Below are positions 1 through 50,894 of a stretch of 50,894 bases of DNA, one piece after another. Position numbers and translations under genes: made by a program. Numbering within the stretch: position 1 is the first letter of the stretch; each line of letters opens with the position of its first letter. The notes below the pieces were generated by a model. It saw only the letters and a program-made list of their open reading frames with translations. It searched no databases and was not told where the DNA came from. Source of the stretch: an uncultured Acidobacteriia bacterium (lineage in GTDB: Bacteria > Acidobacteriota > Terriglobia > Bryobacterales > Bryobacteraceae); NCBI GenBank assembly GCA_903900705.1, contig CAIUOG010000151.1, positions 1 through 50,894 on the forward strand, read 5' to 3'.

Positions 1-156
1 AAGGAGATCCTGCGCCTGCGGGGGCTGATGACGAGCGGGCGCGTTCGTCACCCTGGTGGGAATATCGACGCCGGAACAGCCGCACAGGTGGCGAGCCTCC
101 TGGCGCGCACCTTCCCCGGGCAGGATCTGACGCGGCCGGTCAGCGTAGAGATTTAG
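1..156 (+). CDS. C-terminal end of an unidentified protein (partial)
   Basis: Reading from base 1 gives an open frame of 51 codons ending in TAG at 154-156; the start lies outside the window. The residues (ending RPVSVEI) are Arg/Gly/Ala-rich and include an amphipathic stretch around QVASLLART. No family motif is recognisable in so short a piece. The next gene starts about 65 bp downstream on the same strand, so the two could be co-transcribed. A chance open frame cannot be excluded, because GC-rich DNA often stays open, but the absence of any competing gene here favours a real gene end. Confidence 0.45.
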   Translation, partial: KEILRLRGLMTSGRVRHPGGNIDAGTAAQVASLLARTFPGQDLTRPVSVEI

Positions 157-179
157 CCGTGCCGGAGGGAGGCTGCACG

Positions 180-188
180 CTACACTGA
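180..188 (+). promoter_or_regulatory. CTACACTGA element, possible -10 region
   Basis: The 9-mer CTACACTGA lies upstream of the alpha/beta hydrolase. The same 9-mer occurs upstream of the rhodanese gene (32396-32404) and, on the minus strand, upstream of the Ser/Thr kinase gene. TACACT is a plausible -10 hexamer. No convincing TTGACA-like -35 is visible, so the promoter role is inferred. Confidence 0.3.
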
Positions 189-220
189 TCTGTGAAAAAG
201 GGATCTCTTGTAAAGGCCTT

Positions 221-1741
221 TTGCGAACTTCCATGACAGCAAACCCGGTCCGGCAAATCCTCAGCGGTTGTGTACTCGCCTGCGCGCTGTTCCTCGCCGG
301 CTGCGCGGGGTCGCAGAAGATCTCCGCCATTGATCGTCTCAAGCCTTGCAAGGCCGCCGACGGCCTCGGCGACGCCTATTGCGGCACGCTTGACGTTTTT
401 GAAGACCGCGCCGCCAAAACCGGACGCAGGATTCCTTTGCGCATCATCCTGTTGCCGGCGCTCAAACAGAATCCCGCGCCGGATCCGCTGTTCTTTCTGG
501 CCGGAGGGCCGGGGCAGGGCGCGGCGGAGCTTGCCAAAGATCTGCAGGACCCCTTCCGCCAGGTGGAGACGGATCGCGACATTGTGCTGGTGGACCAGCG
601 CGGCACCGGCAAATCCAACCCTCTCGATTGCAAACCCGATGGAAAATCCGCCGCCGATGATGAGGACGACGACGCCGGCGACTCCGCCGCGCAGATGGTC
701 CGCCGGCTGCAGGCCTGTGCAGAAAAGCTGAAAAGCAGGGCCGACCTTTCGAAATACACCACGCCGATTGCGATGGACGATCTGGACGACGTCCGCCAGT
801 ATCTTGGCTACGCCAAAATCGACATCTATGGCGGTTCTTACGGCACCCGCGCCGCGCTGGTCTATGCCCGCCGTCACGCGGACCACACGCGCGCCGTGAT
901 TATTGACGGCGTCGCGCCGACAGACATGCGGCTGCCCCTCTACATGGCGCGCGACAGCCAGCGTGCGCTGGATCTGCTGATGCGGGACTGTGAAAAAGAT
1001 GAAGGCTGCAACAAGCGCTTCCCGAACCTCAAAATCCGGCTCACCACGCTGCTGGAAAAGCTGACCGCGCACCCGCAGCACACCCGCTACGTACATCCCC
1101 GCACGGGCGAGGAAAAAGATCTGGATGTCCGGCGGCTCACGCTGTCCGGCGTGCTGTTCTCGTCGCTCTATTCACCCGTCACGGCTTCGCTGGTGCCACT
1201 GCTGATTGAGCAGGCCGAAAAGGGCAACTACGCGCCATTCTTCGCTTTGGGGGCCGCCTTCGATCCCACCGCTTCCGGACTGGCACAGGGCATGCATTTC
1301 TCCGTGGTCTGCGCGGAAGACGCGCCGCGCATTGAACCGGGCCAGATCGCGAAGGAAACCGCCGGCACGTTCCTCGGACCGGAGATGGCCGAGGCGCGCA
1401 TCAAGCCCTGTGAAACGTGGCCACGGGAACCGATGGATCCCGCGTATTACCAGAACACTCCGTCCGACCTTCCGGCGCTGATTCTTTCGGGCGAACTCGA
1501 CCCCGTTACGCCGCCCGTCTGGGGACAACAGATTGCCTCCCAATGGAAGAATTCGAGGCACGTGGTGGTGCCCGGCACCGGGCACGGGGCATGGGCTTCC
1601 GGTTGCACCATGAAGCTGATGGTGCAGTTCCTCAACGATGGCAGCGCGCAGAAACTGGATACCAGCTGCGTGAACAAAGTGCAGCGGCCTCCGTTCTTCC
1701 TGGGGCCCGCCGGACCCGATCCCATGGCCGGAGCGAAATAA
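221..1741 (+). CDS. Secreted alpha/beta hydrolase lipoprotein, TAP-like C-terminal domain
   Basis: This is a 506-residue alpha/beta-hydrolase of the proline iminopeptidase/tripeptidyl aminopeptidase type, expected to cleave short peptides from the N-terminus outside the cytoplasm. A lipoprotein signal ends in the lipobox LAGC (Cys28). The oxyanion-hole region reads FLAGGPGQGA. The nucleophile elbow GGSYG places the catalytic Ser at 206. Asp427 (in GELDPVTP) and His455 (in GTGHG) complete the triad inside the TAP-like C-terminal region. The frame opens at TTG 221 with AAGG just upstream; ATG 233 is an equally reasonable start and keeps the whole signal peptide. The ABC exporter genes follow after 16 bp, so the three probably form one transcript. 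Substrate specificity is unknown. Confidence 0.88.
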   Translation: MRTSMTANPVRQILSGCVLACALFLAGCAGSQKISAIDRLKPCKAADGLGDAYCGTLDVFEDRAAKTGRRIPLRIILLPALKQNPAPDPLFFLAGGPGQGAAELAKDLQDPFRQVETDRDIVLVDQRGTGKSNPLDCKPDGKSAADDEDDDAGDSAAQMVRRLQACAEKLKSRADLSKYTTPIAMDDLDDVRQYLGYAKIDIYGGSYGTRAALVYARRHADHTRAVIIDGVAPTDMRLPLYMARDSQRALDLLMRDCEKDEGCNKRFPNLKIRLTTLLEKLTAHPQHTRYVHPRTGEEKDLDVRRLTLSGVLFSSLYSPVTASLVPLLIEQAEKGNYAPFFALGAAFDPTASGLAQGMHFSVVCAEDAPRIEPGQIAKETAGTFLGPEMAEARIKPCETWPREPMDPAYYQNTPSDLPALILSGELDPVTPPVWGQQIASQWKNSRHVVVPGTGHGAWASGCTMKLMVQFLNDGSAQKLDTSCVNKVQRPPFFLGPAGPDPMAGAK

Positions 1742-1757
1742 TGCCGGAGCAAATGAA

Positions 1758-2489
1758 ATGATTCAGGCCGAAAATCTCCGGAAATCCTTCGGAACCGTGT
1801 ATGCCGTGAACGGAGTTTCCTTTACGGCTCCCGATGGCGTTGTTACCGGGTTGCTGGGGCCCAACGGGGCGGGGAAGACCACCTCGCTGCGCATGGTCTA
1901 CGGCCTGATGCGGCCGGACAGCGGGACGATCCGCGTGGATGATTGCGATGTGGTGGCGGACCCCGTGGGGGCGCAGCGGAAGCTCGGCGTGCTGTCGGAC
2001 ATGTCCGGTCTCTATCCGCGCCTCACCTCGCGGGAGCATATACGCTATTTCGGTCAGTTGCAGGGCGTGCCCGCCGACGAACTGGAGAAGCGCATGGAGA
2101 AGCTGATCGAGATCATCGATCTGAAGTCCATCGCGGACCGCCGCGCGGGTGGCTTCTCGCATGGCGAACGCACGAAGGTTGCCCTCGCCAGAGCCCTGGT
2201 CCACAACCCGCAGAATATTCTTCTGGATGAGCCGACCAACGGTCTGGACGTGATGAGCACGCGCGCTGTGCGCGAGGTGATCCGGCACCTGAAATCCGAA
2301 AACCGCTGCGTGGTGTTTTCGAGCCACGTGATGCAGGAAGTCTCGGCGCTGTGCGATCGCATTGTGGTGATAGCCCGGGGGCGTGTGGTGGCGGAAGGCT
2401 CCGCCGGGGAACTGATTGAACTCTCCGGCAAGACGACGCTCGAAGACGCGTTTGTTGTGCTGGCGGGCCCGCAGGGCGAAGCCGAATGA
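1758..2489 (+). CDS. natA: ABC transporter ATP-binding protein, NatA-like
   Basis: This 243-residue ATPase subunit would power the export pump formed with the permease encoded next. It carries Walker A GPNGAGKTT (residues 34-42), a signature region FSHGERTKVALARAL in which the usual LSGGQ is replaced by FSHGE, Walker B ILLDEPTNGLD and a switch His in SSHVMQE. Length and the divergent signature match the Na+-efflux NatA/drug-export subfamily. ATG 1758 lies 16 bp after the hydrolase stop, and the permease begins 16 bp after this gene. The sodium substrate is an inference from family resemblance; other substrates handled by ABC-2 exporters are possible. Confidence 0.9.
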   Translation: MIQAENLRKSFGTVYAVNGVSFTAPDGVVTGLLGPNGAGKTTSLRMVYGLMRPDSGTIRVDDCDVVADPVGAQRKLGVLSDMSGLYPRLTSREHIRYFGQLQGVPADELEKRMEKLIEIIDLKSIADRRAGGFSHGERTKVALARALVHNPQNILLDEPTNGLDVMSTRAVREVIRHLKSENRCVVFSSHVMQEVSALCDRIVVIARGRVVAEGSAGELIELSGKTTLEDAFVVLAGPQGEAE

Positions 2490-2505
2490 AGAGGGGGGAA
2501 TCCGT

Positions 2506-3681
2506 ATGAATCTGTCGGCCATTCGCATTATTGCCCAAAAAGAACTGACCGATAGTTCCCGTGATCGCCGCGCCATGTACGCCCTCGTCTTCAGCACGCT
2601 CGTCGGGCCGTTGCTGATCGGCTTCATGCTGAACCAGATTGCGGGCCAGGAGAAGGCCGCGCATGAAATCAAAGTGCCGGTGGTCGGCGCGCAGTACTCC
2701 CCGCTCCTGATCAACTGGCTGAAACAGCAGCCCGGCGTGGAAGTGGTGACAGGTCCGGCCGACCCGGAAGCCGCGGTGCGCGACCGTAAATCGGACTTCG
2801 TGGTGGTTGTGGAGAAAGACTTCGCCGAAAAGTTCCGCGATACCCGCCCCGCGCCTGTGCAGTTGTATTCCGATTCCACGCGCCAGAACACGCGCGCGAA
2901 GGTGCGGCGCATTCGTTCTCTGCTGAACCGGTTTAATTCGGAGATTGCGGGTTTGCGGCTGATCGCCCGGGGCGTGAGCCCGTCTATCGCCAGCGCTCTC
3001 AAGCTGGAAGAGGTGGAAGTTTCCAACGCCGCCCAGCGCGCCGCGACCATCTTCAACATCATTCCGATGTTCCTGATACTGGCTGCGTTTTCCACCGGTA
3101 TGCAGATTGCCACCGATTCCACGGCGGGTGAGCGGGAACGCGGTTCGCTGGAACCGTTGCTGCTCAATCCGGTGCCGCGCTGGCAACTGGTGACCGGCAA
3201 ATGGCTGGCCGCAACGCTCGCCGCGCTGGCCGGCATGGTGATTACGCTGGTCATCACGGCGAAAGTTCTTTCGAGTCTGCCGCTGGAAGATCTGGGGGTG
3301 CGCTATCACCTGGGGCAGCATGAAATTCTTCTCCTCGTGCTGACGATTGCGCCGATTGCGATGATGGCGCCGGCGATTCAGATGTACCTCGCGTGCTTTG
3401 CGAAGTCCTTCAAAGAAGCGCAGAGCTACATGGGCTTTCTGGTGTTTGCCGTCACGATTCCGGGTGTTCTGTCGAGTTTCTATCCCATCAACAACCAGCC
3501 GTGGCTGCACCCGATTCCGATTCTGGGACAGTATGCGGCATCCATGGATATTCTGGCCGGGAAGCCGCCCTCGATGGTGGGTATGATCGTGTCCGCGGCG
3601 GCTTCGGTGGCGATGGTTGGGTTGTTCCTCGGGCTGGCGACAAAGCTGCTTTCGGCGGAGAAGATCATCTTTGGCCGGTAG
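2506..3681 (+). CDS. natB: ABC-2 type permease, NatB-like
   Basis: This 391-residue inner-membrane permease is the partner of the ATPase encoded 16 bp upstream. ATG 2506 is chosen over upstream in-frame codons because GAGGGGGGAA at 2491-2500 is a strong ribosome-binding site. One hydrophobic segment lies near the N-terminus (YALVFSTLVGPLLIGFML), followed by a large extracytoplasmic domain of about 160 residues. About five further membrane segments fill the C-terminal half. This layout is typical of NatB/YhaP-like ABC-2 exporters. The exported molecule cannot be read from sequence; Na+ is the family precedent. Confidence 0.87.
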   Translation: MNLSAIRIIAQKELTDSSRDRRAMYALVFSTLVGPLLIGFMLNQIAGQEKAAHEIKVPVVGAQYSPLLINWLKQQPGVEVVTGPADPEAAVRDRKSDFVVVVEKDFAEKFRDTRPAPVQLYSDSTRQNTRAKVRRIRSLLNRFNSEIAGLRLIARGVSPSIASALKLEEVEVSNAAQRAATIFNIIPMFLILAAFSTGMQIATDSTAGERERGSLEPLLLNPVPRWQLVTGKWLAATLAALAGMVITLVITAKVLSSLPLEDLGVRYHLGQHEILLLVLTIAPIAMMAPAIQMYLACFAKSFKEAQSYMGFLVFAVTIPGVLSSFYPINNQPWLHPIPILGQYAASMDILAGKPPSMVGMIVSAAASVAMVGLFLGLATKLLSAEKIIFGR

Positions 3682-3687
3682 CGGGCC

Positions 3688-3693
3688 GATAAT
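3688..3693 (+). promoter_or_regulatory. Possible -10 hexamer GATAAT close to the VOC gene start
   Basis: GATAAT ends 6 nt before ATG 3700. If used as a -10 element, transcription would begin at or near the start codon, giving a leaderless message. The site sits between two closely spaced co-directional genes, so read-through from natB is an alternative. AGAGG directly before the ATG is too close for a good ribosome-binding site. Confidence 0.25.
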
Positions 3694-3699
3694 AGAGGC

Positions 3700-4017
3700 A
3701 TGCTTCTCGATCAGCTCGATCACGTCGCCATTCCCGTTCAGGACATAGCCACATCCGTCGAATGGTACACGCGCACGTTTCAATGCCGCGTGAAGTATCA
3801 GGACGCCACCTGGGCGCTGCTGGGCTTTGGTAATATCGACGTCGCCCTGGTAATTCCGGAGCAGCATCCCGCGCATCTCGGCTTCGTGAGCCCCGAGGCC
3901 GAAAAGTACGGCGCGCTGAAGACGCATCGCGATGGTACGCGTTCCTGTTACGTGAGCGACCCTTCGGGCAATGCGGTCGAAATCCTGGCTGCGGATTCCA
4001 TGCCCCCCAAAGGCTAG
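3700..4017 (+). CDS. VOC (glyoxalase/bleomycin-resistance fold) family protein
   Basis: This 105-residue single-domain member of the vicinal oxygen chelate superfamily opens with LDHVAIPVQDIATSVEWYT, the classic first beta-alpha unit. It ends with a DPSGNAVEIL strand, and candidate metal ligands are His8, His59 and Glu94. The length suits a half-barrel that dimerises to form the active site. It is most like methylmalonyl-CoA epimerase/lactoylglutathione-lyase-type proteins but is shorter, so no reaction is assigned. The start is 18 bp after natB. The stop overlaps by 4 bp the stop of the convergent radical SAM gene. Confidence 0.85.
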   Translation: MLLDQLDHVAIPVQDIATSVEWYTRTFQCRVKYQDATWALLGFGNIDVALVIPEQHPAHLGFVSPEAEKYGALKTHRDGTRSCYVSDPSGNAVEILAADSMPPKG

Positions 4018-5084
4018 AGAGAGATCTGGACCAGGCCGCTCCGGCGCAGCATGTTCGCCGTCGGGAGGCCCGTTCTGACGAAGGCCTTTTCACAATCCGC
4101 GCCGGAGGGCCCGTACATGCTGCCTTCCATATAGGCGAGGCCCGGGCATCGCGAACAACTGCCCACGTGCCCGCAACCGGAGCAGACAGGCAGGTCGCGA
4201 GCGCGGATGGCGCGCACTTCCCTGAGTTTTTCTGAGTCGCGCCAGATCCGGGTAAACGCCTGCTCCCGCACGTTGCCGCAAGGCAGGGGGAACTGCACGC
4301 AGGGGTAGAGATTCCCGTGCGGCGAGATGTAGCAGGAGGTGTGGCCGGCGCTGCAGGGCGTACCGTCGAGCGTAGCGTCATCCACCGGCCCGGGCAGCGC
4401 GCGAAACGCCGCCACATCGCCCACCAGAGACTCTTTTGAATACACCTGGGAAAGCTCATCGCGGCTGATGTTCAGGCTCAGCGGGGAGCGATCCCCGTTC
4501 CAATGCGGCGTGATGGTGGGGTCGATGGTGAACTCCGCGTCGAGTTCGCGCGCCAGACTCTGCACGCCATCGAAATCGGTGGCATTCGATTTCATCAGCA
4601 CGCAGGCGATCACGACATGCACGCCGTTGTCGCGCAGCAGGCGAATCGCGCGCAGGGAGCGGTGGAGCGACCCGCGCACCTTCGTAATGGCGTCATGCGC
4701 TTCGGGGCGGTGCGAATAGATGCTGATCTGCACCTGATGGACGCCCAGTTCGCGAATCCACGCTATTTCCTTCGCGCCGGCCAACATCCCGTTCGTCTTC
4801 AGTTTGATGTCGAAACCGCGCAGACGGGCGTGGCGGACAATCTGTTCAAGGTCGCGGCGCAGAAAGATCTCGCCGCCGCTGAGGGTCAGGAAAAACACGC
4901 CCGCGGCCGCCATCTGATCCAGCAGGTCGCGCAGTTCCGCAAGACTGAGTTCGCTGTGATCGTCATGATCGAGATAGCAGTGGACGCAGCGTTCGTTGCA
5001 GGCCCAGGTGAGATCGATATGCACGCTCAGCGGGATGCCGCGTTCGGCCGCCCGCTGGTTGAGCTTTCCCATCAGGCCGCTCAT
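4014..5084 (-). CDS. Radical SAM/SPASM peptide-modifying enzyme (PqqE-like)
   Basis: This 356-residue radical SAM protein has the 4Fe-4S/SAM motif as CNERCVHC (Cys29, Cys33, Cys36). SAM-binding LSGGEIFLR follows, and the C-terminal SPASM region is Cys-rich (TPCSAG, SCYISPHGNLYPC, then CSGCGHVGSCSRC and a last Cys in GADC), expected to hold auxiliary Fe-S clusters. Enzymes of this architecture modify ribosomal peptides (PqqE, AlbA, thioether and cyclophane synthases). Its ATG overlaps the stop of the PqqD-like gene (ATGA), implying coupled synthesis with that probable leader-binding partner. It is the last gene of a four-gene leftward chain. The substrate is not known; the 58-residue peptide at 9341-9517 is the best local candidate. 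AnSME-type sulfatase maturation is an alternative, but no sulfatase is nearby. Confidence 0.9.
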   Translation of the reverse strand: MSGLMGKLNQRAAERGIPLSVHIDLTWACNERCVHCYLDHDDHSELSLAELRDLLDQMAAAGVFFLTLSGGEIFLRRDLEQIVRHARLRGFDIKLKTNGMLAGAKEIAWIRELGVHQVQISIYSHRPEAHDAITKVRGSLHRSLRAIRLLRDNGVHVVIACVLMKSNATDFDGVQSLARELDAEFTIDPTITPHWNGDRSPLSLNISRDELSQVYSKESLVGDVAAFRALPGPVDDATLDGTPCSAGHTSCYISPHGNLYPCVQFPLPCGNVREQAFTRIWRDSEKLREVRAIRARDLPVCSGCGHVGSCSRCPGLAYMEGSMYGPSGADCEKAFVRTGLPTANMLRRSGLVQISL

Positions 5085-5365
5085 GCCGGTTCCGTTCGAA
5101 GCAGCAGGATTCCATGCCCGGCCAGCGCCCGCGCGAATTCCTCCGCGTCGGCCAGCGCGGTGTCTGAGTCAATTTCGCTCACGCCGCAGATTTCGCGTTC
5201 CACGATTTCGCGCAGCGACGTTGTGCCATCGGCCGCCTGCCAGATGGCGGTGCCGGTTTCGTTCAGGTTGAAGAGGGACGAATCCGCCGGATTCATGACG
5301 ATTACCTCGCCGTCGAAGACGCGCGCCGCGACGTTTGCCGCCCGCAGCGGATAGAGTTCGCTCAC
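5081..5365 (-). CDS. PqqD-like peptide chaperone (RiPP recognition element)
   Basis: This 94-residue PqqD-family protein would bind a precursor leader and present it to the radical SAM enzyme. GTG 5365 is chosen because it overlaps the upstream stop (GTGA) and has GGGAG about 8 nt before it; the frame extends further upstream but would run into the kinase gene. The pattern RVFDGEVIVMNPADSSLFNLNETGTAIWQ is the hallmark of the fold (paired strands, then the helix containing the conserved Trp), followed by a helical C-terminus. The stop overlaps the radical SAM start by 4 nt. PqqD homologues also accompany HprK-like kinases in lasso-peptide and polysaccharide loci, which matches the gene before it. 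Confidence 0.88.
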   Translation of the reverse strand: MSELYPLRAANVAARVFDGEVIVMNPADSSLFNLNETGTAIWQAADGTTSLREIVEREICGVSEIDSDTALADAEEFARALAGHGILLLRTEPA

Positions 5366-6171
5366 CTGATCAGCTCCCAAACCAGCGCCTCCGGCCGGAA
5401 AGACAAACGGCACACCGGCACTGTTTCGATGAAGTCTTCCGCAATGGCAAATACCTGTTCCACCAGTTTCGGATCCTGCGCGAAGAACAGAATGTTGCGC
5501 AGCAGCATTCGCAGCGCCTCCGCGCGGCCCAGTTGCCCAATCCGGTTCCCGGACGCCTGTTCCAGGAAGTATAGCGCGCCCAGCGGCGCATGGATGTTCT
5601 CCCCCGCCTTGCCGAGTTCGCCGGCAAACGGGGTGCCGAAGGCCTGATAGCCACTTTTTCGCCCACAGTCGGGCCCGCCGTCACCTTTCCGCACGTAGGA
5701 TACTTCGTCGGTGAGCAGGCAGACGTCGGGCGGGGCGAGCCGGGAAAGGGTGGTTTTGCCCGCGCCGGAAACTCCGGAGAACACGAAGGCCTTCCCGTTG
5801 CGTACCGCGCTTGCCGCATGCAGCAGAAAGCCGCTCCCGGCGCGGGCCAGTTCAAGCGAGTGGATGATCCGGATCACGGAATCGATGCTGTGCCTGTTGG
5901 CGCTTTGCCGCACCTGTCCGCGCCGCGTCTTCGGATCGTACCGGGCCATGAAATCGCCGCGCCGCATTTCCCACGCCTCGCCATCGAACCGCACGGCCAG
6001 GTCTTCATCGGGAGACTGGAGCAGAGGCGGAGTCAGTTCCACCTCCAGCACAATGGGTGCGCCGTCCGTTTCCGCGCCGGTGAATGCGGCATACTGTTGC
6101 CGGAGAATCCCGAGGAAGACCGGATCGTCTGTTGCGATTCGCACGGCCAGGCCGCCAATCGTGACAATCAT
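5362..6171 (-). CDS. HprK-like serine kinase family protein
   Basis: This 269-residue P-loop protein resembles the C-terminal catalytic domain of HPr kinase/phosphorylase. Walker A is GVSGAGKTT (133-141), preceded by the conserved His119 in LLHAAS. LLTDEVSYV (152-160) holds the Walker-B-like Asp155. It lacks the N-terminal domain of true HprK, and no HPr gene is nearby. Homologues in lasso-peptide clusters phosphorylate a Ser of the precursor, so a peptide-directed kinase is the preferred idea. The ATG overlaps the stop of the peptidase gene (ATGA) and its own stop overlaps the PqqD-like start (GTGA). Kinase activity and target are inferred. Confidence 0.87.
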   Translation of the reverse strand: MIVTIGGLAVRIATDDPVFLGILRQQYAAFTGAETDGAPIVLEVELTPPLLQSPDEDLAVRFDGEAWEMRRGDFMARYDPKTRRGQVRQSANRHSIDSVIRIIHSLELARAGSGFLLHAASAVRNGKAFVFSGVSGAGKTTLSRLAPPDVCLLTDEVSYVRKGDGGPDCGRKSGYQAFGTPFAGELGKAGENIHAPLGALYFLEQASGNRIGQLGRAEALRMLLRNILFFAQDPKLVEQVFAIAEDFIETVPVCRLSFRPEALVWELIR

Positions 6172-6521
6172 GCCGCGTTCCGCAACTGCCAGCGGATATG
6201 CAGGCGGCGCAGCAGGCCGGGCGTCTCCTCAATTTCTTCCAGCAAGCCGAGCACGTCGGCGGCGTTGCGCGGCGGGTCATCCTGATCCAGGCCGTCACCC
6301 CGGGTCACCACCAGGCCGGCTGTCACGGACCGGACACGATGCAGTTGCACCCCGGACTCGCACCGAACCAGGACCACATCACCTGCCGCAATGCGCTCCA
6401 GGGAACTCCTGCGGATTCGCACCAGGCTGCCTGGGTAAAGGAACGGCACCATGCTGGTTCCGTTGACCCGCAGGCGAAGGTGTCCCGACATCGCCAGACT
6501 TTCCAGCGCCAGCTGCAGCAT
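6168..6521 (-). CDS. S26-type (signal-peptidase-like) peptidase, apparently soluble
   Basis: This 117-residue protein resembles S24/S26 peptidases. VNGTSMVPFLYPG places the nucleophile Ser23, GDVVLVR is the conserved strand, LHRV gives His61, and TRGDGLDQDD supplies acidic residues (Asp76-Asp82). A Ser/His/Asp arrangement with no Lys general base is that of ER/archaeal/SipW-type signal peptidases. There is no membrane segment, unlike genuine signal peptidases, so a cytoplasmic substrate is likely; a leader peptide is possible. The start at 6521 has AGGAAG 4 nt upstream. It is the first gene of the leftward chain and overlaps the kinase start by 4 nt. Confidence 0.82.
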   Translation of the reverse strand: MLQLALESLAMSGHLRLRVNGTSMVPFLYPGSLVRIRRSSLERIAAGDVVLVRCESGVQLHRVRSVTAGLVVTRGDGLDQDDPPRNAADVLGLLEEIEETPGLLRRLHIRWQLRNAA

Positions 6522-6548
6522 GCTTCCTGATTGTATAGTGGGCTTTCC
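6522..6548. promoter_or_regulatory. 27-bp divergent promoter region
   Basis: Only 27 bp separate the two divergent start codons. Rightward, TATAGT (6534-6539) ends 9 nt before ATG 6549, so a transcript would have almost no leader. Leftward, the complement contains TACAAT followed by AGGAAG and the ATG. The overlapping -10-like sequences suggest the two transcripts compete or are co-regulated. No clear -35 elements are seen. Confidence 0.35.
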
Positions 6549-9344
6549 ATGCCGTCTGTTGCTGAATCGCAATCCGGTCCCGAAGCGGCGCTGCTGCGGG
6601 AGTGCCTCCGGTGCTTCTGCCATACGGGGGACCCGGATCTCCTGCCGGCCCTCGCCGGGCAGGTTGGGGCCTGGGAGGTGTTCACGGCTCTGGCGCTGGA
6701 ACAGGAAGTCGCACCGCTGCTGGCCGGTTTCCTGCGCCAAATCCGCCCGCTGGTCCCGTCCCCGGTGTTGCTTGCGCTCCACAACGAGTACCGCGCCAAT
6801 GCGAAACGCTGTCTTGTCCTCACCACCGAACTGCGCCGCATTCTGGGCGTACTGGAAGAGGCCGGCATCAGACCCCTTGTGCTGAAGGGCCTTGCGCTCG
6901 CCGGAACTCTTTATGCCGACCCCGCGCTGCGCGCCACGGGCGATCTGGATCTGCTGGTGGAGGCGTCTGAGTTGCCCCGCGCACGGGCTCTCCTCGCGCT
7001 GGCCGGATACCAGGAGCCCGGCGCCGAGGCCTATCGCCGCGCCCAGGATGCCTTTCTGCCCTGGTACACCGAACTCACGCTCCACAACCCCACCACCGGC
7101 ATCGACATCGACCTTCATTGGGAGCTTCTGCCGCGCGGTTTCCCCTCGAACGTACCGCCCGGCTTCCGCGACCGCGCCGTTCCCTTCGACCTCCACGGCG
7201 CCAGGGCGTGGACTCTCAGCCCGGCGGATACTCTGGCCTTTCTTCTCCTCCACGGCGGCAAGCACGAGTGGTCGTCTCTCAAATGGGAGGTGGATGTCCG
7301 TCTGCTTCACGGCGAACCGACCCCACCCGCCCGCGGTTCTTTCCGACATCAGCTGTACCTCGCCCTCGTTCCCGCGCCGCCGGACTGGGAGACTCTCCGC
7401 CTTCCGCGTCATCTTTACTTTGTGTACTTTCCCTGGCGTTGGTTTCGGCTGGCCTTGAAACAGTGCGGCGTCAGGGTTCCAGTACGCGAACCACACACTT
7501 CCACCGGCCACCTGCGCGAGAATACAAAGATGCTTCGTTTGCCGCTGCTGGTGCTGTTTGCGTTACTGACTTCGCTTTGCGGCAGTGCCAGCGCTCAGGA
7601 AGCGGGAGGCCGCGTGGGTGTTCCTTATGACTGGTCGCACCGCCACACCGTGTTTGCCCAGTCGGGGAGCTTCGAAACGCAGTCCGCGCTCCAGAGTGAT
7701 CCCCGCTGGTGGCACAGCCAGTACCGGAAGTCGATGCCCCTGTTCAACGCGCCCGCCGGGCCCCCGCTCCGCGCGCGGGATGACCAGGGTGGCGGCAATT
7801 CCGGCAACGGCGGCGGTGGTCATGACGACGCGGACGATGATGGTCACGAAGGCGACAGCGGCAAGACGCAGGGCGCCGGAGCCAAGGTCGACTGGGGTGA
7901 ATCCCTTGGTACCTCTGCCCTCACCTATGGCGCGGCCGGAAACTACCCCGCCAAGTATTCGTTTAATGCCGCCAACCCGACGCCGGACTGCACCAACGAT
8001 TTTGTGGTTTTCACTCTGCCCACCGGCACTACAACCAAAGCCAACCTGGTAGCCTTCAAAAACCTGTATGTGGATAACAGCGGAACCGGTGTCTGCCCCG
8101 GTACGCTGCCCGTTGCCCTGTTCACCTACAACGCTTCCCAAAACGCGGGTTCGCTGGTGTCTTCCCCCGCGCTCTCGCTCGATGGCAAGCAGATCGCGTT
8201 CATCGAAAACGCCTCGTCCGCCCAGTTCCACGTGGTGAAATGGCGGGCGGGCGATGTTGCCGCGACGGTGGGTTCCCCGGTCAATACCGCAAAAATGGTC
8301 AACTGCGCCACCAACGGCGCGGTGGCGCCCTGCGAGTACAGCCTGATTTACAACACGGGCGCGGCCACTCTTTCCGCGCCGTACATCGACTATGCCACGG
8401 ACACCGCCTATGTCTCCAACGATGGCGGCAAGATCGTGGCCATCTCCCCGGTCTTCGGCGGTGGTCAGCCAGCGATCCGGTTCACCATTACTGTCGCGGG
8501 CAGCGGCACTATGACCGCTCCGGTGTATGACTCGGTCTCGAAAAATCTCTTCGTCGCCGATAAGACAGGCAAGCTGTACTACATCCGGACGGCCGCCACC
8601 TCAAACGGCGCCTGCGCTACGGGTTCGGCACCCTGCCTCGGGACGCCTACGCTGAACGTCTCCAATGGCAAGGCGATTGTGGAAACGCCTGTCGTCGATT
8701 CGGCCAGCGGCACGGTCTTCGTCTTCTCGAACAGTTCTCCCACCGGAACGAACTCCTCCGTGGTACAGACCGATACGAAGCTGAGTACGTCGCGAGTAGC
8801 CACCGTCGGCCCGGCGGGCACCCAGAACGCCTTCGCGGGCGCTTTCAGTAACAGCTACTTCAACAGCCCCGCGACCGGGATGCTCTACGTCTGCGGCACT
8901 CTCGCCGGAAACATCCCTCAGCTTTACGGCATCTCATTCACGGGCACCCTGATGAACACCGGCACCGCCGCGAAGGGGCCCCTGGCGCTCGCTACCGCCA
9001 CCACCGGATGCTCCGCGCTGACGGAGGTCTTTAACCAGTCACTGGCGAAGGACGAGTTGTACCTCAGCGTCGCGACCCGCTGCTCCGCCACCATTACGGG
9101 CGGCTGCGTGAAGCGCTTCGATATCACTTCCACCTTCCCCACGGCAATCACCAACGCGGTTGCCGAAAACGGCGGCACCACCGGCCTGGTGATCGATAAC
9201 GTGAGTAACGGGGCGAGCGGCAATGCCAGCCAGACCAATATTTACTTCGTCACGAAGAGCACCCAGTCCTGCTCGAAATACACGACCGGAACGCAGGCGA
9301 CGGCCAACTGCGCCGTGAAGCTGACGCAGGCGGCCTTACAATGA
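6549..9344 (+). CDS. Nucleotidyltransferase (NTP_transf_5-like) joined in frame to a secreted beta-propeller protein
   Basis: This is one uninterrupted frame of 931 codons from ATG 6549 (TTG 6531 is an earlier alternative). Residues about 1-325 form a nucleotidyltransferase: GDLDLLV gives the metal-binding Asp132/Asp134, and IDIDLHWEL gives Asp188. The ending APPDWETLRLP...FRLALK is typical of the family. Between KWEVDVRLL and SFRHQLYLALV, however, some 60-90 residues usual in this family seem to be missing. From residue 328 a perfect signal sequence begins, followed by the propeller described in the next entry. As one chain it would be a type II membrane protein with the enzyme inside and the propeller outside. 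Otherwise the second part is translated from its own ATG. NTP_transf_5 proteins accompany HprK-like kinases in some RiPP loci, which fits the divergent genes. Confidence 0.75.
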   Translation: MPSVAESQSGPEAALLRECLRCFCHTGDPDLLPALAGQVGAWEVFTALALEQEVAPLLAGFLRQIRPLVPSPVLLALHNEYRANAKRCLVLTTELRRILGVLEEAGIRPLVLKGLALAGTLYADPALRATGDLDLLVEASELPRARALLALAGYQEPGAEAYRRAQDAFLPWYTELTLHNPTTGIDIDLHWELLPRGFPSNVPPGFRDRAVPFDLHGARAWTLSPADTLAFLLLHGGKHEWSSLKWEVDVRLLHGEPTPPARGSFRHQLYLALVPAPPDWETLRLPRHLYFVYFPWRWFRLALKQCGVRVPVREPHTSTGHLRENTKMLRLPLLVLFALLTSLCGSASAQEAGGRVGVPYDWSHRHTVFAQSGSFETQSALQSDPRWWHSQYRKSMPLFNAPAGPPLRARDDQGGGNSGNGGGGHDDADDDGHEGDSGKTQGAGAKVDWGESLGTSALTYGAAGNYPAKYSFNAANPTPDCTNDFVVFTLPTGTTTKANLVAFKNLYVDNSGTGVCPGTLPVALFTYNASQNAGSLVSSPALSLDGKQIAFIENASSAQFHVVKWRAGDVAATVGSPVNTAKMVNCATNGAVAPCEYSLIYNTGAATLSAPYIDYATDTAYVSNDGGKIVAISPVFGGGQPAIRFTITVAGSGTMTAPVYDSVSKNLFVADKTGKLYYIRTAATSNGACATGSAPCLGTPTLNVSNGKAIVETPVVDSASGTVFVFSNSSPTGTNSSVVQTDTKLSTSRVATVGPAGTQNAFAGAFSNSYFNSPATGMLYVCGTLAGNIPQLYGISFTGTLMNTGTAAKGPLALATATTGCSALTEVFNQSLAKDELYLSVATRCSATITGGCVKRFDITSTFPTAITNAVAENGGTTGLVIDNVSNGASGNASQTNIYFVTKSTQSCSKYTTGTQATANCAVKLTQAALQ
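7530..9344 (+). CDS. Secreted beta-propeller protein, possible internal start within the fused frame
   Basis: ATG 7530 begins a textbook signal peptide (LPLLVLFALLTSLCGSASAQ), so this 604-residue section probably acts outside the cytoplasm. After the signal comes VPYDWSHRHTVF and DPRWWHSQYR, which I recognise only loosely from secreted acidobacterial proteins. A Gly/Asp/His-rich low-complexity linker (about residues 88-115) follows. The rest has repeated blades such as APVYDSVSKNLFVADKTGKLYYI and TPVVDSASGTVFVFSN, resembling PQQ/WD40-type propellers. No enzymatic motif is seen. A ribosome-binding site before ATG 7530 is weak (GCGAGAA). The stop TGA is shared with the ATG of the small peptide gene (ATGA). 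Confidence 0.6.
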   Translation: MLRLPLLVLFALLTSLCGSASAQEAGGRVGVPYDWSHRHTVFAQSGSFETQSALQSDPRWWHSQYRKSMPLFNAPAGPPLRARDDQGGGNSGNGGGGHDDADDDGHEGDSGKTQGAGAKVDWGESLGTSALTYGAAGNYPAKYSFNAANPTPDCTNDFVVFTLPTGTTTKANLVAFKNLYVDNSGTGVCPGTLPVALFTYNASQNAGSLVSSPALSLDGKQIAFIENASSAQFHVVKWRAGDVAATVGSPVNTAKMVNCATNGAVAPCEYSLIYNTGAATLSAPYIDYATDTAYVSNDGGKIVAISPVFGGGQPAIRFTITVAGSGTMTAPVYDSVSKNLFVADKTGKLYYIRTAATSNGACATGSAPCLGTPTLNVSNGKAIVETPVVDSASGTVFVFSNSSPTGTNSSVVQTDTKLSTSRVATVGPAGTQNAFAGAFSNSYFNSPATGMLYVCGTLAGNIPQLYGISFTGTLMNTGTAAKGPLALATATTGCSALTEVFNQSLAKDELYLSVATRCSATITGGCVKRFDITSTFPTAITNAVAENGGTTGLVIDNVSNGASGNASQTNIYFVTKSTQSCSKYTTGTQATANCAVKLTQAALQ

Positions 9345-9517
9345 GGCAAATGGGACAGGACAAGACAGAAACAGCGCACGAGCCGAAAAAGGAAGCGAAA
9401 AAGCCTTACGTGAAGCCCGCGTTTGTCTTCGAGCGCGCGTTTGAAACCATGGCGCTTTCCTGTGGCAAGATCAATACCACCCAGGCGCAGTGCCGTTTCA
9501 ACCGCAAGAATTCCTAG
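9341..9517 (+). CDS. Candidate RiPP precursor peptide, 58 residues
   Basis: This small frame starts at ATG 9341, overlapping the upstream stop (ATGA), or at ATG 9350 with GAGG before it. It ends at TAG 9515-9517 and fills a gap with no other gene. The first 20 residues are charged (Lys/Glu-rich). Then comes KKPYVKPAFVFERAF, a YxxP-hydrophobic pattern like leader motifs bound by PqqD-type recognition elements. The tail begins at MALSCGK (Cys41) and includes Cys51, polar Thr/Gln/Asn residues and a basic C-terminus, with no membrane segment. The position beside radical SAM, PqqD-like, HprK-like, peptidase and nucleotidyltransferase genes makes it the best substrate candidate. The role is inferred; no homologue could be searched. 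Confidence 0.65.
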   Translation: MRQMGQDKTETAHEPKKEAKKPYVKPAFVFERAFETMALSCGKINTTQAQCRFNRKNS

Positions 9518-9520
9518 CGC

Positions 9521-10309
9521 TTACTGCGGCGAACTTGCGCTCACCGGGACGGGGTTGAAGTTGCATCCGGCGGGGTCTGTGCAGTTCCGGATACTCCCGG
9601 CCGCGGCAAAGCTGGATACGGTGGCAACTCCGGCCGCCGCGCCACCCGCGGCAATCGCGGAAACGCCGAAAGTGCCCAGGCCGGCCGCTGTTCCCGCCGC
9701 AGTCCCGGAAATGACGCCGCCCGCCGCGCTGCCTGCCGCGACCGCGCCTGCCCCCACGCCGCCGGCAGCCACGCCGGGCAGCGCGCTCAGGATTCCTTTC
9801 TCATTGCAGGCGCGCCGTCCGTCTTCCAGAAAAGCTCCCTTTTCGATGAACCGGGTCACTGCGTTGTTCTTTGGCGTCAGCCGCACATAGCCTTTCGAAG
9901 GAGTCGGGGGCACAAACAGCCTCCCGGCCGCGCAGATACTCACCCGTCCGCCGAACGCTTCAAAGCCCGCCGCGCCGCTTTCGAGGAAGACATACGTCTG
10001 ACTGCCGGCTTCCGAGCCCAGCCGGAAACGCGAATCGTGCTCGAAGGTCAGCCGATTCTTTTCGGGCGTGGTGAGCAGGGCGGGGGCGGAACTGATCACC
10101 ACGGTGCTGTTCTTCTGAACCGGGAATACGGGCGCAGCCGCCGGATTCATCTTCGTCCCGTCGATGGTTACGGGCGCGATGCTGGAGATGCTGCCCGCGA
10201 GATCCACCTTCGGCGATTGAGCCAAAGCGGACAGCGCTATCGTGAGGCCAGCCGAAATCAGACGCCGCCGGGAATTCATAACCCTCATGGTAACCGCGAA
10301 ACGGTCCAT
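9521..10309 (-). CDS. Secreted FecR-like protein with Gly/Ala-rich C-terminal region
   Basis: This is a 262-residue protein. ATG 10309 overlaps the upstream stop by 1 nt (TGATG) and has GGGAG 8 nt before it; ATG 10279 gives a more compact signal peptide (RRRLISAGLTIALSALAQ). Residues about 30-165 resemble FecR-type domains: repeated beta strands with TVVISSAPALL, RFRLG and YVFLESGAAGFEA. The C-terminal third is a Gly/Ala glycine-zipper-like segment that could insert in a membrane or pack helices. The chain ends with two Cys in NCTDPAGCNF. The stop lies 3 bp from the stop of the convergent peptide gene. FecR-like proteins are often in polysaccharide loci, as here. Function unknown. Confidence 0.7.
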   Translation of the reverse strand: MDRFAVTMRVMNSRRRLISAGLTIALSALAQSPKVDLAGSISSIAPVTIDGTKMNPAAAPVFPVQKNSTVVISSAPALLTTPEKNRLTFEHDSRFRLGSEAGSQTYVFLESGAAGFEAFGGRVSICAAGRLFVPPTPSKGYVRLTPKNNAVTRFIEKGAFLEDGRRACNEKGILSALPGVAAGGVGAGAVAAGSAAGGVISGTAAGTAAGLGTFGVSAIAAGGAAAGVATVSSFAAAGSIRNCTDPAGCNFNPVPVSASSPQ

Positions 10310-11475
10310 CAGGGAAGCTCCCGCAGTACCACATCATCGACCCAGACCGTACCGCGCGGTCGATTTTCGAAGTTCCAGGACGGCGCGCGATGCAGGCGGA
10401 GCCAGACCATATGCGCCGGGGCGCTCACGGTGAACGCGGCTGCCACGGGCGTCCAGTCGTTCGTGCCGGTCAGCGACTCGGTATCCCGTCTCAGGCCGCC
10501 GTCCTCCACCCGCAGTCGCAGCCCTTCGTCGGTGCTGAAGCGGTCGGTTCGGACCCACGCGGTCAGGCGGTAGCGGCCCGGGTTCAGCCAGAGCCGCTGA
10601 CCCACGTGATGGAAATCGACATTCTCCGCCTGAGTGAAATCGAGGCGAAGGGAGGCCGCGCCGGTATGTGCGGTTTTGAGGTCCCGGGAGATGTGGACGC
10701 CCGGAAATTCCGAGGTCTGCCAGTCGAAGCTCCGGGCCTCCTGCCCGGCTTCGCCGCCGGACCAGCCTTCAAAGCCGCCCTCGAAAACGCGGTTCCCTGG
10801 CTGGTAGCCAGCCGCCAGGTGCCGCTGCCAGACCTCCGACGCGGCTGCCGGGGCGTCGTGCCGCAGCAGCCAGTCCGCCCAGAAGCGCGCCTGGGGTACG
10901 GTGGCGTTCTTCGCGGTTTCCAGCCAGCGCCACATTTCCGAGGCCTCCGCCCGGTCGCCCCGGCCGGCCAGATAGCGGAAGTAGCTCTCCGCCGCCCGCC
11001 GGTTGGCTCTGATTCCAAGCCGCCGGATCTGTTCCTGACCGCCCCCGAACTGCCGATACGCACTGAAAACCATCTCGTCGAACTCCGATGTTTCCGCCAG
11101 AACCCTGGAGCCGAGTTCCAGCCCGGGCGGGGCCTCCCCATTTTCAAAGTGGAAGCTCGCCGCGCGAAAGGTCAGTTGAGGCGAGGCCGGACCGAGTTCG
11201 AGCGACTTCCCGAAGCAGTAACGCGCCAGTTCCCGTTGCTTCGTATCGCCGGAATTGCTCAACGCCACGGCAAGATCCGACCAACGGTAGGGCATCGCCG
11301 GATCGGCCTCCGCGGCACGCCGGAACCACTCCGCGGCCGATGCGTCGCCCTGCCACATTTTGCGGTAACCTTCGTTGGCCAGTTCCTGCGGAGCCTCCAG
11401 ATGTCCGGCTTCGAACGCCGCGAAGCCCAGCAAAAGCCCCAGAATGGAAGGCATTCGACGAGCGACCGCAATCAT
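10309..11475 (-). CDS. TPR protein with C-terminal carbohydrate-binding-like domain
   Basis: This 388-residue envelope protein has an N-terminal hydrophobic segment (MPSILGLLLGFAAFEAG) that is probably a signal or anchor. TPR-like helices follow at about 30-220 (for example EGYRKMWQGDASAAEWFRRAAEADP). A jelly-roll domain resembling carbohydrate-binding modules fills about 230-388 (HTGAASLRLDFTQ, YRLTAWVRTD, GTVWVDDVVL). It is divergent from the exopolysaccharide exporter and coupled (TGATG) to the FecR-like gene, so an accessory role in exopolysaccharide assembly or surface attachment is plausible. No catalytic residues are evident. Confidence 0.8.
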   Translation of the reverse strand: MIAVARRMPSILGLLLGFAAFEAGHLEAPQELANEGYRKMWQGDASAAEWFRRAAEADPAMPYRWSDLAVALSNSGDTKQRELARYCFGKSLELGPASPQLTFRAASFHFENGEAPPGLELGSRVLAETSEFDEMVFSAYRQFGGGQEQIRRLGIRANRRAAESYFRYLAGRGDRAEASEMWRWLETAKNATVPQARFWADWLLRHDAPAAASEVWQRHLAAGYQPGNRVFEGGFEGWSGGEAGQEARSFDWQTSEFPGVHISRDLKTAHTGAASLRLDFTQAENVDFHHVGQRLWLNPGRYRLTAWVRTDRFSTDEGLRLRVEDGGLRRDTESLTGTNDWTPVAAAFTVSAPAHMVWLRLHRAPSWNFENRPRGTVWVDDVVLRELP

Positions 11476-11562
11476 GAATCCGCCCCCCGCACGAGTGGAG
11501 TGTTGGTTCTTCCCGGATTGTTGCAGCCGTGCGCGCGAAGCATGCCTTCTTTGTTTACGCTA

Positions 11563-11576
11563 TCGTACCGGTACGA
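11563..11576. promoter_or_regulatory. 14-bp perfect palindrome upstream of the exopolysaccharide operon
   Basis: TCGTACCGGTACGA is its own reverse complement over all 14 bases. It lies about 17 bp upstream of a TATAAC hexamer (11593-11598), so it would cover the -35 region of a promoter for the exporter gene. It is also 87 bp from the divergent TPR gene start. A dimeric repressor or activator site is the natural reading. No regulator gene is adjacent. Confidence 0.45.
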
Positions 11577-11577
11577 A

Positions 11578-11607
11578 TTTGCGTCGCAAAATTATAACGT
11601 CGCATAA
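11578..11607 (+). promoter_or_regulatory. A/T-rich promoter-like stretch with repeated CGTCGCA
   Basis: This short A/T-rich island in GC-rich surroundings contains TATAAC (11593-11598), a plausible -10 element. CGTCGCA occurs twice, at 11582-11588 and 11598-11604, flanking it. It lies immediately before the first in-frame ATG (11608) of the exporter frame and about 85 bp before the preferred start. Promoter function is inferred. Confidence 0.35.
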
Positions 11608-11691
11608 ATGAAACGTATACTAAGACAAATACGGTATCAGCGGTCTATGGCCCCCACTTGTGTGAAGTCGCAGACGTTTTCAGGTTCCGGG

Positions 11692-12645
11692 ATGTCTGTC
11701 CGGTCGAGGTTCCTCGGCGCGGTAGTCGGAGTATTGCTGTTCCTGACGTGCCTGTACGGCCAGGTTCCCGCGACCATGTCCTCGTACGTGCTGGGGCAGG
11801 GCGACCAGGTGACTCTCCGCGTTGTGGAGGCCGACGAAATTCCGGACAAGCCGTTTCGCATCGACGAGAAGGGCTCCATTGATGTCCCGATGATCGGCGC
11901 GGTGCATGCCGCCGGGCTCACGGTCCACGAGTTGCAGACCCTTCTGGTGACCCGCTTCACGGCCTTTATCAAAAATCCACAGGTTGCGGTCTTTGTGAAT
12001 GAAATGCGCAGCCAGCCGGTTTCCGTGCTGGGCGCCGTCAATCTGCCGGGCGTTCACCAACTGCAGGGGCACAAGACCCTGGTGGAAGTTCTGGCCACGG
12101 CGGGAGGGTTGAAGCCCGATGCGGGTTACAGCGTTCGGATTACCCGCCACATGGAGTGGGGCCAGGTGCCGCTTCCGGGTTCCAGCGTCACCCCGGACGG
12201 CCTCTACAGCGTTGGCGAGGTCGGGCTGAAAGGCCTGCTCGAAGCGAAGAATCCGGCGGACAACATTGCCGTGATGCCCAACGACGTGCTTACCATCCCG
12301 GTGGCGGAGATGATCTATGTTCTGGGCGACGTTCGCAAATCCGGCGGGTTCGTGCTGGGTGAGCGCAAGGGCGTGTCCGTGCTGCAGGCCCTGGCCATGG
12401 CGGAGGGAACTACCCCTCTCGCGCGCAGCAATGAAGCGCGGATTTTGCGCAACAGCCCGGGCTCGGAGGTCCGCGCCGAAATACCTGTGGATCTGAAAAA
12501 AATCATGAACGGGCAGGCCATCGATATCGCCATGCAGTCGAACGATGTCCTTTTTGTTCCCACCAGCGGCGTAAAGAAAATTCGGGAAAGGGCACTGGAC
12601 GCGATCTTCGCCATCGGTTCCGGTGTGGCGATTTACAGACCCTGA
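11692..12645 (+). CDS. Polysaccharide export outer-membrane protein, Wza-like
   Basis: This 317-residue protein is expected to form the outer-membrane channel through which exopolysaccharide leaves the cell. ATG 11692 is preferred over ATG 11608 because it directly starts a signal peptide (FLGAVVGVLLFLTCLYGQ) and has CAGG 7 nt upstream. The mature part begins with YVLGQGDQVTLRV and IDEKGSIDVPMIGAVHAAGLT, the Poly_export signature. SLBB-like repeats follow (PVSVLGAVNLPGVHQLQG and IYVLGDVRKSGGFVLG). No lipobox Cys is present. The stop overlaps the tyrosine-kinase start (TGATG), the usual order of exporter and co-polymerase genes. Confidence 0.9.
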   Translation: MSVRSRFLGAVVGVLLFLTCLYGQVPATMSSYVLGQGDQVTLRVVEADEIPDKPFRIDEKGSIDVPMIGAVHAAGLTVHELQTLLVTRFTAFIKNPQVAVFVNEMRSQPVSVLGAVNLPGVHQLQGHKTLVEVLATAGGLKPDAGYSVRITRHMEWGQVPLPGSSVTPDGLYSVGEVGLKGLLEAKNPADNIAVMPNDVLTIPVAEMIYVLGDVRKSGGFVLGERKGVSVLQALAMAEGTTPLARSNEARILRNSPGSEVRAEIPVDLKKIMNGQAIDIAMQSNDVLFVPTSGVKKIRERALDAIFAIGSGVAIYRP

Positions 12646-14975
12646 TGCCTGATCGTGAACTCATGCGTCGCCGCGCAGGTCTGACGCCGGACTCCTTTCC
12701 CCCAGGAGTCCCGGGGCTCCCTCCTGTTTCCGAGGAAACCGATGCGGGGCTGCAGCCCATACCCGTCATCCAGTTTCTGCGCATGCTCTGGATGCGTCGC
12801 GCCACGGTGCTGATTCTGGCCGCTCTTGGCGCGCTGATCGGTCTGCTCTTTCTGCTCCCGCAGCCCCCCCAGTACCGCGCCGAAGTCGCGGTGGAGGTTC
12901 AGGCGCTGAATGAGGATTTTCTCTACAGCCGCGACGTGAACCCGAACTCTACCCAGAGCAATATCTTTCCCGAGGTCGATCTGGCCACCCAGGCACGCCT
13001 TCTGCGCACGCAGAGCCTGCTCTCCCGCGTGAAAGCCCGCCTCGCGTCCGACCCGTCGCTCCATATTGAAGCGCCGCCTGATCGCCTGGCGGCCTGGCGC
13101 AAAGTCCTCCACCTGCCTGGCGAGAGGCGCCCCACTCCGGACGAGATGCTCACTGAGACTGCCGCCAGCGTTCGCGTGAATCCCACCCGCAACACGCGGA
13201 TCATCTCGATCTCCTGTGATTCGGGCGACCCTAAACTGGCGGCCGCCTTCGCCAATAAGATGGCTTCCGAGTACATCGACCAGACGCTCGAAAACCGCTG
13301 GCAGTCGGCCCAGCACACCGGCGAGTGGCTGGGCCGCCAGATGGACGAGATGAAGATCAAGCTGGAGCGGTCTGAACAGCAGTTGCAGACCTATGCGGCG
13401 GCGATGAATCTGGTTGTCACCTCCGACGCGCAGAAGGTCAATGTTTCAGAAGAAAAGCTCCGTCAGGTACAGGCGGAATTGTCGGCCGCCGAAGCTGAGC
13501 GCGTCTCCCGGCAGGCCCGCTATGAACAGGTGGTCTCCGGCCGCATCGAGTCGCTCGGTCAGGTGGTGGATGATGCGTCGCTGCGTACCTTTGAGGTAAA
13601 GCTTGCGGACATGCGACGGGAACTGGCAGATCTCAGTTCCACCTTTACCCCCGCGCATTACAAGGTTCAGAAACTGCAGGCGCAGATAGCCGAAATGGAG
13701 TCCGAGCAAAAGAAGGCGCGGGCCCGTATCGCGGAACGCATCTACGGCGAATTTCGCGAAGCGGAACGCCGCGAAAAGCTTCTCGCCGCGCAGTATGAGT
13801 CGCAGTCGGCACTGGTTTCCGACCAGGCCGGCAAGCTGGTGCATTACAGTCTGCTGCAGCGGGAAGTGGAAACCAATCGCCAACTCTACGAAACGCTTCT
13901 GCACAAAGTGAAGGAAGCCGGCATCAGCGCGGCATTGCGGGCCTCCAACATCCGGATCGCGGACCCTGCTGAGATCCCCACCTCCCCGTTTGCCCCCAAC
14001 CTGCTGAGAGGCAGCGCGCTCGGGTTGCTGTTGGGCCTTTGCGGCGGCGTGGCTCTCGCCTTCATTCAGGAACGCGCCGATCGTAGCATTCAGATCCCGG
14101 CGGACGCGGCCTTCTACCTGAATGTGCCCCTGCTGGGGGTTGTACCTTCCTGGTCCCTCGACCGAAAGCGGGGCTATGAACGACAACTGATCGCCGGGGC
14201 GGTGGAGAAAAGCCCCGTCCTGAGCGATTTCACGGGCGGCAGTTCCGCTGTGTCGGAAGGGCTTCGCGCCATTCTCACTTCCATCCTGTTTACGGAGCGC
14301 CGCACGCCTCTCCAGGTCATGGTGGTCAGCAGTCCGGGCATTTCGGAAGGCAAGACCACCGTCGCCTGCAATCTCGCGCTTGCGTACGCCGAAGCGGGGC
14401 GCAGTGTGCTGTTGATCGATTGCGACATGCGGCGCCCCCGGCTGCATGATATTTTCGACGTGCCGAACGATTCCGGACTCGCCAGCCTGCTCGCCGTCAA
14501 AGAGCCGCTGGATACCCGCTCCATCTTCCGCGCGGCCCGCAGCACCCGTTACCCGGGCGTGAGCCTGCTGACGAGCGGCATTCCGGAAAACGGAGCGGCC
14601 AATCTGCTGCATTCCCGCCGTCTTGGAGAGTTCCTCGCGATTGCCCGCGAACAGTTTGATGTGGTTTTGCTCGACACGCCGCCGCTGCTGCAGCTTGCCG
14701 ATGCGCGCATCGTTGGCTCCTACGCCGACGGACTGCTGATGGTGATCCGGGCGGGCCACACCACACGGGACAGCGCGGTCGCCGCGCGCCAGCAACTGGC
14801 GGAGGATGGCATCCCGGTCCTCGGTGTTGCGCTGAACGACTGGAACCCGCGTTTCCCCGAATACTACGGCTACGACTACTATTCGAAGGGCTATTCGGGC
14901 AAAGAGAACTCGGGCAAAGAGAATTCCGGCAGAGCGAACCCCGGCAGCTCCGGCCCCGAAAATCCGGTATCCTGA
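12645..14975 (+). CDS. Wzc-like polysaccharide co-polymerase and BY-type tyrosine kinase
   Basis: This 776-residue inner-membrane protein controls chain length and couples to the exporter. A first membrane segment is at about 53-71 (ATVLILAALGALIGLLFLL). A long periplasmic Wzz/GumC region with coiled coils (about 230-400) follows. A second membrane segment (GSALGLLLGLCGGVALAFI) lies near 450, then the cytoplasmic kinase. Walker A is SEGKTT with Lys570, Walker A' is LLIDCDMRRP, and Walker B is VLLDTPP. The C-terminus has the autophosphorylation cluster with six Tyr between 740 and 750, followed by a short tandem repeat. It starts on the TGATG overlap with the exporter gene; the polymerase/ligase gene follows after 9 bp. 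Confidence 0.92.
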   Translation: MPDRELMRRRAGLTPDSFPPGVPGLPPVSEETDAGLQPIPVIQFLRMLWMRRATVLILAALGALIGLLFLLPQPPQYRAEVAVEVQALNEDFLYSRDVNPNSTQSNIFPEVDLATQARLLRTQSLLSRVKARLASDPSLHIEAPPDRLAAWRKVLHLPGERRPTPDEMLTETAASVRVNPTRNTRIISISCDSGDPKLAAAFANKMASEYIDQTLENRWQSAQHTGEWLGRQMDEMKIKLERSEQQLQTYAAAMNLVVTSDAQKVNVSEEKLRQVQAELSAAEAERVSRQARYEQVVSGRIESLGQVVDDASLRTFEVKLADMRRELADLSSTFTPAHYKVQKLQAQIAEMESEQKKARARIAERIYGEFREAERREKLLAAQYESQSALVSDQAGKLVHYSLLQREVETNRQLYETLLHKVKEAGISAALRASNIRIADPAEIPTSPFAPNLLRGSALGLLLGLCGGVALAFIQERADRSIQIPADAAFYLNVPLLGVVPSWSLDRKRGYERQLIAGAVEKSPVLSDFTGGSSAVSEGLRAILTSILFTERRTPLQVMVVSSPGISEGKTTVACNLALAYAEAGRSVLLIDCDMRRPRLHDIFDVPNDSGLASLLAVKEPLDTRSIFRAARSTRYPGVSLLTSGIPENGAANLLHSRRLGEFLAIAREQFDVVLLDTPPLLQLADARIVGSYADGLLMVIRAGHTTRDSAVAARQQLAEDGIPVLGVALNDWNPRFPEYYGYDYYSKGYSGKENSGKENSGRANPGSSGPENPVS
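14895..14939 (+). repeat. Three tandem 15-bp units at the end of the tyrosine kinase gene
   Basis: Three in-frame 15-bp copies encode SGKEN, SGKEN and SGRAN just after the Tyr cluster (from codon 751). The first two differ by one base. Such units change copy number easily, so tail length may vary between strains. Confidence 0.75.
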
Positions 14976-14984
14976 CCCTTACCG

Positions 14985-16391
14985 GTGCCCCGTCCTTCCG
15001 CCAGAACCGACGCGTTCTTTCTGCTGAGCTGGGGCGTCATCTTCGCCTTTACCGTTGTTTCCTTCGGCGGCGTCACCAGGCCGGAATGGTCCTGGTCGGT
15101 TCTGGCGCTGGCAGCGTTCGCCGTCCTTCTGTGGGGCGTGGGGCCGGTCGCGCGGCTGGCGCCGGCACTTTCCCCGCTGCTGCTCGCGGCAGCTCTTGTT
15201 GCGCCGCTCTACGTCGCCCTGCAGATGTTGCCGCTTCCACCGGGTCTGCTGCGACTTCTCTCACCCGGCCGCGCAGGCGTGTCCGACGCGCTCGCCCCGC
15301 TTGGCGCCGCCGGGGCGCACTGGATACCGCTCACGGTCGACCCCTGGGCCACCGCGCAGCATTTCGTCCGTCTGCTGGCCTATCTGGTTACGTTCCTCGC
15401 CGCCCGCGAACTTGGCTGGCGGTACGCCCGCCGCCGCTGGATCCTCACGCTGCCGGTTCTCTGTGTAGCCCTCGCTGAAGCCGCGCTTGGCCTCTTCCAG
15501 TACCGGAATGGCGCGCCGCATGCCACCGGCACTTATGTGAATCCGAATCACTTCGCGGGGCTGCTGGAGCTTTCGCTTCCGTTTGCGGTGATGTACTCGC
15601 TCAGCCGCCTGCGCCGCCTCCACCAGACCATTCCCGAGGCGTTGCTTTTCATCGCACTCTGGGCCGGATCGCTGCTTCTCTTTCTGGGGGTTGCCTACTC
15701 GTTATCCCGTTCCGGACTGGCCGCGACGTTGATTTCCATGGTCATGGGGATCGCCCTGCTGGCCGCGCGAAGCCGCGCCCGCTGGCTGGCCCTGCTGCCG
15801 GTGGCGCTGTGCCTGATGATTCTGTTGTCCGTCCCCATTCCGCTGCTGGACCGGCTTTCCTCTTCCTCCGCCCCCGAAACCGCCGCCGCCACTGGTGAAA
15901 TCAGCGCCCAAACCCGGCTGCGGTTCTGGCGCGAAACCCTGCTGCTGGTGCGCGACTACCCTGTTTTCGGCTGCGGACTGGGTACTTACGTTTCCGCAAT
16001 CCAGAAGTACCGCTCGTCCGCGCCCCTCAGTCTGCTCGATTACGCGCACAACGATTACCTGCAACTGCTGGCTGAACTCGGGCTGGCCGGTTTTGTGCCC
16101 GGCATCCTGCTCGCCGCCTGGTTTCTGGTCCGGATCTTCCGCACGGCGCTCGACCCCACCCTCAGTACCAACTCGGGCTATCTCGCGATTGCCTGCGCCA
16201 CTGCCCTGGTTGCTCTGGCCGTGCACAGCCTGACCGATTTCAACCTTTACATTCCCGCCAATGCGATGTTGGCCGCCTGGGTCGCGGGCATAGCCGGCGC
16301 GCTGGAAGTGGCCCCGGAACGCGTCCTGCGGAAGCGGTCCTCGACGGGCTATTACTCCGGCGCGAACGATATCGTCGCCTCCGCGCCGTAG
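14985..16391 (+). CDS. O-antigen ligase/polymerase family membrane protein
   Basis: This 468-residue protein with about ten or more membrane segments starts at GTG 14985, 9 bp after the kinase gene. The signature of the Wzy_C/WaaL superfamily is clear: RLRFWRETLLLVRDYPVFGCGLGTY and the loop HNDYLQLLAELGLAGF, where the His and the preceding Arg residues are typically essential. It would join or polymerise lipid-linked oligosaccharides at the periplasmic face. Its place after a Wza-like exporter and a Wzc-like kinase suggests the polymerase for the same exopolysaccharide, although ligases share the fold. The last 40 bp overlap the convergent gene. Confidence 0.88.
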   Translation: MPRPSARTDAFFLLSWGVIFAFTVVSFGGVTRPEWSWSVLALAAFAVLLWGVGPVARLAPALSPLLLAAALVAPLYVALQMLPLPPGLLRLLSPGRAGVSDALAPLGAAGAHWIPLTVDPWATAQHFVRLLAYLVTFLAARELGWRYARRRWILTLPVLCVALAEAALGLFQYRNGAPHATGTYVNPNHFAGLLELSLPFAVMYSLSRLRRLHQTIPEALLFIALWAGSLLLFLGVAYSLSRSGLAATLISMVMGIALLAARSRARWLALLPVALCLMILLSVPIPLLDRLSSSSAPETAAATGEISAQTRLRFWRETLLLVRDYPVFGCGLGTYVSAIQKYRSSAPLSLLDYAHNDYLQLLAELGLAGFVPGILLAAWFLVRIFRTALDPTLSTNSGYLAIACATALVALAVHSLTDFNLYIPANAMLAAWVAGIAGALEVAPERVLRKRSSTGYYSGANDIVASAP

Positions 16392-17107
16392 CGCGCGTAG
16401 TCAGAGAAGGTGGTGACGTTCCATTCCGCGCGGTTCCCCGCGCCCGCCCTTGCCACCCGGTAGGTTGCCTCCGCCGGCAGCGTGAAGTTTCTGCCGCCAA
16501 CCTCCACCGAGTGGAAGAGGACGCTCCACGTGACCCGAGCCACACCGGATCCGGCGGGCGCGGGCGCGGAGATCCAATCGATGCGGCTGATCTCACCGGT
16601 CAACGGCGAAACCGTGACATGGCCTTCGAAATCCAGCCAGAACGTCTTGCCGTCCACGCCGATGTACCAGCGCCGCTGGCTGGCCGGGACCAGGAAACAG
16701 ATGTCGCCTCCGTCCTCGATGACGGGTTTCCGGAGTGCTTCCCGCGTGACGCGCAGCAGCGTCGCCAGTTCGCCGAAAGACCACAACCCGCCCAGTTGCG
16801 CTACTTCCGGTATCGCCCTTCCGCCGCGCCAGATCCCGGAGTACTGTTCCACGCCGTCCACGACCTCCACCACCGCGTCCAGCGAGTCGCGCCTGTGGGT
16901 CCGGGCGCCGCTCCCCACGTACCGTTCCACCCTTTCGTGGATCACCAGATTGCCCAGGTCCGCCAGGCTGCTGTCGAGCCTCTGCCAGACAGTCGGAGCC
17001 GTGGGTGTGTGCCGCATGTTCGGATCCACGCTGATCGAATCCGTGGCTTTTCCCATTCCCGCGAACAGGCACAGCAGCATGAGAAAATTGCGCGGCATCC
17101 AGGACAT
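16352..17107 (-). CDS. Secreted protein of unknown function
   Basis: This 251-residue protein has an N-terminal signal-like segment (NFLMLLCLFAGMGKA). The mature region resembles beta-rich secreted acidobacterial proteins: VIHERVERYV, then QRRWYIGVDGKTFWLDFEGHVTVSPLTGEI and RVTWSVLFHSVEVGGRNFTLP. I do not recognise a named domain or catalytic motif. The start ATG 17107 has no good ribosome-binding site; ATG 17098 is close by. Its 3' end overlaps the O-antigen ligase gene by 40 bp on the opposite strand, so transcripts from the two genes are complementary there. Confidence 0.65.
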   Translation of the reverse strand: MSWMPRNFLMLLCLFAGMGKATDSISVDPNMRHTPTAPTVWQRLDSSLADLGNLVIHERVERYVGSGARTHRRDSLDAVVEVVDGVEQYSGIWRGGRAIPEVAQLGGLWSFGELATLLRVTREALRKPVIEDGGDICFLVPASQRRWYIGVDGKTFWLDFEGHVTVSPLTGEISRIDWISAPAPAGSGVARVTWSVLFHSVEVGGRNFTLPAEATYRVARAGAGNRAEWNVTTFSDYARYGAEATISFAPE

Positions 17108-17370
17108 ATATCGGTGGAAAGCCCTCTGACCTTTACCTTGCGTCGCCTGCGCTCCGAATGCTTGGGAAAAGGCTTCCCGACACCTTCAGTATGGGCTGGT
17201 TCCGAGCCGTCCGAGGGCGGAATCCGGGCCGGGAAATACACCGATAACCAGAGCGATCATCCCCTCTTCGCACGGTTCGCAACTTTTTCCGGCGGCAAGG
17301 GTTAACCTCTGTACCTTAAACGTTATCTGCGATAACCTGTTGAGACTGACTCCTGTGAGGGGAATCTGAG
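17108..17370. promoter_or_regulatory. 263-bp divergent intergenic region with a perfect 6-bp inverted repeat
   Basis: No gene is seen here. GTTATC (17322-17327) and GATAAC (17331-17336) form a perfect inverted repeat with a 3-bp spacer. It lies about 35 bp before the DUF1501 start, where it could serve as an operator or a small 5'-UTR hairpin. GAGGGGAA a few bases before ATG 17371 is a strong ribosome-binding site. A GGTTAACC palindrome lies just upstream, around 17300. Confidence 0.4.
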
Positions 17371-18756
17371 ATGCAAAACGACCGCCGCCACCACTGTTCC
17401 GGCCCCATTTATCCGACCGCTTTCGGTCGCCGCAGCTTCATCCAGGCCGGCCTGCTCGGCGGCATGGGCCTTTCCCTTCCGGATCTGCTGAAGATCCAGG
17501 CTCGCGCCGGTGAAGTCCGGCCCTCCACGCAGGCGTTGAACAGGCCGGAAGGCCCCGCGAAGTCCGTCATCCAGATCATCCTCCCCGGCGGCCTGGCGCA
17601 TCAGGAGTCGTGGGATCCGAAGCCCGAAGCGCCCATTGAGTACCGCGGGCCGCTTGGCGTGGTGAAGACCAGCATTCCCGGCGTCGTCTTCAGCGAGAAT
17701 CTCTCCCGCACCGCAAAGATTGCCGATAAGATTACCGTCGTTCGCTCCATTACCGGGCATATTCCCGATCACGCGCAGGCGACCTACCAGATGTTCACTG
17801 GCTATCTGCCGTCGCCCGCCATTCAACACCCCAGCATCGGCGCGATCGTTTCGCAGAATTTCGGGCCGCGCAGGGATCTGCCTCCGTACGTCGGTGTTCC
17901 CAATGTTCCCTCCGCCGGCGGCACCGGTTACCTGAGTTCGAAGTTCGGCGCATTCGAACTGGGTGTGAATCCGGTTCAGAAGAGCTTCCAGGTACGCGAC
18001 ATCGCGTTGCCGAAGAACATCACCGACGAACGCTTCACGCGCCGACGCACTGCCCGCGAGGCTCTGGAAGATCACTTCCGCGAGATCGAAGCGAACCCGG
18101 CCGAACTGGATACGATGGACCAGTTCTACCAGCAGGCCTATAAGCTGATCAGTTCGCCGGAAGCGAAAAAAGCCTTCTCACTGGATGGAGAACCGGATTC
18201 CATGACGGACCTCTACGGTGAGTACAAACGGAACGGCACCGGCCCTGTGATTCCCATCGGCCGGCAGCTGATGCTGGCCCGCCGCCTGGTCGAAGCCGGG
18301 GTCCGTCTGGTGACGGTCATGTACAACGGCACCGACGGCTGGGATAACCATACCCGCATTAAGGAATCGGTCGGCAACGGCATGCCCGCTTTCGACCATG
18401 CTTTCGCGGGCCTGATCACGGACCTCGATCAGCGCGGCCTGCTCGATTCCACGCTCGTCATGGTGACCTCCGAATTTGGCCGCAGCCCCAAGATCAATGA
18501 GACCGCTGGTCGTGACCACTGGGCTCGCGTTTACTCGCAGGTGCTCGCCGGAGGCGGCATCGCCCGGGGCCAGATTTACGGCTCGTCCAATGCGACCGCC
18601 GCTGAGCCGGATCGCGACCCGGTTACGGTGGAAAACTTCCTCGCCACCGTCTATCACCAACTCGGCATCAACGCCGAAGACCGGCTGCTGGCGCCGGGCG
18701 GACGCCCGATCGACATCGTGCGCGATGGTCGCGCCGTTCCTGGCCTGATCAGCTGA
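17371..18756 (+). CDS. DUF1501 family protein, Tat-exported
   Basis: This 461-residue DUF1501 protein has a twin-arginine signal (GRRSFIQAGLLGG, Arg20-Arg21), so it is folded before export. The family has an alkaline-phosphatase/sulfatase-like fold. Conserved blocks include IQIILPGGLAHQESWDPKPEAP, VMVTSEFGRSPKIN and GRDHWARVYSQVLAGGGI. The C-terminal ATVYHQLGI and LAPGGRPIDIV are also typical. No biochemical role is established. It heads a co-directional chain with a PPC-domain protein, a DUF1549/DUF1553 protein and a cytochrome/WD40 protein. Such clusters are typical of Planctomycetota and Solibacter-type Acidobacteriota. The next gene starts 5 bp after its stop. Confidence 0.93.
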   Translation: MQNDRRHHCSGPIYPTAFGRRSFIQAGLLGGMGLSLPDLLKIQARAGEVRPSTQALNRPEGPAKSVIQIILPGGLAHQESWDPKPEAPIEYRGPLGVVKTSIPGVVFSENLSRTAKIADKITVVRSITGHIPDHAQATYQMFTGYLPSPAIQHPSIGAIVSQNFGPRRDLPPYVGVPNVPSAGGTGYLSSKFGAFELGVNPVQKSFQVRDIALPKNITDERFTRRRTAREALEDHFREIEANPAELDTMDQFYQQAYKLISSPEAKKAFSLDGEPDSMTDLYGEYKRNGTGPVIPIGRQLMLARRLVEAGVRLVTVMYNGTDGWDNHTRIKESVGNGMPAFDHAFAGLITDLDQRGLLDSTLVMVTSEFGRSPKINETAGRDHWARVYSQVLAGGGIARGQIYGSSNATAAEPDRDPVTVENFLATVYHQLGINAEDRLLAPGGRPIDIVRDGRAVPGLIS

Positions 18757-18761
18757 CGCCG

Positions 18762-21179
18762 ATGCGCCGGTACCTCGTCCTCGCCGCGCTTCTCGCCGTG
18801 AACCTTCACGCCGATACGCGCTACATGATCGACTACCTGCTGCCCCGCGGCGGCAGCGCGGGAGCTACCGTCGACGTGGAATTTCGCGGTATCTCGCTCG
18901 AAAATCCGAAAGAAGTTCTGTTCTACGGGGCTGGCATTCGCGCGACTGACCTGGCGCCGCTCCCGAAACCCACCGAGGGATTCAAGGCAAAGTTCCATAT
19001 CGCTCCCGGCTGCGCCCCTGGCGAGCATGTGCTGCGCGTCCGCACGGCGACGGCTCTCAGTGACGCGGTCACGTTCTGGGTCAGCCCATTCCCCACGGTG
19101 CTGGAAGCGGAGCCGAAGGTGGGCGGCAACGATACGCCGGACCGCGCCAAATGGGTCCGCCTGAACTCGACAGTGGAAGGCCAGATTCTGCCCGGTCAGG
19201 ATCAGGACAAGGACTTTTACAAGGTGGATCTGCAAAAGGGCCAGCGGCTGTCTGTGGAAGTGGAGGCCGCCCGCCTGGGCACGCTGCATACGGGCGGCGA
19301 GAACGATCTGGAAGTGCGGATTCTGGACGAGGCGGGCCGGGAAATCGGGCGCAATGACGACAGCGCCCTGTTCGTGCAGGACCCGATGCTCTCGCTGCTC
19401 GCCCCCGCCGACGGCACCTACTACATCGAGATCAAGCAGCAGATTTTCTACCCGCCGCGCCAGGGCTGGTATCGCGCGCACATCGGAACGTTCACCCGCC
19501 CCACCGCGCTGTATCCGGCTGGTGGCCCGGCCGGCGCCAGTCTCGACGTGAAGATTCTGGGCGACCCCGCGGGCGACCGCGTGGAATCCGTCGCGCTGCC
19601 GAAACAGACGGGGAACTTCGAGTATTTCGCCGGGCCGAAGGGCGAACAGCCGCCGTCACCGAATACGCTGCGTGTTTCCCCGTTTCCGAACGTTTTGTGG
19701 TCCGCCGCCTGCGCTCCGTGCGCCGCGAAGCTGCCCGTCGCGCTGAACGGAATTCTCGAAAAAGCCGGAGAGCCTCACACTTTTCAGTTTTCCGCGAAGA
19801 AGGGTGAGGCGTGGCACATCCGGGTTTACGCGCGCACGCTGGGTGCGCCAGTTGATCCGCGCATCTGGATCCGCCCGGTCAACTCGCAGAAGCATGTTCT
19901 TGAAGCGGACGATTCCAAGCTGACGGATCTGGGTTACCCCTCTTCACGCGGCACCTGGTACATCAAAGACCAGCAGGACCCCGCGGTGATCTTTAAGCCG
20001 GGCGCGGATGGCGACTACATTCTCGGCGTGGAAGATACCACCGGGGCCACCGGGCCGGACCATGTTTATCGCGTGGAGATTGAGCCGGCGCACGACACGC
20101 TGTATACCCACATCACGGTGGGCGATGGCTATCAACTGCCGCGCCTGACCGGCCTGGTGATACCGCAGAACAACCGCTGGACTCTGGACGTCCAACTCGC
20201 TCCCGGCCTTGGTAACAACTACAAAGGCGAAGTAGAGCTGGAGGCGGTGGGACTGCCGAAAGGCGTTACGATGATCGCGCCCCGCTTCGGCAAAGGCGTG
20301 ATGCGGATGCCTGTGCAGTTCGTTGCTGCCGCCAACGCCGAACCGCAGGCTGCGACCATTCAACTGCTGGCTCGACCGGTCTATAAGACCGCGAAGCTGG
20401 AAACGGCTTCGCGGCAGGGCTTCGCGCTTACCAACCGGGGCGGGGAACTGCCCTGGCATTTTGTGTTCCTTGATCGCTACGCGCTGGCGGTTACACAGCC
20501 CGCGCCCTTCCATATCGAACTCGAAAAGCCGGAAATCCCACTCACGCAGAGCGGTGAGCTGCTGCTGAAAGTGAAACTGGTCCGGCACGGCGATTTCAAA
20601 GAGGCCGTCGAGATTATTCCGGACTGGCTGCCGCCCGGTGTTTCGAAAGAAGGTGTGGTGACCATTCCGCCCGATAAGACCGAGGCGACTTTCCACATTC
20701 AGGCCAACGACAAGGCCGCCCCCGGGGTTTATCAGATTGCCATGAACGCCTCCACCACCACGGCGGGCAGCGATTCCTACAGCGGCGTGGGCCGCATCCG
20801 CGTCTCTTCGGCGTTTGTCGACCTCCGGGTTGCCGAGCCTTATCTGACTATCGACCTACAGCGCGGAAGCGTGGAACGTGGCAAAGAGGCTTATTTCACC
20901 GGTGTGCTGAAGCAGAAGAATCCCTTCCCCGGCAAAGCGACGGTGAGTCTGAAGCAACTGCCGCGCGGCGTGAAAATGCTGGAGCCCGCCCCGCGGATCA
21001 CCGCCAAAGATACGGAAGTCACGTTCCGCGTGGCCGCCGATCCAGACGCACTGGCGGGCCTTTACAAAGGGATTTCGTGTGATGTGATGGTAACGGTGGA
21101 AGGCCAGACCGTCCACCAGACCACTGGTTCCGGCACGCTTCGCATTGATGCCGCCAAGAGCCTGGAGGCAGGCAAATGA
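18762..21179 (+). CDS. Secreted protein with PPC (pre-peptidase C-terminal) domain
   Basis: This 805-residue secreted protein has the signal peptide RRYLVLAALLAVNLHA. It consists of beta-sandwich modules: an IPT-like start (RGGSAGATVDVEFRGISL), then a PPC domain at about 120-240 (STVEGQILPGQDQDKDFYKVDLQKGQRLSVEVEA). Further similar repeats follow in the middle (PVALNGILEKAGEPHTFQFSAKKGEAW) and the C-terminal half. No catalytic residues are apparent, so it is probably a structural or binding partner of the other operon products. Its stop overlaps the next start by 4 nt (ATGA), indicating co-translation. Confidence 0.88.
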   Translation: MRRYLVLAALLAVNLHADTRYMIDYLLPRGGSAGATVDVEFRGISLENPKEVLFYGAGIRATDLAPLPKPTEGFKAKFHIAPGCAPGEHVLRVRTATALSDAVTFWVSPFPTVLEAEPKVGGNDTPDRAKWVRLNSTVEGQILPGQDQDKDFYKVDLQKGQRLSVEVEAARLGTLHTGGENDLEVRILDEAGREIGRNDDSALFVQDPMLSLLAPADGTYYIEIKQQIFYPPRQGWYRAHIGTFTRPTALYPAGGPAGASLDVKILGDPAGDRVESVALPKQTGNFEYFAGPKGEQPPSPNTLRVSPFPNVLWSAACAPCAAKLPVALNGILEKAGEPHTFQFSAKKGEAWHIRVYARTLGAPVDPRIWIRPVNSQKHVLEADDSKLTDLGYPSSRGTWYIKDQQDPAVIFKPGADGDYILGVEDTTGATGPDHVYRVEIEPAHDTLYTHITVGDGYQLPRLTGLVIPQNNRWTLDVQLAPGLGNNYKGEVELEAVGLPKGVTMIAPRFGKGVMRMPVQFVAAANAEPQAATIQLLARPVYKTAKLETASRQGFALTNRGGELPWHFVFLDRYALAVTQPAPFHIELEKPEIPLTQSGELLLKVKLVRHGDFKEAVEIIPDWLPPGVSKEGVVTIPPDKTEATFHIQANDKAAPGVYQIAMNASTTTAGSDSYSGVGRIRVSSAFVDLRVAEPYLTIDLQRGSVERGKEAYFTGVLKQKNPFPGKATVSLKQLPRGVKMLEPAPRITAKDTEVTFRVAADPDALAGLYKGISCDVMVTVEGQTVHQTTGSGTLRIDAAKSLEAGK

Positions 21180-23413
21180 GACCGTTTCGTTTGTTCCTGA
21201 TTCTGGTGGCGGCTTCGGCTGTCGCTCTTCCCACTTTCGCTTTCGCTGCGAAAGCGCCGGCCCCGAAACGGGGTTTGACCCCCGCCACCCCCGCCGGGCC
21301 GCTGAGCTTCCGCCTGGACGTGATGCCGGTCTTCTTCCGCGCCGGGTGCAATAGCGGCGGCTGTCACGGTGCGGCGGCCGGCAAAGACGGCTTCCACCTT
21401 TCCCTTTTCGGCTACGATCCCGCCGGTGACTACTACCGGCTCACGCAGCAGATTCCCGGCCGCCGCATCGATTTCGCCGTGCCCGCGCAGAGCCTGCTGC
21501 TGCTCAAAGCCACAGGCATGGTGCCGCACACGGGTGGACGCCGCTTTAAGCCGGACAGCGAGTACTACAAAACCCTGCTCCGCTGGATTGAAGAAGGCGC
21601 GCAGGACGACAAAGCGACGGTGCCGCAGATTACCGGCATCGCTCTTTCGCCCGATAAAATCGTCTTTAATCCCAAAGAGAAGCCCCGGCAGCTGCAGGTG
21701 ATTGCGAAGTATTCGGACGGCGCCACGCGCACGGTCAATCAGCTGGCTCTCTACGTCACCAACAACAAGACCACAGCCGATATTGACGATAAGGGGATGG
21801 TCACGCCCGGCGCACGGGGCGCGACGTTCGTCTTCGCCCGCTTCGCCAAGTTCACGACCGGCGCGGAAATCATCGTGCTGCCGGCGGGGAAGTTCGCCTG
21901 GCCGAAGCTGCCGGAGAATAACTACATCGACGAAGTGGTCGATTCGCGCTTGAAGAATCTGCGGATTGTCCCGAGCGCTCTCGCCACGGACGAGCAGTTC
22001 CTGCGCCGCGTATCGCTGGACCTGGTCGGGCTGCTGCCAACTCCCAAAGAGTACGACGCCTTCATGAAGGATCGTGACCCGCGGAAGCGCGCCAGGCTTG
22101 TCGACCGCCTGCTGGAACGCCCGGAATTTGTGGATCTCTGGACCACGCGCTGGGCGGAAATCCTGAAAATCCGCAGCGACAATAACAGTTCCTTCGGCAC
22201 CGACCGCAAAGCCGCCTCCGCCTACTACGACTGGATTCACGACCAGCTTGCGAAGAACACCCCGCTGGACCAGATGGTGAGGGCGCAGATCGCGGGCACG
22301 GGCAGCAACCTGCGCAACCCGGCGGTGAATCTTTATACGATGCTGCCGGCGGGTCAATACGACGCCAAGGCCGTGGCGCAGGATATTTCCCAGGTTTTTA
22401 CCGGCGTCCGGGTGCAGTGCGCGCAGTGCCACAACCACCCGTTTGATCGCTGGACGCAGGAAGATTACTACGGCTTCGTCAGCTTTTTCACCGGCGTCAA
22501 GCGCAAGGTGGCTTCGGAAGAGCGCGAGTTCTATATCTACGACGACGTGAACGCGGCCCCTGCCAAACATCTGCTGGACGGCCACCCGGTGCCCGCCCGC
22601 TTCCTGGGAGGGGACGCGCCCGACGTGGCGGGCAAAGACCCGCGCCCGGCGCTCGCGGAGTGGCTCACGTCGAAAGACAACAAGCTTTTCCGGGAGAATA
22701 TGGCCAACCGGATCTGGTATCAGTTCTTCGGTCGCGGCATTGTGGAACCGGTGGACGACGTGCGCATTTCCAATCCTCCCAGCAATCGCGAGTTGATTGA
22801 GGCGCTGGGTCAGCACCTCGCCGGTTACGGCTACGACGCCAAACGCCTGATGCGCGACATCTGCAATTCCCGGACGTATCAGCTCTCGACCGTCCCCAAC
22901 GAGACCAATCGCGACGACGACGCCCAGTTCTCCCACCAGCATCTTCGGCGGCTTCGGGCCGACGTGCTGCTCGATTCCATTGATGAAGTGGCCGGCACTT
23001 CCAGCAGCTTTGGGGAGACCCCGAACGGCTACCGCGCCGCCCAGTTGTTCGAAGGCGTGAGCCGCTCCAATAACTATTTTCTGAAGACCTTCGGGCTGTG
23101 CGGTCGCGACTCGGTCAACGTTTCGGAAACCCGCATGGAGCCCACTCTCGCCCAGGCTCTGCACCTGGTGAGTGGCGATACCGTGCAGACCAAGCTGAAT
23201 CGCAGCGAAGTCGTCAGCGAGATGCTGAAAGATAAACGTCCGCCCGCCGCGATTCTCGACGATCTGTTTATTCGGGCCTACAGCCGGCGGCCGTCCGACC
23301 CGGAGAAGAAGAAACTGATGCCACTGGTGGCTGCCAAACCCAACGACCGGCAGACGTGGGACGACATCTTCTGGGCGCTGCTCAACTCCACCGAATTCGA
23401 GTTCAATCACTAA
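21176..23413 (+). CDS. DUF1549/DUF1553 protein with haem-binding-like motifs
   Basis: This 745-residue secreted protein has the signal peptide LFLILVAASAVALPTFAFA. Near the N-terminus, AGCNSGGCHGAAAGKDGF contains Cys58-x4-Cys63-His64, a spaced variant of the c-type haem motif. A bacterial Ig-like (Big_2) segment follows at about 160-220. DUF1549 then contains a canonical CAQCHNHPFDRW, and DUF1553 extends to the C-terminus (LFRENMANRIWYQFFGRGIVEPVDD). The family is associated with planctomycete-type cytochromes of unknown role. It overlaps the genes before (ATGA) and after (TAATG), so the last three proteins of the operon are translationally coupled. Confidence 0.92.
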   Translation: MRPFRLFLILVAASAVALPTFAFAAKAPAPKRGLTPATPAGPLSFRLDVMPVFFRAGCNSGGCHGAAAGKDGFHLSLFGYDPAGDYYRLTQQIPGRRIDFAVPAQSLLLLKATGMVPHTGGRRFKPDSEYYKTLLRWIEEGAQDDKATVPQITGIALSPDKIVFNPKEKPRQLQVIAKYSDGATRTVNQLALYVTNNKTTADIDDKGMVTPGARGATFVFARFAKFTTGAEIIVLPAGKFAWPKLPENNYIDEVVDSRLKNLRIVPSALATDEQFLRRVSLDLVGLLPTPKEYDAFMKDRDPRKRARLVDRLLERPEFVDLWTTRWAEILKIRSDNNSSFGTDRKAASAYYDWIHDQLAKNTPLDQMVRAQIAGTGSNLRNPAVNLYTMLPAGQYDAKAVAQDISQVFTGVRVQCAQCHNHPFDRWTQEDYYGFVSFFTGVKRKVASEEREFYIYDDVNAAPAKHLLDGHPVPARFLGGDAPDVAGKDPRPALAEWLTSKDNKLFRENMANRIWYQFFGRGIVEPVDDVRISNPPSNRELIEALGQHLAGYGYDAKRLMRDICNSRTYQLSTVPNETNRDDDAQFSHQHLRRLRADVLLDSIDEVAGTSSSFGETPNGYRAAQLFEGVSRSNNYFLKTFGLCGRDSVNVSETRMEPTLAQALHLVSGDTVQTKLNRSEVVSEMLKDKRPPAAILDDLFIRAYSRRPSDPEKKKLMPLVAAKPNDRQTWDDIFWALLNSTEFEFNH

Positions 23414-24867
23414 TGCGACGTCTGGGGATTTTCCTTTTCTGCGCGGCGTCTCTCGCCGGCCAGGCCGGGCGCCCGAACTATGACGACGACGTGAAGCCCG
23501 TCTTCGCGCGCTACTGTCTTGCCTGCCACAGCGCGGGGGAAATGCGATCGGGCCTCAATCTGGAAACCTACAACGGCGTGTTGAAAGGCGGCAGTTCCGG
23601 GGACGCGGTGATTCCTGGCCGTCCCGCGTCCAGCACGCTCTACAAAGCGGTGGCGCATGAAGGCGATGGGGTGCCGCGCATGCCGCTCGGCGGCGCGAAG
23701 ATCCCCGATTCCTCCGTGGCACTGATTCGGGACTGGATCCAGTCCGGGCTGCTCGAAAACGCCACCAGTACACCGAAAGGCAACATCGGGCCGTCGCTCG
23801 ACTTCAAGCCCGGCAGCCTGAACAAGCCGAGTGGTCCCGCGGCGATGCCCGGCGCGCTGCCGCCTGTGACACTGCCGGAACCCGAAAAAGCGAACCCAAT
23901 TACGGCACTTGCTGCCAGCCCCTGGGCGCCGCTGCTGGCGGTGGCGGGGCATGAGCGGATTTACCTCTACAACCTGGAAAAACGCGCCCCTGCCGGGGAA
24001 TTGCCATTCCCGGAGGGGATTCCCTATACGCTCCGCTTCAGCCGCGATGGCGCGACGCTGCTCGCCGCGGGCGGCAAGGGCGTCCAGTCGGGTAAGGTGG
24101 TTCTTTATGACGTGAAGACCGGGAACCGTCTCGCCGCGCTGGGTCAGGAGCCTGACGTGGTACTCGCAGCGGACGTGTCAGCGGATGGCAAACTCGTGGC
24201 TCTCGGTGGTCCAGGGAAGCTCGTGAAAGTCTTCTCGGTGGGGAGCGGCAAGCAACTTTACCAGCTCACTAAACATACCGACTGGATCACGGCTCTCGAA
24301 TTCAGTCCGGACGGCACACGCCTCGCTACGGGCGACCGCAGCGGCGGCATTTTCCTTTGGGACAGCGCCACCGGTGGCCCGGCGGGAAACTTCGCCGACC
24401 ACAAGGATTCCATCACCGCACTCAGCTGGCGTGGTGACGGCAACTTCCTGGCCTCTTCGAGTGAAGACGGTCAGATTATTCTCTGGAACGTGATGGATGG
24501 CTTCCCGGTCGCCACCATTGCCAAAGCACACCAGCCCAAACCCCCGGCCGGAACGTTTGGCACGCCGCCCGGAGGTGTGCTGAGTCTGCAGTTCGCCTCC
24601 GATGGCCGACTGGTGAGCGTGGGCCGCGATTCGGTCATCCGCGTCTGGGGCATGGACGGCAAGCAGAAAGCCGCGGCCGCTCCCGCTCCCGCGCTTCTCA
24701 CGCGCGTCGCCGCGTCAGCCGATAACAAGCTGATCGTGGCCGGCGACTTCACGGGCAAACTGCAGTTCTGGGATGGCAAACAGCTGGTAGCCGTGCGCCT
24801 TTCGGAAGCCAAACCCGCGACGGCTGCTTCCCTCGGTACTGTGAAACCCGCATCCGGACGCGACTGA
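23413..24867 (+). CDS. Secreted cytochrome c-like (PSCyt1) and WD40-repeat protein
   Basis: This is a 484-residue protein. ATG 23413 is chosen because it overlaps the upstream stop (TAATG) and begins a signal peptide (RRLGIFLFCAASLAGQ). A haem c site follows immediately: YCLACHSAG (Cys35, Cys38, His39), with a possible axial Met in PRMPLGG. From about residue 180 the protein is a beta-propeller of WD40 blades, for example DWITALEFSPDGTRLATGD and DSITALSWRGDGNFLASSS. The combination is typical of DUF1549/DUF1553 clusters. A periplasmic electron-transfer or sensing role is inferred. The stop lies 4 bp from the stop of the convergent kinase gene. Confidence 0.9.
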   Translation: MRRLGIFLFCAASLAGQAGRPNYDDDVKPVFARYCLACHSAGEMRSGLNLETYNGVLKGGSSGDAVIPGRPASSTLYKAVAHEGDGVPRMPLGGAKIPDSSVALIRDWIQSGLLENATSTPKGNIGPSLDFKPGSLNKPSGPAAMPGALPPVTLPEPEKANPITALAASPWAPLLAVAGHERIYLYNLEKRAPAGELPFPEGIPYTLRFSRDGATLLAAGGKGVQSGKVVLYDVKTGNRLAALGQEPDVVLAADVSADGKLVALGGPGKLVKVFSVGSGKQLYQLTKHTDWITALEFSPDGTRLATGDRSGGIFLWDSATGGPAGNFADHKDSITALSWRGDGNFLASSSEDGQIILWNVMDGFPVATIAKAHQPKPPAGTFGTPPGGVLSLQFASDGRLVSVGRDSVIRVWGMDGKQKAAAAPAPALLTRVAASADNKLIVAGDFTGKLQFWDGKQLVAVRLSEAKPATAASLGTVKPASGRD

Positions 24868-24871
24868 GCAT

Positions 24872-27523
24872 TTACTTTTTCCGTTCGCTGTCCACATACT
24901 CATTCGGTTCGCCACGGTACTCATTCCAAACGGCTTTCGCCTCGGCTGCCCATTTCTCCGCCTCCCGCGGTTCCCCGTGCTTTCGCGCGTTGGCCGCCAG
25001 CGCCAGCAGCGCTTTCCGCTTCGTATTGAGCAGCACCACATCGCTTTGGTCCGCCGGCAAGGAATTCGCCGCGACGTCCCTTGATTCCCCGAAGCGTTGT
25101 CGCGCTTCCGCCGCTTTCCCGGCCGCTTCACTGGCCGAACCCGCGGTCATCAGGGTCATACATAGCTGAAACTTCGCATCGAGGTCGGCCGGGGATTTTG
25201 CGAGCATCGCTCTCGACTCTTTCAGAGCCATTTCCGCCACCCGCAACGCCTCCGGAGCGTCATGATGGGCAATCAGCGTCTCCGCCAAAATCCGGCGCAT
25301 ACGAGGCAAACGCGAAAGAATCAGAAAGGAGGGCTTTGTTTTCTCCATCTGGCTCAGAATCTCAACGGCCGTGCGTCCCTCGCGCACCGCCGCCTCGGGA
25401 TTGCCAAACCGCTCCACATTCGCCAGCCGGGACCAGGCGATCGCCAGACTGAACCGTGCCGCCGCATTCGCGGGGTCGGCGTCCGCCATCTGGCGCGCCA
25501 CGTCCAGATAGCTCCGGGCATCGACCACCGACTTTGCCGGATCGCCAAAGCTGGGCCGGAAATCATCGAAATACACCACGGAGCGGTCCTGATAAGTGAC
25601 TGCCAGCCGCCGCATGAAGACCGGATTTGCCGGCTCCATGCGCAGCAGATCACGGATCACCTTCTCTTCTTCGTCCAGTTCCCGCAAGGCCAGGGTGAGC
25701 CGCCCGGAATCATTGTAAATGGAACTCATCTGAGCGTGGGACACCTGAGCGAGCATGAGGGTGGCCCGGTTGCGCCGTTCGGCAAGCAACTGCACCGCCA
25801 TGTCGTTGCCACGCTTGTAGTTGCCGGCCACCATGAGATCGCCTTCAATCTCGCCCCGGGCCAGCAGCGCTTTCGCCAGGCTCATGCGGGTCTCAAACGA
25901 GGCATCGGGCCGGGCCGCGGCCTGCTCCAGAATGGAAAGCGCCCGTTGCGAATCGGCGCGCGCACCGGCGGGATCGCCTGTGAGCCGCTTCAGGCCGGAG
26001 AAATCGATCAGGAACTGCGCCAGTTCGGCCTGCTTTTCCGGGTGCCGCGCCGCCATGGCCTCGTGCAACCGCAGGGCCTTCCTGTAACTCGCGATGGCAT
26101 CGGCGGTGCGTCCCAGATTTGGCTGTGCCGGCTGCCCCTGGGCATCCCCGATCTTCCGGTAGGCCTGCGCCAGTTCCTCCTGCAGCGCCAGATCGTTGCC
26201 GGCATTTCCGCTCAGCTGATTCAGGTATTCGAGCGCGGTGGATACGACCAGTTCCCGTGCCCGTGTGGACCCGTTCAGCCTGGCGATCTCGTCATGAATG
26301 TTGAAGACGAACACGTGCGCCAGCTTCCGCACCTGCTCAAATCGCTGCTGCGAAATCCGTGCCTGATAGACGGTGGCGGCCACGCCCGCCCCAATGGCTA
26401 CCGTCAGCGCCAAACCGGCTGCGACCGAACTCCAGTGACGGCGCACGAACTTGCCGGTTCGGTAGCGCACGGTGTCGGGCCTGGCGGAGACCGGGCGATG
26501 GGACAGGCTTCTGTCGATGTCTTCGGCGAGTTCCCGCACGGACGCATAGCGCCGCGCCGGATCTTTCCGCAACGCCATGAGCAGGATATTGTCGAGATCT
26601 TCGGAAATGCCCGGCTTCGGCGCATCCGTCTGGCAGACCAGGCGGTCGATCTCCACCGCCGTGTTGGTGGTGAGCGTGTAGGGTTTCACGCCGGCCAGCA
26701 GTTCGTAGAGAATGAGCCCGAGGGAATAGACATCGCTGGCGGTTGTAATCGCTTCGCCGCGCACCTGTTCGGGGCTGGCGTACTGCGGCGTGAGCGCCAC
26801 CTGCATCGTCAGGGTCGCTTCGGCGCCGTCCGCGAGAAGTTTGGCGATGCCGAAGTCCAGCAGTTTCGGCTCGCCCTCGGAATTCACCAGGATGTTGGCC
26901 GGTTTCAGATCGCGGTGGATGATCAGATTGCGGTGCGCATATTCCACCGCTTCGCAGACTTTGAGAAAAAGCCGCAGGATCGCTTCGCGCGGCTTTCCTT
27001 CGCAGTACTTCGTGATGGAGACGCCGTCGACGAACTCCAGCACGAGGTAGGGGCAGCCCTCCGCCTCGCCGCCGTCCAGCAGTCGGGCGATGTTGGGATG
27101 TTCCAGCCCCGCGAGAACCTGCCGTTCCTGCTGGAAGCGCCGCGCGGCATACTCGGACTCGAGATCGAACCGCACGATTTTCAGGGCCACGCGCTTGCGG
27201 AAATCGTCCTCGCGGACGGCCTCGAAGACTTCGCCCATGCCGCCGCGGCCGAGCCGCCGTTCCAGCCGGTAATGCCCAAACCGGGTGCCAGGTCCGATGC
27301 CGGCGATGGCGCCCATGCCGCCATCGGCTACGGCTTCCATGAAATGCCTGACAGCGGGGTTCACCTCGCCGGTGTTCGCGGAACTATGGTCCAGTAACGA
27401 GGCGACCTCCGCGCGCACTGCCGCGTCTGTTACCTGCCGCAGGCGCGAGGCCCGTTCCGCAGCCGGGAGATCATGCAGTTCGTCGAACAGATCCTCCACC
27501 TGTTGACGCTGTTCGCCGCTCAT
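24872..27523 (-). CDS. PknB-type Ser/Thr protein kinase with C-terminal TPR-like sensor region
   Basis: This 883-residue membrane kinase starts at ATG 27523, chosen because GGTGAT precedes it and the N-terminus (EQRQQVEDLFDELHDLP) matches related kinases. The kinase domain spans about 83-345: GRGGMGEVFEA loop, Lys115 in VALKIV, catalytic Asp205 in HRDLKPAN, Asp223 in DFG, and ASPEQVRGE in the activation segment. A single membrane segment lies at about 363-384 (VAAGLALTVAIGAGVAATVY). The C-terminal 490 residues are helical TPR-like repeats, presumably extracytoplasmic. The last pattern, RKHGEPREAEKWAAEAKAVW, is typical. Substrates are unknown; the divergent neighbour is a candidate. Confidence 0.92.
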   Translation of the reverse strand: MSGEQRQQVEDLFDELHDLPAAERASRLRQVTDAAVRAEVASLLDHSSANTGEVNPAVRHFMEAVADGGMGAIAGIGPGTRFGHYRLERRLGRGGMGEVFEAVREDDFRKRVALKIVRFDLESEYAARRFQQERQVLAGLEHPNIARLLDGGEAEGCPYLVLEFVDGVSITKYCEGKPREAILRLFLKVCEAVEYAHRNLIIHRDLKPANILVNSEGEPKLLDFGIAKLLADGAEATLTMQVALTPQYASPEQVRGEAITTASDVYSLGLILYELLAGVKPYTLTTNTAVEIDRLVCQTDAPKPGISEDLDNILLMALRKDPARRYASVRELAEDIDRSLSHRPVSARPDTVRYRTGKFVRRHWSSVAAGLALTVAIGAGVAATVYQARISQQRFEQVRKLAHVFVFNIHDEIARLNGSTRARELVVSTALEYLNQLSGNAGNDLALQEELAQAYRKIGDAQGQPAQPNLGRTADAIASYRKALRLHEAMAARHPEKQAELAQFLIDFSGLKRLTGDPAGARADSQRALSILEQAAARPDASFETRMSLAKALLARGEIEGDLMVAGNYKRGNDMAVQLLAERRNRATLMLAQVSHAQMSSIYNDSGRLTLALRELDEEEKVIRDLLRMEPANPVFMRRLAVTYQDRSVVYFDDFRPSFGDPAKSVVDARSYLDVARQMADADPANAAARFSLAIAWSRLANVERFGNPEAAVREGRTAVEILSQMEKTKPSFLILSRLPRMRRILAETLIAHHDAPEALRVAEMALKESRAMLAKSPADLDAKFQLCMTLMTAGSASEAAGKAAEARQRFGESRDVAANSLPADQSDVVLLNTKRKALLALAANARKHGEPREAEKWAAEAKAVWNEYRGEPNEYVDSERKK

Positions 27524-27554
27524 ATCACCACTTTGATTCGGACCGCTCACCTGA

Positions 27555-27565
27555 ATCAGTGTAGA
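27555..27565 (-). promoter_or_regulatory. CTACACTGA element upstream of the kinase gene
   Basis: On the minus strand CTACACTGA occurs about 30 nt before the kinase start, within the 100-bp divergent gap. The same 9-mer lies upstream of the genes starting at 221 and 32412 on the plus strand. A -10 role for TACACT is inferred. Confidence 0.3.
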
Positions 27566-27623
27566 GGAAACCGGGAGCCCCCTGCCGAAATCTATGACAG
27601 AATAATCCCGTTGGGTCCTCATC

Positions 27624-29150
27624 ATGCTGCTGCCCCTTTCGCTCCTTTGCGTCTTCGCCTGGCAGGCTCCGGCCCCGGCGCAGCCTTCTGTCCCGACCCC
27701 GCGTGAGAAAGCAATCGAAGTGCTCAACGCGGCCTTCGATTCCGCACCTGGCGCCCAGCCGGAAGTGGCGGCCCTCGCCCTGGTGCGAATCGGAGAAAAT
27801 TTAGAAGCGGTGGATCACAAAAAGGCCCTCGCCGCTCTCACTCGCGCGTTTGATGCCACGCCAGGCATCCCGCCCGACCAGGATGGCCGCCGCGAGTTCG
27901 TTCAGAGCCTGGTAGCCGGCGCGACGGTCGAGGTCAGCCTGGCGGACGCCATCGACATGCTGAAGCGGATCACGGTATCCGCCTCTGTGACCGATGACCC
28001 ACGCCATACCGCGATCAACGCGGCGGTCTCGCGTCTTCTGCAAAGGAGCAGCGGGAAGAACGGCGCCGATGAAGCCATCGAATTGGTCAACTCCGTCGGC
28101 GTCACCGGCCAATATCCTTTCGAGGCCGCCCGACAGATCTTCGAACATCTCCCCGCTGATGACGTACGCCGCCCCGCCGTCTTCGCCTATTCCCTTTCCG
28201 CCTACACGCTTCGACCCTCCGAAGCTTTCGGTACTTTCCTCGTCAGGCACTGGAAGGAGATTCCGCGAACGACTGCCGAGGCCGCCGTCCGCCAGGTAGT
28301 GGAAACGATCCTCGCGCTCAAGGATGAAGGCCTGAATGAAAGCCTGGAAGCCGCCAATGGCTCACTCACCCTGCACGGCCGCCGGAATGTGGAATTGTTC
28401 GACCTGATGCAGGTCGTCCGCGAAATTGATCCGAAGCGCGCCGCGGAGATTCTCGACCGCAACCCCGAACTGAAAGCAGCTCTCGAGCGATTCCCGGGTG
28501 GCCGGGAGGCCCTTGGGGTGGTGGGTAACTCCAGCCGCTCGGAAGGCAACGTGGAACCGGGCGGGCGCGGTTCCGATATGGGCGCTGCGCTGGCTCAGCT
28601 CGAAAAGGTGGAAGAGGGGACTCCGGAGCCGCAGAGGCTGGCGAAGTATCTCGAAATCGCACGGGCCATTAAAACGCCGGCGGTCCGGCTCGAACTGCTG
28701 TCATCGCTCGTCTCCGGTGCGGCGGCTTCCGACCCGGTGACCGCGCGTTCTCTGCTGAGCGAGTGTATGGAGCTGTTGAAAGGAAGCCGTGACCCGGCGC
28801 TGCGGTCTCAGGTCTGGGCCAGTCTTGCCGAAGCCGCCCATCAGATTCATGACGACGATCTTGCCCGTGAAGCGCTGGACCAAGCCTTCGACGATGCGGC
28901 GCTGCTCGTCAAGCTTGACCTCGATCCCGATGAGCCCAACTCCGGTCCGCGGGACATGTGGCCTTCCACGAACGCCTACCGCCGGATTGTCATCTCCGGT
29001 GTGAAGATGTTCGGCGTGAATGCGGAAACTCTGCTTGCCCGCGTGGAAGACCGTGACCTGAACCTTTTCGCGCGGGTGGAGATGGCGCAGGCCCTGCTCG
29101 ACCGCCCTCATCACATGTGGAGGAACTGGTCCGGCAAGACCCTCAAGTAG
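27624..29150 (+). CDS. Secreted helical-repeat protein of unknown function
   Basis: This 508-residue protein has the signal peptide LLPLSLLCVFAWQAPAPAQ. The remainder is predicted almost wholly helical: repeated Ala/Leu-rich amphipathic helices such as KALAALTRAFDATPG, AIDMLKRITVSASV and EAIELVNSVGV, suggesting TPR/HEAT-like solenoids. I do not recognise the family or any catalytic motif. It is divergent from the TPR-containing kinase across 100 bp. Both are rich in the same type of repeat, so a shared pathway is possible, but this is only context. AATAAT at 27601-27606 may be a -10 element giving a leader of about 10 nt. Confidence 0.7.
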   Translation: MLLPLSLLCVFAWQAPAPAQPSVPTPREKAIEVLNAAFDSAPGAQPEVAALALVRIGENLEAVDHKKALAALTRAFDATPGIPPDQDGRREFVQSLVAGATVEVSLADAIDMLKRITVSASVTDDPRHTAINAAVSRLLQRSSGKNGADEAIELVNSVGVTGQYPFEAARQIFEHLPADDVRRPAVFAYSLSAYTLRPSEAFGTFLVRHWKEIPRTTAEAAVRQVVETILALKDEGLNESLEAANGSLTLHGRRNVELFDLMQVVREIDPKRAAEILDRNPELKAALERFPGGREALGVVGNSSRSEGNVEPGGRGSDMGAALAQLEKVEEGTPEPQRLAKYLEIARAIKTPAVRLELLSSLVSGAAASDPVTARSLLSECMELLKGSRDPALRSQVWASLAEAAHQIHDDDLAREALDQAFDDAALLVKLDLDPDEPNSGPRDMWPSTNAYRRIVISGVKMFGVNAETLLARVEDRDLNLFARVEMAQALLDRPHHMWRNWSGKTLK

Positions 29151-29168
29151 CAGGCGTGATGCGCCCAC

Positions 29169-29203
29169 AAAGAAAAAAGCGACATGCCCGAAGGCATGCC
29201 GCT
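29169..29203 (-). terminator. Rho-independent terminator with UUCG loop for the NHL gene
   Basis: Reading leftward, the stem is AGCG-g-CATGCC / GGCATG-t-CGCT with loop TTCG and one internal mismatch (stem and loop 29178-29203). It is followed by TTTTTTCTTT. It lies about 40 nt after the NHL gene stop. The opposite direction lacks a T-tract, so it should not terminate the rightward gene ending at 29150. Confidence 0.85.
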
Positions 29204-29218
29204 CATTCCATCTCAATT

Positions 29219-29245
29219 GATTGTTGACTACCGATTGTTGACTAC
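29219..29245. repeat. Tandem 13-bp repeat GATTGTTGACTAC
   Basis: Two copies of GATTGTTGACTAC (29219-29231 and 29233-29245) are separated by one base. On the minus strand the second copy contains the TAG stop codon of the NHL gene, and the first repeats the same TAG context in the 3'-UTR. It probably arose by slippage. Confidence 0.7.
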
Positions 29246-32200
29246 TGGACGGTGATTGCCGCCGAAGTTCCATGAACGGAACTGGCTGCGACGTCAGTTG
29301 CCGTCACCTGTTGCAGCCCCTTGGTATTCAGGACGACGGCGAACGTTCCAACACCCGCGCTGAGGCTGGCATCGGCCGGAATCGTCGCATTGCCGTCCGT
29401 GCTGGTCAGGTGAATCGTATCGGTGTAGTTGGTCGCGATATTGCCCTTGTAATCGAGGGCGGTGATGGTGAAGTTCACCGTGCCGCCCGCGGAAATCTTC
29501 AGGGTATCGGGTTGCACCACGAGGCGCGTTGCCAGACCCGGAACCGCGACCGGGAAGGTTACGACGTTACTGACAAACGCCTGCTGCGCGATGGTCATCT
29601 GGGTCGCCGTGTTGGACGCCAGTCCCGAATTCAGCTGGAACTGCACGTAGTACACGCCCACGGTGCCAGGCAACAGGCTGACGCTGACCGCGTTCGCCGT
29701 GGTGCCACCGGTGAGGATCGAGTCCACCAGCACTGCCGGGGGATTTGCCGAACCGCCCGGGAAGACCTGGCCGGTATCGTAGTTCTGCGGACTGGTCACG
29801 CCAAGGCCCGTTGCGAAGGTGTACAGCAGTTCGCCCGGGACCGCCGGATTATCCGCGCTCACCAGCTGACCCGCCACATTCGAGCAGCAAAGCGTGGGGT
29901 TATAAGCGGTAAGCAGGAGGCTCGCGCCCGCCGTGTTGGTGCTTGCCGTGGTGACCGAAACGGTCACGGTGATGCCTTCACCCTGCGGACCCGGCGTAAT
30001 GGCGGTCAGCGCGATACGGGTGTATTCGTTCGCCACAGAGGCAATCACGTTCGGATCGGGTGCGCTGTTGATTGCCGCAATCAGGGCATCGCGCACCGTT
30101 GCCAGGGTGTCCGTTGCCGTCACAGTGTAGTTGTAACTGGCGCCATTGATGGTCACGGTACCGACGTCGCCGGCCTGAATCAGACCGTCTACGCCGATCA
30201 GATCGAAGGCGCTGCTGGTGCCGTGATAAATGATGCCGCGACGCGGGTCATTGCCCGGTTCCGCGAATAAGCCGGGGTTCTGCGGCACGATCGTGGTCGC
30301 CACCGGAGTGGTCACCGTGACCGAGCCATCGGCATGCTCCGTGCGGACGATCACGCTGACGCTGGTGCGGTCCTGCGCTTCATTCATCATCTGCGCGGTG
30401 ATCAGCGTTGGCGAAACCATCAGCAGCGGCGCGGGCACGCCATCCACATAGACGGTACAACCCTTCATGCTGAACGGGATGTAGGCCTGCGAGAAGTCAG
30501 CGGACGCCGTATTGTCGCAAAGATTCGTACCCTTGATCTGGATCAAAGTCCCGGGCGCGATCTGTGACGGGTTTTCCAGATAAATGTTGAGGGTGGCGCC
30601 GCTGGTGGTACCGGTCAGCGAGGCCGATGCCGAGGTGCTGGTTGCCAGCGTAATGTTCCCGCCGTTGGACCCGGGCGACCTGGCCGTGAGCACCACCTGC
30701 AGCGCCGAGAGGTTGACGGATGCAACCACGTTCGGATCCGGCGCCTTGTTGATGGTATTGACCATGCCCTGGACTACGGTTTCGAGAGTATCTTTACTCT
30801 GAACCGTGTAAGTATAGGCCGTCCCGTTGATGGTGATTGTCAGCGTGTCCTTGGCCGTGATGCCGCCCGCGATGGTGACGCTGCCGAGCGCATAAATCTG
30901 CTGGCTGGCCGCGTTCCGGATGCCGTCGAGCGGAACGTTCTGGATGGCGGGGGAGAAGATTTCAACGCGGCGGTTGTAACCGTCGCTGACGTACAGATTC
31001 GTCCCGTCCCAGGCGAGCGAAGTCGGCGTCTGGAACGCGTCCGTGCCATCGGGATTCAGGCCGGTGTTGTCGCTGAACTCATCGGGCTGGCCGATGATGA
31101 TGTCAGCCTTCGTGCCGCTCGCGGTCGGGATCTTGTTGTAGATCAGGACCCGGTCGTTGCCGCCGTCGGCCACAAACAGGCGTTTGCCATCGGAAAGCGC
31201 AAAACGCGGGAACGAAAGCGTGTAGCCGCACCGCCTGGGGAAGGTTGCGTTGTTGGCGCTGTCGACGCCGTTCGAGTCGCAGAGCACTTTGGTGAGTTTA
31301 GTCGGGTTGCCGGCCGAATCGACGGTGGCATCCACCACGCTGTAGGCGTTGTTTTCCACGGCGGAAACCAGGTCCGGCTGGCCGAGGGCCACGTCCGCGC
31401 TTGCGCCATTCGCGGTGGGCACCGTGTTGTAGATCAGCACGCGGTTCTGGCCCAGATCGCAAACAAAGAGCCGAACGCCATCGCTGCTCACCGAAATCGG
31501 CGTCTGCATGTTGTTGGCGGCAGTGGTTGGCTGGCTGGCGGTCAGATCGGGCTGGACGAAGGCGGTAAAGCTCGCCTGGCCCACGACCACGTCGGCCGGG
31601 GCGTTGTTGGTCGTCGGAACCTTGTTGTAAATCAGAATCCGGTTATCCTGGGTATCGGCAATGAACAGCTTGCCGTTGCTGAGCCAGACGCCTTCGGGGC
31701 CGCGCAGGGAAGTCTGCGTGGGGGGGACGGAGGTGGTGTTGTGGGTGAAGTCCGCCTGTCCCACGACCACATCGGCCGGCTGGCCGTTCGCGGTCGGCAG
31801 CGAATTCCAGATCAGGACGCGGTTGTTATCGGTATCGGCTACGACAAGAATCTTGCCGTCCGTGGCGACGCCCGTGGGGTTGCGGAGGCCGTTGGCCTTG
31901 AGACTCTGGTTGGTGGAGGTGAAGTCCGGCTGACCGAGCACGAGGCTGGCGGTTCCCCGGCATGCGCCGCACGTGGTGGCCGGAAGATCCGGTTTGTCCC
32001 TGGGCGCGGGATACGTGCTCACATCGCTGAAGCGAAGTACCCGATTATTATTCGGCGTGGAACCGAGGCGGTTGGCATCAACCACCCACAGCGTGCCATT
32101 GGCCAGCGCCAGACCTGCCGGCGAGCCAATCAGCTGATTGGTAGCGCCGTAATCTGCCACTGTGAAATTCTTTTGTCCTATAACAAGGCGGGCTGCCTGA

Positions 32201-32283
32201 CCGGTATTAAAATCCGGAGTTTGCGCGGATGCGCACACAGCCACTGCACCGGCCAGGAAGGTTAGGGCGCGGAAAGACTTCAT
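29242..32283 (-). CDS. Secreted NHL-repeat protein with TIGR03437-like C-terminal region
   Basis: This is a 1013-residue protein. ATG 32283 is chosen for its signal peptide (FRALTFLAGAVAVCASAQ). Residues about 25-490 contain NHL-type propeller blades with the recurring pattern NRVLIYNKVPT...ADVVVGQ. About 500-1013 is a chain of beta domains. One short domain occurs twice (TLTITINGTAYTYTV...NKAPDPNVVASV and TVTINGASYNYTV...NSAPDPNVIASV). It is combined with a TIGR03437-like region (VYVDGVPAPLLMVSPTLITAQ, later ELLYTFATGLG). An Ig/filamin-like domain ends the chain (SAGVGTFAVVLNTKG). The protein probably works at the surface; no enzyme motif is visible. A UUCG terminator follows. Confidence 0.85.
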   Translation of the reverse strand: MKSFRALTFLAGAVAVCASAQTPDFNTGQAARLVIGQKNFTVADYGATNQLIGSPAGLALANGTLWVVDANRLGSTPNNNRVLRFSDVSTYPAPRDKPDLPATTCGACRGTASLVLGQPDFTSTNQSLKANGLRNPTGVATDGKILVVADTDNNRVLIWNSLPTANGQPADVVVGQADFTHNTTSVPPTQTSLRGPEGVWLSNGKLFIADTQDNRILIYNKVPTTNNAPADVVVGQASFTAFVQPDLTASQPTTAANNMQTPISVSSDGVRLFVCDLGQNRVLIYNTVPTANGASADVALGQPDLVSAVENNAYSVVDATVDSAGNPTKLTKVLCDSNGVDSANNATFPRRCGYTLSFPRFALSDGKRLFVADGGNDRVLIYNKIPTASGTKADIIIGQPDEFSDNTGLNPDGTDAFQTPTSLAWDGTNLYVSDGYNRRVEIFSPAIQNVPLDGIRNAASQQIYALGSVTIAGGITAKDTLTITINGTAYTYTVQSKDTLETVVQGMVNTINKAPDPNVVASVNLSALQVVLTARSPGSNGGNITLATSTSASASLTGTTSGATLNIYLENPSQIAPGTLIQIKGTNLCDNTASADFSQAYIPFSMKGCTVYVDGVPAPLLMVSPTLITAQMMNEAQDRTSVSVIVRTEHADGSVTVTTPVATTIVPQNPGLFAEPGNDPRRGIIYHGTSSAFDLIGVDGLIQAGDVGTVTINGASYNYTVTATDTLATVRDALIAAINSAPDPNVIASVANEYTRIALTAITPGPQGEGITVTVSVTTASTNTAGASLLLTAYNPTLCCSNVAGQLVSADNPAVPGELLYTFATGLGVTSPQNYDTGQVFPGGSANPPAVLVDSILTGGTTANAVSVSLLPGTVGVYYVQFQLNSGLASNTATQMTIAQQAFVSNVVTFPVAVPGLATRLVVQPDTLKISAGGTVNFTITALDYKGNIATNYTDTIHLTSTDGNATIPADASLSAGVGTFAVVLNTKGLQQVTATDVAASSVHGTSAAITVQ

Positions 32284-32395
32284 CTTAGATAAAGAGACCT
32301 GACGGAATGACGATTTAACATCCAAGTATACCAAGGGCATGTGACGTGCCGCTTTGCCGATCCGGTTTCCCGGGAATGCTTCCGGCGCCCGGTTG

Positions 32396-32404
32396 CTACA
32401 CTGA
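32396..32404 (+). promoter_or_regulatory. CTACACTGA element near the rhodanese start
   Basis: TACACT (32397-32402) ends 9 nt before ATG 32412, and there is no ribosome-binding site. A nearly leaderless transcript is therefore suggested. The same 9-mer precedes two other genes in the window. No -35 match is obvious. Confidence 0.35.
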
Positions 32405-32411
32405 CTCGTGA

Positions 32412-32744
32412 ATGCCGGACATCGCGCTCGAAGTTTCCCCCACTGCAGTGAAGGCCCGGATGGATGCCGGTGAGCCCCTCCGTCTGATCGATGTGCGTGA
32501 ACCGGGCGAACATGCGGTGTGCCGGATCGAAGGCGCAACTCTCATCCCGATGCGCTCTATCCCGATGCATTTGCAGGAGTTGGATGACGACGGCCCGCCT
32601 CTCGTCATCTTCTGTCACCACGGCGTCCGCAGTCTTTCCGTGGTGGACTGGCTGCGCCGCCAGGGAGTGGAGAACTGCCAGAGTATGGCCGGAGGAATCG
32701 ACCTCTGGAGCCTTACCGTCGACCCCGCCGTCCCCCGCTACTAA
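32412..32744 (+). CDS. Rhodanese-like sulfurtransferase
   Basis: This 110-residue single rhodanese domain would transfer sulfur from a donor to a thiophilic acceptor through a persulfide on its active-site Cys. The domain is complete: LIDVREPGEHAVCRIEGA at the N-terminal end, and the active loop CHHGVRS with the nucleophile Cys68. The C-terminal motif is MAGGIDLWS. The short length and cytoplasmic character resemble GlpE-type enzymes. The upstream region is shared with the divergent NHL gene. The 3' end overlaps by 32 bp the convergent gene for a coiled-coil protein. The physiological acceptor is unknown. Confidence 0.92.
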   Translation: MPDIALEVSPTAVKARMDAGEPLRLIDVREPGEHAVCRIEGATLIPMRSIPMHLQELDDDGPPLVIFCHHGVRSLSVVDWLRRQGVENCQSMAGGIDLWSLTVDPAVPRY

Positions 32745-33273
32745 TCTGCTTCCGGTCCTTCGGACTGGGCCATTCCGGTGACACCTGTGTCCCGTCCCGC
32801 AGCAGTTTGGGCTCGACCGCTTTACCGGAACCCGCCTCGCTTGCCGCCAGCAGTTCCGCCGCGAAGACCGACATGGTTTGGGTGAGCTTTTCAATGTCGG
32901 CGCCTTCTTCGAGTGGCATTTCAGTTTCGATCCAGTTCGAAAGCGGGATGTTGCGGAAGAAGATGCGCTCCTGCCGGACCATGCTGCGGCGGTGGAGGAG
33001 AAAGGCTTTGTGTTCCCGGACGTACGACCGTTCTTCCACGCGGATTTCGGAAATGAACTCGTCCAGGGCGGCGCGCCGGGTGCTCTCTTCCACGTTTTTG
33101 AGCGACTCCAGCATGGTTTCTTTGCGCACCAGGAGTTCCGTGCGCGCCACGGCGAGGTCTTCGCGCTGTTTGGAGAGAACGACTTCCATGCGCGACTGCA
33201 TGACGAAATACACCAGCAGCCCGGTTCCCACCGCGCAGATTCCCGACCACAGCACCAGCCATAACGGGTCCAT
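32713..33273 (-). CDS. Membrane-anchored coiled-coil protein of unknown function
   Basis: This 186-residue protein has one N-terminal membrane segment (LWLVLWSGICAVGTGLLVYFVM). A long charged helix predicted as coiled coil follows (about 28-95, SKQREDLAVARTELLVRKE). A short globular part comes next (RQERIFFRNIPLSNWIETEMP), and the tail is basic and disordered (SSGGRRGRR). I do not recognise a named family. It follows the glycosyltransferase gene by 40 bp on the same strand and so may be the last member of the TfoX-mutS-anmK-glycosyltransferase run. The 3' end overlaps the rhodanese gene on the other strand. Confidence 0.72.
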   Translation of the reverse strand: MDPLWLVLWSGICAVGTGLLVYFVMQSRMEVVLSKQREDLAVARTELLVRKETMLESLKNVEESTRRAALDEFISEIRVEERSYVREHKAFLLHRRSMVRQERIFFRNIPLSNWIETEMPLEEGADIEKLTQTMSVFAAELLAASEAGSGKAVEPKLLRDGTQVSPEWPSPKDRKQISSGGRRGRR

Positions 33274-33313
33274 GGGGATTAGTTTAGCTGGTTTGAAGCG
33301 GACGCCGGCGAGA

Positions 33314-34165
33314 CTAGCTGGCGCCGTCGATCTTCACATCGCCCAGCGCCCCGGCCACAAGGCCGAACCGCAAGGTGAAAATGCCGGCGAGGCCCATTTT
33401 CAGCCGGTAGAGGATGCCGGAAAGGAAGCCGTAATTCCGGCTCAGGAACGCCGCCGTGCCTACCGCGCGGTCGCCGTCGAGCGCTCCTTTTTTCATGGGA
33501 GAGGGCTTTGCGAAATGCAGCGCCGTCACGTTGCTCAGAATTACCAGCTTTTTGCCGGACTTCTTCACCTGCTGGGACATTTCGATTTCCGGGCCGTAGT
33601 TGCCGTACCGTTCGTCGACTTGCCGGAGGGCGCGCAGGAAATAAGCCCGGAAGAGGATCGCCGCGCCGCTGACGCACTCGGCCATGATCTCTCCCTCGCC
33701 GGAGGCGGGTTGGAGCGCGGGATCGGTGTTCGACGGCGTTGGCAGGGGGCGAACCTGGGGGGCGCGCCGCCCGCCCTCGTCGGTGAGAAGGGGGCAGACG
33801 GCTCCGACGTCGCCGCGCTCTTCGAGCAGGTCAGCGAGCTTCGTCACGGCAGCGCCCGAAATCACGGCATCGTCATGCAACCAAAGGATATAGGTTCCTT
33901 CCGCCGCCCGCACGCCGATGTTGAGCGCCTTGGTGTAGCCAAAATTCTTCGGCAGCCGGACAAAACGCGAGGACGGGAATTCGGCTTCGAGCGCGGGTGT
34001 GTCATCCGACGAGCCGTTGTCCACCACCAGCACCTGGTGCTCGTCGCCGAGAGCGGTGAGGCTCTTCCGCAGCTCGCCTGCCCGGTTGAAAGAAACAATT
34101 ACGACAGACACCCGTTTAGCGGGGGATTCGTTCAGAACCTCTGTAAGTTCGTCTTGAGGAGTCAA
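33314..34165 (-). CDS. Family 2 glycosyltransferase
   Basis: This is a 283-residue GT2 (GT-A fold) enzyme with the nucleotide-sugar site RVSVVIVSFNRAGELRKSL near the N-terminus and VDNGSSDDT next. The metal-binding DXD equivalent is LHDDA (about residues 96-100). The acceptor region includes PEIEMSQQVKKSGKKL, the ED-like motif of rhamnosyl/mannosyl-type transferases. A hydrophobic C-terminal helix may attach it to the membrane. The start lies 25 bp after anmK, suggesting the same transcript. Donor and acceptor cannot be deduced; a cell-surface glycan is likely. Confidence 0.88.
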   Translation of the reverse strand: MTPQDELTEVLNESPAKRVSVVIVSFNRAGELRKSLTALGDEHQVLVVDNGSSDDTPALEAEFPSSRFVRLPKNFGYTKALNIGVRAAEGTYILWLHDDAVISGAAVTKLADLLEERGDVGAVCPLLTDEGGRRAPQVRPLPTPSNTDPALQPASGEGEIMAECVSGAAILFRAYFLRALRQVDERYGNYGPEIEMSQQVKKSGKKLVILSNVTALHFAKPSPMKKGALDGDRAVGTAAFLSRNYGFLSGILYRLKMGLAGIFTLRFGLVAGALGDVKIDGAS

Positions 34166-34190
34166 ACCGCCATTCTAGCGTTTTCCCGCC

Positions 34191-35291
34191 CTAAAACGTC
34201 ACCGAACCCAGTACCACTCCGTGTCTGGCGCCGGTGGCGGACGGCAGGTTGCCGGTTTCCTTCCGCCAGGTCCGCCAGGCGAGGACGGCGAAGGCGATGG
34301 CTTCCCGGGCGTCGGGGTCGATGCCGAACCCGGCGGTTGTGGTGATGCGCACGGCCGGCAGAAACGCCGCCAGCCGGGCCATTAGTTGAGTGTTGTGGAC
34401 GCCACCGCCCGCCGCGATCACCTCCGTGGTGGCCGGGGCGAATCGACGGATGCCCGCGGCAATGCTCGCCGCCGTGAGCGCGGTCGCGGTGGCAATGAGG
34501 TCCTGAAGCGGCAGACCGGAGGTGATCAGCTGTTCCACAAATTCCGCGCCGTACTGCTCGCGCCCGGCGCTTTTGGGGGGCTTCGCGCGAAAGTACGGCG
34601 CGGCCAGCAGCCTGTCGAGCAGGTTCCGGTTCACATGCCCGCGCGCCGCGATCGCGCCGCCGCGGTCATAGCGATGTTTGCCGTTCGTGAACCGTTCCAC
34701 CAGTTGGTCGATCACCATATTGCCGGGGCCGGTATCGAAGGCGATAACGCCCTCCGGCCCGCCGCCTTTGGGAAGCACGGTGATGTTAGCGATTCCTCCG
34801 ATGTTCAGGGCCACGCGGTCTACTTGGGGACTTTGAAACAGCAGGGCGTCCACCAGAGGGACGAGCGGCGCGCCCTGGCCGCCGGCCGCGATGTCGCGGC
34901 AGCGGAAGTTGGAAACCACCGGAATACCCAGGCGCTCGGCCAGTACGGAAGCTTCGCCAATCTGCAGGGTGTTCTTTGCCCTGCCTTGCCCCTCGTGATA
35001 GATCGTCTGCCCGTGGCAGCCGATGAGTTGCAGGCTTTGCAGCGCCACGCCGGTCTTCCGGCAGGCCCGCACCACGGCTTTCGCGTAGAGTTCGGCCAGT
35101 TCGAAGTTCAGGCGGGAGATCTGGGCGGTGGAGCAGGCGGCGTTGGAGACCGCCAGAATGCGCGCGCGGACGGCCGCCGGGTAGGGGAACATGGCGTGCC
35201 CGACGGTTTGCACGCGCCGGGGCGTGACATCAACAATCGCGACGTCGATACCGTCAAGCGACGTCCCGCTCATGATTCCGGCGATTCTCAT
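34191..35291 (-). CDS. anmK: Anhydro-N-acetylmuramic acid kinase
   Basis: AnmK opens 1,6-anhydroMurNAc released from peptidoglycan and phosphorylates it to MurNAc-6-phosphate in the cytoplasm, an entry step of cell-wall recycling. The 366-residue length is normal. Family signatures are intact: IAGIMSGTSLDGIDVAIVDV at the N-terminus, GCHGQTIYHEG, LNIGGIANITVLP, FDTGPGNMVID and AAGGGVHNTQLM. The ATG overlaps the mutS stop (ATGA). The MurQ etherase expected downstream in the pathway is not in this window. The NamZ-type hydrolase at 48041-50272 also yields MurNAc. Confidence 0.95.
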   Translation of the reverse strand: MRIAGIMSGTSLDGIDVAIVDVTPRRVQTVGHAMFPYPAAVRARILAVSNAACSTAQISRLNFELAELYAKAVVRACRKTGVALQSLQLIGCHGQTIYHEGQGRAKNTLQIGEASVLAERLGIPVVSNFRCRDIAAGGQGAPLVPLVDALLFQSPQVDRVALNIGGIANITVLPKGGGPEGVIAFDTGPGNMVIDQLVERFTNGKHRYDRGGAIAARGHVNRNLLDRLLAAPYFRAKPPKSAGREQYGAEFVEQLITSGLPLQDLIATATALTAASIAAGIRRFAPATTEVIAAGGGVHNTQLMARLAAFLPAVRITTTAGFGIDPDAREAIAFAVLAWRTWRKETGNLPSATGARHGVVLGSVTF

Positions 35292-37906
35292 TGCAGTTCC
35301 CGCTGCAGGTCTTCGAGAAACCGCAGTGCCTCGACGGGGCGCATGTCATCGATCTTCAGACTGCGGATCTTCTGTTTGATCTCATCGGCGCCGGGTTCAA
35401 ACAGGCGGATCTGAATCGGCCCTTCCTCGGCCCGCGGCTTCAGTTGTTCGACCGCGCGGTGCTCGGTCTTCTCATGCAGTTTGAGCACTTCCCGGGCGCG
35501 CTCAATAACGCTGCCGGGCAGGCCGGCGAGGCGCGCCACCTCGATGCCGTAGCTTCGGTCCGCTTTGCCCGGCTCCACACGCCGCAGAAAGATGATCTTG
35601 TCTCCAGCCTCTTTGACGGAAACCTGCAGATTGCGGATGCCGGGGAGCGCTTCTTCGAGTTCCGTCAGTTCGTGATAATGCGTCGCGAAAAGCGTTTTGG
35701 CGCGGGTCTGGCAGGAGACGTGTTCCACGACGGCCCACGCGAGCGAGAGCCCGTCATAAGTCGCCGTGCCACGCCCGATTTCATCGAGGATGATGAAGCT
35801 CCGCGGGGTGGCGGTATTCAGGATAACCGCCGTTTCGGTCATTTCCACCATGAACGTGGACCGGCCTCGCGCCAGGTTATCCGAGGCCCCGATGCGGGTA
35901 AAAATGCGGTCAATCACGGGGAGTTGCGCCGCGTCCGCAGGCACCCAGGAGCCCATCTGCGCGAGGATGGCGATCAGGGCGGCCTGCCGCAGATAGGTGC
36001 TTTTGCCGCCCATGTTCGGCCCGGTAATGAGGCCGATCTGATCGGTGGTGTCGTTCAGATAGAGGTCATTGGGGATGAACCGCCCGGCCTCTTCGCCGGC
36101 GAGCTTTTCGATCACGGGATGCCGCCCGGCGAGAATGCGCATTTCGCCCGAATCCGAGAACCGCGGGCGCGCATAACGGCCCTCCGCCGCCACCTGCGCC
36201 AGCGCGGCGGAAACGTCCAGTTCGGCGATGGCGGCCGCCGTGGCACGGATTCGCTGGGCTTCGGTCGCCGTCTTCTGGCGCACTTCCGCGAAGATCCGTT
36301 TCTCGATTTCGAGAATTTTTTCTTCCGCGATCAGGACCTTTCGCTCGTACTCCTTGAGCTCCGGCGTGGTGAACCGTTCGGCATTTACGAGCGTCTGTTT
36401 GCGCTCGTAGTCGGTGGGCGTCAGATGCCTGTTCGCGTTGGAGATCTCGATGTAATACCCAAAGACGTTGTTGAAGCGGACCTTGAGCGAGCCAATGCCG
36501 GTCCGGGTCCGCTCGCGCGTTTCAATGTGCGCGATGTACTGCTTGCCATTCTGACTGAGGTCGCGGAGTTCGTCGAGTTCGGCGTCATAACCGGGCCGGA
36601 TGGTGGGCCCATCGCCCACCTGGACGGGCGGCGTATCGGCGATGGCGTCGAGCACCGCGCCGGAGGCTTCGGGTACCGGGTCGAGCCGCTCGAAGGTGTG
36701 GAGAAGCCTGGCGGACAGTTCCCGCGAGGCCAGGCGAACGGAATCCGCCAGCCTGGGCATTTGATGGAGGGAGCGCCCCAGCGCCAGCAGGTCTCTCGGG
36801 CCGGCGCTGCCGATCATGACCTTGGCGAGGAGGCGCTCGATATCGAGCACGGGTTCGAGTTGCTTCCGCAGTTCGGCCCGGAGGATGGTTTCGCGCACCA
36901 GGTCCGTCACGGCATCGAGGCGGGATTCGATCTCCCCCTGGTCGAGCGAGGGGCGCAGCAGGCGCTGGCGGAGGAGCCGACCGCCCATGCCTGTGGAGGT
37001 CTGATCGAGGATCCCGATCAGCGTCGCGCCGCCGTCAGAAAAGATGGGTTCCACGAGTTCGAGGTTGCGAACGGTGACGGCATCGAGCACCATGGTGTCC
37101 GTGCGGTCGAAATGCCGGGGCGGATCCAGATGATCGAGCGCGGCGCGCTGGGTATCGCGCAGGTAATGCAGCACGGCGCCACTGGCGGCGATCGCCTGGT
37201 TTCTGCCGTTCAGCCCGAAGCCATCGAGCGAAAGAAGTTTGAAGTGCTCACGCAGGATGCGATCCGCATAATCCGCGGTAAACACCCAGTCTTCCAGCTC
37301 CGTGAGCACCCATTTGCGCTGCTCCGGCTGTGGAAACAGCGGCGCTTCCCCGGCTACCAGCAACTCGCGCGGGGCGATGCTTTCGAGGAGACCCTGCAAC
37401 TCGCCGGAATCGACCTCGGTTGCCCGAAACTCACCAGTGGAGACGTCGACATAGGCAACGCCGGCGCGCGCGCCGTTCCGCGCTACCGCCGCCAGGTAAT
37501 TGTTCTCGTGCGACCGCAGCAGATGGGCGTCCGTTGCGGTGCCGGGCGTGAAGATACGCGTCACTTCCCGCCGTACCAATTTCTTGCCGCCGCCCGCCTC
37601 TTCCATCTGCTCGCAGACGGCTACGCGGTAACCCTTGTTCAGCAGCTTTGCGATATAGCTTTCCGAGGCGTGGTAGGGCACGCCGCACATGGGCACGGCG
37701 TTGCCTTTTTCCTTGTTGCGGGCGGTGAGGGTGATTTCGAGTTCGCGCGCCGCCGTGACGGCGTCTTCGAAGAACAGCTCATAGAAGTCGCCCAGCCGGA
37801 ACATCAGCAACGCGCCCGGCACGGTTTCCTTTGCCGCGTGGTACTGCCGCATTAAGGGCGTGGTTGCCGTTTCGCCTGCGATACGCGTTTCACTTGCCAG
37901 ACTCAT
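35288..37906 (-). CDS. mutS: DNA mismatch repair protein MutS
   Basis: This 872-residue MutS1 recognises mismatches and small loops and recruits MutL. The mismatch-reading motif is Phe41-Tyr42-Glu43 in RLGDFYELF. Walker A is GPNMGGKST (629-637, Lys635), followed by the Walker B region IILDEIGRGTATYDG and the C-terminal helix-turn-helix end EALRFLEDLQREL. All domains of a full-length MutS are present. ATG 37906 lies 16 bp after the TfoX-like gene. The stop is translationally coupled to anmK (ATGA), an unusual partner because mutL is not adjacent. Confidence 0.97.
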   Translation of the reverse strand: MSLASETRIAGETATTPLMRQYHAAKETVPGALLMFRLGDFYELFFEDAVTAARELEITLTARNKEKGNAVPMCGVPYHASESYIAKLLNKGYRVAVCEQMEEAGGGKKLVRREVTRIFTPGTATDAHLLRSHENNYLAAVARNGARAGVAYVDVSTGEFRATEVDSGELQGLLESIAPRELLVAGEAPLFPQPEQRKWVLTELEDWVFTADYADRILREHFKLLSLDGFGLNGRNQAIAASGAVLHYLRDTQRAALDHLDPPRHFDRTDTMVLDAVTVRNLELVEPIFSDGGATLIGILDQTSTGMGGRLLRQRLLRPSLDQGEIESRLDAVTDLVRETILRAELRKQLEPVLDIERLLAKVMIGSAGPRDLLALGRSLHQMPRLADSVRLASRELSARLLHTFERLDPVPEASGAVLDAIADTPPVQVGDGPTIRPGYDAELDELRDLSQNGKQYIAHIETRERTRTGIGSLKVRFNNVFGYYIEISNANRHLTPTDYERKQTLVNAERFTTPELKEYERKVLIAEEKILEIEKRIFAEVRQKTATEAQRIRATAAAIAELDVSAALAQVAAEGRYARPRFSDSGEMRILAGRHPVIEKLAGEEAGRFIPNDLYLNDTTDQIGLITGPNMGGKSTYLRQAALIAILAQMGSWVPADAAQLPVIDRIFTRIGASDNLARGRSTFMVEMTETAVILNTATPRSFIILDEIGRGTATYDGLSLAWAVVEHVSCQTRAKTLFATHYHELTELEEALPGIRNLQVSVKEAGDKIIFLRRVEPGKADRSYGIEVARLAGLPGSVIERAREVLKLHEKTEHRAVEQLKPRAEEGPIQIRLFEPGADEIKQKIRSLKIDDMRPVEALRFLEDLQRELQ

Positions 37907-37922
37907 GGGGAAACCTCTATTG

Positions 37923-38252
37923 TTACCGATCCCCGGCGTCAGTCCAGGCTCTGTTCAGACACGCCATCACGCCCGTCAGGTCGCCCGGGTCTTCGATCTC
38001 AAAGTACTTCCATTTCCCCTGAGCCGGGTCAGCGGGCTTAAAGGCGATGGCGGTGACGCTTTCGAGCGCGCGTTTATCCGGAATTAACGCAAAGACCTGC
38101 TCGCCACGGTAGTAAGCCCGCAGCCCGAACATGGGACGGGACCACACTTCCGGCCATCGCAGCAATTCCTCGCCCAACAGGCCATAAAACCGCCGCAGCT
38201 CGAGGGATACGTGCGGCAAAGCCGGTCGCTTCGATGCTTTGTCATTCTTCAT
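37923..38252 (-). CDS. TfoX/Sxy N-terminal domain-like protein
   Basis: This is a 109-residue protein. ATG 38252 is chosen over the longer frame because GGGAG lies about 10 nt upstream. The segment RPMFGLRAYYRGEQVFALIPDKRAL is the core of the TfoX/Sxy N-terminal fold (also MmcQ/YjbR-like). Unlike competence regulators of the TfoX type, there is no C-terminal helix-hairpin-helix domain. It lies 16 bp upstream of mutS on the same strand. A link to DNA uptake or repair is only suggested by that position; small stand-alone proteins of this fold have no established function. Confidence 0.75.
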   Translation of the reverse strand: MKNDKASKRPALPHVSLELRRFYGLLGEELLRWPEVWSRPMFGLRAYYRGEQVFALIPDKRALESVTAIAFKPADPAQGKWKYFEIEDPGDLTGVMACLNRAWTDAGDR

Positions 38253-38348
38253 TTGCGTGCTGCTCCCAATAGTTCCCGCCCAGGTCCCGCCACCCCGGAA
38301 GACGTACATATCCCGCGAATCGTCCCGACCCGATAAACTGGAACTTAC

Positions 38349-39452
38349 ATGTTAAGTGCCGGAATCGTAGGACTTCCCAACGTCGGGAAAAGCACGCTCT
38401 TCAACGCTGTTACGAAATCGCGGAAAGCGATGGCGGCGAACTACCGCTTTTGCACCATTGAACCCAATCAGGGGATTGTTACGGTGCCGGACGACCGCCT
38501 GGAAGTTCTTTCGAGGATCAGCGGCTCGCAGAAGCTCATTCCCGCCATCTTCGAGTTTGTCGATATTGCGGGCCTGGTGAAGGGCGCGAGCGCCGGTGAA
38601 GGTCTGGGGAATCAGTTCCTCGGGCATATCCGGGAAGTGGACGCCATTGTGCAGGTAGTTCGCTGCTTTGAAAATGCGGACATCGAGCATGTGATGGATT
38701 CGGTGGACCCGATTCGCGACATTGAGGTGATCAATACGGAGCTGATTCTCGCTGATATCGACAGCGTGCAGAAGCGACGTCTGAAACAGCAGAAGGCGGC
38801 CAAAAGCGGGGACAAGAAGGCTCTGGCGGAAATTGCCCTTCTGGATCGCCTGGAACCGCATCTCAATGAGGGGCAGTTTGCTTTCAGCATGGAAATCTCG
38901 CCGGAGGAAGGGGCGCTGCTCCGGTCATTCTTCCTGCTGACGGCGAAGCCTACGCTGTTTGCCTGCAACGTGGCGGAGGACGAGATCGGGAATCCGGATT
39001 CGAACCCGTGGGTGGCGAAGGTTCGGGATTACGTTGCGCATCACCATGGCACACGGTGCGTGGTGGTTTCCGCCGAAATCGAGGCCGAGCTGAACACGCT
39101 GCCGCCGGACGAGCAGGCCGAGTACCTGGCCGGGCTTGGCGTGGAGCAATCCGGCTCTTCGAAGCTGGCGAAGGAAGCCTACTACCTGCTGGGGCTGCGC
39201 ACCTATCTGACCACGGGCGAAAAGGAAACGCGCGCGTGGACCATCCATGCGGGCGATAAAGCGCCCGTCGCCGCCGGCGTGATCCATTCTGACTTCGAAA
39301 AGAGTTTCATCTCCGCCGAAACAGTTTCGTTCGAAGATCTGGTGCAGTGCGGCAGTTTCGCGCGCGCCCGCGAACTGGGCAAGCTCCGGACTGAAGGCAA
39401 GGAATACGTCGTGCAGGATGGCGACGTGATGGAATTCAAGACTTTCCTGTAG
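38349..39452 (+). CDS. ychF: YchF/OLA1-family ATPase
   Basis: This 367-residue Obg-family P-loop NTPase prefers ATP, binds ribosomes and is linked to translation and stress control. The P-loop is GLPNVGKST (8-16), switch II is VDIAGLVKGASAGEGLGNQFL, and the NKxD-like motif is replaced by CNVAEDEIG, the change that permits ATP use. A helical insertion (about 130-180) and a C-terminal TGS domain (ETRAWTIHAGDKAP to VVQDGDVMEFKTFL) complete a normal-length protein. GATAAA about 11 nt before the ATG may be a -10 element. The neighbours are unrelated. Confidence 0.97.
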   Translation: MLSAGIVGLPNVGKSTLFNAVTKSRKAMAANYRFCTIEPNQGIVTVPDDRLEVLSRISGSQKLIPAIFEFVDIAGLVKGASAGEGLGNQFLGHIREVDAIVQVVRCFENADIEHVMDSVDPIRDIEVINTELILADIDSVQKRRLKQQKAAKSGDKKALAEIALLDRLEPHLNEGQFAFSMEISPEEGALLRSFFLLTAKPTLFACNVAEDEIGNPDSNPWVAKVRDYVAHHHGTRCVVVSAEIEAELNTLPPDEQAEYLAGLGVEQSGSSKLAKEAYYLLGLRTYLTTGEKETRAWTIHAGDKAPVAAGVIHSDFEKSFISAETVSFEDLVQCGSFARARELGKLRTEGKEYVVQDGDVMEFKTFL

Positions 39453-39462
39453 ACAGACCGAT

Positions 39463-41019
39463 ATGCCGCGGTTGCTGACCGCCCTCTTCTTCGTTGCCGC
39501 CCACTTGTTCGCTCAGGCGTCAGGCCAGAGTTCCTGCGCGCTCGATGGCTCGGTGGTGAATGCGGACACGGGTGAGCCGATTGTTCGCGCTCATGTCTCT
39601 GTGATGAATCCGGGCGGCCAGAAATCCGTCATTACGGACGCTTCGGGGCTCTGGAGCGTCACCGGCATCGCGTGCGGCCAGACGCAGATTTTTGTGACGC
39701 GGATCGGTTTCCTGCAGCGGTACTACGGCGCGCCGCGAGCCGGGGGCCTTTTTGTGCCATTGATTCTTGCGCCGGGCGAAGTTGCTCACGACGTGAAAAT
39801 CGCCCTGACTCCGCAGGCGGTGGTCTCCGGCAAGGTGCTTGATGACCAGAATGACCCGGTCCAGGGCGCTCAGATTACGGCGCTGACACCGCGCATCGCG
39901 GCGGGCCTGCGGACTTTTCAGGTCACCGCCAGCGCCATGTCGAACGACCTTGGCGACTATCGTCTCGCCGGACTCCAGCCTGGCCGTTACATCATCTGCG
40001 CCACCGCCGGTGGCCAGATCAACCCGCTGAGTGCTTCCGATTTCGATGCCGCCACCGTCATGGGTGTCCGCTGTTTCCCCGGCCCGCCCGAAGGCGGGTC
40101 CGCCGGCGCGATGGAACTGCGCGGCCCCGACACGCGCGCTGATTTCACCCTCACCCGCGTGCCCGCCGCCAAGGTTCGCGGCACGATCCTCAACGCACCG
40201 CGCGGCGTCGGTATTTCACTTTCGCGGCGCGGCGTGAATATCAATGGCCGGGCTCAGCCCGGCGTTGTCCGTCCGAATGGAGTTTTTGAAATTCCGGGCG
40301 TTTTGCCGGGCTCTTACCTGCTGGCAACGGATTTCTGGGAAGCGGGCAAACGCCTTGCGGCGCGCGTTCCGATCGAAGTGGGGGGGGCGGATGTGGAGGG
40401 CGTGAACGTTCGGCTGGAAGCGGGGTTCCCGGTGACCGGTACCGTTCGCCTCGAAACGAAAAAAGGGCAGCCGGACGTCTTCCCCCAGGTCCCGATCACG
40501 CTGCGCGCGGTAGACCCCTCCGGTGGCGGTCAACTGGTCTGGAACAAGGCGCACGACGGCTTTACGATTAACGAACTGACGCCCGGTTCCTATCGCCTGG
40601 AGTCGCTCTCGAATGGTCCGTGGTTCCTGAAATCCGCCACGCTGGCGGGCCGGGATATTTCGAAAGAATCCGTCCCGCTCAGTCAGGCCGCGGGGCCGAT
40701 TGACGTGGTGCTTTCCGATGACACCGGCGCACTGGAAGGCACGGTGGAAGATGCGGACGGAAAGCCGGTGGCCGGGTGGGTGATGGTGCTGCGGGAGGGA
40801 CGCTCTCCGCGCAACATCATGAGCCAGGCTGATGGCCACTTCACTGTTCCCACGCTGGCCCCCGGTGACTACACGGTCTGCGCGTGGGATGACTGGCAAC
40901 AGGTGGAATACGCGAACGCCGACTGGATGCAGCGCAATGCGGCGCCTGTGCGAGCCACCGTCGAGGGCGGACAGACCGTACAGGTCCGTCTGCGGCAGCA
41001 GAAAACGCCGCCGCTTTAA
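39463..41019 (+). CDS. Secreted carboxypeptidase-regulatory-like domain protein
   Basis: This 518-residue secreted protein starts 10 bp after ychF with the signal peptide LLTALFFVAAHLFAQ. It is a string of transthyretin-like beta-sandwich modules: SCALDGSVVNADTGEPIVRAHVSV, VVSGKVLDDQNDPVQGAQI, and GALEGTVEDADGKPVAGWVMVL near the C-terminus. Each is followed by patterns like YRLAGLQPGRYIICA. Such proteins are very numerous in Acidobacteriota and often form the N-terminal part of TonB-dependent receptors. Here there is no barrel, so it is probably a periplasmic or surface binding protein. No catalytic site is seen. Confidence 0.85.
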   Translation: MPRLLTALFFVAAHLFAQASGQSSCALDGSVVNADTGEPIVRAHVSVMNPGGQKSVITDASGLWSVTGIACGQTQIFVTRIGFLQRYYGAPRAGGLFVPLILAPGEVAHDVKIALTPQAVVSGKVLDDQNDPVQGAQITALTPRIAAGLRTFQVTASAMSNDLGDYRLAGLQPGRYIICATAGGQINPLSASDFDAATVMGVRCFPGPPEGGSAGAMELRGPDTRADFTLTRVPAAKVRGTILNAPRGVGISLSRRGVNINGRAQPGVVRPNGVFEIPGVLPGSYLLATDFWEAGKRLAARVPIEVGGADVEGVNVRLEAGFPVTGTVRLETKKGQPDVFPQVPITLRAVDPSGGGQLVWNKAHDGFTINELTPGSYRLESLSNGPWFLKSATLAGRDISKESVPLSQAAGPIDVVLSDDTGALEGTVEDADGKPVAGWVMVLREGRSPRNIMSQADGHFTVPTLAPGDYTVCAWDDWQQVEYANADWMQRNAAPVRATVEGGQTVQVRLRQQKTPPL

Positions 41020-41028
41020 CTGGCTGTG

Positions 41029-42003
41029 CTAACTGGCGGAAGCCGCGCCTTTGCCCTGCTCGTTGGGCGATTTTCCGGCCGCCCGGATATTCATGAAGCG
41101 GTTGAGCGTATCAAACCAGAATGGTGCGCCGAGCGAGACCGCAATGGACGAAAGAATCCAGCCCACCAGATGGCCCGGAACAATCGCCCAGAGCCATGCG
41201 AGGGTTGTGCCGAATTCGGTAAAAAATTCGAGGCCGGGGAAACCCGCGCTCGGAGGCGGGGCCGGTTTTTGATTCTTCGAGATGCCGACCATGTCATGGA
41301 AAGTCCGGAATTCCTCAGCCCAGCCATCCAGTTGCCCGAGTTGCGCCATCTGCTGCGCCGTGAGCTTCTGCGCCGCGCCGTCCTTATCCTTCGCGCTCTC
41401 TTTCGCGGACGCCACCACGGCTTCCCGCAGGACGGGGTTCACGTAAAGCTTATTTGCAATCTGCACGGTATCGGCGTTCGCCAGGATGGTAATCACGGCC
41501 GCAATACAGATAGTAATGATCTGGGTGTCGCGTTTGTACGCGCCGGAAATGCGGTCCATGCCATCGTTAAACCAGGTTTCGATCCCCTTCTGCGCCAGCG
41601 CGAGGTCATTGTTGACGTTTTGCAGCAGAGCGTGCAGGCTCTTCTTCACGTCACTGTCGGGCAGGGCGTTCACTCCCTGCAGTAATCCGGCGAAATCCGA
41701 GGGACCTGTCTGGGAAGAATTCACAATATCCATCAGGGCCGTGGAAAAAGTCCGCGCGGGGATGTACGAGGGATGCGATTTTCCATCCTCGGGCGGCATC
41801 AGGGACTTGATCAGGGGGTGGGAATAAAACAGCTTGTACAACGCCGGGTCTGTGAGAAGCCGGGAAATGCCTTCTTTCAGATTGTTGGCGCGACGGCTCA
41901 TGAGGCTGGCGATCCACTCGTTGATGGTGGTGCACATCAGACCCAGCAGCAGGTAGACAAATGCCAGCCCGATGGCCACATCCAGCACGGAAGAATTAAA
42001 CAT
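41029..42003 (-). CDS. Conserved-looking integral membrane protein of unknown function
   Basis: This 324-residue protein has an N-terminal membrane segment (VAIGLAFVYLLLGLMCTTINEW). A mostly helical soluble region of about 120 residues follows. A second segment lies near 165-190 (IITICIAAVITILANAD), and a third near 275-305 (LWAIVPGHLVGWILSSIAVSLG). The C-terminus is Gly/Ala-rich. I have no family name or motif to offer. GGAAGG stands about 10 nt upstream of the start. It is convergent with the preceding gene (9-bp gap) and 57 bp downstream of mqnE on the same strand. Confidence 0.72.
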   Translation of the reverse strand: MFNSSVLDVAIGLAFVYLLLGLMCTTINEWIASLMSRRANNLKEGISRLLTDPALYKLFYSHPLIKSLMPPEDGKSHPSYIPARTFSTALMDIVNSSQTGPSDFAGLLQGVNALPDSDVKKSLHALLQNVNNDLALAQKGIETWFNDGMDRISGAYKRDTQIITICIAAVITILANADTVQIANKLYVNPVLREAVVASAKESAKDKDGAAQKLTAQQMAQLGQLDGWAEEFRTFHDMVGISKNQKPAPPPSAGFPGLEFFTEFGTTLAWLWAIVPGHLVGWILSSIAVSLGAPFWFDTLNRFMNIRAAGKSPNEQGKGAASAS

Positions 42004-42060
42004 AGAGTTCTATCCTTCCAGAGCAATCCGCCGAATGCAAGGACGGGAATTATGGGGAAA

Positions 42061-43179
42061 TCAGACCAGAACGGTAAACGCGGTCTCGGTCCGCTGCACC
42101 GGGCGGTAACGGGTATCGCGTTCCACCGGTGTGCGCCCGGCCAGCCGGATCAGGCGCAGCAGTTCTCCGCGCCGCAGACTTTGCGACACGGTGGACCCGG
42201 CCTCGTGGTAGATCTTCTCTTCCACCACGGTGCCGTCGATATCGTTTGCGCCGAACCGGAGCGCGGTCTGGGCAAGGCGCGGCGTCATCATCACCCAATA
42301 AGCCTTGATGTGCGGAATATTGTCCAGCATCAGGCGGGCCACCGCGATATTCTTCAGATCATCGAAACCGGTGGTGGAGGGAATGTGTGACAGTGCCGTA
42401 TTCTGCGGATGGAAAGCGAGCGGAATAAAAGTGACAAAGCCGTTGGTTTCGTCCTGCAAGGCGCGCAGACGCACCAGATGATCGGCGCGGTCTTCCTCAT
42501 TTTCGATGTGCCCGTAGAGCATGGTGCAGTTCGAATTCAGGCCCAGCTGATGCGCGGTCCGGGCTGTGTCCAGCCATTCATCGCCCGTAAGTTTGTGGTC
42601 GCAGATGATGCGCCGAACGCGGTCGCTGAAGACCTCGGCACCGCCGCCCGGCAGTGAATCCATGCCGGCATCGCGGAGCCGGATGAGGACATCGCGCACG
42701 CTCATCTTCTCGCGCCGCGCGAAATAACCGATTTCCACCATGGTGAACGCCTTGAGGTGGATCATCGGGTAACGTTCCTTCAGGCCTTTCAGCATCTGGC
42801 AGAACCAATCGAGATTGAGTTCCGGGTGCAGGCCGCCGACGATGTGGAATTCCGTGATCTGCTCGCTCCAGCCTTGGCCGGCTGTCTCCCAGACCTGTTC
42901 GAGGGTCATGGTGTAGGAGTTCGGGTCACGCCGCTGCTTGCCGAACGCACAGAGACGGCAACTCGCCACACAGACGTCCGTGGGATTGATGTGGCGGTTG
43001 ACGTTGAAGTAAGTCACGTCCCCGTGCAGGCGTTCGCGCGGGATGTTCGCCAGATAGCCCAGGGCGAGGAGATCGTTCGTCCGGTAGAGCGCGAGGCCGT
43101 CTTCGTACGACAGGCGTTCGCCCGCCTCCACCTTTTCGCGAATGGGCAACAGCTTCCGGTCTTCAATGTGAACGTTCAT
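42061..43179 (-). CDS. mqnE: Aminofutalosine synthase MqnE
   Basis: This radical SAM enzyme of the futalosine menaquinone pathway joins the enolpyruvyl compound made by MqnA to SAM-derived adenosine. The Fe-S motif is CVASCRLCAFGK, preceded by YFNVNRHINPTDVC, typical of the MqnE/MqnC/CofH group. EFHIVGGLHPELNLDWF, LPGGGAEVFSDRVRRIIC and TMLYGHIENEEDRADHL identify MqnE. ATG 43179 gives 372 residues, the usual length; GTG 43191 (four codons earlier) is the alternative. It follows the prenyltransferase gene closely on the same strand. The cytoplasmic pathway replaces the classical Men route. Confidence 0.95.
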   Translation of the reverse strand: MNVHIEDRKLLPIREKVEAGERLSYEDGLALYRTNDLLALGYLANIPRERLHGDVTYFNVNRHINPTDVCVASCRLCAFGKQRRDPNSYTMTLEQVWETAGQGWSEQITEFHIVGGLHPELNLDWFCQMLKGLKERYPMIHLKAFTMVEIGYFARREKMSVRDVLIRLRDAGMDSLPGGGAEVFSDRVRRIICDHKLTGDEWLDTARTAHQLGLNSNCTMLYGHIENEEDRADHLVRLRALQDETNGFVTFIPLAFHPQNTALSHIPSTTGFDDLKNIAVARLMLDNIPHIKAYWVMMTPRLAQTALRFGANDIDGTVVEEKIYHEAGSTVSQSLRRGELLRLIRLAGRTPVERDTRYRPVQRTETAFTVLV

Positions 43180-43197
43180 GAAATCAGTCACTTCCAG

Positions 43198-44082
43198 TTA
43201 AATGTGTTGCGGATGCAGCAGGATATCGGCGGCCCAGAAAACGAAGAATAACACGCTCACCCAGCCGTTCATGGTGAAAAAGGCCGCATTCACGCGGGAC
43301 AAATCATCGGGCTTCACCAGTCCGTGTTCGTAAACCAGCAGCGCCGTCACCGCCGCGACGCCGGTGAGCGCGAGAGCCCCCAACTGCAGTTGCCAGACCA
43401 GCAGGAGGAGCGAAAGAATCATGAGCACATGCAGGCCCTTTGCAATCAGCAGGGCTTTCGCTATGCCGAATACACGGGGAATGCTGAAGAGTTCGGTCTC
43501 GGTGTCGAAATCGTAATCCTGGCAGGAATAGATGACGTCGAACCCGGCTGTCCAGAAGGTAACCGCCGCGGTCAGCCAGAGGATGCGCGGGTCCAGCGAT
43601 CCCCGTACCGCGATCCACGCGGCCGCCGGAGCGATGCCCAGCGCGAAACCGAGCACCACATGCGAGTAGTGCGTGAAACGTTTTGTATAGGAATAAGAAA
43701 GCACCACGGCCAAAGCGATCGGCGCGAGACGGAAGCAGAGGGTGTTGAGCGCCCACGCCGCCGCGAAAAACAGCGCGCAGGAGGCCAGCGTGAAGCCCCA
43801 GCAGAACGTGCGCGACAACAGGCCGGCCGGAATGTGGCGGCTCTTCGTCCGGGGATTGCGGGCGTCGATTTCCGCGTCCACCAGACGGTTGAAGGCCATC
43901 GCCGCGGAGCGCGCGCCCACCATGGCCATCACGATCCACAAAATGGTCCACCAGCCGCGCACCGTGAAGCCGCCCACCTCGCGGAACGCCAGCAGCGCGC
44001 CGGTCAGCGCAAAGGGCAGCGCGAACACGGAGTGCTCAAAGCGGATCATTTCGAGAGTGAGGCGCAGCCGTTTGATGAACAT
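43198..44082 (-). CDS. mqnP: UbiA-family prenyltransferase of menaquinone synthesis (MqnP-like)
   Basis: This integral-membrane prenyltransferase adds the polyprenyl tail to the naphthoate ring. ATG 44082 gives 294 residues starting FIKRLRLTLEMIRFEHSVFALPFAL, which matches UbiA-type N-termini. ATG 44160 would add 26 residues and abut the divergent larB start. Neither has a convincing ribosome-binding site. The two Asp-rich, Mg-pyrophosphate-binding motifs are NRLVDAEIDARNPRT and YSCQDYDFDTE, with about eight or nine membrane helices. Placement just before mqnE (about 18 bp) supports the menaquinone branch rather than ubiquinone. Confidence 0.9.
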   Translation of the reverse strand: MFIKRLRLTLEMIRFEHSVFALPFALTGALLAFREVGGFTVRGWWTILWIVMAMVGARSAAMAFNRLVDAEIDARNPRTKSRHIPAGLLSRTFCWGFTLASCALFFAAAWALNTLCFRLAPIALAVVLSYSYTKRFTHYSHVVLGFALGIAPAAAWIAVRGSLDPRILWLTAAVTFWTAGFDVIYSCQDYDFDTETELFSIPRVFGIAKALLIAKGLHVLMILSLLLLVWQLQLGALALTGVAAVTALLVYEHGLVKPDDLSRVNAAFFTMNGWVSVLFFVFWAADILLHPQHI

Positions 44083-44162
44083 CAGAATTGGCGGGAGCTT
44101 CCATTTTATCGGATGCCGCGCGGCCGCGCCGGGTTGTATGTCTTCTGCTAAGGTGGGCATGA

Positions 44163-44909
44163 ATGACAGAAGATCAGCTTCGTGCGCTGCTCGAGGACGT
44201 AAAGAACGGCGCCACCGGTGTGGACGCCGCCCTCGAACGCGTCCGCCACCTTCCTTTTGAGGACATTGGCTTCGCCAAGGTCGACCATCATCGGGCTCTG
44301 CGCCATGGTATGCCGGAGGTTATTTTCGGGCTTGGCAAGACCGCCGATCAGGTAGTTGCCATCGCCGGTAAACTGCTGGAGCGGGCCGACAATGTGCTGA
44401 TTACCCGTACGAATCCGGACATGGCGGAGAAGGTGTTCAACGCCCTGCCGGACGCGGAATACTTCCCGGCATCCAACACCATTCGCTTCTGGCGCGATAA
44501 GACCGTCAAAGGTAAAGGCAAGATTGCCGTGGTCTGCGCCGGTACCAGCGACATTCCGGTGGCAGAGGAAGCCCAGGTCACGGCGGAAGTGATGGGGAAC
44601 GAGGTGGACGCCATTCATGATATCGGCGTGGCCGGTATCCACCGCCTTCTCAGCAACCGCGCCCGCCTGACCGAAGCGCGCGTCATTATTGTCTGCGCCG
44701 GCATGGAGGGTGCGCTGCCGAGCGCGGTGGGCGGGCTGGTCTCCGTTCCGGTGATCGCGGTGCCGACGAGCGTCGGCTACGGCGCCAGCTTCAACGGACT
44801 GGCGGCGCTGCTGGGCATGCTGAACAGTTGTTCGAGCAACGTGACGGTGGTGAATATCGATAACGGCTTCGGGGCCGGGTACGTGGCCAGCCTGATTAAC
44901 AGACTCTGA
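44163..44909 (+). CDS. larB: LarB, nickel pincer cofactor carboxylase
   Basis: LarB carboxylates nicotinic acid adenine dinucleotide and hydrolyses it, the first step to the nickel-pincer nucleotide used by lactate racemase and related racemases/epimerases. The 248-residue protein has the N-terminal region typical of LarB ([13 protein letters not shown]) and a C-terminal PurE/AIRC-like domain. That domain contains [46 protein letters not shown] and [28 protein letters not shown] lies 6 nt before the ATG. larC and larE, normally neighbours, are absent here, so this copy is isolated in the window. It is convergent with glmU (6-bp gap). Confidence 0.93.
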
Positions 44910-44915
44910 ACCGAA

Positions 44916-46289
44916 CTACTCTTTCGGGGCCCAGCCCTCTTTGACGACCTGGCGGGCGCGACCGATGGCGAGAGTCTTCTCCGGAACCTTGTGGGTAATG
45001 GCGCTGCCGGCGGCGATGTAAGCGCCCGCGCCGATTTCGAGCGGCGCGACGAGCGTGGAGTTGCTGCCCACAAAAGCGCCGTCGCCAATGTGCGTCTGGT
45101 GCTTCTTTTTGCCGTCGTAGTTGCAGGTGATGGTGCCGGCGCCGATGTTCACCTTCGAACCAATGGTGGAATCGCCCAGGTAGGCGAAGTGCATCGACTT
45201 CGAGCCCCGGCCCAGCTTCGTCTTCTTGAGTTCCACGAAGTTGCCGATATGCGCGCCTTCTTCGAGATGAGCGCCCATCCGTATGCGCGCGAACGGACCA
45301 ATATGGGCCTTTGATTCCACGGTGGAGGCGGACACCATGGAGAAGGGGAAAATCTCCACTTCGTCCCCGATCACCGCGTTTTCCAGCACGCAGGAAGCAC
45401 CGATTTTGCAGTTTTCGCCGACGATCGTCTTGCCGGTCAGCTGGGTAAACGGTCCCAGGATCGAATCCTGGCCCACCTGCACGTCCTTATCGATGGTGAC
45501 CGTCTCCGGCCGCTCAATCGTCACGCCATCGAGCATCAGTTGCCGCACCTTGCGGTCCCGCATGATCTTGTCGACTGCGGCCAGTTCCACGCGGTTGTTG
45601 ATGCCGAGCAGTTCGCTCGAATCGGCGATCTTCAGGGCGGTTACGCGGTGACCGGCGCTGAGCAGGATCGCGACCATGTCGGTGAGGTAGTACTCGCCCG
45701 CCGGATTGTCCGTACGGAGCTCATGGACGTGCTTCCAGAACGCCGCCGCGTTGAAACAGTAGAAGCCGGCATTGATCTCGCGGACGTGGAGTTGTTCGGG
45801 CGTCGCCGCCTTATGCTCCACGATGGCGAGGACGTCGCCATTCGGTTCCCGGATGATGCGACCGTAGCCGGTGGGGTCGTCCAGATCGGTGGTGATCATG
45901 GCCGCGCCGGAGCCGGTTTCGCGGTAGAGATCCACCAGTTGCCGCACGGTTTCGGGACGAATCATGGGGCAATCGCCGTTGAGCACCACGAGTGTGCCGC
46001 CGAGGCCGATGAGCTGGTCTTCGCCGCACATGACGGCGTGCCCGGTGCCCAGTTGTTCCTTTTGATGGATGGAACCCACGCCCGCCGCCGAAGCCACGGC
46101 GCGTACCGCGTCCGCCTGGTGACCCACCACGACGAAGACCCGGTTGGCTGGCGCGACTTCGAGCGCGGTATCGATCGCATGTTCCACCAGGGCCTTGCCG
46201 CCCGCCCGGTGCAGAACTTTTGCCATCCGGGATTTCATCCGTGTGCCCTGACCGCCCGCCAGGATCACCACTGTCACGTCTTGGATCAT
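44916..46289 (-). CDS. glmU: Bifunctional GlcNAc-1-P uridylyltransferase/GlcN-1-P acetyltransferase
   Basis: GlmU makes UDP-GlcNAc, the precursor of peptidoglycan and envelope glycans, in two steps. The 457-residue protein has the complete N-terminal uridylyltransferase (LAGGQGTRMKSRMAKVLH, then EQLGTGHAVMCGE and LNGDCPMI). A left-handed beta-helix of hexapeptide repeats forms the C-terminal acetyltransferase. The catalytic His is in SMHFAYLGD, followed by GAGTITCNYDGKKKHQT. Its ATG is 7 bp after yvcK and so probably in one operon with it. The last gene of the run, it is convergent with larB. Confidence 0.97.
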   Translation of the reverse strand: MIQDVTVVILAGGQGTRMKSRMAKVLHRAGGKALVEHAIDTALEVAPANRVFVVVGHQADAVRAVASAAGVGSIHQKEQLGTGHAVMCGEDQLIGLGGTLVVLNGDCPMIRPETVRQLVDLYRETGSGAAMITTDLDDPTGYGRIIREPNGDVLAIVEHKAATPEQLHVREINAGFYCFNAAAFWKHVHELRTDNPAGEYYLTDMVAILLSAGHRVTALKIADSSELLGINNRVELAAVDKIMRDRKVRQLMLDGVTIERPETVTIDKDVQVGQDSILGPFTQLTGKTIVGENCKIGASCVLENAVIGDEVEIFPFSMVSASTVESKAHIGPFARIRMGAHLEEGAHIGNFVELKKTKLGRGSKSMHFAYLGDSTIGSKVNIGAGTITCNYDGKKKHQTHIGDGAFVGSNSTLVAPLEIGAGAYIAAGSAITHKVPEKTLAIGRARQVVKEGWAPKE

Positions 46290-46296
46290 TGAGCTT

Positions 46297-47298
46297 TTAT
46301 TGTCTCAACATCCTCTGCATCCGGCCAAGGCGCGCGAGGCCCAGCGTCACGGAGCCAACGGCCGCCGGGTTGTGTCTGACCTTTGCGCCCTTCTGGAGCA
46401 GGTCGCCCTCCACGATCTGGAGTCCCATCGCTTCGAGACGGTCATAGTCGGTCTCCACCGGCGAAGCGTTCTGCTCGGCGTAGCGACGGCGCATGGCGGG
46501 CGAAATGCGGGTGGTACTGACGACGGCGCAATCGATCAGGTCTGGCAGCGAATGGTCGCGAATGGCCTGCACGTGGTCGCTGGCCCGGAAATCGATGGTC
46601 TCCCCGGGTTGCGACATGAGGTTCACGTAGTAGGCCTTGAGCGCCGGGGATTTTTGGATGGCCTTCGGAATCCCCTTCACCAGAAGGTTCGGGATGACGC
46701 TGGTGAACAGGGACCCGGGGCCGAAGGTGATCAGGTCCGCCGCCTCAATGGCAGCGAGCGCCTCTTTGAGCGGGCGCGCATTGGCCGGGGTCATGCGGAT
46801 GGACCGGATCCGCCGTTTGCTCCGGCTGATGCGGCTTTCGCCCGCCACCACGCGGCCGTCTTCCAGCACGGCCTCAATGGTTACGTTCGCGGCAGTCGCC
46901 GGATAGATCCGGCCGGCGATATTGAGAACTTCGCAGGACCGCAGGACGGCTTCGGGGAAGTCGCCCGTGATGTTGGTGAGCGCGGTGAGAAAGAGGTTGC
47001 CGAAGCTGTGGCCCTTCAGGCCATGACCGGCCGCAAAGCGGTACTGGAAGAGCCTGGACAGCAGCGCGCCATCCTCGGAGAGCGCCACCATGCAGTTCCG
47101 GATATCGCCTGGCGGCAGCACGTCGAACTCGCGGCGAAGACGCCCGGAACTGCCACCGTCATCGGATACGGCTACGATTGCCGTGATGTCGAGCCCCGGG
47201 TGATTTTCCGCGGGGCGGACATATTGCTTGATCCCGTTGAGCAGGGAAGAGAGGCCTGTGCCGCCGCCGAGGGAAACGATTCTCAGCGGATCCGTCAT
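46297..47298 (-). CDS. yvcK: YvcK/CofD-family regulator (gluconeogenesis factor)
   Basis: YvcK-family proteins bind UDP-sugars and are needed for normal peptidoglycan metabolism and growth on gluconeogenic carbon sources in Firmicutes and mycobacteria. The 333-residue length and motifs fit: VSLGGGTGLSSLLNGI at the N-terminus, AVSDDGGSSGRLRREFDVLPPGDIRNC, TFGPGSLFTSVIPNLLV and YVNLMSQPGET. CofD shares the fold, but no F420 genes are nearby. GTGGAG precedes the ATG. It lies between a TPR gene (12-bp gap) and glmU (7-bp gap), rather than in the rapZ-yvcK-whiA arrangement known from Gram-positives. Confidence 0.93.
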   Translation of the reverse strand: MTDPLRIVSLGGGTGLSSLLNGIKQYVRPAENHPGLDITAIVAVSDDGGSSGRLRREFDVLPPGDIRNCMVALSEDGALLSRLFQYRFAAGHGLKGHSFGNLFLTALTNITGDFPEAVLRSCEVLNIAGRIYPATAANVTIEAVLEDGRVVAGESRISRSKRRIRSIRMTPANARPLKEALAAIEAADLITFGPGSLFTSVIPNLLVKGIPKAIQKSPALKAYYVNLMSQPGETIDFRASDHVQAIRDHSLPDLIDCAVVSTTRISPAMRRRYAEQNASPVETDYDRLEAMGLQIVEGDLLQKGAKVRHNPAAVGSVTLGLARLGRMQRMLRQ

Positions 47299-47310
47299 GC
47301 GGCTCCACGA

Positions 47311-47916
47311 TCAGCGACCGGCGCCAACTTCGGTGCTGAGCAGCGAGGCGAGGGCCGGAAACTGCGCTGCGAGTTCCCGGAACTCAGAGTCCTGGCGAGC
47401 CACCAGCCGGTTCTTCGGGTCGAGATCAATCGCACGTTTCAGGTTATCGTACGCGCCATTCGCGTCACCCGACAATCCGCAGCAGAGCGAGAGCGCGTAG
47501 AGGATGTTGTCACCGTCCGGCTGCAATTGCAGCGCCTGGCGAAAGTGCTCCCCGGCGAGGTTCAGGTCGCGGGCGTTGAGGCGCTCCACCGCGAAATAGT
47601 AGTGCTCGTCGGCGGTCTTGAAATCGGCGGAGGGCCGGGCGGAGCGCCGCTCGCAGATCTGCAGGTAGGTGCGGGCTTTGTCGGAGACGTGAACGGCAGG
47701 GCCAGCCGTGGTCTGCCGGAATAGTTCGGCGGCTTCTTCGTAGCGGCCCCGGGCGAAGAGCTGCATGGCCGAGTTCCAGGTAAGGAGCTGGATATCGACC
47801 GGTCTCAGTTCAGCCGGCGGCTCCGGCCTGGCCGGCGCTTTCTTCAGGGCGGTACGGGTTGGAGCGCTACGGGGCTCTGGTGCTGCTGCCGCGGTGGTCT
47901 TCTTCTTAGTTGTCAT
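47311..47916 (-). CDS. TPR-repeat protein with basic Ala/Pro/Lys-rich N-terminus
   Basis: This 201-residue cytoplasmic protein has residues 1-40 as a low-complexity, positively charged tail (KKKTTAAAAPEPRSAP). The rest has TPR units: MQLFARGRYEEAAELFRQT, LNLAGEHFRQALQLQPDGDN and AYDNLKRAIDLDPKNRL. No signal peptide is present. It is the first gene of a tight leftward run TPR-yvcK-glmU (12- and 7-bp gaps). That suggests a scaffold for, or regulator of, envelope precursor synthesis, but this is only positional. The basic tail could bind nucleic acid or membrane. Confidence 0.82.
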   Translation of the reverse strand: MTTKKKTTAAAAPEPRSAPTRTALKKAPARPEPPAELRPVDIQLLTWNSAMQLFARGRYEEAAELFRQTTAGPAVHVSDKARTYLQICERRSARPSADFKTADEHYYFAVERLNARDLNLAGEHFRQALQLQPDGDNILYALSLCCGLSGDANGAYDNLKRAIDLDPKNRLVARQDSEFRELAAQFPALASLLSTEVGAGR

Positions 47917-47976
47917 TCGATGTCACGAACCGGCGGTACAACGCACTGGCGAACGCGGCCGATGCTTTCCATGCCG

Positions 47977-47991
47977 ATAACGTGGAGTTAT
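47977..47991. promoter_or_regulatory. ATAAC-N5-GTTAT inverted repeat between divergent genes
   Basis: ATAAC (47977-47981) and GTTAT (47987-47991) form a perfect inverted repeat about 50 bp before the NamZ-fusion gene and 60 bp from the divergent TPR gene. TTATAAC within it could also be a -10 element. The 124-bp gap holds no gene. The half-sites resemble those before the DUF1501 operon, in the opposite arrangement. Confidence 0.3.
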
Positions 47992-48040
47992 AACAAACCG
48001 CCGCCAGGACTGCAAGCTGCTAACCTCATATTCAATTCCG

Positions 48041-50272
48041 ATGAAATCTCTACTCTTACTGCCTGTCCTCGCCGCCGCAGCCCTCGGACAGACGTTTTCG
48101 GGCGCGGCGGCGATGGATGCCTTACTGAACCAGGCGGTCCGCGATGACAAAATCCCCGGCGCCGTTCTGGTGATCGGCCACGAAGGGAAGGTTGTATACC
48201 GCAAGGCGTACGGGAGCCGGGCATTGCTGCCGAAAAAAGAGCCGATGACGGTCGATACCGTTTTTGACGTCGCTTCGCTGACCAAAGTGGTTTCCACAAC
48301 CACCTGCATGATGAAGCTGGTGGAGCAGGGGAAGGTGGACATCAATGCCCGCGTGACCACGTATCTGCCGGAATTCCAGGGCGGGAACAGCCCCATTACG
48401 GTTCGGCAGCTGATGACCCACTTTTCCGGCTTCCGTCCGGATCTGGATCTGGAGCCGGCCTGGAGTGGCTACGAGACAGGCATTCGGCGGGCATTGATCG
48501 ATAAACCGGCCAACCCTCCGGACGCGAAGTTTGTGTATAGCGATATTAACTTCATTCTGCTGGGCGAAATTGTCAAACGGGTGAGCGGTCTGCCGGAAAA
48601 CGAGTACGTGAAGAAGATTCTGCTTGATCCGCTGGGGATGAAAGAGAGCGGCTATCTGCCCGCCGCCAGCCGGATACCGCGGATCGCCCCGACCGAGCAG
48701 ATGAAGGACGGCACGATTCTCCGAGGTGTTGTGCATGACCCCACAGCGCGCTACATGGGCGGCGTGGCCGGCCATGCCGGGCTGTTTTCCACCGCGGATG
48801 ATCTTGCGAAGTTCTGCCAGATGCTGCTGGACGGGGGCGGTGGTCTGTTCTCGCCCGAAACGATCCGCACCTTCACGACGCCGCATACGCCGGAAGGCCA
48901 GCCGATCAAACGCGGTCTGGGCTGGGATATCGATTCGCCGTACTCGGGCAATCGTGGGGACCTGTTCCCGGTGGGCTCATTTGGCCACACGGGGTTTACC
49001 GGAACGTCCATCTGGATTGACCCTGCTTCGAAGAGCTATGTGATTCTGCTGGCGAATTCCGGCCATCCGCATCTGCGGAAGGCGATTACGCCGCTGCGGC
49101 GGGAAGTTGCGACCATTGCCGCGGCCGCGCTCGGATATGAGCGAAAGGCGAAGACGCAGACCGGACTGGACGTGCTGGTGGCGGAGAAATTCGCGCCGCT
49201 CGCGGGCAGGCGAATCGGACTGGTGACCAACCAGAGCGGCCTGGACGTGCAGGGCAGGCGGAATGTTGACCTGATGCGGCAGGCCGGTTTAAACGTAGTG
49301 GCGCTGTTTTCTCCGGAACATGGCTTCGCCGGGGCGGAAGATCACGAGAATATCGGGAATTCGACTGACCCCGCGACGGGTATCCGGATTTACAGCCTGT
49401 ATGGCAAAACGCTGCGGCCCACGCCGGAAATGCTGCAGGGCGTGGGGGCGCTGGTTTTCGATATACAGGATATCGGCGTACGGTTTTATACGTTTGAATC
49501 GACGATGCTCTACTGCATGGAAGAGGCTGCGAAGGCGAAAATTCCGTTTTATGTGCTGGACCGGCCGAATCCGCTGACGGGACTTCATGTGGAAGGGCCG
49601 CTACTCGATACGGACAAATTGTCCTTTGTTGGCGCTTACCCGCTGCCATTACGTCACGGGATGACAATCGGGGAGCTGGCACGGCTCGAAAATGAGGAGC
49701 GTCATTTGGGCGCCGACCTGCATGTTGTTGAAATGAAAGGCTGGCGTCGCGCAGACTGGTTTGATGCGACGGGCCTGCCCTGGGTGAACCCGTCGCCGAA
49801 TATCCGAAATCTGAATGAAGCGATTTTGTATCCGGGCCTGGCGATGCTGGAATACTCGACGAACTATTCGGTGGGGCGGGGGACGGATACGCCATTCGAA
49901 TGGGTGGGTTCGGACTGGATGCAGGGCGGAAAACTGGCTGAGGCCCTGAATATCCGTAAAATTCCTGGGGTGGAGGTGCGTCCGGTGAAATTTACGCCCA
50001 CGGCCTCGCACTATGCCGGTAAGTCACTGGAGGGAATCGGATTTACGCTCACCAATCGCGATACGTTCTCGTCTGCGCGGCTGGGTTTGGAAGTGATGTC
50101 GGCGCTGGCGCGCGTTTATCCGGGGAAGGTTGACTGGGCGGCGAATAAAAAACTGATCGGGAACCAGACGGTGATTGAGGCGCTGCAGGGCGGTGGCGAT
50201 GCGGTGGCCGCGGCGGAAAAGGGGATGCGGGAGTTTCTTGCCGTGCGGCAGAAGTATCTTCTATACCAATAG
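48041..50272 (+). CDS. Serine hydrolase (beta-lactamase class C fold) fused to NamZ-type exo-N-acetylmuramidase
   Basis: This 743-residue secreted two-domain protein has the signal KSLLLLPVLAAAALGQ. Residues about 25-360 form a class C beta-lactamase/D,D-peptidase-like domain: Ser79-x-x-Lys82 in ASLTKV, the second motif Tyr166-Ser-Asp in VYSDINF, and GSFGHTGFTGTS near the third motif. Residues about 375-743 form DUF1343, the NamZ family that removes terminal MurNAc from peptidoglycan fragments (IGLVTNQSGLD, LFSPEHGF, VFDIQDIGVRFYTF, YVLDRPNPLTG). A peptide-trimming plus sugar-trimming enzyme is implied. The ATG at 48041 lacks a good ribosome-binding site. A strong terminator follows. Confidence 0.92.
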   Translation: MKSLLLLPVLAAAALGQTFSGAAAMDALLNQAVRDDKIPGAVLVIGHEGKVVYRKAYGSRALLPKKEPMTVDTVFDVASLTKVVSTTTCMMKLVEQGKVDINARVTTYLPEFQGGNSPITVRQLMTHFSGFRPDLDLEPAWSGYETGIRRALIDKPANPPDAKFVYSDINFILLGEIVKRVSGLPENEYVKKILLDPLGMKESGYLPAASRIPRIAPTEQMKDGTILRGVVHDPTARYMGGVAGHAGLFSTADDLAKFCQMLLDGGGGLFSPETIRTFTTPHTPEGQPIKRGLGWDIDSPYSGNRGDLFPVGSFGHTGFTGTSIWIDPASKSYVILLANSGHPHLRKAITPLRREVATIAAAALGYERKAKTQTGLDVLVAEKFAPLAGRRIGLVTNQSGLDVQGRRNVDLMRQAGLNVVALFSPEHGFAGAEDHENIGNSTDPATGIRIYSLYGKTLRPTPEMLQGVGALVFDIQDIGVRFYTFESTMLYCMEEAAKAKIPFYVLDRPNPLTGLHVEGPLLDTDKLSFVGAYPLPLRHGMTIGELARLENEERHLGADLHVVEMKGWRRADWFDATGLPWVNPSPNIRNLNEAILYPGLAMLEYSTNYSVGRGTDTPFEWVGSDWMQGGKLAEALNIRKIPGVEVRPVKFTPTASHYAGKSLEGIGFTLTNRDTFSSARLGLEVMSALARVYPGKVDWAANKKLIGNQTVIEALQGGGDAVAAAEKGMREFLAVRQKYLLYQ

Positions 50273-50287
50273 TTTCCCGGTCGCAAA

Positions 50288-50321
50288 ATAAAAAGGCAGC
50301 CCGATGGGGCTGCCTTTTTTT
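50288..50321. terminator. Bidirectional rho-independent terminator
   Basis: The perfect stem AGGCAGCCC (50294-50302) / GGGCTGCCT (50307-50315) has loop GATG. A-runs before and T-runs after let it work for the rightward NamZ fusion (stop 50272) and the leftward AT-hook gene (stop 50340). Confidence 0.93.
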
Positions 50322-50339
50322 GTTGAAAATCAGGAGTTT

Positions 50340-50579
50340 CTAGGCCGCGGCTGCCGAGGTGGACAGGTTCTGTTCCTGTTCCGGTTCTTCCGTCGGCTGG
50401 GCGGCAGGTTTGTTTTTGCTTCCCGGAGGACGGCCCCGCTTTTTCGCTTCCGACATCCATGCCGGCGGACGGCCCCGCCGCTTGCCGCGACCGGCCGCCA
50501 AACGTTCAAGGCTCACAATCGCTTCTTCCAGTTGTTCTCTTTCCTGGCGCAGTTCCGCGAGGATTTTCGATACGTCCAT
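50340..50579 (-). CDS. Small protein with coiled coil and two AT-hook motifs
   Basis: This is a 79-residue protein. ATG 50579 is chosen because AGGAG lies 9 nt upstream. The first 30 residues form an amphipathic helix (ILAELRQEREQLEEAIVSL) suited to dimerisation. Two AT-hook cores follow (KRRGRPPAWM and KKRGRPPGSKNK), which bind the minor groove of A/T-rich DNA. The tail is acidic and Gln/Ala-rich. Nucleoid-associated or regulatory function is likely by motif. The upstream gap has two inverted repeats, so it might regulate itself. Confidence 0.82.
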   Translation of the reverse strand: MDVSKILAELRQEREQLEEAIVSLERLAAGRGKRRGRPPAWMSEAKKRGRPPGSKNKPAAQPTEEPEQEQNLSTSAAAA

Positions 50580-50632
50580 TCCTGGTGACTCCTGTGATAT
50601 CGTTGAGAGCGACACCGGCGGGTGGCTGGTGC

Positions 50633-50650
50633 CGTTCCGTATCCGGAACG
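50633..50650. promoter_or_regulatory. Perfect inverted repeat CGTTCCG-N4-CGGAACG upstream of the AT-hook gene
   Basis: Two 7-bp arms with spacer TATC lie about 55 bp before the AT-hook start. A further CGGAACG half-site occurs 100 bp away (50744-50750), with ACCGGAAC near 50755. This looks like an operator array. A 5'-UTR hairpin is the alternative. Confidence 0.45.
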
Positions 50651-50718
50651 AGCGGCGAAAGCGTCGCGGTTCCTTTAGATAGATTTGTAGCTCATTCCAC
50701 AGGGCTGTTGCAAGGGGA

Positions 50719-50738
50719 TTGTTCTATTTTCAGAACAA
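50719..50738. promoter_or_regulatory. Inverted repeat TTGTTCT-N6-AGAACAA between the AT-hook and permease genes
   Basis: Perfect 7-bp arms surround ATTTTC in an A/T-rich part of the 196-bp gap 50580-50775, which has no gene. There is no T-tract after the stem in the leftward direction, so it is unlikely to terminate the permease gene. A regulator site, possibly for the A/T-binding neighbour, fits better. Confidence 0.4.
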
Positions 50739-50775
50739 AATATCGGAACGCAAGTACCGGAACTGTCGATTCGTT

Positions 50776-50894
50776 TTAATTTTCCTGATCGACCGGAGCT
50801 TTTTGCGCGGTGCCTCTCCAATAAAAATAGAACGGAAGGCCTAATAAAATCAACACGATCCCCGTAATGGCCTGACGGGGTTTGTCGATCAGGG
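50776..50894 (-). CDS. C-terminus of a probable APC-family amino acid permease (partial)
   Basis: Reading leftward from the window edge, 38 residues end at TAA (50776-50778). The piece contains KPRQAITGIVLILLGLPFYFYWR, a last membrane helix followed by an aromatic/basic end. That is characteristic of the C-terminus of amino acid/polyamine permeases. The rest of the gene lies beyond the window. The short tail KAPVDQEN is cytoplasmic in that family. The assignment rests on one helix and its context, so other transporters are possible. Confidence 0.65.
   Translation of the reverse strand, partial: LIDKPRQAITGIVLILLGLPFYFYWRGTAQKAPVDQEN

Follow-up and report, generated by a model that had tools for sequence, protein, structure and literature searches.

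Which product could arise from a locus in which a radical SAM gene stands among tailoring genes of the kind known from phosphorylated lasso and linear peptides? The window, by which we mean the entire 50,894-nt stretch of acidobacterial DNA analysed, carries four minus-strand genes: an S26/SipW-type peptidase gene (6168-6521, ATG at 6521), an HprK-like kinase gene of the HprK/PEPCK fold (5362-6171, ATG at 6171), a PqqD-like discrete RRE gene (5081-5365, GTG start at 5365) and a radical SAM/SPASM gene (4014-5084, ATG at 5084). The coordinates bear out the leftward chain described in a sequence-only reading of this DNA, with 4-nt overlaps at all three junctions, as well as its divergence across the 27 bp (6522-6548) between the start codons ATG 6521 and ATG 6549. 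On the plus strand, a composite ORF of 937 aa (6549-9344) comprises an NTP_transf_5 nucleotidyltransferase (NTase) part (6549-7529, C-terminal limit uncertain), followed in frame and with no stop between by a beta-propeller part, here called SEC (7530-9344, own ATG at 7530). The 58-aa precursor peptide ORF (9341-9517, plus strand) shares 4 nt with the end of this composite ORF. The earlier reading had an NTase ORF overlapping the peptide gene; the overlap is real, but because the ORF is composite, it involves the propeller part and not the NTase domain.

The same reading proposed to look in genomes for this gene set with small Cys-containing peptides beside it, and held that homologous clusters consistently lacking a peptide gene would speak against it. 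The opposite was found: 87 of 101 radical SAM loci, window included, carry an ORF of the same peptide family. Since every one of these loci was collected via its radical SAM gene, the presence of that gene in all 101 proves nothing. The peptide family comprises 91 ORFs and was searched for separately, by profile, in 399 genomes of the class; the radical SAM gene occurs in 56 genomes and the peptide in 54, with both in 52, the enzyme only in four and the peptide only in two (Fisher 7.5e-58, a statistic that ignores ancestry). The genomes of loci L060 and L072 gave no peptide match.

The leader motif of the window's peptide runs from Tyr23 (9407) to Thr36 (ending at 9448), and residues 37-58 (9449-9514, plus strand) form the proposed core if, as alignment with the leader of linear polyphosphorylated peptides (LPP; PMC13381572) suggests, the precursor is cut after F-E-T. 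Within this core lie Cys41 (9461), Cys51 (9491) and the C-terminal Ser58 (9512-9514). A C-terminal Ser is found in 89 of the 91 family members, exactly two Cys occur in 63 of 70 first-clade tails, and in clade 2 the core hardly differs from one genus to another. Across 111 close gene pairs, 1688 synonymous codon differences stand against 427 non-synonymous ones; on this codon evidence, the peptide gene is under purifying selection. When 24 members were compared with NCBIfam and Pfam, only single-member, chance-level matches to known families appeared (E 0.014 to 0.17).

The radical SAM protein matches Radical_SAM (8e-22) and SPASM (2e-11) in Pfam, and among its 101 aligned relatives the CxxxCxxC motif is present in all and the later Cys residues in 100-101. 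This combination of a radical SAM/SPASM enzyme with a Cys-containing precursor is the one by which sactipeptides and ranthipeptides are recognised, and we propose from sequence that the protein is the peptide cross-linking enzyme. Its partner for leader binding would be the PqqD-like discrete RRE, found in 98/101 loci (PF05402, 1.5e-13; top NCBIfam match the lasso PqqD model, 6e-6, below cut-off). Sequence matches of the putative kinase are weak (ScmC 1.7e-9, PEPCK_ATP 0.0017, both below cut-off), and its structure model (pLDDT 90.9) retrieves PEP carboxykinases with Foldseek and, more weakly, HprK/P. The catalytic residues are nevertheless retained in the aligned relatives, with His in 93/93, the P-loop Lys in 92/93 and Asp-Glu in 93/93, as opposed to Asp-Asp in lasso kinases. 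A good kinase match is present in 93/101 loci. The remaining eight comprise L048 and L088 (cut or peptide-less), L103 (partial match), and L019, L022, L035, L051 and L061, where the local kinase is absent and the peptide ends in Ser; in four of these last five, the genome carries another peptide gene as well, so a kinase could act in trans. By analogy with HprK homologues, described as phosphorylating the C-terminal Ser of lasso precursors (PMC8498205, PMC10368454), we propose that this enzyme acts on the C-terminal Ser of the peptide. The S26 protein is likewise weak by profile (signal peptidase I TIGR02228 7e-6, Peptidase_S24 4e-4, both below cut-off), with no good match in 11/101 loci, some of them at contig ends; among 90 aligned sequences, however, the active-site Ser, His and Asp are kept in 89, 90 and 89. 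Left without a role in the sequence-only reading, it is likely the leader peptidase, on the basis of comparison with LppS, which is described as a leader peptidase with a Ser-His-Asp catalytic triad (PMC13381572).

The NTase part of the composite ORF belongs to PF14907 (NTP_transf_5; 1e-45), a match present in 45/101 loci, with the Lys-Gly, Arg and Asp-x-Asp residues kept in 45/45. The window's copy lacks about 80 residues, in runs of 34 and 46 columns that are well filled in 37 homologues, and is probably impaired. Nucleotidylation of the peptide, raised in the sequence-only reading, thus becomes doubtful: the NTase is shortened, runs into the propeller ORF and is matched in fewer than half of the loci. 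As the main modification, it is further weakened by the N protein of pseudomycoidin, which according to a review adds hexoses to the phosphate (PMC8498205). From its own ATG, SEC opens with residues resembling a signal peptide, and its structure model is a beta-propeller (pLDDT 75.4, pTM 0.80). No Pfam family matched the window's SEC protein; profile matches are to propeller chains, and Foldseek matches are generic, naming no function. SEC relatives occur in 49/101 loci (the window and 48 others), and eight more loci have other large propeller- or CBM96-type proteins after the peptide.

By Pfam, Poly_export, Wzz/tyrosine-kinase and O-antigen ligase genes adjoin the locus in the window. A polysaccharide linkage as a general rule was discarded, with relatives of the window's export protein in 2/101 loci and of its Wzc-like protein in 3/101 (window counted; many loci are short). 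An ABC ATPase (1758-2489) and an ABC-2 permease (2416-3681), both assigned by Pfam on the plus strand, lie nearby, but their link to the system is uncertain; this pair was rejected as the exporter, given that a VOC gene lies between and that a search of the other 100 loci at 1e-10 gave no relative of the permease. No exporter was recognised in the propeller-bearing loci.

The closest known system is that of the LPP of Bacillota, which as described in PMC13381572 combines a SipW-like peptidase, a discrete RRE, an HprK-like kinase, an NTP-transferase and a YxxP...FET leader cleaved after FET. Counterparts here are a SipW-like Ser-His-Asp peptidase (residues aligned, activity predicted), the RRE, a putative kinase recognised by fold and residues, the YxxP and FET elements of the leader and, less surely, the NTase, which is matched in 45/101 loci and shortened in the window. 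Neither system needs a cyclase, and siting by polysaccharide loci is possibly a further likeness. There are also differences. LPP products are linear and made with no cross-linking enzyme, whereas here a radical SAM/SPASM enzyme joins the set and the core has two Cys; FET stands two residues nearer the Tyr; the LPP precursor motif YxxPxVLxHQxIxFETxxS, with its phosphorylated core Ser3, is not found, Leu taking that position; the C termini, highly variable in LPP, give way to a conserved core ending in Ser; no MsbA-like pump was recognised beside the window's cluster, where the sole ABC pair is of ABC-2 type; and the hosts are Acidobacteriota and others, not Bacillota. The text of PMC13381572 contains neither "radical" nor "acidobacteri". 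Phosphorylated lasso peptides (paeninodin, pseudomycoidin, Bsf; PMC8498205, PMC10368454) are described with a YxxPx[L/F] leader, discrete RRE, HprK-like kinase and NTase in common with our locus, and those of the paeninodin type with a C-terminal Ser, whereas the window's cluster has radical SAM and S26 proteins instead of an identified lasso cyclase or B2 peptidase. SkfB, described as a sactisynthase, and the sactipeptide/ranthipeptide enzymes in general likewise pair a SPASM radical SAM enzyme with a Cys-containing precursor; here, the RRE is separate, a kinase, an NTase and an S26 peptidase are added, and there are only two Cys. The SynChlorMet cassette is made up of the NCBIfam proteins ScmC-F. 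Our kinase-like, PqqD-like and radical SAM/SPASM proteins match these models, but at bit scores far below the cut-offs (ScmC 37.5/125, ScmD 23.7/100, ScmE 97/400, ScmF 68/400). Lastly, for a peptide-protein pair the quinohemoprotein amine dehydrogenase gamma subunit with QhpD offers a model of the logic only: as outlined in PMC7876137, a radical SAM enzyme cross-links a leader-bearing peptide, which a protease cuts and which after export is joined to periplasmic subunits, although that peptide is longer and the outline includes a quinone, a heme subunit and no kinase.

Based on the gene set, conservation, co-occurrence, catalytic residues and predicted folds, the assignment of the locus as a RiPP cluster is strongly supported, and we propose, with a probability of roughly two in three for the whole model, that it belongs to the lasso/LPP-like phosphopeptide RiPPs, as a branch marked by its radical SAM enzyme. 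Co-occurrence, conserved catalytic residues and the near-invariant C-terminal Ser lend good support to the earlier view of the locus as one for a radical-SAM RiPP whose precursor contains Cys, with a probable peptide kinase and no lasso cyclase. The chemistry of every step, the point of cleavage, export and what the peptide does are inferred from this basis. The Y-x-K-P-x-F leader would be bound by the RRE, which would hand the precursor on for modification. Oxidation of the core would fall to the radical SAM/SPASM enzyme, most likely forming thioether link(s) from Cys41 and/or Cys51, and the kinase would place a phosphate on Ser58, following the precedent of paeninodin-type lasso precursors. 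The SipW-type peptidase would then free the core, most likely by a cut after F-E-T as in LPP, and an intact NTase, where present, may decorate the phosphate. The proposed product is a short, probably thioether-linked peptide with a phosphate on its C-terminal Ser. Its place of action would be extracytoplasmic; in many loci, the secreted propeller encoded alongside is perhaps its partner, and in others it would be exported by an ABC-2 transporter.

How firmly each step can be held depends on its rivals. That a plain LPP or lasso pathway operates, with the radical SAM gene incidental, is very improbable: despite the common leader motif and tailoring genes, the separate profile search found the peptide without the enzyme in only 2/399 genomes, and core Ser3 is absent. 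A lasso-type cluster (precursor, PqqD, cyclase, kinase) does exist in the same genome, on contig C52, and is therefore separate; none of the genome's six Asn_synthase matches lies on the window's contig, C151, which agrees with the absence of a lasso cyclase remarked on earlier and argues against a lasso peptide here. A lasso lactam joins core residue 1 to an Asp/Glu at positions 7-9, and MALSCGKINTTQAQCRFNRKNS, the core encoded in the window, contains neither Asp nor Glu with which to form one. The kinase could instead have a different target, whether elsewhere in the peptide or in some other protein, with the C-terminal Ser kept for a different reason. This is unlikely, even though Ser is retained in the five loci devoid of a local kinase and LppK and BsfK are described as phosphorylating core Ser3: 87 of 88 peptides carry Leu at core position 3, and no other hydroxyl residue comes near the conservation of the C-terminal Ser (87/88), the next reaching 48/88.

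The remaining points are less settled. We leave the thioether chemistry unspecified because, in NCBIfam, AhbD (136 bits), MftC (129) and GeoRSP (126), all below cut-off, outrank SkfB (77) for the radical SAM protein. PqqE also scores above SkfB, and SPASM enzymes are described as chemically diverse, so a C-C or ether link, decarboxylation, epimerisation or possibly a redox cofactor of the PqqE/MftC type is conceivable; we consider it a minority prospect, given the two conserved core Cys and the first rank of SkfB among solved chains searched with phmmer (2e-18). Trp occurs in none of 90 cores and Tyr in two, and PQQ- or mycofactocin-like Tyr chemistry is therefore not expected. The -3/-1 rule of signal peptidases makes a cut before Cys41 (A-L-[S/A/T] then Cys) imaginable, with a core of residues 41-58: of 89 peptides, 88 have Ala at -3 and 84 have Ser, Ala, Thr or Gly at -1. 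We nonetheless judge this site doubtful, since five carry Arg, Ile or His at -1, FET/YET/FVT is kept in 86/88 and the homologous LPP system is cut after FET (PMC13381572). The strongest competitor, though still short of even odds, is a free exported signal or antimicrobial whose gene merely adjoins that of the propeller. An ABC-2 permease replaces SEC in 18/101 loci, and eight clade-2 loci (L093, L094, L096, L104-L108) have neither. Against a free peptide stand the conserved rather than hypervariable core, near-identical between clade-2 genera, the position of SEC directly upstream of the peptide gene in 35 loci, and the joint duplication of peptide-propeller pairs in L089, L097 and L103. A bolder extension of our phosphopeptide model, which we offer tentatively, is that these widespread radical-SAM-cross-linked peptides, capped by a phosphate or phospho-sugar on the C-terminal Ser, are subunits, prosthetic or accessory, dedicated to secreted beta-propellers, in a peptide-cofactor system built from lasso/LPP parts and not an antibiotic pathway.

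If true, the proposed pathway would bring lasso/LPP-type phosphorylation together with radical-SAM cross-linking on a single small peptide. In the open-licence literature, searched mostly at listing level, we found no report of a radical SAM enzyme and an HprK-type kinase in one peptide pathway, and Acidobacteriota are little represented in the radical-SAM RiPP literature searched. The roles of LPP and paeninodin are called unknown by the LPP authors (PMC13381572); a relative that can be grown in culture, for instance Granulicella mallensis X5P3 (L047), would make the question of role accessible to experiment. Relatives of the locus occur in many soil bacteria. The conserved core, together with the secreted propeller with which the peptide is paired, hints at a lasting function in the cell and not at warfare.

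The gene arrangement described in the sequence-only reading is borne out by the ORF layout. On the minus strand, genes for an S26 peptidase of SipW type (6168-6521), an HprK-like kinase (5362-6171, assigned also from its predicted structure), a PqqD-like, putative leader-binding protein with a GTG start (RRE, 5081-5365) and a radical SAM/SPASM enzyme (4014-5084) share 4 nt at all three junctions. A divergent plus-strand ORF lies 27 bp away, a gap in which two promoters would hardly fit. This ORF of 937 codons ends at 9344 and shares 4 nt with the plus-strand peptide gene (9341-9517, 58 codons). What had been read as a nucleotidyltransferase ORF keeps this overlap and its NTP_transf_5 domain (1e-45 for the first part), but is composite, the nucleotidyltransferase (NTase) being followed by a secreted beta-propeller part (SEC). 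A small glyoxalase-fold gene (3700-4017) is convergent with the radical SAM gene and scores 25.7 against a 180-bit cut-off with fosfomycin-resistance models. Polysaccharide genes (Poly_export, Wzz/tyrosine-kinase and O-antigen ligase; 11608-16391) adjoin the locus and are rare among other loci; such genes are also reported near clusters for the linear polyphosphorylated peptides (LPP) of Bacillota (PMC13381572).

The NTase is missing two blocks of columns, 34 and 46 long (about 80 residues), that are well filled in 37 homologues, and retains Lys-Gly, Arg and Asp-x-Asp (45/45 aligned). It reads stop-free into SEC, which has a start of its own (ATG at 7530) with a signal-peptide-like stretch; at other loci, SEC relatives are encoded as separate genes. 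Separate translation of the two parts seems likelier than a single polypeptide, and the in-frame join (6549-9344) may be a real fusion, a lost stop or an assembly error. The predicted SEC structure is a beta-propeller (pLDDT 75.4, pTM 0.80), with generic propellers as Foldseek matches and designed and natural propellers, TolB and BamB as profile matches. A Pfam scan finds no family in the SEC of the window; among 35 relatives, six match a propeller family weakly.

Our 101 loci comprise the window, the best 80 of 96 places confirmed by a genome scan with the radical SAM protein, and 20 further stretches, mostly more distant matches, from class genomes. The best 80 come mainly from MAGs of Acidobacteriota; others are from Candidatus Binatus, MAGs labelled Proteobacteria or Burkholderiales, Nevskia soli and Thermomonas beijingensis; in T. 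beijingensis RSS-23 (L090, 9980-11083), the radical SAM gene forms two adjacent stop-to-stop pieces. Among the first 81 loci, several from one assembly, iterated profiles find PqqD in 78, HprK in 74, S26 in 73, the peptide in 69, SEC in 48 and NTase in 39, counts that are in-sample because the profiles grew on those same loci. SEC-peptide-S26-HprK-PqqD-radical SAM is a frequent order. The 20 further stretches, 18 with peptide matches, reveal a second clade, usually ordered HprK-PqqD-radical SAM-peptide with S26 further on. The sequence-only reading had proposed to look in other genomes for such gene sets with a small peptide; the peptide is present in 87/101 loci, and L070 additionally has a copy severed at a contig end. 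For seven of the peptide-less loci the whole genome was searched, which locates a peptide gene outside the locus in five cases and none for L060 and L072. In the genome of L058 there are four peptide matches, among them a partial one and a weak one containing two TAG stops; outside the cluster, the peptide gene both multiplies and decays.

When the same 399 class genomes are searched both ways (radical SAM protein, E <= 1e-70; peptide profile, E <= 0.001), the enzyme is found in 56, the peptide in 54 and both in 52, by comparison of the lists by eye. The enzyme occurs without the peptide in G066, G168, G219 and G375, and the reverse holds in G190 and G223. Fisher's test gives 7.5e-58, uncorrected for ancestry and with some of the 399 genomes having also fed the peptide profile. 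One contig carries both genes in 49/52 genomes (exceptions G195, G231 and G239). Presence is patchy, the gene being found in only 6 of the closest 61 genomes, including that of the window (E <= 1e-30).

Seventy first-clade tails, leaving out one match without YxxP, follow the pattern Y-x-K-P-x-F-R-x-E-x-V-F-E-T-x-A-L-x-C-G-K-x(3)-T-Q-x(2)-C-x(6)-S at near-constant length. The second-clade core is almost constant in many members (ACGKLPGQGGVCNAAPRRS), with L093, L095, L098 and L108 diverging more. The leader ends in FET, YET or FVT in 86/88, followed at the third residue by Leu in 87/88. Signal peptidases obey a -3/-1 rule; relative to the first core Cys, Ala stands at -3 in 88/89 and Ser, Ala, Thr or Gly at -1 in 84/89. 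The final residue is Ser in 89/91 peptide ORFs; of the two exceptions, one has an extended frame (L071) and the other is a fragment (L089). This Ser is present in 87/88, the next commonest Ser/Thr position in 48/88. Trp occurs in none of 90 cores and Tyr in two. Across 111 close gene pairs, 1688 codon differences are synonymous versus 427 non-synonymous.

The enzymes keep their characteristic residues. All 101 radical SAM rows have CxxxCxxC, and 100-101 of them the later Cys; the peptidase has Ser in 89/90, His in 90/90 and Asp in 89/90. Among solved proteins, SkfB ranks first in sequence similarity to the radical SAM enzyme (2e-18), and thioether formation would be the likeliest chemistry; it stays a guess because the AhbD, MftC, GeoRSP and PqqE models of NCBIfam outscore SkfB. 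Sequence matches of the kinase are weak; its model (pLDDT 90.9, pTM 0.88) matches PEP carboxykinases first and then HprK/P. It has Lys in 92/93, His in 93/93 and Asp-Glu in 93/93, in contrast to the Asp-Asp described for lasso kinases (PMC10368454).

As described in PMC13381572, LPP clusters encode a SipW-like peptidase, discrete RRE, HprK-like kinase, NTP-transferase and MsbA-like pump, and their precursors carry YxxPxVLxHQxIxFETxxS, are cut after FET and are polyphosphorylated on core Ser3; 'radical' and 'acidobacteri' are absent from the text of that paper. Our system has the peptidase, RRE, kinase and YxxP...FET leader in common with LPP, and an NTase match, shortened in the window, in 45/101 loci. 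However, its FET lies two residues closer to Tyr, Leu occupies core position 3, and it adds two Cys, a radical SAM enzyme and a C-terminal Ser, the residue targeted by paeninodin-type kinases (PMC8498205; PMC10368454). Because of these features we class it as neither LPP nor lasso; by analogy, it would function like both with an additional radical step. The window genome has one peptide copy and one kinase of the cluster family. Another contig carries a lasso-type cluster (L118, G000:C52:48500-57000, 3050-6335) with PqqD, an Asn-synthetase-like cyclase, a 55-aa precursor with a YxxP leader and terminal Ser, and an Asp-Asp HprK-like kinase, 26% identical to that of the window over 165 columns. 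Lasso rings are lactams from residue 1 to Asp/Glu at 7-9. The kinase-like, PqqD-like and radical SAM/SPASM proteins of the window also match ScmC-F of the SynChlorMet cassette, with scores far below the curated cut-offs. The separate cluster shows that lasso and radical SAM peptide pathways coexist in this genome; in Bacilli, LPP and lasso are likewise often found together (PMC13381572).

SEC (49/101 loci) and a distinct ABC-2 permease (18/101) never occur together; the two states switch at least four times on a quick radical SAM tree with many weak branches. SEC immediately precedes the peptide gene, on its strand, in 35 loci, and in others it is located downstream of the radical SAM gene. 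Eight second-clade loci (L095, L097-L103) have a family of other large proteins downstream of the peptide, and eight others have neither partner. Six of these large proteins were scanned: five match the PF13570 propeller model far below cut-off, three of them also PQQ_2 above cut-off, and the sixth, cut at a contig end, matches CBM96 only. Since the SEC profile fails to match them, one peptide family is accompanied by two types of propeller that look unrelated. Quinohemoprotein amine dehydrogenase includes a propeller subunit. Paired duplication of peptide and propeller is seen in L089, whose second peptide is split between frames, and in L097 (9990-15618) and L103 (3519-9058), both of which have two peptide genes, each with a large secreted-type propeller of its own behind it, some with CBM96.

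We propose a mechanism in which the RRE would bind the leader, the core would undergo radical oxidation and Ser58 would be phosphorylated, before S26 removes the leader at one of two competing candidate sites; the phosphate could optionally be decorated. Counted against it are the Asp-Glu kinase, the lack of a recognised exporter in the propeller loci, and five loci with a Ser-ending peptide and no local kinase (L019, L022, L035, L051 and L061), though the last point is softened by a second peptide gene in four of these genomes and by the assembly prefix that L022 has in common with L069, which has a kinase. Lastly, the peptide would act outside the cytoplasm, either together with the propeller or following ABC export, and the paired peptide-propeller duplication is the best hint of its function.
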